Origin: Actinomycetes bacterium
Lineage (GTDB): Bacteria; Actinomycetota; Thermoleophilia; UBA2241
DNA: 36,589 bases
Assembly: GCA_029547745.1 (NCBI GenBank)
Contig: JAKPOQ010000132.1
Coordinates: 1 to 36,589, forward strand
Reading direction: 5' to 3'
Below the pieces are notes generated by a model. The model worked only from the letters and a program-made list of their open reading frames with translations. It was not told where the DNA came from and did no database searches. The translations under genes and the position numbers were made by a program. Shown here in pieces: positions 1 through 36,589 of this stretch. Every line of letters begins with the position of its first letter. Within the stretch, counting starts at the first letter, position 1.

Positions 1-717
1 GAGCTTGCCCTCGGCGCGCAGGTGGGTCGTATAGATCCCGTCGTAGGGCGCCATCGCGGCGGTCACCGCGGCGATCTCCGCGGTCGATGCGTACATGTCG
101 GGGACGTAGATGAGGCCGGTCGACATGCCGAGGGCGCCGGCTTGCAGCGCCTCGGCGAGCAGACCGCGCATGCGGTCGATCTCGCCGGGCGCAGCCGGCC
201 GGCGCTCGTGGCCCATGACGGCCGTGCGCAGGCTGCCGAAGCCGGCCAGGGCGGCCACGTTGCAAGCCGGCCGGGCGGCGTCGACCGCTTCCAGGTACTG
301 GGCCGCCGACTCCCAGCCGTCGAGGTCGTCGGCGGACACGTCGAGGGTCGTCGCCAGGTCAGGGAGGGCGCGCCGCGGCCAGGCGCAGCCGCCGCAGTTG
401 CCGACGACGACGGTGGTGCACCCCTGACGCAGGGCGCTGTCCATCCACGGGTCGGTGAACGGCGCGAGATCCGAGTGCGTATGGACGTCGATGAAGCCGG
501 GGGCGAGCACACGGCCGGCGGCGGGGACGACGCGGGCGGCGGGCGGCCCGTCAGCGGGCCGCCCGCCGCCCGCGAGACCGCCGGCCTCGCCGCTCCGTCC
601 CTCTGCCAGATGGCGGACGAGCACGACCCTCCCCTCGGCCACGCCGACGTCGGCGGCGAAGGCCGCATCCCCCGTGCCGTCGAGGACGCGGGCGTCCGTG
701 ATCAGGAGGTCGAGCAC
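1..717 (-). CDS. N-acyl-D-amino-acid deacylase-like amidohydrolase (3' part outside window)
   Basis: Only the N-terminal 239 codons are present; the gene runs off the left edge. The protein matches the metal-dependent amidohydrolase superfamily, D-aminoacylase/N-acyl-D-amino-acid deacylase branch. It has a short beta-sandwich start (LLITDARVLDGTG), the metal-binding HxH in GFIDVHTHSD, the VVGNCG segment, and a STGLIYVPD segment typical of D-aminoacylases. Such enzymes hydrolyse N-acyl-D-amino acids or related cyclic amides in the cytoplasm. I chose the GTG at 717, which has a GAAGG-like ribosome site about 9 nt upstream. A Gly/Ala/Pro-rich stretch of about 25 residues interrupts the N-terminal domain before the HxH, encoded around 525-600. 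The gene follows the gcvT/glyA fusion by about 100 nt and is probably in the same glycine-controlled unit, but a hairpin lies between them. Substrate is not determined; a dihydroorotase or hydantoinase role is less likely. Confidence 0.82.
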   Translation of the reverse strand, partial: MLDLLITDARVLDGTGDAAFAADVGVAEGRVVLVRHLAEGRSGEAGGLAGGGRPADGPPAARVVPAAGRVLAPGFIDVHTHSDLAPFTDPWMDSALRQGCTTVVVGNCGGCAWPRRALPDLATTLDVSADDLDGWESAAQYLEAVDAARPACNVAALAGFGSLRTAVMGHERRPAAPGEIDRMRGLLAEALQAGALGMSTGLIYVPDMYASTAEIAAVTAAMAPYDGIYTTHLRAEGKL

Positions 718-750
718 GAAGGCAGCCTTCGGATCACCGTCGCAGGCTGC

Positions 751-779
751 GCCGCAAGCCGCGAAACGCGGCTTGCGGC
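751..779 (-). terminator. Perfect GC-rich hairpin between the fusion gene and the amidohydrolase gene
   Basis: Positions 751-763 and 767-779 form a perfect 13-bp inverted repeat (GCCGCAAGCCGCG) around a 3-nt loop, 41 nt after the stop of the gcvT/glyA fusion. No U-tract follows on the minus strand, so it could be a weak terminator, an mRNA-stabilising 3' structure or an attenuator that lowers amidohydrolase expression. Confidence 0.5.
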
Positions 780-819
780 GGCCGTTCTGGCGTCCTCGGT
801 CTCTGGGTATGGGCGGCCA

Positions 820-3531
820 TCAGATCAAGGCGTGCAGCCGCTCCTTGAGGGCATCGAACTCGCCGCCCTTGAAGCAATACCCGACCTCCGTGAACTGTGA
901 GCGCAGGCGCACGACCTCGTCGCGGACGTCGCGTCCCTCGAGGATGACCGCTGCCATGAGCTCGGCGACACGGGCAAAGTCGGCCGGTCCCATGCCGAAG
1001 CGGGTCAGCTCGGCGACGCCGAGCCGCAACCCGCCCGCTGCCGTGAAGCCCTCCTCGTCGGGCGTGGCCTGGTAGTTGCAGATGATGTTGTTCGCCTCGA
1101 GTCGCTCGGCGACCTCGGCGCCGCGCCCGTACCCCACGTCGACGATCACCTGGTGCGTCTCGGTGAAGTCGACGGACGAGTCGCCTTGGACGTCCAGGCC
1201 GGCATCGCGTAGGGCGCGGGCGAAGGCCTTGGCGTTGGCGATCACGGCCTGCTGATAGGCGTCCTTGAAGTGGTTCATCTCGTAAGTCGCCATGAGCAGG
1301 CCGAGCAGCGTCCCGAGGTGATGGTTCGACACCGACCCGGGGAAGGCGCGCCGCTCGATCGCCTCCCAGAGCTCCCAGCGCTCCTCGGGCTCGCGCCAGT
1401 CGCCGGCGATGATGCCGCGCTGGGGCCCGAAGAACGTCTTGTGGGTCGATCCGGTGACGATGTCGGCGCCCTCGGCGAAGGGCTGCTGGAAGTAGGGCCC
1501 GACGAGACCGAGGACGTGCGCCATGTCGTACATCAGCACCGCCCGGCTGCCGGTCTCGTCGAGGAAGCGCCGCACCTCGGCCACCGGCTCGGGATGAAGG
1601 ACCATGCTCTTGCCGAGGATGATGAGCTCCGGGTCCTCCTTGGCGATGAGGTCGAGGAGGGCGGGTACGTCGGGCTTGTACGGGTTGTCCTCGCGGACGG
1701 GGATGTCCTCCACGGCGGGCGTCTCGGTGCGCGGGTCCCGGGCGACGAAGTCGCGCAGGGCGCCCATCGGCTGGGCACTCAGGTGCCCGCCCTTGGCGAT
1801 GTGGTTGTTGATGACCTTGCGGATGCGCCGCGGCTCGGCCTTGCGGTCGCCGCGGTTGAGGTAGTCGACCAGGGCGCTGAAGACGGCGGCATTGGCCATC
1901 TGGCCGCTGATCACCCGCGTCTCGACCTCGGCGCAGCCGAGGAACGTGCACAGTTCCTGCTTCAGCAGCCGCTCGACCTCGTGGATGAACGACGTGCCCT
2001 GGTAGTAGAAGACCTCGAGGTCGTAGAAGGCCTCCGTCTTCTTGTGCTCGGCGTAGCGGAAGGCCGGGTCGGTCACGCTGAGGAGGCGCACGAGCGGCGA
2101 GGTCGTCATCTCGGACGGGATGAGGTTTAGCGACTGGTACTGGCGCCACTCGTGGTTGGCGATGGCCCGCTTGGCGAGGTCTGCGGCAAGTTCCTCGCGA
2201 TCGCCCTGCGGGAGCGGGGGCAGCTCGGGTTCGTGGTCCCAGACGATGGCGCGGGCGCAGGGCGGCGCGTCGCTGCGCAGGTGATACTCGACGACGAGTC
2301 CGGGGACGCGCTTGCCGCGCACGTCGACCTCGACACGGTCTTCTTCGACGATGCGGCTGTCGATGTAGGCGAGCGCGATCGAGCGCAGGGCGTGTTCCTC
2401 GGTCTGGGTCGAGCAGAGACCCTCGCCCTCCACGCCCCAGTAGGGGACGGCGGTGCCGCTCGTGACCCAGCCGACATGCTCGCCGTCCTTGAAGACCGGG
2501 GCGCCCTCGCGGGCGATGCCGCGGCCGGTGACGGCGACCGGGCGGGTCATCCGGGGCAGGTCCTGGACCAGCGACCAGTCGCGGACAAGGATGCGCTCGT
2601 AGGCACGGTGCTGACGCTCGAGGGCCGCGCGGCCGACGAAGTCACCCTTGCGCGGCGACAGGCTGACCGCGAACGAAGCCAGCGGGCAGCTCATGATCGG
2701 GATCTCGTGCCCCTCCGGGTCGAGACCCAGCTCGTGGCCGTAGAGCGGCAGGCCTGCCTCGAGACGCAGGGTGTCGCGGGCGCCGAGCCCGCAGGGCTCG
2801 GCGCCCGCCGCCACCAGCGCGTCCCACAGGGACGGCGCGTCCTCGGCGGCGACGAACAACTCGAAGCAGAGCGGCTCGCCGGTGTATCCGGTACGGCTCA
2901 GGCGGACCTCGACGGCGCGGGCCTGCCCGGCGTCGCCGGATCCGCCCGCGCCGGCCGCGCCCGCGCCCGTGCGCAGTCGCACGATGCTCAGCTTGTTGCG
3001 TAGCGGCTCGGGCAGGTGGCCGGAGGCGAGCAGACGCATGAGGATCTCGCGCGACGTCTTGCCCTGCAGAGCGAGCATGGCGATGTCCTCGGAACGGTCC
3101 TCCAATCGGAGGTCGTCGAAGTCGCCGGCGAAGGTCTGGAAGTGCGTCCAGTCCTTGTCGCGGTTGGCGGCATTGACGACGAGCACGTACTCGTCGTCAA
3201 CGAAGCGGTACAGGTACGCGTCGTCGACGGCCCCGCCGGTCGGGGTCGGCACGATCGTGTACTGCGCCTCGAGGGGGTCGAGCGCCTCGCAGTTGTTGCT
3301 GAGCACGTGTTGGAGGAACGGGATCGCGCCGCGACCGCCGACGATGAAGCGTCCCATGTGCGAGACGTCGAACAGGCCGGCGTCGCGTCGCGTGGCGAGA
3401 TGCTCGGCGAGGATGCCGGCTGGATAGTGCAACGGCATCTCCCAGCCCGCGAAGTCGACGAGCTTCGCCCCGGCGGCGACGTGTCGGCTGTAGAGCGGCG
3501 TGCGACGCAGGGCTGTGCCCTGCGTGGCCAC
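820..3531 (-). CDS. gcvT/glyA: Fused aminomethyltransferase (GcvT) and serine hydroxymethyltransferase (SHMT-like) protein
   Basis: A single 903-residue frame joins two folate enzymes. Residues about 1-430 are GcvT-like: FDVSHMG, GGAVDDAYLYR with the conserved Asp pair, RTGYTGE, GLGARDTLRLEAG, GWVTSGT and a C-terminal barrel. Residues about 455-890 are a divergent SHMT: LNLIPSE, SGQMAN, MYDMAHVLGL (Asp669, His672) and GSTHKTFFGPQRG with the PLP lysine at about 698. GcvT transfers the aminomethyl carbon to tetrahydrofolate; SHMT interconverts glycine plus methylene-THF and serine, so the fusion could pass methylene-THF between sites (inference). The GTG at 3531 has GGGAGG 7 nt upstream; a longer TTG start at 3567 would overlap the upstream gene. 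It lies 20 nt after the aminotransferase, downstream of a glycine riboswitch. A Gly/Ala-rich loop (about residues 188-205) is inserted in the GcvT part. GcvP, GcvH and lipoamide dehydrogenase are not in the window. Confidence 0.9.
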   Translation of the reverse strand: MATQGTALRRTPLYSRHVAAGAKLVDFAGWEMPLHYPAGILAEHLATRRDAGLFDVSHMGRFIVGGRGAIPFLQHVLSNNCEALDPLEAQYTIVPTPTGGAVDDAYLYRFVDDEYVLVVNAANRDKDWTHFQTFAGDFDDLRLEDRSEDIAMLALQGKTSREILMRLLASGHLPEPLRNKLSIVRLRTGAGAAGAGGSGDAGQARAVEVRLSRTGYTGEPLCFELFVAAEDAPSLWDALVAAGAEPCGLGARDTLRLEAGLPLYGHELGLDPEGHEIPIMSCPLASFAVSLSPRKGDFVGRAALERQHRAYERILVRDWSLVQDLPRMTRPVAVTGRGIAREGAPVFKDGEHVGWVTSGTAVPYWGVEGEGLCSTQTEEHALRSIALAYIDSRIVEEDRVEVDVRGKRVPGLVVEYHLRSDAPPCARAIVWDHEPELPPLPQGDREELAADLAKRAIANHEWRQYQSLNLIPSEMTTSPLVRLLSVTDPAFRYAEHKKTEAFYDLEVFYYQGTSFIHEVERLLKQELCTFLGCAEVETRVISGQMANAAVFSALVDYLNRGDRKAEPRRIRKVINNHIAKGGHLSAQPMGALRDFVARDPRTETPAVEDIPVREDNPYKPDVPALLDLIAKEDPELIILGKSMVLHPEPVAEVRRFLDETGSRAVLMYDMAHVLGLVGPYFQQPFAEGADIVTGSTHKTFFGPQRGIIAGDWREPEERWELWEAIERRAFPGSVSNHHLGTLLGLLMATYEMNHFKDAYQQAVIANAKAFARALRDAGLDVQGDSSVDFTETHQVIVDVGYGRGAEVAERLEANNIICNYQATPDEEGFTAAGGLRLGVAELTRFGMGPADFARVAELMAAVILEGRDVRDEVVRLRSQFTEVGYCFKGGEFDALKERLHALI

Positions 3532-3551
3532 GCCGCTCCCTCCCGCGCCGC

Positions 3552-4760
3552 TCACTGCTCCGCCCAAGCCTTGAGCTTGCCGAGGCCTTCCTCGATGTCG
3601 GCGACGGGGATCCCCGAATAGGCGAAGCGTCCGTAACGGCGCGTCTCGCCGGGAAGCTCACGCCCGAAGTGCAATCGCGTGCAGAACGACACTCCCGTCT
3701 GTTCGAGGACAGCGCGGCGCAACTCGTCGTATGTGTCGTAGCCCTTGCGTTCCATGAGCTCCGTCATGTCGGGGAAGAGATAGAAGGTCGCTTCGGGAGC
3801 GTAGCACGAGACGCCCGGGATGTCGTTGAGCAGGCGCACGGCCACGTCGCGTCGGTCCTTCAGGATGCCGAGGATCTTCTTCGCCCCGGACTGGTCACCG
3901 GTCAGCGCCTCGACGCCGGCGTACTGGATGAAGTGAGTGGTGCAGGACTCCTGGTTCACATTGAGGGTGGCGACATGAGTGATGATCTCTTGCGGCCCGA
4001 TCGCCGCCCCGAGACGCCAGCCGGTCATGGCGTACTTCTTGCTGAACGTGTACAGGATGACGGTGCGCTCCTGCATGTCGGGCAGGCTGGCGATGGACCT
4101 GCTGCGCCCGGAGTAGCGGATATCCCAGTACGCTTCGTCGGAGAGCACGTAGAGGTCGTGGTTACGGGCCAGCTCGGCGAGAGTCTCGATCTCGGTGTCG
4201 GGGCTCTCGGCTCCCGTCGGGTTGTGTTGGTTGTTGAAGATCAGCAGCTTCGTGCGCGGTGTGATGGCGGCCTCGATGGCGTCGAAGTCGAGAAGGAAGT
4301 CCGTCTCGCCGGGGACGAAGCCGTACGGCTTTGCGACGCCGCCGAGGAACTCGATCTGCGACTCGTAGATCGGGAACCCCGGGTTGGGATAGAGGACCTC
4401 GTCGCCGGGGTCCATCAGCGTGAGGAGGAACTTCCCGATGACCGGCTTGCCGCCCGGTTGGACGGCGACGTTCTCCGGTCCGTAGTTGACGCCGTGCGAG
4501 GCGCTCACGTCTGCGGCCAGCGCCTCGCGCAACGGCATGATGCCCGCGTTCGGGCAGTAGCCGGTCTTGCCGTCGGCGATCGCTTTCATGGCCGCGTCGA
4601 CGATGTTCTGCGGCGTCGGCAGGTCCATGTCGCCGAGGTGGAAGGGGTAGACGCGGTTCCCCTTCTCCTGCCAGGCGGCGGCCTCGGCCGAGACGGCGAA
4701 GGCCGTCTCGGTCCCGAGGCGGGCGATACGTTGAGCGAGGTGGGTCCGTCCGTCGGTCAT
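3552..4760 (-). CDS. Class I/II pyridoxal-phosphate aminotransferase
   Basis: This is a 402-residue fold-type I aminotransferase. It shows the GYCPNAG substrate-loop segment, YPNPGFPIYES, NNQHNPTG with the conserved Asn-Pro, SDEAYWDI (the PLP-binding Asp and Tyr), and the PLP lysine in TFSKKYAMTGWRLG (about residue 241). The Arg in RFAYSG near the C-terminus probably binds the substrate carboxylate. It transfers an amino group between an amino acid and a 2-oxo acid. Its place directly behind a glycine riboswitch and before gcvT/glyA suggests glycine/glyoxylate, alanine or serine as substrates, which is inference. The ATG at 4760 has GGGAGG 8 nt upstream; the frame could be extended to a TTG at 4784, but that lies beside the riboswitch hairpin. 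The usual length for the family is about 390-400 residues. Confidence 0.92.
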   Translation of the reverse strand: MTDGRTHLAQRIARLGTETAFAVSAEAAAWQEKGNRVYPFHLGDMDLPTPQNIVDAAMKAIADGKTGYCPNAGIMPLREALAADVSASHGVNYGPENVAVQPGGKPVIGKFLLTLMDPGDEVLYPNPGFPIYESQIEFLGGVAKPYGFVPGETDFLLDFDAIEAAITPRTKLLIFNNQHNPTGAESPDTEIETLAELARNHDLYVLSDEAYWDIRYSGRSRSIASLPDMQERTVILYTFSKKYAMTGWRLGAAIGPQEIITHVATLNVNQESCTTHFIQYAGVEALTGDQSGAKKILGILKDRRDVAVRLLNDIPGVSCYAPEATFYLFPDMTELMERKGYDTYDELRRAVLEQTGVSFCTRLHFGRELPGETRRYGRFAYSGIPVADIEEGLGKLKAWAEQ

Positions 4761-4785
4761 GACTCGTGCCTCCCTTAAGCGCAAA

Positions 4786-4816
4786 GGACAGGGCGATGTC
4801 TCCCATCACCCTGTCC
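4786..4816 (-). terminator. Terminator-like hairpin of the glycine riboswitch expression platform
   Basis: Read on the minus strand, GGACAGGGTGAT pairs with ATCGCCCTGTCC (12 bp including one G-U) around a 7-nt loop and is followed by TTT. It sits between the glycine aptamer and the aminotransferase ribosome site (4771-4776). This is the expected place and shape for a transcription-control element, although the U-tract is short. Confidence 0.6.
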
Positions 4817-4821
4817 ACCTG

Positions 4822-4849
4822 GCGCCGGCCCCGCTTCGCCGGCCGGCGC
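4822..4849 (-). other. Strong stem-loop between aptamer and terminator
   Basis: GCGCCGGCC (4849-4841) pairs perfectly with GGCCGGCGC (4830-4822) around a 10-nt loop. It follows the aptamer by about 25 nt. It does not carry the conserved glycine-binding core, so it is not a second working aptamer. It may be the structural remnant ('ghost' stem) that often accompanies single-aptamer glycine riboswitches, or part of the expression platform. Confidence 0.45.
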
Positions 4850-4874
4850 TGCATGGCTCCAGGGACCCGTCGAG

Positions 4875-4970
4875 CCGCGTTCCGGTTGCCTGAGAGTTTC
4901 GGCGGCGCATCCGGCGTCGCCTTGCCCCTTCGGCGCCCGCCAAGCGTCTCGCCCGCGGGCTCTCGCGCGG
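4875..4970 (-). promoter_or_regulatory. Glycine riboswitch (single aptamer)
   Basis: On the minus strand the conserved glycine-aptamer core is recognisable: GCGCCGAAGGGGCAAG (about 4936-4921) and GAAACTCTCAGGCAACCGG (about 4900-4882). GAGAG (4964-4960) pairs with CTCTC, and CCGCG (4970-4966) pairs with CGCGG (4879-4875) as the closing helix. It lies about 25-120 nt downstream of a promoter and about 115 nt upstream of the aminotransferase start. Glycine riboswitches usually turn on glycine-degrading genes when glycine is abundant; that fits the aminotransferase and gcvT/glyA fusion here. Only one aptamer is seen. Confidence 0.9.
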
Positions 4971-5000
4971 CCGTCAGCCGGGCGTCCTCGGTTCGGGGCG

Positions 5001-5029
5001 ACAGTACCACCGCGGCCGGGGGGTCGCAA
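5001..5029 (-). promoter_or_regulatory. Promoter of the glycine operon
   Basis: On the minus strand TTGCGA (5029-5024) and TACTGT (5006-5001) are separated by 17 nt. The predicted start, near 4994, is just ahead of the glycine aptamer. Confidence 0.6.
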
Positions 5030-5042
5030 CGCGACCCCCGTC

Positions 5043-5070
5043 TGGACAGGCGGCACCAAAGGCGTACTAT
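5043..5070 (+). promoter_or_regulatory. Promoter of the small membrane protein gene
   Basis: TGGACA (5043-5048) and TACTAT (5065-5070) are separated by 16 nt. The predicted start is about 35 nt upstream of the ATG at 5112. It is divergent from the glycine operon promoter. Confidence 0.55.
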
Positions 5071-5111
5071 CAGAAAAACAGCGGCGTGCGGCCCGGTCAA
5101 GGAGGCGCGCG

Positions 5112-5678
5112 ATGGGGCATGGAGCGTTGACGTTCGTCGTCACGGTGTTCGCCGAGGGGCAGCTGAGGCTGCCGTCCGGCGGGTCGGGTGAGGCCGACGC
5201 CGGGCTGACACAGCTGATCAACGGAGCGATGACCTCATGGTGGGCACAGGTCATCGCCATCGGCATGTACGCGGCCATCGCCTGCCTGCTGTACCGCAGC
5301 CTGCGCCGCCAGGACGACGGCAGCGGGCCGCCGGTCGAGCGACGCCGGGCGCGGGCCGTGGCGCTCGGCGTGCTGGTGGCGCTGGCTGCGCTCGTCGTCG
5401 TGGCTGCCGCGTTGCGGCCCGGCCCCCTGGTCCTCGTCGAGTACGTGATCCTGGTCACGTCGCTCGCCTACCTCATCATCCGCAACCTGGCGCCGGTCGT
5501 GCTGGGTGCCGGCGACGCGATCATGTGGGCCTTGACCCCCCGGCGCCGGCGCGAGGCGCGAGCGGCGGCCGAGGCTGTCGAGGGGGCGCGCGAGCGGGGC
5601 GCCGCCCTCGACGCGGCCCTGGGCGAAGCCCTGGGCCGCGAGCACGGCGGCGCGCCCACCTCGCGCGCCCCCGCCTGA
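5112..5678 (+). CDS. Small integral membrane protein of unknown function
   Basis: The 188-residue product is not recognised as a known family. It has about three hydrophobic segments: residues ~42-60 (around QVIAIGMYAAIACLLY), ~81-101 (VALGVLVALAALVVVAAAL) and ~105-130 (VLVEYVILVTSLAYLIIRN). A basic loop (RRRAR) lies between the first two and an Ala/Arg/Glu-rich, probably helical cytoplasmic tail of about 50 residues follows. The N-terminus (TFVVTVFAEG) is mildly hydrophobic and might be a fourth segment. The ATG is preceded by GGAGG at a 6-nt spacing and by a good promoter. It is divergent from the glycine operon, but no functional link is visible. Confidence 0.75.
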   Translation: MGHGALTFVVTVFAEGQLRLPSGGSGEADAGLTQLINGAMTSWWAQVIAIGMYAAIACLLYRSLRRQDDGSGPPVERRRARAVALGVLVALAALVVVAAALRPGPLVLVEYVILVTSLAYLIIRNLAPVVLGAGDAIMWALTPRRRREARAAAEAVEGARERGAALDAALGEALGREHGGAPTSRAPA

Positions 5679-5760
5679 GACCGCGCCGCACGCCTGAGTC
5701 CTGCGCGCCGGCCCCCGGCGTCGCCGCGCGCCGACACTCGGCGTCGGCCGGGGCGAACGA

Positions 5761-5794
5761 GGCGCGCCGGGCCGGCTGGCCGGCGCGGCGCGCC
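5761..5794 (+). terminator. GC-rich hairpin between the membrane protein gene and trpS
   Basis: Positions 5761-5775 pair with 5780-5794 (14 of 15 bp) around CTGG. It probably ends the upstream transcript; no T-run follows except TT. It lies directly before the trpS -10 box, so the -35 region of trpS falls inside the stem. Confidence 0.5.
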
Positions 5795-5799
5795 TTCGC

Positions 5800-5805
5800 T
5801 AGACT
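5800..5805 (+). promoter_or_regulatory. -10 box of trpS, leaderless transcript likely
   Basis: TAGACT ends 8 nt before the GTG start at 5814. No ribosome site precedes that GTG. Transcription would begin at or next to the start codon. No clear -35 box is seen. Confidence 0.5.
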
Positions 5806-5813
5806 TCGAGCTC

Positions 5814-6860
5814 GTGAGCGGTCCAGTCGATACCCCGGCCTCCTCGCAGGGCAAGCCCGCGCGCCGGCCGCGCGTCTTCTCGGGCACGCAGCCGACGGGC
5901 GCCCTTCATCTGGGGAACTACCTGGGCGCCTTCCGCGGCTACGTCGCCATGCAGGAGACGCACGACTGCGTCTACTGTGTCGTCGACCTCCATGCCATCA
6001 CGGTACGCCAGCCGCGCGCCGTGCTGCGCCGCAACACGATGGACGTCGCCAACATGTTCCTCGCCTGCGGCGTCGATCCCGAGCGGTCCATCGTCATGGT
6101 CCAGTCGCACGTCCCGCAGCACAGCGAGCTCGCCTGGATCCTCAACACGATCGCCTACATGGGTGAGCTGCGGCGCATGACGCAGTTCAAGGACAAGACC
6201 GGCGGGGGCGAGGGCGAGAGCGTCGGCGTCGGGCTCTTCGACTATCCCGTCCTCATGGCCGCCGACATCCTGCTCTACGGCAGCGATGCGGTGCCCGTCG
6301 GCGAAGACCAGAAGCAGCACGTGGAGCTCACCCGCGACCTCGCCGAGCGCTTCAACAACGCGTTCGGCAAGACCTTCGTCGTGCCCGAGCCTGTGATCCC
6401 GGTCGACGCCGCCCGCATCATGGGGCTCGACGACCCCACGAAGAAGATGAGCAAGAGCGCTGGTTCCGAGTACAACTACATCGCCCTGACCGACCCGCCC
6501 GACGTCATCCGGCGCAAGATCAGACGTGCGGTCACCGACTCGGGGACGGAGGTTCGTCCGGGGCCGGACAAGCCCGCCCTCACCAACCTGCTGACGATCT
6601 ACTCGGCCCTGACCCGTGAGCCGGTCGAGACGATCGCAGAGAGATACGTCGGTAAGGGGTACGCGGAGTTCAAGAGCGACCTCGGCGACGTGGTCGTGGA
6701 GGCGCTCGCGCCCCTGCAGGCGCGCGTGCGCGAGCTCGAGGCCGACGAGACGTACACCCTCGGCGTGCTGAAGCGGGGGGCCGAGCTCGCCGAGTCGATC
6801 GCCGCGCGCACGCTCGCCAAGGTCCACGAGCGCCTCGGCCTCGTCCCCCGGCCACGGTGA
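5814..6860 (+). CDS. trpS: Tryptophan--tRNA ligase
   Basis: This 348-residue class I aminoacyl-tRNA synthetase attaches tryptophan to its tRNA in the cytoplasm. The ATP-binding HIGH-type motif is seen in TGALHLGNYLGA (about residues 28-39). The second signature is KKMSKSAGSEY (about residues 211-221). FSGTQPTG, DLHAIT, LAWILNT, YPVLMAADIL, VGEDQKQHVELTRDLA and the C-terminal ARTLAKVHERLGL all match bacterial TrpS. The length is usual for the family (about 330-350). The GTG at 5814 gives a 20-residue leader before RVFSGTQ and seems to be leaderless. It is a single gene, followed 37 nt later by an unknown gene. Confidence 0.97.
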   Translation: MSGPVDTPASSQGKPARRPRVFSGTQPTGALHLGNYLGAFRGYVAMQETHDCVYCVVDLHAITVRQPRAVLRRNTMDVANMFLACGVDPERSIVMVQSHVPQHSELAWILNTIAYMGELRRMTQFKDKTGGGEGESVGVGLFDYPVLMAADILLYGSDAVPVGEDQKQHVELTRDLAERFNNAFGKTFVVPEPVIPVDAARIMGLDDPTKKMSKSAGSEYNYIALTDPPDVIRRKIRRAVTDSGTEVRPGPDKPALTNLLTIYSALTREPVETIAERYVGKGYAEFKSDLGDVVVEALAPLQARVRELEADETYTLGVLKRGAELAESIAARTLAKVHERLGLVPRPR

Positions 6861-6897
6861 CGGCGATAGACTGGGCGCGGCGTCCAGAGGAGGACCG

Positions 6898-7269
6898 ATG
6901 ATCTCGATCGAGACGATGAAGTACCGCGCCAAGAAGATGGTCGGGCAGGAATTCCCTCTCATTTCCTGGCGGGGCAAGGGACGCATCGCGGCCGTCGACG
7001 ACGTGAGCGTCGCCCTCCTCGTTCGCGGCCTGCGAGTCGACCTTACCTGGGACCGTCTCGTGGTGACGTGGAAGCGTGTCCTGGACGACTTCACACTCAC
7101 GGTCGATGAACTCGGCGGCCGCGCCGACGCCGTCGGCATCGTGAGCTTCTTCGCTTTCATGCAGGGCGACGCCGTCGATGTGGTCGATACGGACGGCGCC
7201 CTCGTCCTCAAGGAGCGCCAGGGCATGCCGGTGCACCAGTACACTCAGGGGGCGAGCAGGCCTCGGTGA
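6898..7269 (+). CDS. Small protein of unknown function
   Basis: The 123-residue product is not recognised. It begins ISIETMKYRAKKMVGQEF and has a compact alternating hydrophobic pattern (AAVDDVSVALLVRGLRVDL, VVTWKRVL, DFTLTVDELGG), suggesting a small alpha/beta or beta-rich cytoplasmic domain. No signal peptide or membrane segment is seen. The ATG has GAGGAGGA at a good spacing, and a TAGACT box lies at 6867-6872. The last five codons and stop lie within the first copy of a 23-bp tandem duplication. Confidence 0.72.
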   Translation: MISIETMKYRAKKMVGQEFPLISWRGKGRIAAVDDVSVALLVRGLRVDLTWDRLVVTWKRVLDDFTLTVDELGGRADAVGIVSFFAFMQGDAVDVVDTDGALVLKERQGMPVHQYTQGASRPR

Positions 7270-7293
7270 GGGGGGCGAGCAGGCCTCGGTGAG
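7248..7293 (+). repeat. 23-bp perfect tandem duplication over a stop codon
   Basis: Positions 7248-7270 and 7271-7293 are identical and directly adjacent (each begins GGGGGCGAGC and ends CTCGGTGAG). The first copy encodes the last residues and the TGA of the upstream gene. Each copy contains a small CCTCGGTGAGG-type hairpin, so the duplication doubles a possible 3' structure. Confidence 0.9.
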
Positions 7294-7335
7294 GAGCCCC
7301 CTGCGCGTCTGGCCACGCACTCTTCCCACCGTGCG

Positions 7336-7371
7336 CGGCGGGCCGGGTGATCACGGGGCGCCGGCCCGCCG
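7336..7371 (+). other. GC-rich hairpin upstream of the amidinohydrolase ribosome site
   Basis: Positions 7336-7346 pair perfectly with 7361-7371 (11 bp) around a 14-nt loop. It ends about 10 nt before the AAAGGAG ribosome site of the next gene. It may end the upstream transcript or regulate translation. Confidence 0.45.
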
Positions 7372-7396
7372 GCGCTCCCGGAAAGGAGACGGAGAC

Positions 7397-8272
7397 ATGG
7401 CGAGGACGTACGGAGCGCAGGGTATGGTCGGCCGCTTGCGCCGGGTCGTCGTGCGGCGGCCCGACGAAGCGATGGCCGCCGCCGACCCGGCGCGCTGGCA
7501 CTACACGGCGCCGATCGACCTCGAGGCGGCGCGGGCGGCCCATGACCAGTTCGTCGCCGCCCTCAGGGCCTGGGACGTCGAGGTGATCTTCCACGACGAG
7601 CCGCTGCCGGAGCACGCCGACGCCGTCTTCGTCTTCGACCCGGCCCTCGTCACCGATGCCGGCGCCGTGCTCCTCAGCATGGGCAAAGCGCTGCGCCGCG
7701 GCGAGGAAGAAGCGCTCGGCCGCTGTCTGGAGCGGAACGGAGTGCCGGTGGTCGGGAGGGTCACGGGCGAGGGCCGCGTCGAAGGCGGCGACACGCTGTG
7801 GCTCGACCACGACACGCTTGCCGTCGGTCGCGGCTTCCGCACCAACCTCGAGGGTGTGCGCCAGCTCCGGGCGCTGCTCGGGCCGATGGGCGTCACCGTC
7901 CTCGACTACGACCTCCCCTACTTCACCGGCCCGGAGGCCTGCCTCCACCTGCTCAGCCTGATCAGCCCCGTCGACGTCGGCCTCGCCGTCGCTTACCCAC
8001 GGCTCATGCCGACCGCTTTCTGGGCGGAGCTCCAGCGGCGTGGGGTGCGGCTTCTGGAGGCGCCGGAGGACGAGTTCCTGCGCACGCAGGCGACCAACGT
8101 CCTCGCGGTCGCCCCGCGGAAGGTCGTCATGCTGGACGGCAACCCGGTCACTCGCCGTCTGCTCGAGGAGGCCGGATGTGAGGTCGCGGTCTTTCCCGGC
8201 GAGGCCCTTTCGTTCAAGGCCGAGGGCGGGCCGACGTGCCTGACGCGGCCGGTCCTGCGCGACCCGGAATGA
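7397..8272 (+). CDS. Dimethylargininase-like amidinohydrolase/amidinotransferase
   Basis: The 291-residue protein belongs to the guanidino-group-modifying superfamily (dimethylarginine dimethylaminohydrolase, arginine deiminase, amidinotransferase). Seen are FVFDPALV near the substrate Asp, the EGGDTLWL segment, a GFRTN segment, the catalytic His region in CLHLLSLISPVD, and the nucleophile Cys in GGPTCLTRPV at the C-terminus. Family members hydrolyse methylarginines to citrulline plus methylamines; related proteins act on other guanidines. The ATG at 7397 has tandem GGAG ribosome-site sequences (GGAGACGGAGAC); the open frame continues further upstream but without protein-like sequence. It overlaps the next gene by 4 nt (ATGA), so the two are translated together. 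Exact substrate is not determined. Confidence 0.85.
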   Translation: MARTYGAQGMVGRLRRVVVRRPDEAMAAADPARWHYTAPIDLEAARAAHDQFVAALRAWDVEVIFHDEPLPEHADAVFVFDPALVTDAGAVLLSMGKALRRGEEEALGRCLERNGVPVVGRVTGEGRVEGGDTLWLDHDTLAVGRGFRTNLEGVRQLRALLGPMGVTVLDYDLPYFTGPEACLHLLSLISPVDVGLAVAYPRLMPTAFWAELQRRGVRLLEAPEDEFLRTQATNVLAVAPRKVVMLDGNPVTRRLLEEAGCEVAVFPGEALSFKAEGGPTCLTRPVLRDPE

Positions 8273-9591
8273 CGCCGGAGGCGGGACCGCGAGCCGGGGA
8301 CGAAGCGCACGTCCCGGCGCGCGATCTTTGGGACGCCGAGCGCGCCGCCGCGGCCGCGGTCGACGAACGCGACCTCGTCGCCTTCCTGCGTGAGCTCGTC
8401 GCCGTCCCGAGTCTGGACGGCGAAGAGACGGCGGCGCAGCGGACCGTCGCCGAGTGGATGACCGCCGAGGGTCTCGCCACGGACGTCTGGGAGATCGACC
8501 TCGCGAGCCTCACCGAGCATCCGGAGTTCTCCTGCGAGGTCGAGAGGGATGGCGCCCTCGGAGTCGTCGGCTGGGTCGGGAAGAACGCGAGTGACGAGGG
8601 CGGCCGCGACCTGCTCTTCGACGGCCACATCGATGTGGTCCCGGCTGGTGAGGCGGCGGCATGGACGGTCGACCCCTGGCGCGGAGCGCTGCGCGACGGG
8701 CGGGTCTACGGGCGCGGCGCCTGCGACATGAAGGGAGGGCTTTGCGCGGCGCTGTTCGCCGCCAAGGCGCTCCACGACGCGCAGGTCCCGCTGCGCGGCC
8801 GCGTCCTGGTGGCGAGCGTGGCCGGCGAGGAGGACGGTGGCCTGGGCACGCTCGCCACCTTGTTGCGCGGGCACGGCGCCGACGGGGCGATCGTCACCGA
8901 GCCGACCAGCCTGCAGATCGTGACCGCGGGGGCCGGTTCCCTGATGTTCCGCATCACCGTGTGGGGCAGGTCGGCGCACGCGTCGGTGCGCGAGGCGGGC
9001 GTCAGCGCGGTCGAGAAGTTCATCCCGGTGTTCACCGCGATCCGTGAGGTCGAGGCGCGGCGCAACGCGGCCGGCGGCGGCGAGCTTTTCGCCGCGCATC
9101 GCCTGCCGTGGCCGATCGAGGTCGGCACGCTGCGCGCCGGCGAATGGGCCTCGAGCGTCCCGGAACGGCTCGTCTGCGAGGGCCGCTTCGGGCTCGCGCC
9201 GGGGGAGGACGAGGCGAGCGCGAGACGCGAATTCGAAGACGCGCTCGCCGCCGTCGCCGCCGGCGACGCCTGGCTGCGCGCACACCCGCCGCTGGTCGAG
9301 TGGTGGGGCGGGCGCTTCGCGCCGGCCGTCACCGACCCCGATGACCCGCTCGTGCGGACCCTTGCCGCCGCCACGGAAGCTGTGCTGGGGCGCCGTGCCC
9401 CGCTCGCCGGAGTGACTTACGGCTCGGACATGAGACTCCTCGTCAACGTCGGCCGCATGCCGACCGTGCTGTTCGGCCCCGGGGACGTCCGCGAATGCCA
9501 CATGCCCGACGAGTCCGTCCCCGTCGCCGAGGTCGCTGGCGCCGCGCGCACGCTCGCGGTCACCGCGGTGCGCTACTGCGGCGTACGGTGA
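8269..9591 (+). CDS. M20-family metallo-deacetylase/peptidase (ArgE/DapE-like)
   Basis: The 440-residue cytoplasmic enzyme has the dinuclear-zinc residues of family M20. FDGHIDVVPAG supplies His and Asp, GRGACDMKGG the bridging Asp, GEEDGGLG the catalytic Glu pair, VTEPTSL a further ligand, and ECHMPDESV the C-terminal His. The dimerisation lid starts at GRSAHASVREAG. The family removes acyl groups from amino acids such as N-acetylornithine and N-succinyl-diaminopimelate, or cleaves dipeptides. The start ATG overlaps the stop of the amidinohydrolase (ATGA). Coupling to a guanidine-handling enzyme suggests an arginine-derived or N-acylated amino-acid substrate (inference). An alternative GTG at 8236 would overlap the upstream gene by 37 nt. 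Confidence 0.88.
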   Translation: MTPEAGPRAGDEAHVPARDLWDAERAAAAAVDERDLVAFLRELVAVPSLDGEETAAQRTVAEWMTAEGLATDVWEIDLASLTEHPEFSCEVERDGALGVVGWVGKNASDEGGRDLLFDGHIDVVPAGEAAAWTVDPWRGALRDGRVYGRGACDMKGGLCAALFAAKALHDAQVPLRGRVLVASVAGEEDGGLGTLATLLRGHGADGAIVTEPTSLQIVTAGAGSLMFRITVWGRSAHASVREAGVSAVEKFIPVFTAIREVEARRNAAGGGELFAAHRLPWPIEVGTLRAGEWASSVPERLVCEGRFGLAPGEDEASARREFEDALAAVAAGDAWLRAHPPLVEWWGGRFAPAVTDPDDPLVRTLAAATEAVLGRRAPLAGVTYGSDMRLLVNVGRMPTVLFGPGDVRECHMPDESVPVAEVAGAARTLAVTAVRYCGVR

Positions 9592-9732
9592 CCCGGCTTG
9601 CGGGGCCGGGGTCGTCCGTGCCTGCGAGGGGACGTCGACTCACTCTCGCTGCGGAGTAGCTGCATGGGGTCGGCAGGGGCGGAGAGGGTGTAAGAGGCTG
9701 GCGCGAAGGACCTGCGCCGAAGGGTGCTGACC

Positions 9733-9783
9733 GACCGACGGGGGCGGGGGCGGCGCTGCGCGCCGCCCCCGCCCCCGTCGGTC
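9733..9783. terminator. 24-bp perfect GC hairpin between convergent genes
   Basis: Positions 9733-9756 and 9760-9783 pair perfectly around a 3-nt loop. It begins 4 nt after the stop of the minus-strand dehydrogenase gene and 141 nt after the plus-strand M20 gene. It is well placed as a bidirectional terminator, although neither side has a good U-tract. The rest of 9592-9732 shows nothing recognisable. Confidence 0.7.
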
Positions 9784-9787
9784 TTCC

Positions 9788-11026
9788 TCAGGCGATGTGC
9801 GCCGTGTCGGTCCTCGTGATCGGCATGTCGCGCTTCACGCACTCGGCACAGAAGGCGTCTTGGACACTCCGCGGCAGCACCTCCGGGCAGAGGAGGCCTG
9901 TGTCGGTGATCCTGTCCTCGACAATGAACTCGGCATAGATGCTCGCCGGGGTACTCGTGCCGTAGCTCACGCAGGTGGCGCCGGGGATGCGGCTGTTCAC
10001 CCACTTGATGTCGGGCGGGAAGATGTTGAAGGTGACGCTCGCCGGCTTGCCGCCTTTCTCACCGATGCAGTCAACGGTGACCACGCCGTAGTCGGTGATC
10101 TCGCCGGCGAGGGCGAGTTTGGCGATCTCCTCCATGGGCGGGTTCGGTGGCAGCGTGGCGACGAAGACGTCGATCGGCCGCACCTCGGTGCCGTCCTTGA
10201 GCTTGACGGGGTACTTGCTCGTCATGCCTGAGCTCACGAGCGCGTAGTCGGCGTCGATGCTGGCTTCGTCCGTCCCCATCTTGAACTCGACATGGCGGAG
10301 CCCCTTGTCGCCCCATCTCTTCGGCAGCAGCCGCGGCAGCGTCACGACCTCCTCGTGGTCGTGGCAGATGACGGTGCCGAGACCGAAAGGCTCGGGGAAC
10401 ATGTGCTTCTCGCGGCGGCCGAAGATCTCGACACGCTTGAACTGACCGTCCTCGTAGATCAACGGGGGCTGCGCGCAGTCCATGTAGTAGGTCTCCTGAC
10501 TCCAGACCTGCAGCGGGACCGGGCTGTCGAAGAGCGCGTAGTCTTTGATGCGGATCTCGAAGCACGTGTCGAGATCCTGATAGCCCATCGAGGCGAAAGT
10601 GTTGGTGACGCCCGGGTCCATCCCGGTGTTGAGCAGGGCGGTGATGCCGGCCTTGGCGAAGTCGTCAGCCAGCGTCGTCTGCTCAAGGTAGGCGTCGTCG
10701 ATGGTCTTGGTGCTGGTCTGGCCCGAGGCCATGTCGAGATACGCGGCCCCGCACTTGAGGCAGGCGCGCATGATCGCCATGTTGTACTCGGGGATCACGG
10801 CGTTGACGATGAGCTTCGCGCCCTCGCCGGCCTTCGCGACGCCGTCCGTGTCCGACGCGTCGATGAAGGCGCCGGTCGCCTTGCCGTTGCCCACTCGGTC
10901 GGCGATGAACTTCGCCCGGTCCTCGTCGTAATCGGCGACAAGGATCTCCGAGACGGCCGGGTTGCGGCCCAGGTTCCAGGTGATCACATGGCCCTGCATG
11001 CCGGCGCCGACGATGACTACCTTCAT
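9788..11026 (-). CDS. Saccharopine-dehydrogenase-family NAD(P)-dependent oxidoreductase
   Basis: The 412-residue protein starts with a Rossmann fold (VVIVGAGMQGHVITWNLGR, residues ~3-21) and continues with LVADYDEDRA, the acidic end of the nucleotide site. AAYLDMASG and TALLNTGMDPGVTN are typical of the saccharopine/carboxynorspermidine dehydrogenase family. Its C-terminal catalytic domain contains PLLYEDG-like and HEEVVTLPRLLP segments and several cysteines (CAECVK near the end). Family members reduce or oxidise C-N bonds of amino acids such as lysine, saccharopine and carboxyspermidine. Lysine degradation genes lie 12 kb away, but no direct link is visible. The ATG at 11026 has GAGGAGG 6 nt upstream. 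It is a single-gene unit with its own promoter and a strong hairpin at the end. Confidence 0.82.
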   Translation of the reverse strand: MKVVIVGAGMQGHVITWNLGRNPAVSEILVADYDEDRAKFIADRVGNGKATGAFIDASDTDGVAKAGEGAKLIVNAVIPEYNMAIMRACLKCGAAYLDMASGQTSTKTIDDAYLEQTTLADDFAKAGITALLNTGMDPGVTNTFASMGYQDLDTCFEIRIKDYALFDSPVPLQVWSQETYYMDCAQPPLIYEDGQFKRVEIFGRREKHMFPEPFGLGTVICHDHEEVVTLPRLLPKRWGDKGLRHVEFKMGTDEASIDADYALVSSGMTSKYPVKLKDGTEVRPIDVFVATLPPNPPMEEIAKLALAGEITDYGVVTVDCIGEKGGKPASVTFNIFPPDIKWVNSRIPGATCVSYGTSTPASIYAEFIVEDRITDTGLLCPEVLPRSVQDAFCAECVKRDMPITRTDTAHIA

Positions 11027-11079
11027 GAGCTGCCTCCTCTTCGATGGCCCGGGTCGGCCGTGGGTACGAGCACCACGAT

Positions 11080-11102
11080 GCCGCCTCCCGGCTGGCGGCA
11101 CG
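11080..11102 (-). other. Leader hairpin of the saccharopine-dehydrogenase-like gene
   Basis: In the ~107-nt leader, TGCCGCC and GGCGGCA pair around an 8-nt loop, midway between the promoter and the ribosome site. Function unknown. Confidence 0.35.
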
Positions 11103-11139
11103 GTCTCGGCCATGCCGCAAGGTCGTGTGCGGTGCTCGG

Positions 11140-11168
11140 GTTGTATCAGACGCGAGGCTGCCCCACAA
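11140..11168 (-). promoter_or_regulatory. Promoter of the saccharopine-dehydrogenase-like gene
   Basis: On the minus strand TTGTGG (11168-11163) and TACAAC (11145-11140) are separated by 17 nt, giving a leader of about 107 nt. The remainder of the 384-nt gap up to 11410 holds a possible plus-strand -10 box TATCAT (11301-11306) and the tandem repeat before hypA; nothing else is recognised there. Confidence 0.55.
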
Positions 11169-11349
11169 CCGTGCATTCTGACGATTCTCGTCGTTTGATG
11201 GGCGAGATGGGTCCGTTTCTCGTCGAGCGACGTTGCAAAGCCTCCGAGTTTCGCGGCCTAGTGCCTCCGGATCCGGCGACGCCGAGCCGTCGACCCGGGG
11301 TATCATTGACCAGTCAGGCGCGGGCGCGCGACGGGCAGGCCCTGACGGT

Positions 11350-11389
11350 GCCGCCAGGAAGGACCTGCTGCCGCCAGGAAGGACCTGCT
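11350..11389 (+). repeat. 20-bp perfect tandem duplication in the hypA leader
   Basis: GCCGCCAGGAAGGACCTGCT occurs at 11350-11369 and again at 11370-11389, followed by a partial third copy (GCCGC). Each copy contains an AGGAAGG sequence resembling a ribosome site, but the true hypA ribosome site (AAGGAGG, 11398-11404) lies just after the repeat. Confidence 0.92.
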
Positions 11390-11410
11390 GCCGCGCGAAG
11401 GAGGCGAAGC

Positions 11411-11767
11411 GTGCACGAACTCGGCATCACGCAGGGCATCATCGACCGCGCACGCGACGTCGCGGTCGCCAACGAGGCGGGCAAGGTGACCGACCTCTAT
11501 CTCGCGATGACCCCGGCGGCCGACTTCACATTCGAGTCGATCGAGATGTACTTCGAGATGCTGACCGAGGACGACGAGCTGTTCCGGGGAGCGGCCCTCC
11601 ATCTCGAGTGGCTGCCGGTGGCGGCGACGTGTCTCCGCTGCGGCAGCGAGTTCTCGACCGACGTGCCCCACCCCCTTTGCCCGCAGTGCGGGTCGACGGC
11701 GGTGCGACCAGACCCGACCGCGCCGATGGTCCAGCTCACTGACGTCGGCGTCGACGAGGGCGACTAA
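11411..11767 (+). CDS. hypA: HypA-like nickel metallochaperone
   Basis: The 118-residue protein matches HypA/HybF. This small cytoplasmic protein delivers nickel to [NiFe]-hydrogenase (or urease) maturation together with HypB. The nickel-binding N-terminal His2-Glu3 is present (start read as Met-His-Glu-Leu-Gly-Ile). The structural zinc site is formed by CLRC (Cys74, Cys77) and CPQC (Cys90, Cys93). Length is typical for the family (about 113-120). The GTG at 11411 has AAGGAGG 6 nt upstream. HypB-F and hydrogenase subunits are not in the window, so it is an isolated copy. A tandem repeat lies in its leader. The DLYLAMTPAADFTFESIEMYFEML region corresponds to the usual SFVSPEALRFAFEVL-like helix. 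Confidence 0.88.
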   Translation: MHELGITQGIIDRARDVAVANEAGKVTDLYLAMTPAADFTFESIEMYFEMLTEDDELFRGAALHLEWLPVAATCLRCGSEFSTDVPHPLCPQCGSTAVRPDPTAPMVQLTDVGVDEGD

Positions 11768-11792
11768 GACCGGCTGAGCGACTCCCGCGGCG

Positions 11793-12431
11793 TCAAGGCA
11801 CCGGCTTGCGTCCGACAAGAAGGAACTGGCGTGCCCAATAGTCCCGGAACACGTAGAGCGAGAGCACCAGGGCGAGGGCTGCGAGGCTGCGGTACCGAGT
11901 GAAGTAGGGCCGGACCTCGATGACGTCGAGGCCGGCTTCGCGCAGCAGGGCGACCATGTCCTTCTTGGCGAAGAAGCGCAGATGCGTGCGGTCGAAGATG
12001 CCGCTGTCCTTCTGCGGCCAGCGTTTGGCGAGCAGGTTGGCCATGACCCAGACGTGGGCCACATTGGGGATGCAGGCGACCAGCGCGCCTCCGGGGCGAA
12101 GCATGGTGACCAGTCTTGCGAGCGCCGCGCGAGGGTCCGGGAGATGCTCGAGCACGTCGATCGCGAGGATGGCGTCGAACGGCTCGCCCCCGAGGGCCTC
12201 AAGCGTGACGGTCGCGAGGTCGCCGGTGACGACGCCGTCCAGGCGGCCGCGGGCTTCGTCCGCGGCCGCCTGGTCCAGTTCGACGCCCCACACCTCACGC
12301 GCCCCGGCGTGCTTGAGGAGTTCGCCGTTGCCGCCCGACGCGCAACCGGCATCGAGGATCCGCAGCCCCGTGGGGTCGACGAGGTCGAGAAGGACGGGCT
12401 TGACGTCGCGATAGTAACCTGCGGGGGTCAT
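11793..12431 (-). CDS. Class I SAM-dependent methyltransferase (UbiG/Methyltransf_23-like)
   Basis: The 212-residue protein has the SAM-binding motif I (RILDAGCASGGNGELL, residues ~25-40), an acidic post-I residue in WGVELDQ, the DAILAIDVLEHLPDP motif, and LRPGGALVACIPN. A HLRFFAKKDMVALL segment, typical of the Methyltransf_23 group, follows. These proteins methylate small molecules, lipids or glycans. The C-terminal LAALALVLSLYVF stretch is hydrophobic and may contact the membrane. The ATG at 12431 starts just before the fold; the open frame upstream runs into the tRNA gene and is not coding. The gene lies about 150 nt downstream of tRNA-Ala and converges with hypA, leaving only 25 nt between the stops. 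Confidence 0.85.
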   Translation of the reverse strand: MTPAGYYRDVKPVLLDLVDPTGLRILDAGCASGGNGELLKHAGAREVWGVELDQAAADEARGRLDGVVTGDLATVTLEALGGEPFDAILAIDVLEHLPDPRAALARLVTMLRPGGALVACIPNVAHVWVMANLLAKRWPQKDSGIFDRTHLRFFAKKDMVALLREAGLDVIEVRPYFTRYRSLAALALVLSLYVFRDYWARQFLLVGRKPVP

Positions 12432-12582
12432 GGGTCCCGGCTGCTGCGCGCGCCGTCTCGACGGCACGGCTGTTGCTCGTGCAGATCGCTTTTGCACGGC
12501 CCGCCTCGGTGCCGCTCGCTCACGCGCCGCTCGCGCCCGCGGCGAGACGCCGCCGACGCAGGCGGGTGACGACGAAGGAGGA

Positions 12583-12658
12583 TGGTGGAGCATAGCGGAA
12601 TCGAACCGCTGACCTCCTGGGTGCGATCCAGGCGCTCTCCCAGCTGAGCTAATGCCCC
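12583..12658 (-). tRNA. tRNA-Ala, anticodon CGC
   Basis: Read on the minus strand, a full cloverleaf starts with GGGGCAT and ends with ATGCTCC plus A and an encoded CCA. The third acceptor pair is G-U, the alanine identity element. The D-arm reads TAGCTCAGCTGGGAGAGC, the anticodon stem is CCTGG/CCAGG with loop ATCGCAC (anticodon CGC), and the T-arm has GGTTCGATTCC. Length is 76 nt. Confidence 0.97.
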
Positions 12659-12691
12659 ACCGAAGGTCGTCCCCGCGCTCGGGGACGTCTC

Positions 12692-12720
12692 CTTATACGG
12701 CATTCCCGCCTCCCGGGCAA
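12692..12720 (-). promoter_or_regulatory. Promoter of tRNA-Ala
   Basis: On the minus strand TTGCCC (12720-12715) and TATAAG (12697-12692) are separated by 17 nt, about 33 nt upstream of the mature tRNA 5' end. A GTCCCCGAGCGCGGGGAC hairpin lies in the short 5' leader. Confidence 0.65.
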
Positions 12721-13034
12721 GCCATGCGCGAGCCAAGGGTCGCGCGTCCACGCCTTGGATCCTTCCCGCCGTCCTGCGGCGGCCGGCAGGCGCGGACGCC
12801 CGCGGTCGCGCGCACGGCCGGCATCGCTGCCGGCGCCGCCGTCCCCCTACTATACGGCTCTCAGCTTACCGGGGAGGACGGGTGTCCGTCACGTGGTCCG
12901 CCGCGTCGCACCTCCTCGGTCCTGAGTCGCAGAGATGCCCTTTGTGGCGCGCGCCTGTAGACGCCCGTTCCATGGACCCGGCGTGTGTACGGACCCAGTC
13001 TGTGCGTGGATCATCTGAGCGGCGAGGTGGCGCC
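12721..13034. other. Intergenic region between tRNA-Ala promoter and a small open frame
   Basis: About 310 nt without a convincing gene. A possible plus-strand -10 box TACTAT lies near 12848. A GGGGAGG sequence then precedes an in-frame GTG at 12882, which could give the following small frame a 51-residue N-terminal extension. That extension has no protein-like pattern. Nothing else is seen. Confidence 0.4.
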
Positions 13035-13208
13035 GTGACGCGCAAAGAGAGACAGGTCGTCATCGAGAGATTGCTGGCCCGCTACGACGACGTGGGCACG
13101 ATGGTCGTCGGCGACGACCAGTCGCTTTGCCGGCTTCTCAGCGTGATGCATCACGCTTCAGCCGACGACACGGTCGGCGCGTACGTCTGCGCCTATCTGG
13201 GCGTCTGA
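13035..13208 (+). CDS. Possible small protein of 57 residues
   Basis: This short frame starts at a GTG preceded by a GAGGTG-like ribosome site and encodes a mildly acidic protein beginning MTRKERQVVIERLLARYDD. The N-terminal part looks like an amphipathic helix; the rest contains LCRLLSVMHHASADD. No family is recognised. It converges with the large GAF gene, 99 nt from its stop. It may be a regulator fragment, a small independent gene or chance. Confidence 0.35.
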   Translation: MTRKERQVVIERLLARYDDVGTMVVGDDQSLCRLLSVMHHASADDTVGAYVCAYLGV

Positions 13209-13307
13209 TCCTGTGGCAGACCCGTGCCGGCGACGGCGGCGTGCGGCACGCCTCCTTCTGCGTCTCTCGGGTGTCGGGTGGATGTTGCCGAGCGGCGGAC
13301 GTGGTCA

Positions 13308-16100
13308 TCAGGATCGTGCCGTGAGCTGCGACACGAGTCGCGCATGACGCATCGCTCCGGCGATGATCTGACCCGCCGAGCGGAAGAAGTCGAGGTGCTC
13401 GCCGTAGTCGCGCGGGCGCGTGTCGAACACGTCGAGGACGCCAAGGACGTCGTCTCCTGAGCACAGGGGGATCGTGACGAAGCTTTGGAAGCCCCATTCC
13501 GCGTAGTCCTCGCGCTCCTCGTCCCTGACCCGGGGGTCGTCGAGACTGGCGACGACCATGGCCTCGCGCGTGTGCACGGCGAGCTCGGACACCGTGAACC
13601 GGGATACGCCGAACGTGCGGCCCGTCGCTTCCTCGTCCAGGCCGCGTTCGTCCACGCTCACGATGCAGTGGAGCTTGTCGCCCGTCAACGCGTACACATC
13701 GCAGTCTGCGACCCCGGCGGTGGCGCGCACCCGTTCGGCGATGGCGGCCAGGAGCTCGGGGAGCTCGCCGCCTTGGGCGGCGAGCTCCCCGAGCCCTACG
13801 ACCTCGCGCAGCACCGCCGTCCTGTGCTCTAGCTGCTGCAGGAGGAGCGCCGAGGTGAACGCCCCGGCCAGGCTCGCTCCGAGGCTGCGAAGGAAGGTGA
13901 GGTATTCGCTGTACTGTCGTCGGCGCGTGTCGTAGACGTCGATGAGCCCGAATGGGGCGTCGTTGACGATGAGCGGCACGCAGACCTCGCTGTTGAAGCC
14001 GAACTCCCGGTAGACCTGACGCTCACGCTCGTTCAGCTGGGGGTCGTCGGGGCCGGTGATCACGAGCACCTCTCCGGTGGAGACCGCGCGCGCGACGGTA
14101 GGATACGTGGCGACGTCCAGGAGCTTGCCGACGGCTGCCTCGTCGAAGCCGCTGCGGTCGAAGCTCGCCACGCAGCGTAGACCGCCGTCCGAGACTCGAT
14201 AGACGTCGCAGGCGGCGGCGTCGAGCGTGCGCAACAGGCGCTCGGCCACGTGACGAAAGACGGTGTCGAAGTCACGGCAGGACGAGGCGAAGGCGCCGAT
14301 CTCGACGAGCTCGTTCAGCACGCGACTCCGGCGCGCCGCCTGTTCGAACAGCCGCGCGTTCTCAAGCGCCCGCGCGGCGACGCGGCCGAGGTCGTGGATG
14401 AGCTCGAGGTCCTCGGCGAAGTCCCGCGGCGTGTAGTCGGACAGCTCGATGAGGCCGATCACGCGACCTCCGGCGATGAGCGGCATCGACAATTGGGACT
14501 GATAGCCCCAGCGCTCGAGCGAGAAACGCCCGTCTTCCCCAAGGATCTCGTCGTCGAGGCTGGCGGCGACGACGGTCTCTCCGGTCTCGATGGCGCGGCG
14601 GCTGCACGGGTAGCGCGCGATGGGGATGACGACCCCATTCCACTCGGGGTCGACGCGCCCCGCGTCGTACCCGATAAGGGCGCGCAGCGTGCCGCCTTCG
14701 ACTGCATAGACGTCCACGACGGGACTCCGTGTCAGCTCGGAGAACCGCTTGATGATCGAAAGGAGCACCTCATCGGTGCTGAGGCTCGAGATGTCCTCGA
14801 TGCCCGCCTCGACCACGGTCTCGAGGTCGTCGGCCCGACGTTCGAGCGCGCCGGCGGTCGCGCGCGCCGACAGGGTCGCGCCGAGCAGGCGAGCCGCAGG
14901 GTCGAGTATCTGAGCGGCGCGCAGCAGCGTCTGCGACGACGCCCCCCGGAGCTCGGCGACGCCCACGGTGGAGGCGCCGGCGCAGAGCGGAAGCAGGCAG
15001 ACGGTCACTGCGTCGCGGGTGGTCAGACGGGGCTGCCCTTCGGCGATTGCGGCCGCGAGGTCGGGATCGTCGGCGATCGGGATCGCGGCTGCGCTCCCCC
15101 CCTCCACCGGGGCCAGCTCTCGGGCAAGGCCGCCGGACAAGGCGAAGACCGTGACGCTGACGTCATTCGACACACCGTGGACGAGCTGCGCGAACGCCTG
15201 CAGGCCGTCGAGGACATCGCACTCACTCGCACACGAGGGCGCGCGGGTGATGTGACCGTCCAGCTTGGCGAGGCGCCGCGCGAGGGTGGAGTCGCCTTCC
15301 CAGGCGTGGCCGGAGACCGTCGCGGCTTCGGCGCCGGGGGAGGTGTCGTCGCCCTCGGGGAGCGGCGCCCGATCGCGGGTCGGAGCGGCGTCGCCGGTCA
15401 CGACGTCGGCGATGATGCCTGCGGCCTGCCTGGCGACGAACTCCGCGAACGCGACGTTGGCGCCGCTGAACCTCCGTGGCGTACGGTGCTCGACGAGCTG
15501 CATCACGCCGAACAGGCGTCCCGAGACCGTCAGAGGAAGGGCGAGGACCGCCTTCTCGCCGCGCATGTGGCACCCACTGACTTCGTTGGGTGTGAGCACG
15601 TTGCCTGTGGCCACGTCGGCGACGATCATGCGTCGACCTGTGTTTCGGACTTCGTCCGCGGCAGGCGCGCTCTCACGAGTGAGTCGCGCCCCCGGCGCTG
15701 GGACACCGTGGTCGGTGGTACTGTCGTAAGAGGCCACGACCTGCGACGTCCCGTCGCTGTCGACGGCGATCAGGCAGGACGTCACGCCGATGCCCTCGGC
15801 GGCGGCCCGCGTCAGCGCGTCGAGTGCCGGGAACACTGCCGCAAGCGGATCGGCGGCGCCAGTGTCTGGCGACGGTCCCGCGCTGTGACGCTCGTCCAGT
15901 GCCGTATGGGCGGATGACTGCGTGTGGAGTAGCGCCTCGATGTCGGCGCGTCGGTAACGCCGGTGACCGCCCGGGCTGCGATAGCAGGCCAGTCTGCCCG
16001 CATCGCTCCATCGACGAAGGGTATTGGGGCTGACACCGAGCAAGCGCGTCGTCTCACTGAGGCGCAGCCACGCTTCGCCGTCGGCCTTCCCTGCCTTCAT
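13308..16100 (-). CDS. MerR/BldC-type helix-turn-helix protein with about five GAF domains
   Basis: The 930-residue soluble protein starts with a winged helix-turn-helix of the MerR/excisionase/BldC type (residues ~10-60: RLSETTRLLGVSPNTLRRW, SPGGHRRYRRADIEALL). GAF-like sensor domains follow at about 85-235, 290-410 (degenerate), 435-585, 605-755 and 775-925. The last three share a repeated pattern: a DDP/R-rich strand, YxxFGF/WGFQS, a PL then GLIDVYDTR-type strand and a Leu/Gly-rich last helix. No output enzyme domain is seen, so it is probably a DNA-binding regulator responding to several small ligands or redox signals (inference). It lies 188 nt downstream of the GAF-HD-GYP-GGDEF gene, on the same strand but beyond a strong hairpin. 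The ATG at 16100 has GGGGCAGGGGAG close upstream; a TAGGAT box lies at 16145-16140. Confidence 0.85.
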   Translation of the reverse strand: MKAGKADGEAWLRLSETTRLLGVSPNTLRRWSDAGRLACYRSPGGHRRYRRADIEALLHTQSSAHTALDERHSAGPSPDTGAADPLAAVFPALDALTRAAAEGIGVTSCLIAVDSDGTSQVVASYDSTTDHGVPAPGARLTRESAPAADEVRNTGRRMIVADVATGNVLTPNEVSGCHMRGEKAVLALPLTVSGRLFGVMQLVEHRTPRRFSGANVAFAEFVARQAAGIIADVVTGDAAPTRDRAPLPEGDDTSPGAEAATVSGHAWEGDSTLARRLAKLDGHITRAPSCASECDVLDGLQAFAQLVHGVSNDVSVTVFALSGGLARELAPVEGGSAAAIPIADDPDLAAAIAEGQPRLTTRDAVTVCLLPLCAGASTVGVAELRGASSQTLLRAAQILDPAARLLGATLSARATAGALERRADDLETVVEAGIEDISSLSTDEVLLSIIKRFSELTRSPVVDVYAVEGGTLRALIGYDAGRVDPEWNGVVIPIARYPCSRRAIETGETVVAASLDDEILGEDGRFSLERWGYQSQLSMPLIAGGRVIGLIELSDYTPRDFAEDLELIHDLGRVAARALENARLFEQAARRSRVLNELVEIGAFASSCRDFDTVFRHVAERLLRTLDAAACDVYRVSDGGLRCVASFDRSGFDEAAVGKLLDVATYPTVARAVSTGEVLVITGPDDPQLNERERQVYREFGFNSEVCVPLIVNDAPFGLIDVYDTRRRQYSEYLTFLRSLGASLAGAFTSALLLQQLEHRTAVLREVVGLGELAAQGGELPELLAAIAERVRATAGVADCDVYALTGDKLHCIVSVDERGLDEEATGRTFGVSRFTVSELAVHTREAMVVASLDDPRVRDEEREDYAEWGFQSFVTIPLCSGDDVLGVLDVFDTRPRDYGEHLDFFRSAGQIIAGAMRHARLVSQLTARS

Positions 16101-16139
16101 CTCCCCTGCCCCATGGTCGCCTCGTCGTGAAGCTACCCA

Positions 16140-16145
16140 ATCCTA
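16140..16145 (-). promoter_or_regulatory. Possible -10 box of the HTH-GAF gene
   Basis: TAGGAT on the minus strand, 40 nt upstream of the ATG at 16100. No clear -35 box is seen. The same hexamer is used before the anti-sigma kinase gene at 34909. Confidence 0.35.
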
Positions 16146-16252
16146 CCTGCGGAAGCGGCGGTGAGTCGACCCGGCACGCGGGGGCATACGCGGACCCGTC
16201 GACCCGGCGGGCCAAGCGGGCAAGTCGACGAAGGGGATTGGTCGGGGCTTCA

Positions 16253-16320
16253 GGCAGGGCGGGCAGGCGGACACGCCCGGGAGGGGCGTCAGCCGGGTGT
16301 GTCCGCCTGCCCGCCCTGCC
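16253..16320 (-). terminator. 28-bp hairpin overlapping the 3' end of the GGDEF gene
   Basis: Positions 16253-16274 and 16299-16320 form a perfect 22-bp inverted repeat. It is extended by a G-U pair and five more pairs (16276-16280 with 16293-16297), leaving a 12-nt loop. The stop codon of the GAF-HD-GYP-GGDEF gene (16289-16291) lies in the loop, and one arm encodes its last residues. It probably ends or stabilises that transcript; no U-tract follows. Confidence 0.65.
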
Positions 16321-19300
16321 CGGAAAGGGCGGCGGCTGCGTCGTCCGTGGGACGAAACACGGCCACGCGGTCGCGGCCATGGCGCTTGGCGAGGTACATA
16401 GCCCAGTCAGCCTTGTCGAGAAGCTCCTCCGCGGAAGATGCGTCGCGTGGGAAGGCAGAGACGCCGATGCTGATCGTGAGCTTGCGAGTGGGGTCGCCCA
16501 GATCGAGCGAGGCGACGCTTGCGCGGACGCGTTCTGCGATCTCCGCCGCGCGTTGCGTCGTGGTGTCGATGAGAACCAGGGTGAACTCCTCGCCTCCGTA
16601 CCGCGCCGCAAGATCGATCTGGCGCACGGAGCGCAAGAGCACGTCGGCGACCGCGCGCAGGGCCTCGTCACCGGCGGTGTGGCCGAAGCGGTCGTTGTAG
16701 CCTTTGAAGCAGTCGAGATCACAGAACAGGAGCGCGAGGGAGCGTCCCTGGTCGGTGGCGCGCTTCACCTCCTCCGCAAGGCGCCGCTTGAAGTAGCGGT
16801 GGTTGTACAGACCGGTCATGCCGTCCGTGACGGCGTCGACGCGCGCTCTGCCGAGCCTTGCCGTCGCCGAGGCCACGACCGACGAGAAGGCGCCTCCAGA
16901 CTTCCCGAAGTCGAGGCCGAGGTCGCTGGGCCAGTCGTCGTCCGGGGCGATGTCCGCGCAGATGAGGCCGACGCGTTCGCCGTGCTCGTCGAATAGGTCG
17001 ACGGACGACGTCAGCCAAAGTCCGTAGTCGTCCAGGCTGAGCACGTTCCGGAGCGCGTCGTCGGCGACCTCGCCGGGGATGGCGGCGCCCTCGATACGCG
17101 CCCCGATGGCTGACTTGAACGCCGGGTCCTCCTCGGGATCGACGAGCATCGTCCAGCCGTCATGCGCCGGAGCGAGGGCGGTGAGGAAGCGCACGGGCGG
17201 GTGCGCGTCGCGTACCTCACGGAGGATCTCCGCCGTCTGCGCATATGCAGGATCGTCTTCCCTTCCCGCGTCGGCGATGTGCTTCAGCGCGGCGGCGTCG
17301 ACCCGCGGTGCCGCCGCCTCGGCTGCCGCGCGGGCGACGTCGCGGCGCGCCTCGAGCTTCTCGAGTACGCGCAGGAACGCCTCGACGTGGCTTGGGTCGA
17401 ACTGATGTCCAGCGCACCGCTTCAGCTCTGCGATGCACTCCCTGTAGGTCAAGGCCATACGGTACGGGCGCTGGCAGGACATGGCATCGTAGGAGTCGAC
17501 CACGCAGAGGGCGCGCGCGATCTCGGGGATCTGCTCGCCGGCGAGGCCGTCGGGATATCCTTTCCCGTCCCAACGTTCGTGGTGGTGGCGCACAGCTCGC
17601 GTCAGATCCTCGCCGAAGAGCGGCTGGATGATGCCGGCGCTCACTACAGGGTGCTGGCGCACCTCGGCCATCTCGCTCTCGCTGAGGCGTCCGGGCTTGA
17701 ACAGCACTTCGTCGGCGACGCCGATGCGACCGACGTCGTGCAGGAACGCGGCTTCGACGATCTCGGACATGCGCTCGTCGTGCCAGCCGAGGTCGCGCCC
17801 CAGCAAGTACAGGTAACCGGCGACGCGGGCGGCGTGGCCGACCGCGTACGAGTCGTGTGCGTTCATCGCCGAGATGAGCGCCTTGAGGTGACCGACGTGC
17901 ATGGCTTTGACCGTCTGGTATAGGCGTGCGTTGCGGAACGCGAGCGCCAGTTGGGAACCGACGCGCGTCAGCAGGTGGCGGTCGGCGCTCGTGAAGGCGT
18001 CGTCGTCTCGTGAAGCGAGAACGATGGCGCCACTGAGGCCCTCGTCGAACCAGAGGCCGACGACGAGCGCCGAGCGCAGGTCCCGCGTCGCTCCACCGGC
18101 GCCGTCCAGTATCGGCTCGCGCTCGAGATCGACGAGCAACGCGCCCTTCGTCTGCAGCCGCTCCAGCATGTCCGGCGCGCCGAGGTCGTCCATCGTCCGG
18201 GCCAGCGCCTGGGTATCCGGCAGAGAGCTGTAGGGGACACGCCACTCGTCGCCGCCGTCGAGGATGACGCACACGTCGTCGAACGGGATCAGGCCGGCGA
18301 TGGCAGCGACGGCGGCAGTCGCGATGTCGCCTGTGTCGAGACTCGACGCGGTGATCGCCGCCATGTGGTTGAGCAGTTCGGCCTCGCGACTCCGGAGCTC
18401 GAGATCGGCGTAGAGCTCGGCGTTGGAGATCGCCAGGGCGGCGATGTGGCAGAGCGCCTCGATGCTGTGGACGATCTGTTCGTCGAAGCGACCGTCCGGT
18501 GCCTGCGCGACGAGCTCAGCGATGCCGATGACCTTCTTCTCGGTCACCAGTGGGACGATAAGGGCGGGACGGGCGCCGAGGGACTCGTCGTCGACCGTCG
18601 CCGCGATGCGGGGATCGTCGGCGCCGACGATGGTGACGGCCGACTGTGACTCCGCCGCAAGACGAGCGACGCGCCAGTCGGCCAAGCGTACGCGGCGCCC
18701 CATCCAGTCGGCGTCGGGGGCGCCTTCGCGGACGCTCGCCGCGCAGGCGAGGGCGCCCTCCTCGACCATGTAGATATCGCAGGTCGCGGCGTTGGCCAGG
18801 TCGGCGAGACGTCGCGCCGCCGCGCTCAGTACGCGGTCCGCGTCGAGCGACGCGGCGAGTTCGACGCTCGCCTCGTTGACGAGGGTCGTCCGGCGTGCGC
18901 TCTCGTCGAGCTGTCGGTGGATGCGGGCGTTGGCGATCGCCTGCCCCGCGATCTGGCTGAGGCCGAGCAGCAGGTCTCGCCGCGCGAAGTCGCCCGGCTC
19001 CTTGCCGAAGACGACGGCGACACCGACCACCTCGTCGCGATGGAGCAGCGGGAAGTCCAGCATCGAATGATAGCCCCACTTGAGGTCCTCCTGCCGTTCC
19101 CGTTCGCCGACCCGTGGGTCCCTGGTGATGTCGGACACGGCGACCGTCTCGCGGGCTTCGATAGCGCTCGAGACCAGAGGGAAGTCGGCCAGGTTCCAGG
19201 TGCTGCCGGGAAAGCGCTCGTCGATGAGGTCACCGTCGGCGCTCGCGAGGCCGCGGAGCATGGCGCCTTCCACGGCGTAGATGTCGCATGTAGACGCTCT

Positions 19301-20938
19301 GGCGGCCAGACACATGCGTACGGCGACGGAACGAAGGACGGAGTCGAGGTCGAGCGAGCTACCGAACTCGAGGCCCGCGTCGACCATCGCGCGAAGCTCC
19401 GCGTTGCTCTCGTTGAGCTGGTCGAGAAGCAGGGCGCCGGAGAAGGCGCCGGCCACGAGCTGCCCCACGCTGCGCGCGAAATCGGCGTGGTCGGAGTAGT
19501 CCCTCGGCTTGTCGTCGTAGATCTCGATCAAGCCGACGAGCTGGTCCTCGTCGAGAAGTGGGATAGAGATCTGGCTCTGGAAGCCCCATCTGTCATAGAT
19601 AGCGCGTTCGTGCTCCGTGAGGCGTGGGTCGTCGGGGCTCTCGATGATGAGGATGTCGTGCTGACGGGCGGCTGCCATGGCCGCCGGGTAGTCAGCGACG
19701 TCGAGGTCCTTGGTGGCGTCGGGGTCCTGGTGGTCCGGCCTGGTATCCTCGCTGACGAGGACGCGCAACCCCGTGCTCTCCGTCTTTGCGATCTCACAGC
19801 ACACGGCCCCAGTCACTGCCAACAGCCTGGTGGCGACGTACTCGGCCAGAGCCACCGGGTCCTGGGTATGGCTCACGTGCGTCCCCAGATCGAGCAGCTC
19901 GCTCATCGCGCGGTTGCGAGCCTCCAACGCCTCGACGAGCAACGACCGGTCGAGGGTGTGGCTCGCCACTTCGGCGAGGAAGGCCGCGGTCTCGGCGACG
20001 TCGGCGAAGTCGCGAGGTTCGCGGTCGTAGACTTCGGCCACCCCGATGACCGACCCATGCGCCACGAGCGGCAACGCGAGCACCGACCTGACGTTCCAGG
20101 CCTTCATCTGCGCGACCGCGGCAGCGTCGAGGCGGGGGTCGTCGAGATCGTGCAGGGTCTCGACGCGGGCGCCGTGCACTGCCGCCGCCGTCACCGGCCA
20201 GAGGCTGAGGGGATACTCCGCCCCTTCGACGGTGTGGTCGAAGGTCCCAGCGCTCCAACTGACGACCGTGCGCAGCCGATCACGCGAGATCGCGGAGATG
20301 TCGACCAGTGGCGTGTGACACAGGTCGGCGAGCCGCCGCGCGATCACCCGAAGGACCTGCTCTGAGCCGGCTGCGCGACTCTGCGCCTCGATATCCGCGT
20401 CGAGGATGAGGGCGAGGTCCGTCGCGCGCCGCTCCGCCGCCGCGACGCGTTCCCGCTGGAACACGAGGTCGGTCACGAGCAGCAAGATGGTGTCGAGCTC
20501 CCCAAGCTTCGTCGTCAAGTCGTGCGGGCGATGGTCGGCGAGCTCGAGGAGTCCGACGACCGTGTCGTCGCAGAGCAGTGGGACGACCGCTACGCTGGCG
20601 ATGCCACCGTCACCATAGCGTGGCGAGTGTTGACCGAGGCTGAGGCGGGGGTCGTCCGAGCCGGTCACCGAGACCGGGCGGCGTGTCGCCGTCGCCTGAA
20701 GGGCGAGCAGGACGTCCTCTACCCTCCACCGTGTGCCCGCCGCTCGTACCGGGGGGCCGGCGCGCGCGTACGTGGCAAGGACCTCGGCCTCGGCTCCGTG
20801 GATGGCGCTGATCGAGCAGCGCGCCGCGTGCGCCCGCCGGCAGAACTCTGCCGCCGCGAGTTCGAGCGCCAGGCGTGTCGCACGATCGCCGGCGTCGGCC
20901 GGCGGCGCCAGTCGTGCCGTAGTCAGGGAGGTCCGCAT
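16289..20938 (-). CDS. Multi-GAF HD-GYP/GGDEF c-di-GMP phosphodiesterase and diguanylate cyclase
   Basis: The 1549-residue soluble protein carries six GAF domains at about residues 20-165, 185-335, 350-505, 520-675, 690-840 and 860-1005. An HD-GYP phosphodiesterase domain follows (about 1015-1195; HDVGRIG at ~1068, HHERWDGKGYPDGL at ~1118-1131). A further sensor-like linker covers ~1240-1340, and a GGDEF diguanylate cyclase covers ~1370-1530. The cyclase signature is GGEEF (1448-1452), with the inhibitory RxxD site intact (RQID, 1439-1442). HD-GYP domains hydrolyse c-di-GMP and GGDEF domains make it from GTP; both look catalytically complete. Which activity dominates probably depends on the ligands bound by the GAF array (inference). 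No membrane segment is seen, so the protein is cytoplasmic. The ATG at 20938 has GAGGACGG upstream. The GAF domains resemble those of the downstream HTH-GAF protein. Confidence 0.95.
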   Translation of the reverse strand: MRTSLTTARLAPPADAGDRATRLALELAAAEFCRRAHAARCSISAIHGAEAEVLATYARAGPPVRAAGTRWRVEDVLLALQATATRRPVSVTGSDDPRLSLGQHSPRYGDGGIASVAVVPLLCDDTVVGLLELADHRPHDLTTKLGELDTILLLVTDLVFQRERVAAAERRATDLALILDADIEAQSRAAGSEQVLRVIARRLADLCHTPLVDISAISRDRLRTVVSWSAGTFDHTVEGAEYPLSLWPVTAAAVHGARVETLHDLDDPRLDAAAVAQMKAWNVRSVLALPLVAHGSVIGVAEVYDREPRDFADVAETAAFLAEVASHTLDRSLLVEALEARNRAMSELLDLGTHVSHTQDPVALAEYVATRLLAVTGAVCCEIAKTESTGLRVLVSEDTRPDHQDPDATKDLDVADYPAAMAAARQHDILIIESPDDPRLTEHERAIYDRWGFQSQISIPLLDEDQLVGLIEIYDDKPRDYSDHADFARSVGQLVAGAFSGALLLDQLNESNAELRAMVDAGLEFGSSLDLDSVLRSVAVRMCLAARASTCDIYAVEGAMLRGLASADGDLIDERFPGSTWNLADFPLVSSAIEARETVAVSDITRDPRVGERERQEDLKWGYHSMLDFPLLHRDEVVGVAVVFGKEPGDFARRDLLLGLSQIAGQAIANARIHRQLDESARRTTLVNEASVELAASLDADRVLSAAARRLADLANAATCDIYMVEEGALACAASVREGAPDADWMGRRVRLADWRVARLAAESQSAVTIVGADDPRIAATVDDESLGARPALIVPLVTEKKVIGIAELVAQAPDGRFDEQIVHSIEALCHIAALAISNAELYADLELRSREAELLNHMAAITASSLDTGDIATAAVAAIAGLIPFDDVCVILDGGDEWRVPYSSLPDTQALARTMDDLGAPDMLERLQTKGALLVDLEREPILDGAGGATRDLRSALVVGLWFDEGLSGAIVLASRDDDAFTSADRHLLTRVGSQLALAFRNARLYQTVKAMHVGHLKALISAMNAHDSYAVGHAARVAGYLYLLGRDLGWHDERMSEIVEAAFLHDVGRIGVADEVLFKPGRLSESEMAEVRQHPVVSAGIIQPLFGEDLTRAVRHHHERWDGKGYPDGLAGEQIPEIARALCVVDSYDAMSCQRPYRMALTYRECIAELKRCAGHQFDPSHVEAFLRVLEKLEARRDVARAAAEAAAPRVDAAALKHIADAGREDDPAYAQTAEILREVRDAHPPVRFLTALAPAHDGWTMLVDPEEDPAFKSAIGARIEGAAIPGEVADDALRNVLSLDDYGLWLTSSVDLFDEHGERVGLICADIAPDDDWPSDLGLDFGKSGGAFSSVVASATARLGRARVDAVTDGMTGLYNHRYFKRRLAEEVKRATDQGRSLALLFCDLDCFKGYNDRFGHTAGDEALRAVADVLLRSVRQIDLAARYGGEEFTLVLIDTTTQRAAEIAERVRASVASLDLGDPTRKLTISIGVSAFPRDASSAEELLDKADWAMYLAKRHGRDRVAVFRPTDDAAAALSGQGGQADTPG

Positions 20939-21071
20939 ACCGTCCTCATCGGCAGGAAGACCCCTACGCTCAACTTATCCTGGCGCCGGCGAAGCGCGCG
21001 GAGCCGGCGCCGCAGTCGTCCCGGAGGCTGGTTATGGCTCTTGTAGTACTGTCAGGCTGATCTCGGCGGTC

Positions 21072-22145
21072 TCAGTCACCGGTTTCCGTCGTCTCCCCGG
21101 TAAGCGCGCGGGCGATGTCGTGGAACACGCGCCCGACCGGCGAGTCGGCGTCGAGCGCGGCGGGGCGGCCGGCGTCACCACCTTGCCGCGTGCCCTCGTC
21201 GAGGGGGATCCTCCCCAGAAGGCGTGTCTGCATCAGGCGGGCGATCTCGAACGCTCCTCCGCGACCGAAAATGTAGTGCCTCGTGCCGCAGTGAGGACAA
21301 TCGAAGTAAGCCATGTTCTCGATGACCCCGGTCAGGGTGTGTCGCGTCATCTCCGCCATCTTGGCGGCCTTGATCGCGGTCCGTGACGCCGCTTCCTGGG
21401 GCGTGGTGACGATGACGATCTCGGCCTCGGGGATCATCTGCGTGACGGTGAGGGCGATGTCGCCCGTGCCCGGAGGCAGGTCGACGAGCAGGAAGTCCGG
21501 GCTGCCCCACAGTACGTCGCCGAGAAACTGCTCGATGGCGCGACTGAGCAGAGGACCTCGCCAGATGACAGGTTCGTCCCCGTCGAGGAAGAAGCCCATC
21601 GAAACGACCTGGACCCCGTGTGCGGTGAGAGGGACGAGCTTGCCGTCGTGAGCCTCGGGGCGGGAGTTCGCGAGGCCCAGCATGAGGGGCATCGTCGGAC
21701 CGTAGATGTCGGCGTCGATGAGGGCCACGGCGTGCCCCTGCTGGGCCAGCGCCACAGCGAGATTGGCCGTCACCGTGGACTTTCCCACGCCGCCCTTGCC
21801 GCTGGCGACGGCGATCGTGCGCGTCGCGGAGCCCGGCCCGAAGAGGGACGCGACGAGCTGGTCCTTCGACGCAAGACGTTGCGTCATCGCGTCGCGCTCC
21901 TCGCTCGTCATGGTCTCCAGTTTGACCTCGACGCGCCGCCCGCCGGCGATCGCCGCGAGCGCCTGCTCGGCGTCGGCGCGGATCCTGTTTCGTAGCGGAC
22001 AGCCCCCCGTGGTGAGCACGATTGTCACGCCGACGCGTTCGTCGTCGACAAGGATGTCGCGCACCATGCCCAGGTCGACGATGTCCCGCTTGAGTTCCGG
22101 GTCCTGTACGGCCGTCAGGGCCTGCCGCACATCGTCCTCGATCAC
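21072..22145 (-). CDS. mrp: Mrp/ApbC-family iron-sulfur carrier ATPase
   Basis: The 357-residue protein has an N-terminal MIP18/DUF59 domain (residues ~1-85: VQDPELKRDIVDLGMV, TTGGCPLRN). The ParA/MinD-like P-loop ATPase follows, with the deviant Walker A SGKGGVGKSTVTANLA (~113-128), DADIYGPTMP, DLPPGTGDIALTV and TTPQEAA. The CPHC motif in YFDCPHCGTRHYIFGRGG is the two-cysteine site where the dimer carries a bridging Fe-S cluster. The family transfers Fe-S clusters to apoproteins in the cytoplasm. The GTG at 22145 has GGAGG at 5 nt. A TACAAT box lies about 60 nt upstream. The 133 nt between this gene's stop and the multi-GAF gene contain no clear hairpin. Confidence 0.95.
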   Translation of the reverse strand: MIEDDVRQALTAVQDPELKRDIVDLGMVRDILVDDERVGVTIVLTTGGCPLRNRIRADAEQALAAIAGGRRVEVKLETMTSEERDAMTQRLASKDQLVASLFGPGSATRTIAVASGKGGVGKSTVTANLAVALAQQGHAVALIDADIYGPTMPLMLGLANSRPEAHDGKLVPLTAHGVQVVSMGFFLDGDEPVIWRGPLLSRAIEQFLGDVLWGSPDFLLVDLPPGTGDIALTVTQMIPEAEIVIVTTPQEAASRTAIKAAKMAEMTRHTLTGVIENMAYFDCPHCGTRHYIFGRGGAFEIARLMQTRLLGRIPLDEGTRQGGDAGRPAALDADSPVGRVFHDIARALTGETTETGD

Positions 22146-22204
22146 GTGAACCTCCGGAGGGTCGTGTGTCGATCATGTTCCGTCAGCGACGGAAGAGAGG
22201 TCCG

Positions 22205-22210
22205 ATTGTA
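22205..22210 (-). promoter_or_regulatory. -10 box of mrp
   Basis: TACAAT on the minus strand (22210-22205), about 60 nt upstream of the mrp GTG. The -35 region is not clear. Confidence 0.5.
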
Positions 22211-22420
22211 GCAGTCGCTGCTGCAGGTGAGGGGGTCACAGCGGCGCCGCATGATCCACGGAAGCGCTTCAGAAGCCCCTCGACGCGCCGAGTGTGGACG
22301 ATGCCCGGTCGTGGGCGTGTCGCTGGCGCGATGAGTCGCGAGATGAGTGGGCGGTGAGGTGGCGTCGCGATCGGGTGTACGCGCCGCGAAAGGTGATCTG
22401 GCGACGCTGCTCGGCGGCCA

Positions 22421-22436
22421 TGTTCCACGTGAAACG
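22421..22436. other. parS centromere site
   Basis: TGTTCCACGTGAAACG matches the well-conserved bacterial parS 16-mer (TGTTCCACGTGAAACA) at 15 of 16 positions, including the whole palindromic core. ParB would bind here and act with ParA, whose gene begins at 36283. It lies in an intergenic space, as expected. Confidence 0.9.
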
Positions 22437-22542
22437 CGGCCTTTGCGCCGACGCGTACGTCGGCTGAGGGACACGCTCCGGGCTTGGATGCCGGCCCTCA
22501 CCTGGTACCGCCGCCGCGCTCAAGGCGCGAAGCGCGCCGAAG

Positions 22543-22585
22543 GGAAGGGGGGCGGGGACTCCGCCGGAGTCCCCGCCCCCCTTCC
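22543..22585 (-). terminator. 21-bp perfect GC hairpin after the lysine operon
   Basis: Positions 22543-22563 and 22565-22585 are perfectly complementary. They lie about 60 nt beyond the kdd stop on the minus strand. No U-tract follows. The position at the end of a six-gene unit supports a terminator or 3'-protecting role. Confidence 0.65.
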
Positions 22586-22646
22586 GAGGGCTTCGCCCTG
22601 CCCGTCGCGCCCGGCTTCCGTCGGTCGGAGACCGCCAGGGCGGACG

Positions 22647-23729
22647 TCAGACCTCGGAGGCCTTGATGCCCACCGGCTCGGGATGCCCCGCGCCGGTCGC
22701 GTACGTCTCCTTGAAGATCTCCATGAGGACCGGGCTCTCACGGATGGTGTTGAGCGCGATCGCGGCGTGACCCTTGGTGTAGCCGTTGCCGATGATCATG
22801 GTCGTGTCGGCGCCGATGCCCTCCGCGCCGAGAGCCGCGGCGGTGAAGCTCGTGGCCATCGAGAAGAAGTAGACCAGGCCGTCGTCCTTAGTGGCGAGGA
22901 TCGACGACATCTCAGTGTTCGGGATGTCGACACAGTTGATCGTGAGGTCGCACATCTTGCCGCCGGTGATCCTGGCGATCTCGTCGTAGACGAAGAGCTG
23001 GTCCGTGGCCGAGCCCTGGAAGATCACGTCGGCGAGTCCGGCGCGCTCGAGGCGCTTCTTGCCCGCGTCGCCGTGCACGAGTCCGATGACCTTGCCCGTG
23101 ATGCCGACGCGCTTGTGGGCCTCGTATGCGCACAGCAGGCCGCTCTTGCCCCCGGCGCCCACGATGAAGACGGTCTGGCCGGGCCTTGTGAGCTTGGCGG
23201 CCTGGGCCGGGGCACCCGCGACGTCGAGCACCGCCAACGCGAGGGCTTCGTCCATGTCGGCCGGCATCTTCGCGTAGATCCCGCTCTCGAAGAGGATCGC
23301 CTGGCCCCTGACCTTGACCTGGCAGGTCTCCTTGTTGATGGAGATGACCTCGTCGACCTTGAGTGGAGTCAACGACAGCGATACCAGCGTCGCGATCCGG
23401 TCGCCGACTTTCAGGTCGCGGTCCTTCAGCTTGGGGCCGATCTCGGCCACGGTGCCCAGCAGCATCCCCCCCGAACCGGTGTCGGGATTGTGGTGCTTAC
23501 CGCGCTCCGCGATGATGCGCAGGCTGTGGCGGGCCATCTTCTTGACGTCGCCGCCTTCAGCCTGCTCGATCTGCGTGAAGCTGGCCGCATCGATGTTGAG
23601 TGTGTCGACGTCGATGAGGATCTCGTTGTCGTAGATCTCCATCGTGTTGTCGACCTTCCAGGCAGGCTGGGGCAGGACGCCCTTCGGCTCGATGACCCGG
23701 TGCGCGCCGTACTTGTTGCCTTCCTTCAT
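22647..23729 (-). CDS. kdd: L-erythro-3,5-diaminohexanoate dehydrogenase
   Basis: The 360-residue protein matches Kdd of clostridial and fusobacterial lysine fermentation. This NAD-dependent enzyme oxidises and deaminates 3,5-diaminohexanoate to 3-keto-5-aminohexanoate. Seen are the N-terminal NKYGAHRVIEPKGVLPQPAW, a conserved RHSLRIIAERGKHHNPDTGSGG-type region, and the Rossmann motif VFIVGAGGKSGLLCAYEA (about 188-205). Near the end are IGNGYTKGHAAIALN and GHPEPVG. The fold is related to zinc-type alcohol dehydrogenases. The length equals that of known Kdd proteins (about 345-360). The ATG at 23729 has GGGAG upstream. It is the last gene of the lysine operon, 61 nt after the thiolase. Confidence 0.93.
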   Translation of the reverse strand: MKEGNKYGAHRVIEPKGVLPQPAWKVDNTMEIYDNEILIDVDTLNIDAASFTQIEQAEGGDVKKMARHSLRIIAERGKHHNPDTGSGGMLLGTVAEIGPKLKDRDLKVGDRIATLVSLSLTPLKVDEVISINKETCQVKVRGQAILFESGIYAKMPADMDEALALAVLDVAGAPAQAAKLTRPGQTVFIVGAGGKSGLLCAYEAHKRVGITGKVIGLVHGDAGKKRLERAGLADVIFQGSATDQLFVYDEIARITGGKMCDLTINCVDIPNTEMSSILATKDDGLVYFFSMATSFTAAALGAEGIGADTTMIIGNGYTKGHAAIALNTIRESPVLMEIFKETYATGAGHPEPVGIKASEV

Positions 23730-23790
23730 GGACGTTCTCCCTTTCCTTGGGTGACTGTCCGAGCTCCCCTTGCGACGTGTCGGTAGCCCC

Positions 23791-24984
23791 TCAGCCCTCT
23801 GCCTTGATCACGGCGCCGGCGCCTTGGCCGCCACCGACACAGGCAGCGGTGAGGCCGATCTCCCGACCGCGTTTCTTGAGCTCGTGGATGAGGGTGACGA
23901 CGAGGCGCGTCCCCGTGTTCCCGAGCGGGTGGCCAAGCGCCACTGCACCACCGTTGACGTTGACGATGTCGGGGTCCAGACCGAGCTCGCGCCGGGCCAG
24001 GGCCATCACGCAGGCGAAGGCCTCGTTCAGCTCGGCGAGCTGCACGTCCTTGCCCGTCAGGTCGGCCTTGGCGAGAGCCATCTGGCCGGCCTTGGTCTCA
24101 CCGTAACCCATGATGGCCGGATCCACCGCGGCGGTGGCATAGCTGATCAACTGGGCGATGGGCTTGAGGCCGAGTTCCTTGGCCTTCTTGCGCGAACTCA
24201 CGACGAGCGCGCTGGCGCCGTCGGAGATGGCCGACGAGTTGCCGGCGGTCACGACGCCGTCCTTCTTGAACACCGGCTTGAGGTTGGCGAGAGCCTCCGG
24301 CGTCGTCTCGCGCGGGCACTCGTCAGTGTCGACGATCTTGGGTTCGCCCTTGCGCTGCGGGACGGCGACGGGGACGATCTCGTCCTTGAACCTGCCGGAC
24401 TTGATCGCTGCGAGGGCGCGCGCCTGGCTTTGGTAGGCGACGTCGTTCTGCTCTTCTTTGGTGACGCCGTAGCGCTCGCTGAGCGTCTCAGCGGTGAGGC
24501 CCATGTGCGTGTTCCCGATCGCGCACCAGAGCCCGTCGAGCACCATCGCGTCAAAGATCTGGTCTGACGGCATGCCCATGCGGTAACCCTTGCGGCCGTT
24601 CTGCAGCAGCCAGGGGGCGCGGGTCATGTTCTCGGTGCCGCCGACGAGGTAGAGATCGCCATCACCGGCCTTGATCGCCGTCGCGGCCATGGCCATGGCG
24701 GCCGCGCTCGACACGCAGACGCGGTTCACCGTGATGGCCGGGACCTCCTGAGGGATGCCCGCCTTGAGCTCCGCCTGGCGGGCGACGTTCTGGCCGAGGC
24801 CTGCCTGGATCACGTTCCCGAAGATGACCTCGTCAAGCTGGTCACCCTTCACACCGGCCCGGTCCAAAGCCTCCTTCATCACGATCGCTCCGAGCTCCTG
24901 AGCCGGGGTATCGCTGAGTCCGCCCTGAAACCTGCCTTGCGCGGTCCGTACCGCAGAGAGAATGACGATGTCGTTGTCGGACAC
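23791..24984 (-). CDS. Acetyl-CoA acetyltransferase (thiolase)
   Basis: The 397-residue thiolase has the acylated cysteine in TVNRVCVSS (Cys90), the His of [12 protein letters not shown] and the second active-site cysteine in [12 protein letters not shown]. It catalyses acetoacetyl-CoA plus CoA to two acetyl-CoA, or the reverse. In this operon the likely job is cleavage of the acetoacetyl-CoA made during lysine fermentation to acetate and butyrate (inference from neighbours). The GTG at 24984 has GAGGAGG about 5 nt upstream and gives a normal thiolase N-terminus ([16 protein letters not shown]); longer starts add non-conserved residues. It starts 106 nt after kamE, the only sizeable gap inside the operon apart from the 61 nt before kdd. 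Confidence 0.93.
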
Positions 24985-25090
24985 TTGTTCCTCCTCGTGA
25001 GTGTCGTGGGCGGCTGCAGTCCCCACCGCGCGCACTACGCGCTGCGCCGCAGTGTGATGAACCTAGTACTACTGTGGCGATTGCCTTGTC

Positions 25091-25825
25091 TCACGCTTTC
25101 CCGGCGCGGCGGACGACCTCCTGGGCGAGGAAGGACGCCACCTCGAGCGGCGTCGTGCGCGGGCCGAAGCCAGCGTCGTAGCCGAGTTCCTTCGCGAACG
25201 CGTTGTTGATGCGTGGGCCGCCGACGACCAGCACGAAGCGCTCGCGCACGCCTTCGGCTTCGAGGAGCTCGATGAGCTGGGTCAAATGCTGGACGTGGAT
25301 GTTCCTCTGGGTGACGACCTGCGAGACCAGGATCGCGTCCGCGTTGCGCTCGAGCGCCGTCTTGAGGAGCTGGGTGCAGGGGACCTGCGAGCCCATGTTG
25401 AGAGCGTCGATCTGCGGATACCGCTCGAGGCCGTAGTGGCCGGCGAAGCCCTTCATGTTCATGATCGCGTCGATGCCGACCGTATGGGCGTCGGTCTCGA
25501 TGGCGGCGCCGACGACGACCAGCTTGCGTCCGAGCTTCTCCTTGATGAAGTCGTTGACGGCGTAGAAGTCCATCACCTCGACTTCGAGGTAGTCGCCCTT
25601 CACCTCGTCGGGGTCGATGCCCTGGTCGGTGCGCGCGTAGGCGACGTAGAAGGTGAACCGGGGGTCGATGCCCGTGCATTCGGCAATGGCGACATCGTGG
25701 AAACCCAGCTTCTCGAGGAACTGTTTGCCGACGTCGGCGGCCTTGGGCGAGTGGGTGATCGGCAGCGTGAAGGAGAACTGGATCACGCCGTCGTCGCGCG
25801 TGTCTCCGTAGGGCCTCACGATCAT
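25091..25825 (-). CDS. kamE: Lysine 5,6-aminomutase, beta (cobalamin-binding) subunit
   Basis: The 244-residue protein is the B12-binding subunit of the adenosylcobalamin- and PLP-dependent mutase that shifts the terminal amino group of beta-lysine (or D-lysine) to C5. The base-off cobalamin motif is present as DAHTVG (His114), in GAAIETDAHTVGIDAIMNMK. The lysine that forms the PLP Schiff base in characterised KamE lies 11 residues after this His, and a lysine is found at exactly that spacing here (Lys125). The Rossmann-like cobalamin domain continues with DAILVSQVVTQ and VLVVGGPRINN. The N-terminal dimerisation segment (IQFSFTLPITHSPKAADVGKQ) is also conserved. Its start overlaps the kamD stop by 4 nt (ATGA), which fits a 1:1 complex. 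Confidence 0.96.
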   Translation of the reverse strand: MIVRPYGDTRDDGVIQFSFTLPITHSPKAADVGKQFLEKLGFHDVAIAECTGIDPRFTFYVAYARTDQGIDPDEVKGDYLEVEVMDFYAVNDFIKEKLGRKLVVVGAAIETDAHTVGIDAIMNMKGFAGHYGLERYPQIDALNMGSQVPCTQLLKTALERNADAILVSQVVTQRNIHVQHLTQLIELLEAEGVRERFVLVVGGPRINNAFAKELGYDAGFGPRTTPLEVASFLAQEVVRRAGKA

Positions 25826-27435
25826 GACGGCCTCCCCTCCCCGGCCGCCGTTCGTGTGCCGGGCGCGGGCCCGACGGGCGGGCCGCTCATGCGGCCGTCA
25901 CGGAGGGCGGCGAAGACGGGGTTGAAGTAGTCCGCCGCCCTCTTGAAGACGCCCTCCGCTCCGCGGCCGCCTTCGGGGTCGCGCTCGACGTCCGCGAACT
26001 CGCCCTTTTCGAGGGCCGCGAACAGCCCGACCTCACGCACGTGCTCGAGCTGGTCCACTGCCCTCGAGAGCAGATCGCCGGCGCGTTTCTCGATGATCCC
26101 TCCGGACTTGAACCGGACCTCATCACGCAGGTGACGGCAGCTCTCGAAGACGTACTTGGCGTTCTTGATCGAAAGGTACCGGTCCTGCAGCAAGGGTGTG
26201 TGGAGCGCCTCGGTGAGCATGCCCAACAGCATGATGTCCTGGCCGGTGAAGATGCCGGTGAAGTTGAACATGGCATCGATGATGTGGCCCTGGAAGATGT
26301 CACCCGGCATGTACTTGGTGGGCGGCATGTACTTCGGCGAGGCCTCAGGGAAGAGTTGACGTACCAGTTGTGCGTCGGCGACCTGGTAGACGACCTGGTC
26401 AGGCGTCGCCGGGTTGATCTCGAACGCATGCCCAAGGCCCATCTGCCACTTCTCAAGACCGGCGCGCTCGGCGAACGCCTCGTTGATGAAGTCCGAGGCG
26501 ATGACCGTGTATCCCTTCTCGAAGGCGTCCGCCGTCGTCAGGTAGTTGTCCTCGCCGGTGTTGATGATGATGCCCGCCCGGGCGTTCAAGAGACGGGCGA
26601 GGTACTGGTCGACGAACGTACGCCGCATGTTGATGTTGCGGAAGATTATGCCGTACATCGAGTCGTTGAGCATCATGTCGAGGCGCTCGACAGAACCCAT
26701 GTAGGCGATCTCCGGCATGCAGAGGCCGCTGGCGTAGTTGCAGAGGCGGATGTAGCGGCCGAGCTCGGTGCCGACCTCGTCGAGGGCGGCACGCATGAGA
26801 CGGAAGTTCTCCTGGGTCGCATAGGTGCCGCCGAACCCCTCGGTCGTCTCGCCGTAAGGCACGTAGTCGAGCAGACTCTGGGCCGTCGTGCGGATGACGG
26901 CGATCACATCGGCGCCGGCCCGGGCTGCCGCTTGCGCCTGGACGGCGTCCTCGTGGATGTTGCCGGTGGCGACGATGACGTACACGTAAGGGCGCAGGGG
27001 CTCGCCGATCTCGGCGACGAGCGCATTACGCCGCTCGCGCACGCCGTCGATGCGCGCCACCCCCTCGCGAGCGAGCTCGGTGGCGCGCGCCTCGGCGGCA
27101 GCGCGGCGCTCGGCCGGCACCTCGGCGAGCGCGAGCTCGCCGCGGGCGATGGCCTCGGCGGCCTCCTGGGCGCTCTTGCCCTTCTGCATCATGAGGTCGA
27201 CGAAGGGCCGTATCACGCCCCCGGGCAGCAGCGCGCGTGCATGCTCTACGACCACGTTGACGAGCGGCACGTCGATCTCGTTCACGCCGGTGACGCCCAG
27301 CAGGCGCAGTGTCGCGCGCTCGGTCGAATCGGTCGTGTGCGCGTCGATGTGCCGCTGGATGTCGTCGGCGATGTCGGCGGCCGCGGTGCGCGCTCGATCG
27401 ACGAGTGACTGGTCGATGGTGATGGCGTCTGTCAT
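25822..27435 (-). CDS. kamD: Lysine 5,6-aminomutase, alpha (catalytic) subunit
   Basis: The 537-residue protein matches KamD, the TIM-barrel substrate-binding subunit of beta-lysine/D-lysine 5,6-aminomutase. Characteristic segments are LLGVTGVNEIDVPLVN (~46-61), VIRTTAQSLLDYVPYGET (~183-200), EGFGGTYATQENFRLMR (~203-219), NTGEDNYLTTADAFEKG and MPPTKYMPGDIFQGH. Together with KamE it converts L-beta-lysine to 3,5-diaminohexanoate, or D-lysine to 2,5-diaminohexanoate. A Gly/Pro/Arg-rich C-terminal tail of about 30 residues is extra. The ATG at 27435 has GAGGGTGG upstream. It follows the P-loop gene by 17 nt and overlaps kamE by 4 nt. Confidence 0.96.
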   Translation of the reverse strand: MTDAITIDQSLVDRARTAAADIADDIQRHIDAHTTDSTERATLRLLGVTGVNEIDVPLVNVVVEHARALLPGGVIRPFVDLMMQKGKSAQEAAEAIARGELALAEVPAERRAAAEARATELAREGVARIDGVRERRNALVAEIGEPLRPYVYVIVATGNIHEDAVQAQAAARAGADVIAVIRTTAQSLLDYVPYGETTEGFGGTYATQENFRLMRAALDEVGTELGRYIRLCNYASGLCMPEIAYMGSVERLDMMLNDSMYGIIFRNINMRRTFVDQYLARLLNARAGIIINTGEDNYLTTADAFEKGYTVIASDFINEAFAERAGLEKWQMGLGHAFEINPATPDQVVYQVADAQLVRQLFPEASPKYMPPTKYMPGDIFQGHIIDAMFNFTGIFTGQDIMLLGMLTEALHTPLLQDRYLSIKNAKYVFESCRHLRDEVRFKSGGIIEKRAGDLLSRAVDQLEHVREVGLFAALEKGEFADVERDPEGGRGAEGVFKRAADYFNPVFAALRDGRMSGPPVGPAPGTRTAAGEGRPS

Positions 27436-27452
27436 TGGACCACCCTCTTTGG

Positions 27453-28592
27453 TCAGGCGTCAGGCGGGATCGGAGCTGTCGCTCGCGCCCTCGACTCGGG
27501 CAACGATGCGAGACCATTCACGACGTCGAACACCGGCAGGCGTGAGCCGACGGCATCGACGAGGGCTTTGAAGAAGACCTTGGGGTGATACGGCTGCGGC
27601 ACGCGGAACGGGTTCACCGTCAGGGCGAGGACGCGCAGCGGCTGCAAGACCTCGAGGGCGATCCCACGACGCGTGAACAGCGAGACCGTCGTCGGTGGCA
27701 GCACCAGCACGGTGGCGTCGCGCACGACGACGCGGAGCTTGCGGCGTGGCGGCAGGACGCGGGTGAAGTCCTCGGCGAAGTCCCGCGTCAAGGCGCCGCC
27801 GATGAACAGAGTGTGCGCGTCGAGGCGCTCGACCTCACGGGCGACGGTGACGCCTTCGCCGATGACCGTGTCCAGCCGGAGCGGCGCTGGTCCGCCGCAG
27901 CCGTCCACGGCGACCGCGCGTGCCGACGCGAGCATGTCGTCGTCGACCAGCCCCCGGGTCGCGGGCGACACTTCGGGGAGGGTCAGGAGGTCGAGTGTGG
28001 CGACGGTCGTCTGTATGACCTCGTCCAGTGTGTCGCCCACCATGCCGCCGGTCGCCACGACGACGCCGTCGGAGACGCGCGGCGACGCGCTCCCAAGCCG
28101 GTTGATGGCGCCGTCGACGAGTACCTGCTCGGCGCCGTGAGCCTGCAGCCGCTGCACGGTGACGCGAAGCTCGGCGAGCGTCGTCGGCCCGCTGACCTCG
28201 ACGTGTCCGTCCTCGCCGGCACGGCCGATGACCACGTTCCCCAACGGGGTGTGGAACGGCAGTTCCTCGAGGACCTCCATCGCGTAACGTGAACGCTCGA
28301 GTGAGCCGCGCGTCGTCGCTACCAGCGTACCTGGCGGCGGGGCGACGCTGGGCTTGGCGAGGCCGGTGAGGTGATCGACCCTCTCGCCGTCGAGACCCAA
28401 CGACGTCAGACCGAACACCCGGGCGCAGGCGGACATGAGGGAGTTGACGACGGTCGTCTTGCCGGCGTTCTTGACGAGGCCGATCACGGCGAGCGCGCGG
28501 ACGTCCGAGTCGGCGATGATCCGATACAGGGAAGCGACGGTCGGGGCGTCCGCCGTCCGCTCGCCGAAGGCCGTGCCTTGACCGCAGGTCAT
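27453..28592 (-). CDS. P-loop protein, candidate lysine 5,6-aminomutase reactivase subunit (KamB-like)
   Basis: The 379-residue protein has a nucleotide-binding loop near its N-terminus, VIGLVKNAGKTTVVNSLM (~36-53). The glycine spacing (G-x5-GKT) resembles BioD-type loops rather than a standard Walker A. The rest (VLVDGAINRLGSASPRVSDGVVVATGG, and the C-terminal LRVLALTVNPFRVPQPYHPK) fits the protein encoded next to kamDE in lysine fermenters, called KamB. That protein is thought to help exchange damaged cobalamin. Its position directly ahead of kamD and its overlap with the regulator stop (ATGA) support a dedicated role with the mutase. The assignment is from context plus recognition of the KNAGKTT loop. 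The MutS-like partner found in other clusters is absent here. Confidence 0.7.
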   Translation of the reverse strand: MTCGQGTAFGERTADAPTVASLYRIIADSDVRALAVIGLVKNAGKTTVVNSLMSACARVFGLTSLGLDGERVDHLTGLAKPSVAPPPGTLVATTRGSLERSRYAMEVLEELPFHTPLGNVVIGRAGEDGHVEVSGPTTLAELRVTVQRLQAHGAEQVLVDGAINRLGSASPRVSDGVVVATGGMVGDTLDEVIQTTVATLDLLTLPEVSPATRGLVDDDMLASARAVAVDGCGGPAPLRLDTVIGEGVTVAREVERLDAHTLFIGGALTRDFAEDFTRVLPPRRKLRVVVRDATVLVLPPTTVSLFTRRGIALEVLQPLRVLALTVNPFRVPQPYHPKVFFKALVDAVGSRLPVFDVVNGLASLPESRARATAPIPPDA

Positions 28593-29326
28593 CGTTTCTC
28601 TCCACGCCGAGTGGCGGCGTGCGGGCCGCGGGCGGCGGTGTCCCCGCCTGCGGCGCGCGCGCCGCCGCCGGTCGGGCGACGGATCTCCTTCAGGTAGCTG
28701 AAGATCGTGTAGCGCGAGAGGTCCAGGGCCTCGGCGACCTGCTCGGCCGAGCGCTTGACGAGGAAAGCGCCGCGCTCTTCGAGCCGCTTGACGACCTCCA
28801 TCTTCTCGTCGCGCGACATCGCCGCCGGCGTCTTCCCCATCTCCTTGAGGATCTTGGCCACCATGCCGGCGACGACGTCGCGGATGTCGTCGGCGAAGAT
28901 CTCCTCGGTCTCGGGGACGGCGTCGCCGCCTGGGCGGCCGACCGCTGCGAGACTCGCAAGGGTCCGCTGCGCCTGGACGACCCCCGAGACGTCGTAGTTG
29001 AGGCCCAGGATGCCGAAGACCTCGCCGTCATTGTCCCGGAGACTGACGGCGAGTGACTTGAGTACCTTGCCGTCGCTCGACGTGACGTACACGCGGACGT
29101 CCGACCCGCCCTCCGAGGCGGCGCGCAACGACCGCAGCATGAGGTCGGTGGGGACGTTGCCGACGTCACGTCCGGTGACGGCGCCGTTCTCGATGGCGAC
29201 GATGGAGCGAGGCAGCCGGCCGACGTCATGCAGGACGACCTCGCAGTCGGGGCCGAACATCTCTGCCAGGCCCCGGACGACCGGCAAGAACGGCTTCAGG
29301 CGCGGGTCCAACGCTTGCTTGCCCAT
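28589..29326 (-). CDS. YheO/DauR-family PAS-HTH transcriptional regulator of the lysine operon
   Basis: The 245-residue protein has an N-terminal YheO-like PAS domain (residues ~1-120: FLPVVRGLAEMFGPDCEVVLHD, VYVTSSDGKVLKSLAVSLRDNDGEVFGILGLNYDVS). It has a C-terminal helix-turn-helix of the DauR type (~185-225: SAEQVAEALDLSRYTIFSYLKEI). DauR-like proteins control amino-acid (including D-amino-acid) utilisation, so it probably senses lysine or an intermediate and controls its own operon (inference). The ATG at 29326 has GGAG 8 nt upstream and is 58 nt downstream of a strong -10 box. A Gly/Ala/Arg-rich tail of about 25 residues follows the HTH. It is the first gene of the unit and overlaps the P-loop gene by 4 nt. 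Confidence 0.87.
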   Translation of the reverse strand: MGKQALDPRLKPFLPVVRGLAEMFGPDCEVVLHDVGRLPRSIVAIENGAVTGRDVGNVPTDLMLRSLRAASEGGSDVRVYVTSSDGKVLKSLAVSLRDNDGEVFGILGLNYDVSGVVQAQRTLASLAAVGRPGGDAVPETEEIFADDIRDVVAGMVAKILKEMGKTPAAMSRDEKMEVVKRLEERGAFLVKRSAEQVAEALDLSRYTIFSYLKEIRRPTGGGARAAGGDTAARGPHAATRRGEKR

Positions 29327-29356
29327 AGCGACGCTCCAGACGGGTCCGACTTGACT

Positions 29357-29376
29357 CCAGGGCCGCTTGGCCCTGG
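29357..29376 (-). other. Perfect hairpin in the leader of the lysine operon
   Basis: CCAGGGCC pairs with GGCCCTGG (8 bp) around a 4-nt loop, starting about 8-25 nt after the -10 box, near the expected transcript start. It may be an operator palindrome for the regulator it precedes, or a 5' mRNA structure. Confidence 0.45.
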
Positions 29377-29383
29377 GGCCCAT

Positions 29384-29413
29384 GTTGTACCCCAAGCCGG
29401 GTGCGCTTGTCAA
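29384..29413 (-). promoter_or_regulatory. Promoter of the lysine-fermentation operon
   Basis: On the minus strand a consensus -35 TTGACA (29413-29408) and TACAAC (29389-29384) are separated by 18 nt. It is the best -35 match in the window and precedes the regulator gene by about 58 nt. Confidence 0.75.
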
Positions 29414-29456
29414 AAAGTGTCGGGTCTGTACCGTGTTGAGTGGGGGTCCGTGCCGC

Positions 29457-31280
29457 TCATGCGGAGGGCTGCGCCCGCGGCGTCTCGCGGGGTGTGCGCG
29501 GCGACCGAGCCGGACGGCGCGGCAGCCGCACCGTGAAGGCGGCGCCGTCGCCGGGCGGCGAGGCGGCGGTCACCGTGCCGCCCATCAGCTCGGTGAGCTC
29601 GCGGGCGATCGAGAGGCCGAGTCCCGATCCGGGCGACGTCGCGCGTTCCTGGCGGCCGCGGTGGAAGCGCTCGAACACGCGCGGGAGGTCCTCTTCGGGG
29701 ATCCCGGGGCCGGTGTCGTGCACGGTGACAAGCGCCGTCTCTTCGTCGGTGACGACGGCGATGGTGACGGATGCGCCGTCGGGCGAGAACTTGACGGCGT
29801 TGTCGACGAGGGCGCGGAGCACCTGGGCGACACGCTCCTCGTCGCACCACGCCGTCACGGGTCCGTCCGTGCTCTCGACGACTACCGCCAGACCCTTCGC
29901 TTGCGTCTGCGTCTGGAACTCGTCGAGGACCGAGCGCGCTACGGCGGCGAGGTCGACGTCGGACGGGGTGAGCTCGATCGACTCGGCCTCGACGCGGGAA
30001 AGGTCGAGCATGCTCACAGCGAGGGTGCGCAGGCGGTCCACCTGCTGGCGCATCAGTTGGAGGAACTCGTGCTGCTCTTCGGGCGACAGGCTCCCTTCGT
30101 CGAGGATCTCGAGGAAGCCTGCGAGTGAGAAGAGCGGTGTCTTGAACTCGTGCGAAGCGTTGGCGATGAAGTCGCGCCGCGCGCGCTCGAGCTTCGCCTG
30201 GGCGGTGACGTCGCGCAGGACGATGATGAAGGTGAAGTCGGCCTCGTCTCCCGCCGGGTACGTCACGGCCTGAAGCGTGCGCTCACCCTGGACGAAGACC
30301 ACGTCCTGGACCTCGCCGCTCTGCCGCGACGCGTACCAGATGTCGGCGACGTCGAAGGGGAAGGCGCGACCGAGCTCGGCGCCGACCGGCAGGTCGCGTC
30401 CGAGGAGAGTCGCCGTTGCGGGGTTGGTGATGGTGACACGGCCCTCGGCCGAGATGCCGATGACACCCTCGCTCAGGTCGTTCAGCAGGATCTCGATGCG
30501 GTCCTTCTCGAACTCGACCTGGGAGAATGCGTCGCGCAGACGCTCGGCCATGACGTTGAACGAACAGGCGAGCTGCCCTATCTCATCTTCGAGACCGACA
30601 GGCACCGTCACGCTGAGGTCGCCTCCGGCGACCGTCTCGGCGCTCGCCTCGATCCGTTTGAGACGGCCGGCGATGAAGGTCGACACGAGCAGGCTGGTGG
30701 CCAGGCTGACGAGCAACGCCAGAGCGGCAGCAAGGAGGAGTTGGTTCTTGACACTGGCCACCGCCTGGTCGACGTCGTCCAGTGGGGCGAGTAGCAGGAC
30801 GGCGCCGGCGACCCTGCGGGGGGTGAGGTCGACGGGAAGCGGCACCGCCGTCGCCGCGAACCGCCCGTACGACGTCGTCGTCAACCCCTGACGGACATCA
30901 CCGCTCCCGATCGCCTTCGCGATCAACGCGAAGTCCCGGACCCGGAACGGGTCCTCACCGCCGGAGTCGGCGACCGGGACCGCATCGCGGGAGAGCACGA
31001 TCACACGCGCGTTGACGCGCATCGCGATGCGCCCGATCACCTGTTCGAGGGCGGGCTGGTCCTCGACCGTGAGCTTGCCAGTGGCCTCGTCGAAGCGCGT
31101 GAACTCCCCTACCGTCGAGCTCACGAGCCCCCCGTTCTTGCGCATGCCGGTGAGTTTCTGGCGCTCGAGCCGTGAGCCGAGGGGTGGGACGACGTACAAC
31201 CACGCGACAAGCATCGAAAGCGCGACGAGTCCGACGACGAGAAGGGTGAGCCAGTTCTTGACCGAGCGCAGAAGGACCAT
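29457..31280 (-). CDS. PhoR/VicK-like membrane sensor histidine kinase
   Basis: The 607-residue protein has an N-terminal membrane helix (~10-32), an extracytoplasmic sensor region (~33-178) and a second membrane helix (~180-203). A HAMP domain (~204-256) and a PAS domain (~265-360) follow. The HisKA dimerisation helix carries the phospho-accepting His377 in IANASHEFKTPLFSLAGF. The ATPase domain has its N-box (ALVDNAVKFSP), G1 (VHDTGPGIP), F-box (VFERFHRG) and G2 (GSGLGLSIA). It phosphorylates the response regulator encoded 32 nt upstream. The FKTPLF in place of the usual LRTPLT is the PhoR-like variant. A Pro/Arg-rich tail ends the protein. The signal sensed cannot be read from the sequence. 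Confidence 0.95.
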   Translation of the reverse strand: MVLLRSVKNWLTLLVVGLVALSMLVAWLYVVPPLGSRLERQKLTGMRKNGGLVSSTVGEFTRFDEATGKLTVEDQPALEQVIGRIAMRVNARVIVLSRDAVPVADSGGEDPFRVRDFALIAKAIGSGDVRQGLTTTSYGRFAATAVPLPVDLTPRRVAGAVLLLAPLDDVDQAVASVKNQLLLAAALALLVSLATSLLVSTFIAGRLKRIEASAETVAGGDLSVTVPVGLEDEIGQLACSFNVMAERLRDAFSQVEFEKDRIEILLNDLSEGVIGISAEGRVTITNPATATLLGRDLPVGAELGRAFPFDVADIWYASRQSGEVQDVVFVQGERTLQAVTYPAGDEADFTFIIVLRDVTAQAKLERARRDFIANASHEFKTPLFSLAGFLEILDEGSLSPEEQHEFLQLMRQQVDRLRTLAVSMLDLSRVEAESIELTPSDVDLAAVARSVLDEFQTQTQAKGLAVVVESTDGPVTAWCDEERVAQVLRALVDNAVKFSPDGASVTIAVVTDEETALVTVHDTGPGIPEEDLPRVFERFHRGRQERATSPGSGLGLSIARELTELMGGTVTAASPPGDGAAFTVRLPRRPARSPRTPRETPRAQPSA

Positions 31281-31312
31281 GACCGCCCGGGCGGGCTTGA
31301 CCCCGTCCTGCC

Positions 31313-32020
31313 TCAGAGCTCGCGGAACCGGTACCCGATGTTGCGCACCGTGAAGATGTACTCGGGCTCTTTGGAGTCGGTCTCCATCTTCTCGCGCAGG
31401 TGGCGGATGTGGACGTCGACCGTGCGCGCGTCGCGATAGTCGGAGTCGCCCCAGACGAGCTGGAGCAGTAACGGCCGGCTGTAAACGCGGCCGGGGTGCG
31501 ACACGAGTGTCCGGAGGATCTCGAACTCGATGTACGTGAGGTCGACGCGCCGGCCACGGACGAAGACGCTGCGCTTGAGGAGGTCGACCTCGAGGTCGTC
31601 GATCTTGACGACGTCGCGGCGCGCCGCCTCAGCGCTGCGCGCCATCTCGGCGCGCCGCAACTGCGCACGCACGCGGCTACGGAACTCGCGCAGGCTGAAG
31701 CGGTCCTTGGTGATGTAGTCGTCGGCCCCGATCTCGAGCCCGAGGACCTTGTCGAACTCGTCCGACTTCGCGGTGAGCATGATGATGGGGACGATGCTCT
31801 GCGCGCGGAGCCGTCGACACACCTCTACGCCGTCGATCCGTGGCAACATGAGGTCGAGGATGACGAGGTCGAAGCGCTCGCCGGAGAACGCCTCCAGAGC
31901 CTCCTCGCCGTCGCGCGCGGTCACGACCTGGTACCCCTCCTTCTCGAGCGGGAAGCGAAGGAGTTTGAGGATAGCCTCCTCGTCGTCGACCAGCATGATG
32001 CGCGCTCCCGTACCGTTCAT
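31313..32020 (-). CDS. OmpR/PhoB-family response regulator
   Basis: The 235-residue protein has a receiver domain with the acidic pair Asp13-Asp14, phospho-accepting Asp56 (LVILDLMLP), Thr83 and Lys105. It is followed by a winged helix DNA-binding domain (~140-233: LTYIEFEILRTLVSHPGRVYSR, RTVDVHIRHLREKM, YIFTVRNIGYRF). The conserved Lys-Pro-Phe after beta5 is replaced by Lys-Asp-Arg-Phe, one residue longer than usual, which may alter the phosphorylation switch face. The ATG at 32020 has AAGGAGG upstream and overlaps the stop of the radical-SAM gene (ATGA). It is the partner of the downstream histidine kinase. Confidence 0.95.
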   Translation of the reverse strand: MNGTGARIMLVDDEEAILKLLRFPLEKEGYQVVTARDGEEALEAFSGERFDLVILDLMLPRIDGVEVCRRLRAQSIVPIIMLTAKSDEFDKVLGLEIGADDYITKDRFSLREFRSRVRAQLRRAEMARSAEAARRDVVKIDDLEVDLLKRSVFVRGRRVDLTYIEFEILRTLVSHPGRVYSRPLLLQLVWGDSDYRDARTVDVHIRHLREKMETDSKEPEYIFTVRNIGYRFREL

Positions 32021-32736
32021 CCCTCGCCTCCTTCGGTCCCGACACCGCCCCCGGCGACGACCGCATCCCCGGCGGCGACTGTGCCTCCGGCGTCGCTCGC
32101 GTCCTCGGCGTCGCCGTGCGCCTGCAAGGGTCGCGCCAGCGCTCTGGCGCGGAACCGCGCTCCGATCTTCGCGGCGATGGCTGCGCAGCCTGCGAGGTCC
32201 ACGCCGGGATACTCGACCGCGGTCAGCGTCGTGTCGATGTCGCGCTCGATGCACTGTTCGGCAAAACGGATGACCGCCCTGTGCGTCTTGGCGAAGGTCG
32301 GTCGGCAGAGAAGGTCGTACGTCTCGGGGTCGGCCGCGTTGAGGCTCACGGAGACGGCGTCGAGCCCGGCGGTCGCGAGAGCGGCGGCGACGTCGATGTC
32401 GGGGTTCAGGAGCTGGCCGTGGCCGTTCGTGTCGAGCCGCGAGGAAAGGCGGCGGAGGCGAAGCCACTCGGTCACGCCCAGGACCACGTCGAGGCGCATA
32501 GTCGGCTCGCCGAAGCCGCAGAAGACGACCTCGCCGGCAGGGCCGTCGCGGAACTCCCGCTCGATGCCCTGGACGACGTCCTCCACTTCCGGCTCCTGCG
32601 GCAGCGAGAGCGTCTCGCCGTACACCCCGTCGGTGAAGTCGCGCAGGCAGAAGACGCACCTGCAAGAGCAGCGATGCGTGACGTCGAGATAGATGTTCCC
32701 CTTGCCCCGGTAGACGATTTTTCCCTGCTCAATCAC
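32017..32736 (-). CDS. Small radical-SAM protein (TatD-associated type)
   Basis: The 239-residue protein has the 4Fe-4S motif CxxxCxxC as CSCRCVFC (~residues 23-30) in an early YLDVTHRCSCRCVFCLRD context. It also has FCGFGEPTMR (the GxGEP SAM-binding segment), LDTNGHG and VSVSLNAADPETYDLLCRP. This pattern fits the short radical-SAM proteins often annotated as TatD-nuclease-associated; the reaction is unknown. A Gly/Ala/Asp-rich tail of about 35 residues follows the fold and looks disordered. The GTG at 32736 lies 6 nt after a TATACT box, so the transcript is probably leaderless. It is translationally coupled to the response regulator. No tatD gene is in the window. Confidence 0.85.
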   Translation of the reverse strand: MIEQGKIVYRGKGNIYLDVTHRCSCRCVFCLRDFTDGVYGETLSLPQEPEVEDVVQGIEREFRDGPAGEVVFCGFGEPTMRLDVVLGVTEWLRLRRLSSRLDTNGHGQLLNPDIDVAAALATAGLDAVSVSLNAADPETYDLLCRPTFAKTHRAVIRFAEQCIERDIDTTLTAVEYPGVDLAGCAAIAAKIGARFRARALARPLQAHGDAEDASDAGGTVAAGDAVVAGGGVGTEGGEG

Positions 32737-32742
32737 GTCTCG

Positions 32743-32748
32743 AGTATA
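32743..32748 (-). promoter_or_regulatory. -10 box of the radical-SAM/two-component unit
   Basis: TATACT on the minus strand (32748-32743), 6 nt before the GTG at 32736. No ribosome site is possible in between, so the gene is likely leaderless. Confidence 0.6.
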
Positions 32749-32756
32749 GCAGGGAG

Positions 32757-32762
32757 TACAAT
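32757..32762 (+). promoter_or_regulatory. -10 box of the phosphatase-amrS unit
   Basis: TACAAT, back to back with the minus-strand TATACT at 32743-32748. It would give a leader of about 65 nt before the ATG at 32835. Confidence 0.5.
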
Positions 32763-32834
32763 GGCCCCAGTTGTCGGACTCGGTGCCGCTCGGGCCGCCC
32801 GGTGCGGCGCACGGGCCTGCGGAGGCGCCGCTCC

Positions 32835-33839
32835 ATGGGCGGCCAGGCGGCGTGTCGCCGCCTGTGCGACGACGAAGGGCTTTGTGTGGACGTCATCACG
32901 GAGCAGATGATCGACCTTTGCGCCGGGCTGCGCGCCGTCGTGTGGCCGTTTCTCGGCTCGCGCGCCGCGCGCGACCATGCCGGCGTCGCGGTCGGCGGGG
33001 ACGTCACCTTCGGTATCGACGAGCAGGCGGAGCGATACCTCGTCGACCACATGCGCGAGCGCCTGCCGGGATGGGGGTTCTACTCCGAGGACGGTGGCTT
33101 GCAGGGCGCCGACGACCCCGAGGTCGTCCTCATCGTCGACCCCGTGGACGGGACGCGGCCGGCGGCGGCAGGGTTCGAGATGGCCTGCGTCAGCGTCGCC
33201 GCGGTCCCCGGCGACGGCGCGCCGACGATGGGCGACGTGGTCGCCGGCGTCGTCCAGGAGATCAAGTCCGGCGACCTGTTCGTCGCCGAGAAGGGCGGGG
33301 GCTTCTTCACGCGGCGCGCGTCGGGCGGCGAGCTGCCGTTCCGTCCCGCGCGGCACGCCGACCTCGAGGACCTCTTCTGGACCCTCGGCTTTCGCGGCCG
33401 TCCCGCCGTGGTGCTCGCCGGTGTCCTCGCCGAACTCATCGACACCTCATCGGTCGGCGGCGCCGTCTTCGACATCGGCTCCGCCACGTACTCCGTGACG
33501 CGTATCCTGACGGGACAGCTCGACGCTTACGTCGACATCGGCCCGGCGATCATCGCCGCGCACCCTGCCGTGGAGGCTGAGTTCCGCCGCGTCGGGCGTG
33601 GCCATGTGCTCTGCAACTCACCCTACGATCTCGCCGCCGTGCACCTGCTCTGCCGCGAGGCCGGCATCCCTGTCGGCGACGCCGACGGCACGCTGCTCGA
33701 CGACCGGCTGGTCCTGGGCTCGGACGCGAGCTACCAGATGGCCTGCATCGCGGCGGCCAACGAAGAGCTGCAGCATCGCTTGGTCGAGGTCGTCCAGCGC
33801 GGTATCCGCGCGTACGAGCCGGCGCGGGTGGCGCCATGA
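32835..33839 (+). CDS. Inositol-monophosphatase-family protein
   Basis: The 334-residue protein resembles the metal-dependent IMPase/FBPase/CysQ sugar-phosphatase fold. GWGFYSEDGG stands in the place of the GEE metal motif. LIVDPVDGTRPAAAGFEMACVSVA matches the DPIDGT core with the catalytic aspartates, and SSVGGAVFDIGSATYSVTRILTGQLDAYVDIG is the GSAA/LDAYW-like C-terminal site. Substrate could be inositol phosphate, a sugar phosphate or 3'-phosphoadenosine phosphate; the changed Glu residues leave activity uncertain. The ATG at 32835 has GGAGG 9 nt upstream; a GTG at 32886 is an alternative that drops 17 poorly conserved residues. It overlaps amrS by 4 nt (ATGA). Confidence 0.82.
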   Translation: MGGQAACRRLCDDEGLCVDVITEQMIDLCAGLRAVVWPFLGSRAARDHAGVAVGGDVTFGIDEQAERYLVDHMRERLPGWGFYSEDGGLQGADDPEVVLIVDPVDGTRPAAAGFEMACVSVAAVPGDGAPTMGDVVAGVVQEIKSGDLFVAEKGGGFFTRRASGGELPFRPARHADLEDLFWTLGFRGRPAVVLAGVLAELIDTSSVGGAVFDIGSATYSVTRILTGQLDAYVDIGPAIIAAHPAVEAEFRRVGRGHVLCNSPYDLAAVHLLCREAGIPVGDADGTLLDDRLVLGSDASYQMACIAAANEELQHRLVEVVQRGIRAYEPARVAP

Positions 33840-34876
33840 CCAGCCTGGAGTTGCATGAAGCGATGCTCTACGAGCGCCGCGAGCACGGCGCGGTGCAATG
33901 CCACGTCTGCCCGCGCCGCTGTGTCATCACGGAGGGCAAGAGCGGGGTCTGCCGCGCCCGTCTGAACCGCGGCGGCGCGCTGTACACGCTCATCTACGGA
34001 CGCGTGTGCAGTGTCGCCGCCGACCCGATCGAGAAGAAGCCCCTGTTCCACTTCTTCCCGGGGTCCACGGTGCTCTCGCTGGGCACGGTCGGCTGCAACT
34101 TCATGTGCCGGCACTGTCAGAACTGGCAGATCGCCCACGCCGACGCGACCTTGGCCGCTCGGGACCTGCGCGCGTTGCCCGTGCGCAACCTGCCCGTCCT
34201 CGCCGAACATAACGGCTGTCAAGGCGTCGCCTGGACCTACAACGAACCGACGATCTGGCTCGAGTACATCCTCGACGGCGCGCAGGTGGCGCACGAGCAC
34301 GGCTTGTATACCGTCATGGTCACCAACGGCTACATCACTGACGAGGCGCTCGAGGTGCTGGCCCCCCACATCGATGCGTACAGGGTCGACGTCAAGGGTT
34401 TCAGCCCCGAGGCGTACTACGAGCTGTGCCGCATCAGGGACTTCCAGCCGGTGCTTCGCGCCGCCGTCAGAGCGAAACGCGAGTTCGACTGTCACGTCGA
34501 GATCGTCACGAACGTCATCCCCACGGTCAACGACGACGAGACGACACTGCGCGCGATCGCGCGCTGGATCGGGCAGGAACTGGGCCCGGAGACGCCGTGG
34601 CACGTGACGCGCTTCATGCCCTATCTTGAGCTCTCCCATCTGCCGCCCACTCCCATCCAGACCCTGGAGCGGGCGCTCGAGATCGGGGCCGAAGAGGGCC
34701 TGTCTTTCGTCTACATCGGGAACGTGCCCGGCCATGCAGGTGAGAACACGGTGTGCCCGAGCTGCAAACGGTTGTTGGTGCGGCGCACGGGTTACGAGAT
34801 TGAGGACGTCGCGCTCAGGGGAACATTCTGTGCGATGTGCGGAGAGAACGTGAACATCCGGACGAGGATCAAGTGA
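33836..34876 (+). CDS. amrS: AmmeMemoRadiSam-system radical-SAM enzyme
   Basis: The 346-residue protein has an N-terminal cysteine cluster (CHVCPRRC and SGVCRARLN), then the radical-SAM CxxxCxxC in VGCNFMCRHCQNWQIA (Cys87, Cys91, Cys94). WTYNEPTIW, VTNGYI and YRVDVKGFSPEAYYEL match the AmrS/PflA-like family. FMPYLELSHLPPTP and the HAGENTVCPSCKRLLVRRTGYE ending are characteristic of AmrS. The C-terminal CPSC and CAMC pairs probably bind zinc. The chemistry of the AmmeMemoRadiSam system is unknown; its MEMO and AMMECR1 partners are not in the window. It is translationally coupled to the phosphatase-like gene. Confidence 0.93.
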   Translation: MTSLELHEAMLYERREHGAVQCHVCPRRCVITEGKSGVCRARLNRGGALYTLIYGRVCSVAADPIEKKPLFHFFPGSTVLSLGTVGCNFMCRHCQNWQIAHADATLAARDLRALPVRNLPVLAEHNGCQGVAWTYNEPTIWLEYILDGAQVAHEHGLYTVMVTNGYITDEALEVLAPHIDAYRVDVKGFSPEAYYELCRIRDFQPVLRAAVRAKREFDCHVEIVTNVIPTVNDDETTLRAIARWIGQELGPETPWHVTRFMPYLELSHLPPTPIQTLERALEIGAEEGLSFVYIGNVPGHAGENTVCPSCKRLLVRRTGYEIEDVALRGTFCAMCGENVNIRTRIK

Positions 34877-34908
34877 GGTCCGGGTGGCTCCCTGAGGGGC
34901 GAGAGCGG

Positions 34909-34914
34909 TAGGAT
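34909..34914 (+). promoter_or_regulatory. -10 box of the anti-sigma kinase gene, leaderless start
   Basis: TAGGAT ends 8 nt before the GTG at 34923, the same spacing as at trpS. No ribosome site lies in between. No clear -35 is seen. Confidence 0.5.
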
Positions 34915-34922
34915 TCGGGCCC

Positions 34923-35345
34923 GTGGAAGAGCTCGTCAACCTCGATATTCCGGCACAAGCCGAGTACGTCGTGCTCGGGCGGCTCGCGTTGGCGGGGCTG
35001 TTGCGGCGGCGTCGCTTCTCCGACGACGCGGTCGCCGATCTCAAGTTGGCCATCACCGAGGCGTGCTCGAACTCCGTCCGCCACGCCTACGACCACGACG
35101 GCGGCCAGGTCCACCTCTCGTTCATGCTGCAGGACGACCGCGTGGTGATCCGCATCCGCGACGAGGGCGCCGGGTTCCACGAGGACGACGTGGATTGCCC
35201 GGAGTGCCGGGCGATCCCCGAGATCAAGCTCGGCGAGGGGGGCATGGGCATCTCCATCATCCGCGCCGTGGTGGACGAGTTCAGCCTCGAGAAGCCGTCC
35301 GAGGGCGGCACCGTCATCGTCCTCACCAAGCGCTGCGACGCCTGA
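34923..35345 (+). CDS. RsbW/SpoIIAB-like serine kinase (anti-sigma factor)
   Basis: The 140-residue protein is a stand-alone GHKL ATPase of the anti-sigma kinase group. It shows the N-box (LAITEACSNSVRHAY, Glu46, Asn49), the G1 box (RDEGAGF, 79-85) and the G2 box (GEGGMGISIIRAV). Such proteins hold a sigma factor inactive and phosphorylate an antagonist protein. The ATP lid contains an uncommon CPEC pair (92-95, in DDVDCPECRAIPE), which could bind metal or respond to oxidation (inference). No sigma factor or antagonist gene is adjacent. The GTG at 34923 is directly behind a -10 box. It lies 46 nt after amrS and 40 nt before rsmG. Confidence 0.88.
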   Translation: MEELVNLDIPAQAEYVVLGRLALAGLLRRRRFSDDAVADLKLAITEACSNSVRHAYDHDGGQVHLSFMLQDDRVVIRIRDEGAGFHEDDVDCPECRAIPEIKLGEGGMGISIIRAVVDEFSLEKPSEGGTVIVLTKRCDA

Positions 35346-35385
35346 GCGGCGTCGCCGGCGGGGTGTCGAGCACGCCGCGGGCGCA

Positions 35386-36210
35386 GTGGTGGCAGCGTTC
35401 GAGACACTCATGACCGGTTTCGGCCTCGGCGCCGACCAGACCTTGGCGTTGGGCCGCTACCTGGACCTGCTTCTGGACTGGCGCCGGGCCAACGTCACCG
35501 CCGTGCGCACGCGCGACGAAGCGGCCGACCGGCTGGTCGGCGACTCCCTTGCGCTGCTCGACGTCCCGGAGCTCGAGACGGCCGGTCGTCGCTGGCTCGA
35601 CCTTGGGGCGGGCGCCGGCATCCCCGGCATCCCGCTGGCTTTGGCGCGCCCCGACGTGCGCCTCACGCTGCTCGATGCGGTGGGCAAGAAGTGCGCCTTC
35701 CTCGAGGCGGCGGTCGAGGTCACCGGCCTGGAGACGCGCGCCGAGGTCGTGTGCGCGCGCAGCGAGGCGCTGGCGTCCCGCGCCGGCGGACCCGCAGCGC
35801 CGGCCGCGGCTTCCGGCGGCGGTCGATCGACAACGACAGTGACGGAGCCGACGGCGGGCGGCTCGTCCGGCGCGCGCGGCGATCGCCGCCGGGACCGCGA
35901 TCGTGAGGCGTTCGACGTGGTCCTGGTCCGCGCCGTCGGGGCGCTCGCCACCGTGGTCGAGTTCGCGGCGCCGCTGCTGGCCCCGGGCGGCAGTCTGGTT
36001 GCGGTGAAGACGGCGGCGGGCGCCGCGAAGGAAGGCGCCGCGGGCGACGCGGCGGCCGCTCTCTGCGGCCTGTCGGCGGGCGCCGTGAGGCCCCTGTGTC
36101 GGTCGCCGCTGGCGGACTCCGTCTGCGTCGTCTACGCGAAGGTGGCGCCGGCGCCGCAATGGCTGCCGCGGCGGGTGGGGCTTGCCGCGAGGAGGCCCCT
36201 GGCGTCCTGA
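35386..36210 (+). CDS. rsmG: 16S rRNA (guanine-527-N7) methyltransferase with a low-complexity insertion
   Basis: The 274-residue protein matches RsmG (GidB), which methylates N7 of G527 in 16S rRNA using SAM. Seen are LDLLLDWRRANVTAVR, RLVGDSLALL, the SAM motif WLDLGAGAGIPGIPLAL (~69-85), LLDAVGKKCAFLEAAVE and, after the insertion, FDVVLVRAVGALATVVEFAAPLLAPGG. Bacterial RsmG is normally about 205-240 residues. The excess here comes from about 40 residues (~132-172) rich in Gly, Ala, Arg and Thr, placed before the FDVVLVRA strand. The start is either the GTG at 35386 or the ATG at 35410; neither has a strong ribosome site. rsmG next to parA is the classical origin-proximal order. Confidence 0.93.
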   Translation: MVAAFETLMTGFGLGADQTLALGRYLDLLLDWRRANVTAVRTRDEAADRLVGDSLALLDVPELETAGRRWLDLGAGAGIPGIPLALARPDVRLTLLDAVGKKCAFLEAAVEVTGLETRAEVVCARSEALASRAGGPAAPAAASGGGRSTTTVTEPTAGGSSGARGDRRRDRDREAFDVVLVRAVGALATVVEFAAPLLAPGGSLVAVKTAAGAAKEGAAGDAAAALCGLSAGAVRPLCRSPLADSVCVVYAKVAPAPQWLPRRVGLAARRPLAS

Positions 36211-36255
36211 TCTCTCGCTGTGCCGCGTTCGCTGGCGGGCGGCGCGACGCGTCAG

Positions 36256-36275
36256 TATCATCGCCGGCATGGGAG
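36256..36275 (+). promoter_or_regulatory. -10 box and ribosome site of parA
   Basis: TATCAT (36256-36261) is followed by GGGAG (36271-36275), 7 nt before the GTG at 36283. The same TATCAT hexamer lies upstream of hypA. Confidence 0.4.
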
Positions 36276-36282
36276 CCCGCTC

Positions 36283-36589
36283 GTGACGCGCATCGTCGCC
36301 GTGACCAACCAGAAGGGCGGCGTCGGCAAGACGACCACCGCGATCAACCTCGCCGCCTGTCTGGCCGAGGCCGGCGTGTCCGTCCTCCTTGTCGACCTCG
36401 ACCCCCAGGCGAACGCTTCGGCAGGGTTGGGCGTGCGCGCTGCGGAAGCGCGATGCACGACGTACGGCGTCCTGGCCGGCGAGGCGGGGATCGGTGAGGT
36501 CGCCGTGCCGACCGTGGTGCAGGGGCTCGACCTTGTCCCGGCCTGCGCCGACCTTGCCGGCGCGGTCGCTGAACTCGCCGGGATCGACG
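36283..36589 (+). CDS. parA: Chromosome-partitioning ATPase ParA/Soj (3' part outside window)
   Basis: The first 102 codons are present. The deviant Walker A NQKGGVGKTTTAINLAACLA (residues ~9-28) and the VLLVDLDPQANAS motif identify ParA/Soj. This cytoplasmic ATPase works with ParB and parS to separate replicated origins. The GTG start has GGGAG 7 nt upstream; an earlier ATG at 36269 runs into a stop after five codons. It follows rsmG by 72 nt. parB probably follows beyond the window, and one parS lies at 22421-22436. Confidence 0.95.
   Translation, partial: MTRIVAVTNQKGGVGKTTTAINLAACLAEAGVSVLLVDLDPQANASAGLGVRAAEARCTTYGVLAGEAGIGEVAVPTVVQGLDLVPACADLAGAVAELAGID

Follow-up and report, generated by a model that had tools for sequence, protein, structure and literature searches.

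A glycine riboswitch heads an operon in which a class I/II aminotransferase gene is followed by a gene for a GcvT-SHMT fusion protein, an unusual union of two glycine/serine enzymes that are as a rule separate. The best explanation, to which we give a probability of roughly 0.7, is that the leader is a type-1 singlet glycine ON switch and that the operon serves to dispose of and assimilate glycine, which would be converted through serine and hydroxypyruvate to glycerate, serine being the substrate of the transaminase. This reading builds on features observed directly in the window and its relatives, namely the riboswitch, the gene order, the conservation of both and the intact catalytic residues of the fusion.

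The analyzed stretch of DNA (herein the window; 36,589 nucleotides) corresponds to contig C189 in a draft genome (2.27 Mb, 95.8% complete) whose family and class relatives include named Thermoleophilia (Actinomycetota) MAGs. The fusion was found in 13 genomes of the family, and the region upstream of the operon is assembled in 11 of these. Leaders were compared in a set of 10, comprising the window together with L136, L137, L139, L141, L142, L148, L149, L150, and L099. More widely, 80 fusion loci were retrieved, sampled from Desulfobacterota, other "Deltaproteobacteria" MAGs, Planctomycetota, Actinomycetota, Bacillota, Poribacteria, Calditrichota, and others; gene content was checked in 40 fusion genomes, and catalytic residues were compared in 32 fusions.

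A first-pass annotation had placed a promoter, a single glycine aptamer, a GC stem, and a terminator-like hairpin ahead of the aminotransferase and fusion genes, and all of these elements are present on the minus strand, which carries every feature of the window described here. The search that it had suggested with the Rfam glycine model (RF00504) gave a full-length match (1 through 94 of 94) at 4977-4868, between the promoter and the aminotransferase start at 4760, with a score of 47.3 bits against a gathering score of 32 (E = 8.1e-7 for the whole window). Across the 10 leaders, six aptamer pairs show two-sided changes, and 96% of the cells in the aptamer helices are paired, compared with 27 to 45% in slid controls. 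From this match and the covariation in P1/P2, we take the leader to be a real glycine riboswitch, an ordinary RF00504 member in the usual gcv context and a predicted glycine binder. A second glycine riboswitch, the only other one in the genome, lies on contig C66 before gcvH-gcvPA.

The promoter (5029-5001) consists of the −35 hexamer TTGCGA (5029-5024), a 17-nt spacer, and an extended −10 element, TGGTACTGT (5009-5001), reading TG-G-TACTGT; the pattern TTGC-N-TGnTACnnT is found upstream of most of the related leaders as well as the genome's own gcvH leader. Between promoter and aptamer, the 5′ strand of P0 (CCCG, 4982-4979) pairs with CGGG of the linker (4869-4866), and all four pairs are kept in 10/10 leaders, one of them with a one-sided change. 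P0 is flanked by GA/GA, which by its sequence motif we assign to the known leader-linker kink-turn. Generic scans missed both ends of the regulatory region, the sigma-70 scan not picking up the promoter (5029-5001) and the terminator scan not reporting the leader hairpin, because the hexamers are nonconsensus and the U tail is weak; comparison with relatives rescued both.

Downstream of the aptamer lies a ghost aptamer (4864-4809), whose P1 pairs CCCUG (4864-4860) with CAGGG (4813-4809). The stretch CCCUGGA...GGACAGGG mimics both ends of an aptamer, and the middle is replaced by an internal GC hairpin (4849-4822), the GC stem of the first-pass annotation. Every one of the 10 leaders has the same succession of a single aptamer, CCCUG[GA]A, a variable hairpin, and GGACAGGG; the five pairs of ghost P1 are invariant throughout this set, and most folds of transcripts that stop short of the terminator contain ghost P1. 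The terminator-like hairpin that follows (GGACAGGGUGAUG/CAUCGCCCUGUCC with a weak U tail; 4816-4777) contains the 3′ strand of ghost P1 in its 5′ arm. Its hairpin proper (4816-4786) has 13 bp and a folding energy of −26.2 kcal/mol (z = −5.6), with 0/200 shuffles as stable, and 97% of the cells in its pairs are kept among the 10 leaders. The CAGGG of GGACAGGG can pair either with CCCUG, forming ghost P1, or with the 3′ arm of the terminator; the two pairings are mutually exclusive, and the overlap is laid out in this way in 10/10 leaders.

This ghost-stem layout assigns the leader, at the level of sequence, to the type-1 singlets, which have one aptamer and a 3′ ghost aptamer. A ghost aptamer in the type-1 position has been described for singlet glycine riboswitches, and 93% of type-1 singlets regulate glycine-cleavage genes (PMC6944388). 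With the type-1 singlet gcv riboswitches of that study (PMC6944388), the leader shares the single RF00504 aptamer, the 3′ ghost aptamer, and the overlap with the terminator; it differs from them in that the first downstream gene encodes an aminotransferase or a 2-hydroxyacid reductase and in that the T-protein is fused to SHMT.

Since the ghost P1 and terminator pairings exclude each other, a glycine ON switch is predicted, and we infer from their overlap that the simplest mechanism is anti-termination. With glycine bound, the aptamer would dock on the ghost aptamer, and the docked ghost P1 (CCCUG/CAGGG) would sequester the CAGGG needed by the terminator, allowing read-through; without glycine, the terminator hairpin would form. 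The tail after the hairpin of the window, UUUGCGCUU, is weak as a U tract, so that control there could be translational or mixed; clear U tracts stand at the equivalent place in L139 (TTTTTT), L148, and the genome's own gcvH leader (TTTTTG). The opposite arrangement, an OFF switch on a biosynthetic operon running from glycerate through serine to glycine, can appeal to the SHMT, transaminase, and reductase steps being reversible in principle. We regard it as very improbable, since a ghost P1 that competes with a terminator is the geometry of an ON switch, glycerate kinase operates in the catabolic direction, and the genes under type-1 singlets are overwhelmingly those of glycine cleavage (PMC6944388).

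Of the 11 family genomes with an assembled upstream region, 9 have the riboswitch at the head of the operon. L140 is without a riboswitch, and L138 without an aptamer. Neither of these two loci has an RF00504 match even at E values up to 5, and the idea that their riboswitches had merely been missed was rejected on that result. In L138 (G060), the minus strand (about 4400-4650) still has the promoter and a ghost/terminator-like stretch but no recognizable aptamer, which may be a natural aptamer loss or else an assembly error. L099 is a separate contig of the L007 genome; it has a riboswitch ahead of a reductase-like start, and the operon of that genome may begin there. Two further glycine riboswitches are present in UBA6103 (G016; C26:291774-291879 and C3:41808-41908), making three in all, and a SAM riboswitch (RF00162; 2666-2800, minus strand) lies on the same contig as the L139 operon.

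As first proposed, the leader precedes an aminotransferase gene (4760-3552) and then the fusion gene (3531-820). The fusion is predicted to have 903 aa from a GTG start at 3531, with GcvT domains at about 3495-2287 and an SHMT domain at about 2166-958 (Pfam matches PF01571, 3.9e-71; PF08669; PF00464, 2.7e-34). The GcvT half passes the NCBIfam cut-offs (PRK00389, 319.9 versus 300; TIGR00528, 255.4 versus 235.85). The SHMT half passes Pfam PF00464 (118.9 versus 27 bits) and falls below the bacterial GlyA cut-off of NCBIfam PRK00011 (248.8 versus 335 bits), being divergent from bacterial GlyA; its best solved relative is the SHMT of Methanocaldococcus jannaschii (189 bits, versus about 78 for Escherichia coli GlyA). 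An AlphaFold2 model of the fusion (pLDDT 85, pTM 0.82) retrieved the T-protein 1woo and the M. jannaschii SHMT 4uqv with Foldseek. The M. jannaschii enzyme (4bhd/4uqv) is the closest solved relative of the fused domain by both sequence and fold, and is a stand-alone archaeal enzyme, whereas the domain here is joined to GcvT. Among the 32 fusions, D115 and D116 of GGAVDDAYLY in the GcvT half are invariant, as are the PLP-binding K710 (in GSTHKTFFG), Y505, E507, H595, D681, H684, and R848 in the SHMT half.

The score below the NCBIfam SHMT cut-off, a threonine (trans)aldolase as the second-best PDB group, and the presence of a canonical GlyA in most fusion genomes would be in keeping with a fused domain that acts as an aldolase or transaldolase on another β-hydroxy amino acid and forms no serine. 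We consider this unlikely, as its partner in the fusion produces methylene-folate, its best match is a true SHMT with the catalytic residues kept, and the genomes of the window, L024, and L070, all of them draft assemblies, have no other SHMT match.

In the draft genome of the window, the fusion is also the only GCV_T match. It is the only GcvT in most of the 40 fusion genomes checked, and a separate canonical GlyA is usually present too; the fusion therefore appears to be the T-protein of these genomes, with its SHMT half usually an additional SHMT. A canonical GlyA was not found in the draft genomes G000, G016 (UBA6103), and G035, where the fused domain may be the only SHMT, an assembly gap being the alternative; looking for the neighbor of GlyA in relatives, as a check for such a gap in the window's genome, gave only a 41% match that is probably a paralogue. 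GcvT-SHMT fusions with an archaeal-type SHMT half occur in many phyla, and in the curated NCBIfam models only their GcvT half has a name. Tentatively, the fusion might be a widespread bifunctional "serine synthase," in which methylene-tetrahydrofolate would pass from the T-protein site to the archaeal-type SHMT site within one polypeptide, converting two glycines to serine, in several lineages under a glycine riboswitch and together with a serine-to-glycerate branch. A literature search whose coverage leaves out most subscription journals returned no described GcvT-SHMT fusion or operon of this kind, and nothing relevant on a glycine riboswitch before serine or glycerate genes.

The aminotransferase (402 aa; PF00155, 1.5e-52) is preceded by a Shine-Dalgarno sequence, AAGGGAGG (4776-4769), and its gene ends 20 nt before the fusion. 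Its family does not fix its substrate; the nearest solved relatives are aspartate aminotransferases, with 1j32 the nearest PDB structure. A serine transaminase is predicted from the gene context. The first-pass annotation had suggested that the transaminase takes part in glycine or serine breakdown, which is probably correct: its gene immediately precedes that of the fusion in 13/13 family genomes in which the fusion was found, and relatives add a reductase-like gene, a glycerate 2-kinase, or a full glycine cleavage operon. In L141, L142 (UBA6103), and L149, the riboswitch is followed by the reductase-like gene, the aminotransferase, and the fusion, the first encoding a 2-hydroxyacid dehydrogenase most similar to glyoxylate/hydroxypyruvate reductases; in L142, L149, and L151, the fusion is followed by a glycerate 2-kinase-family gene. 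The planctomycete L040 has a tandem glycine riboswitch before a reductase-like gene, an aminotransferase (65% identical), and the fusion, and continues with gcvH, gcvPA, gcvPB, and lpd. Elsewhere, the aminotransferase adjoins the fusion in the Desulfobacterales MAG L061, a serine dehydratase gene lies directly upstream of it in Desulforhopalus singaporensis (L041), and glycine riboswitches stand directly upstream of it in Oscillospiraceae. Nearly half of the 80 fusion loci have gcvH and gcvPA/gcvPB (gcvP) as neighbors.

From this context we infer both the substrate of the transaminase and the direction of the reactions. The fusion would supply the T-protein of the glycine cleavage system, the GcvH, GcvPA, and GcvPB proteins of which are encoded elsewhere, with gcvH-gcvPA under the sister riboswitch; its SHMT would transfer the methylene group so released to another glycine, giving serine, and the aminotransferase would convert serine to hydroxypyruvate. 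In the operon of relatives, the hydroxypyruvate/glyoxylate-reductase-like enzyme would then reduce hydroxypyruvate to glycerate, and glycerate 2-kinase would form 2-phosphoglycerate. The window's own operon is without the reductase and kinase genes, and the rest of its genome yielded no more than a glycerate kinase fragment at the edge of a contig and a single strong match to 2-hydroxyacid dehydrogenases, probably SerA; the later steps, if present, would thus be encoded outside the window's operon.

C2 cycles employ the same enzymes, glyoxylate is also a substrate of PRK13243/GhrB-type reductases, and class I/II aminotransferases accept several substrate pairs, all of which would suit an operon for glyoxylate assimilation. 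The aminotransferase would then work mainly with alanine or aspartate and glyoxylate to make glycine, and the cleavage system and the fusion would carry this on to serine in a photorespiration-like C2 route. We give this route a small chance of being correct: control by glycine fits the removal of glycine better than its formation, and the glycerate kinase and serine dehydratase neighbors indicate that the route branches at serine.

The first-pass annotation had extended the riboswitch-controlled unit to a third gene, which encodes a D-aminoacylase-type amidohydrolase, starts 102 nt after the fusion, and is cut by the contig end (717-1; PF07969, 1.1e-12). The pairing of aminotransferase and fusion holds, and the amidohydrolase appears to be a weak, doubtful member of the operon. 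An intact homologue (L136:9689-11257) scores 280 bits against the D-aminoacylase 1m7j. An amidohydrolase gene after the fusion occurs only in the window and in L136, of the same genus, and is absent in the other family members, where a methyltransferase, transketolase, or glycerate kinase gene takes the slot. The methyltransferase-like gene (SAM-dependent) is seen in L137, L138, and L149, and the transketolase-like gene in L139, L141, and L148. Between the fusion and the amidohydrolase of the window lies a perfect 13-bp GC hairpin without a U tract (779-751), and L136 has at the same position (about 9636-9675) a long, very stable GC hairpin of unrelated sequence; with such a hairpin in both genomes, co-transcription is doubtful. 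The leader had also been offered as a handle on the substrate of the amidohydrolase, and this did not hold up: with the gene confined to the genus and placed behind a stable hairpin, the riboswitch says little on the matter.

The conversion of serine through hydroxypyruvate and glycerate to phosphoglycerate is the branch used in the serine cycle of methylotrophs, in plant photorespiration, and in serine degradation by Thermotoga, and the kinase of the relatives belongs to the Thermotoga glycerate kinase family (2b8n). The predicted pathway would follow the same steps; it differs in having a transaminase of class I/II rather than class V and in its coupling to a GcvT-SHMT fusion and a glycine riboswitch. 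In Pseudomonas aeruginosa, the gcs2 operon (gcvH2-gcvP2-glyA2-sdaA-gcvT2) takes glycine to pyruvate under the control of GcsR (PMC4894688), likewise a glycine-induced route from glycine through serine into central metabolism by way of the cleavage system and SHMT. That system has a protein activator and separate GlyA and GcvT, whereas the operon described here has an RNA switch and a fused T-protein/SHMT (PMC4894688). The exits from serine also differ, with a serine dehydratase leading to pyruvate in gcs2 and a transaminase, reductase, and kinase here; the Desulforhopalus locus has the dehydratase beside the fusion.

The switch itself is of a known class, and it is its position that links a group of unassigned genes of uncultured bacteria, those encoding the class I/II transaminase, the fusion, the 2-hydroxyacid reductase, and the glycerate kinase. 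The fusion replaces the stand-alone GcvT in several phyla, and the position of the switch gives both fusion and transaminase a specific, testable function. Together, these genes suggest a natural glycine-to-phosphoglycerate module, which may interest work on synthetic C1 and glycine assimilation.
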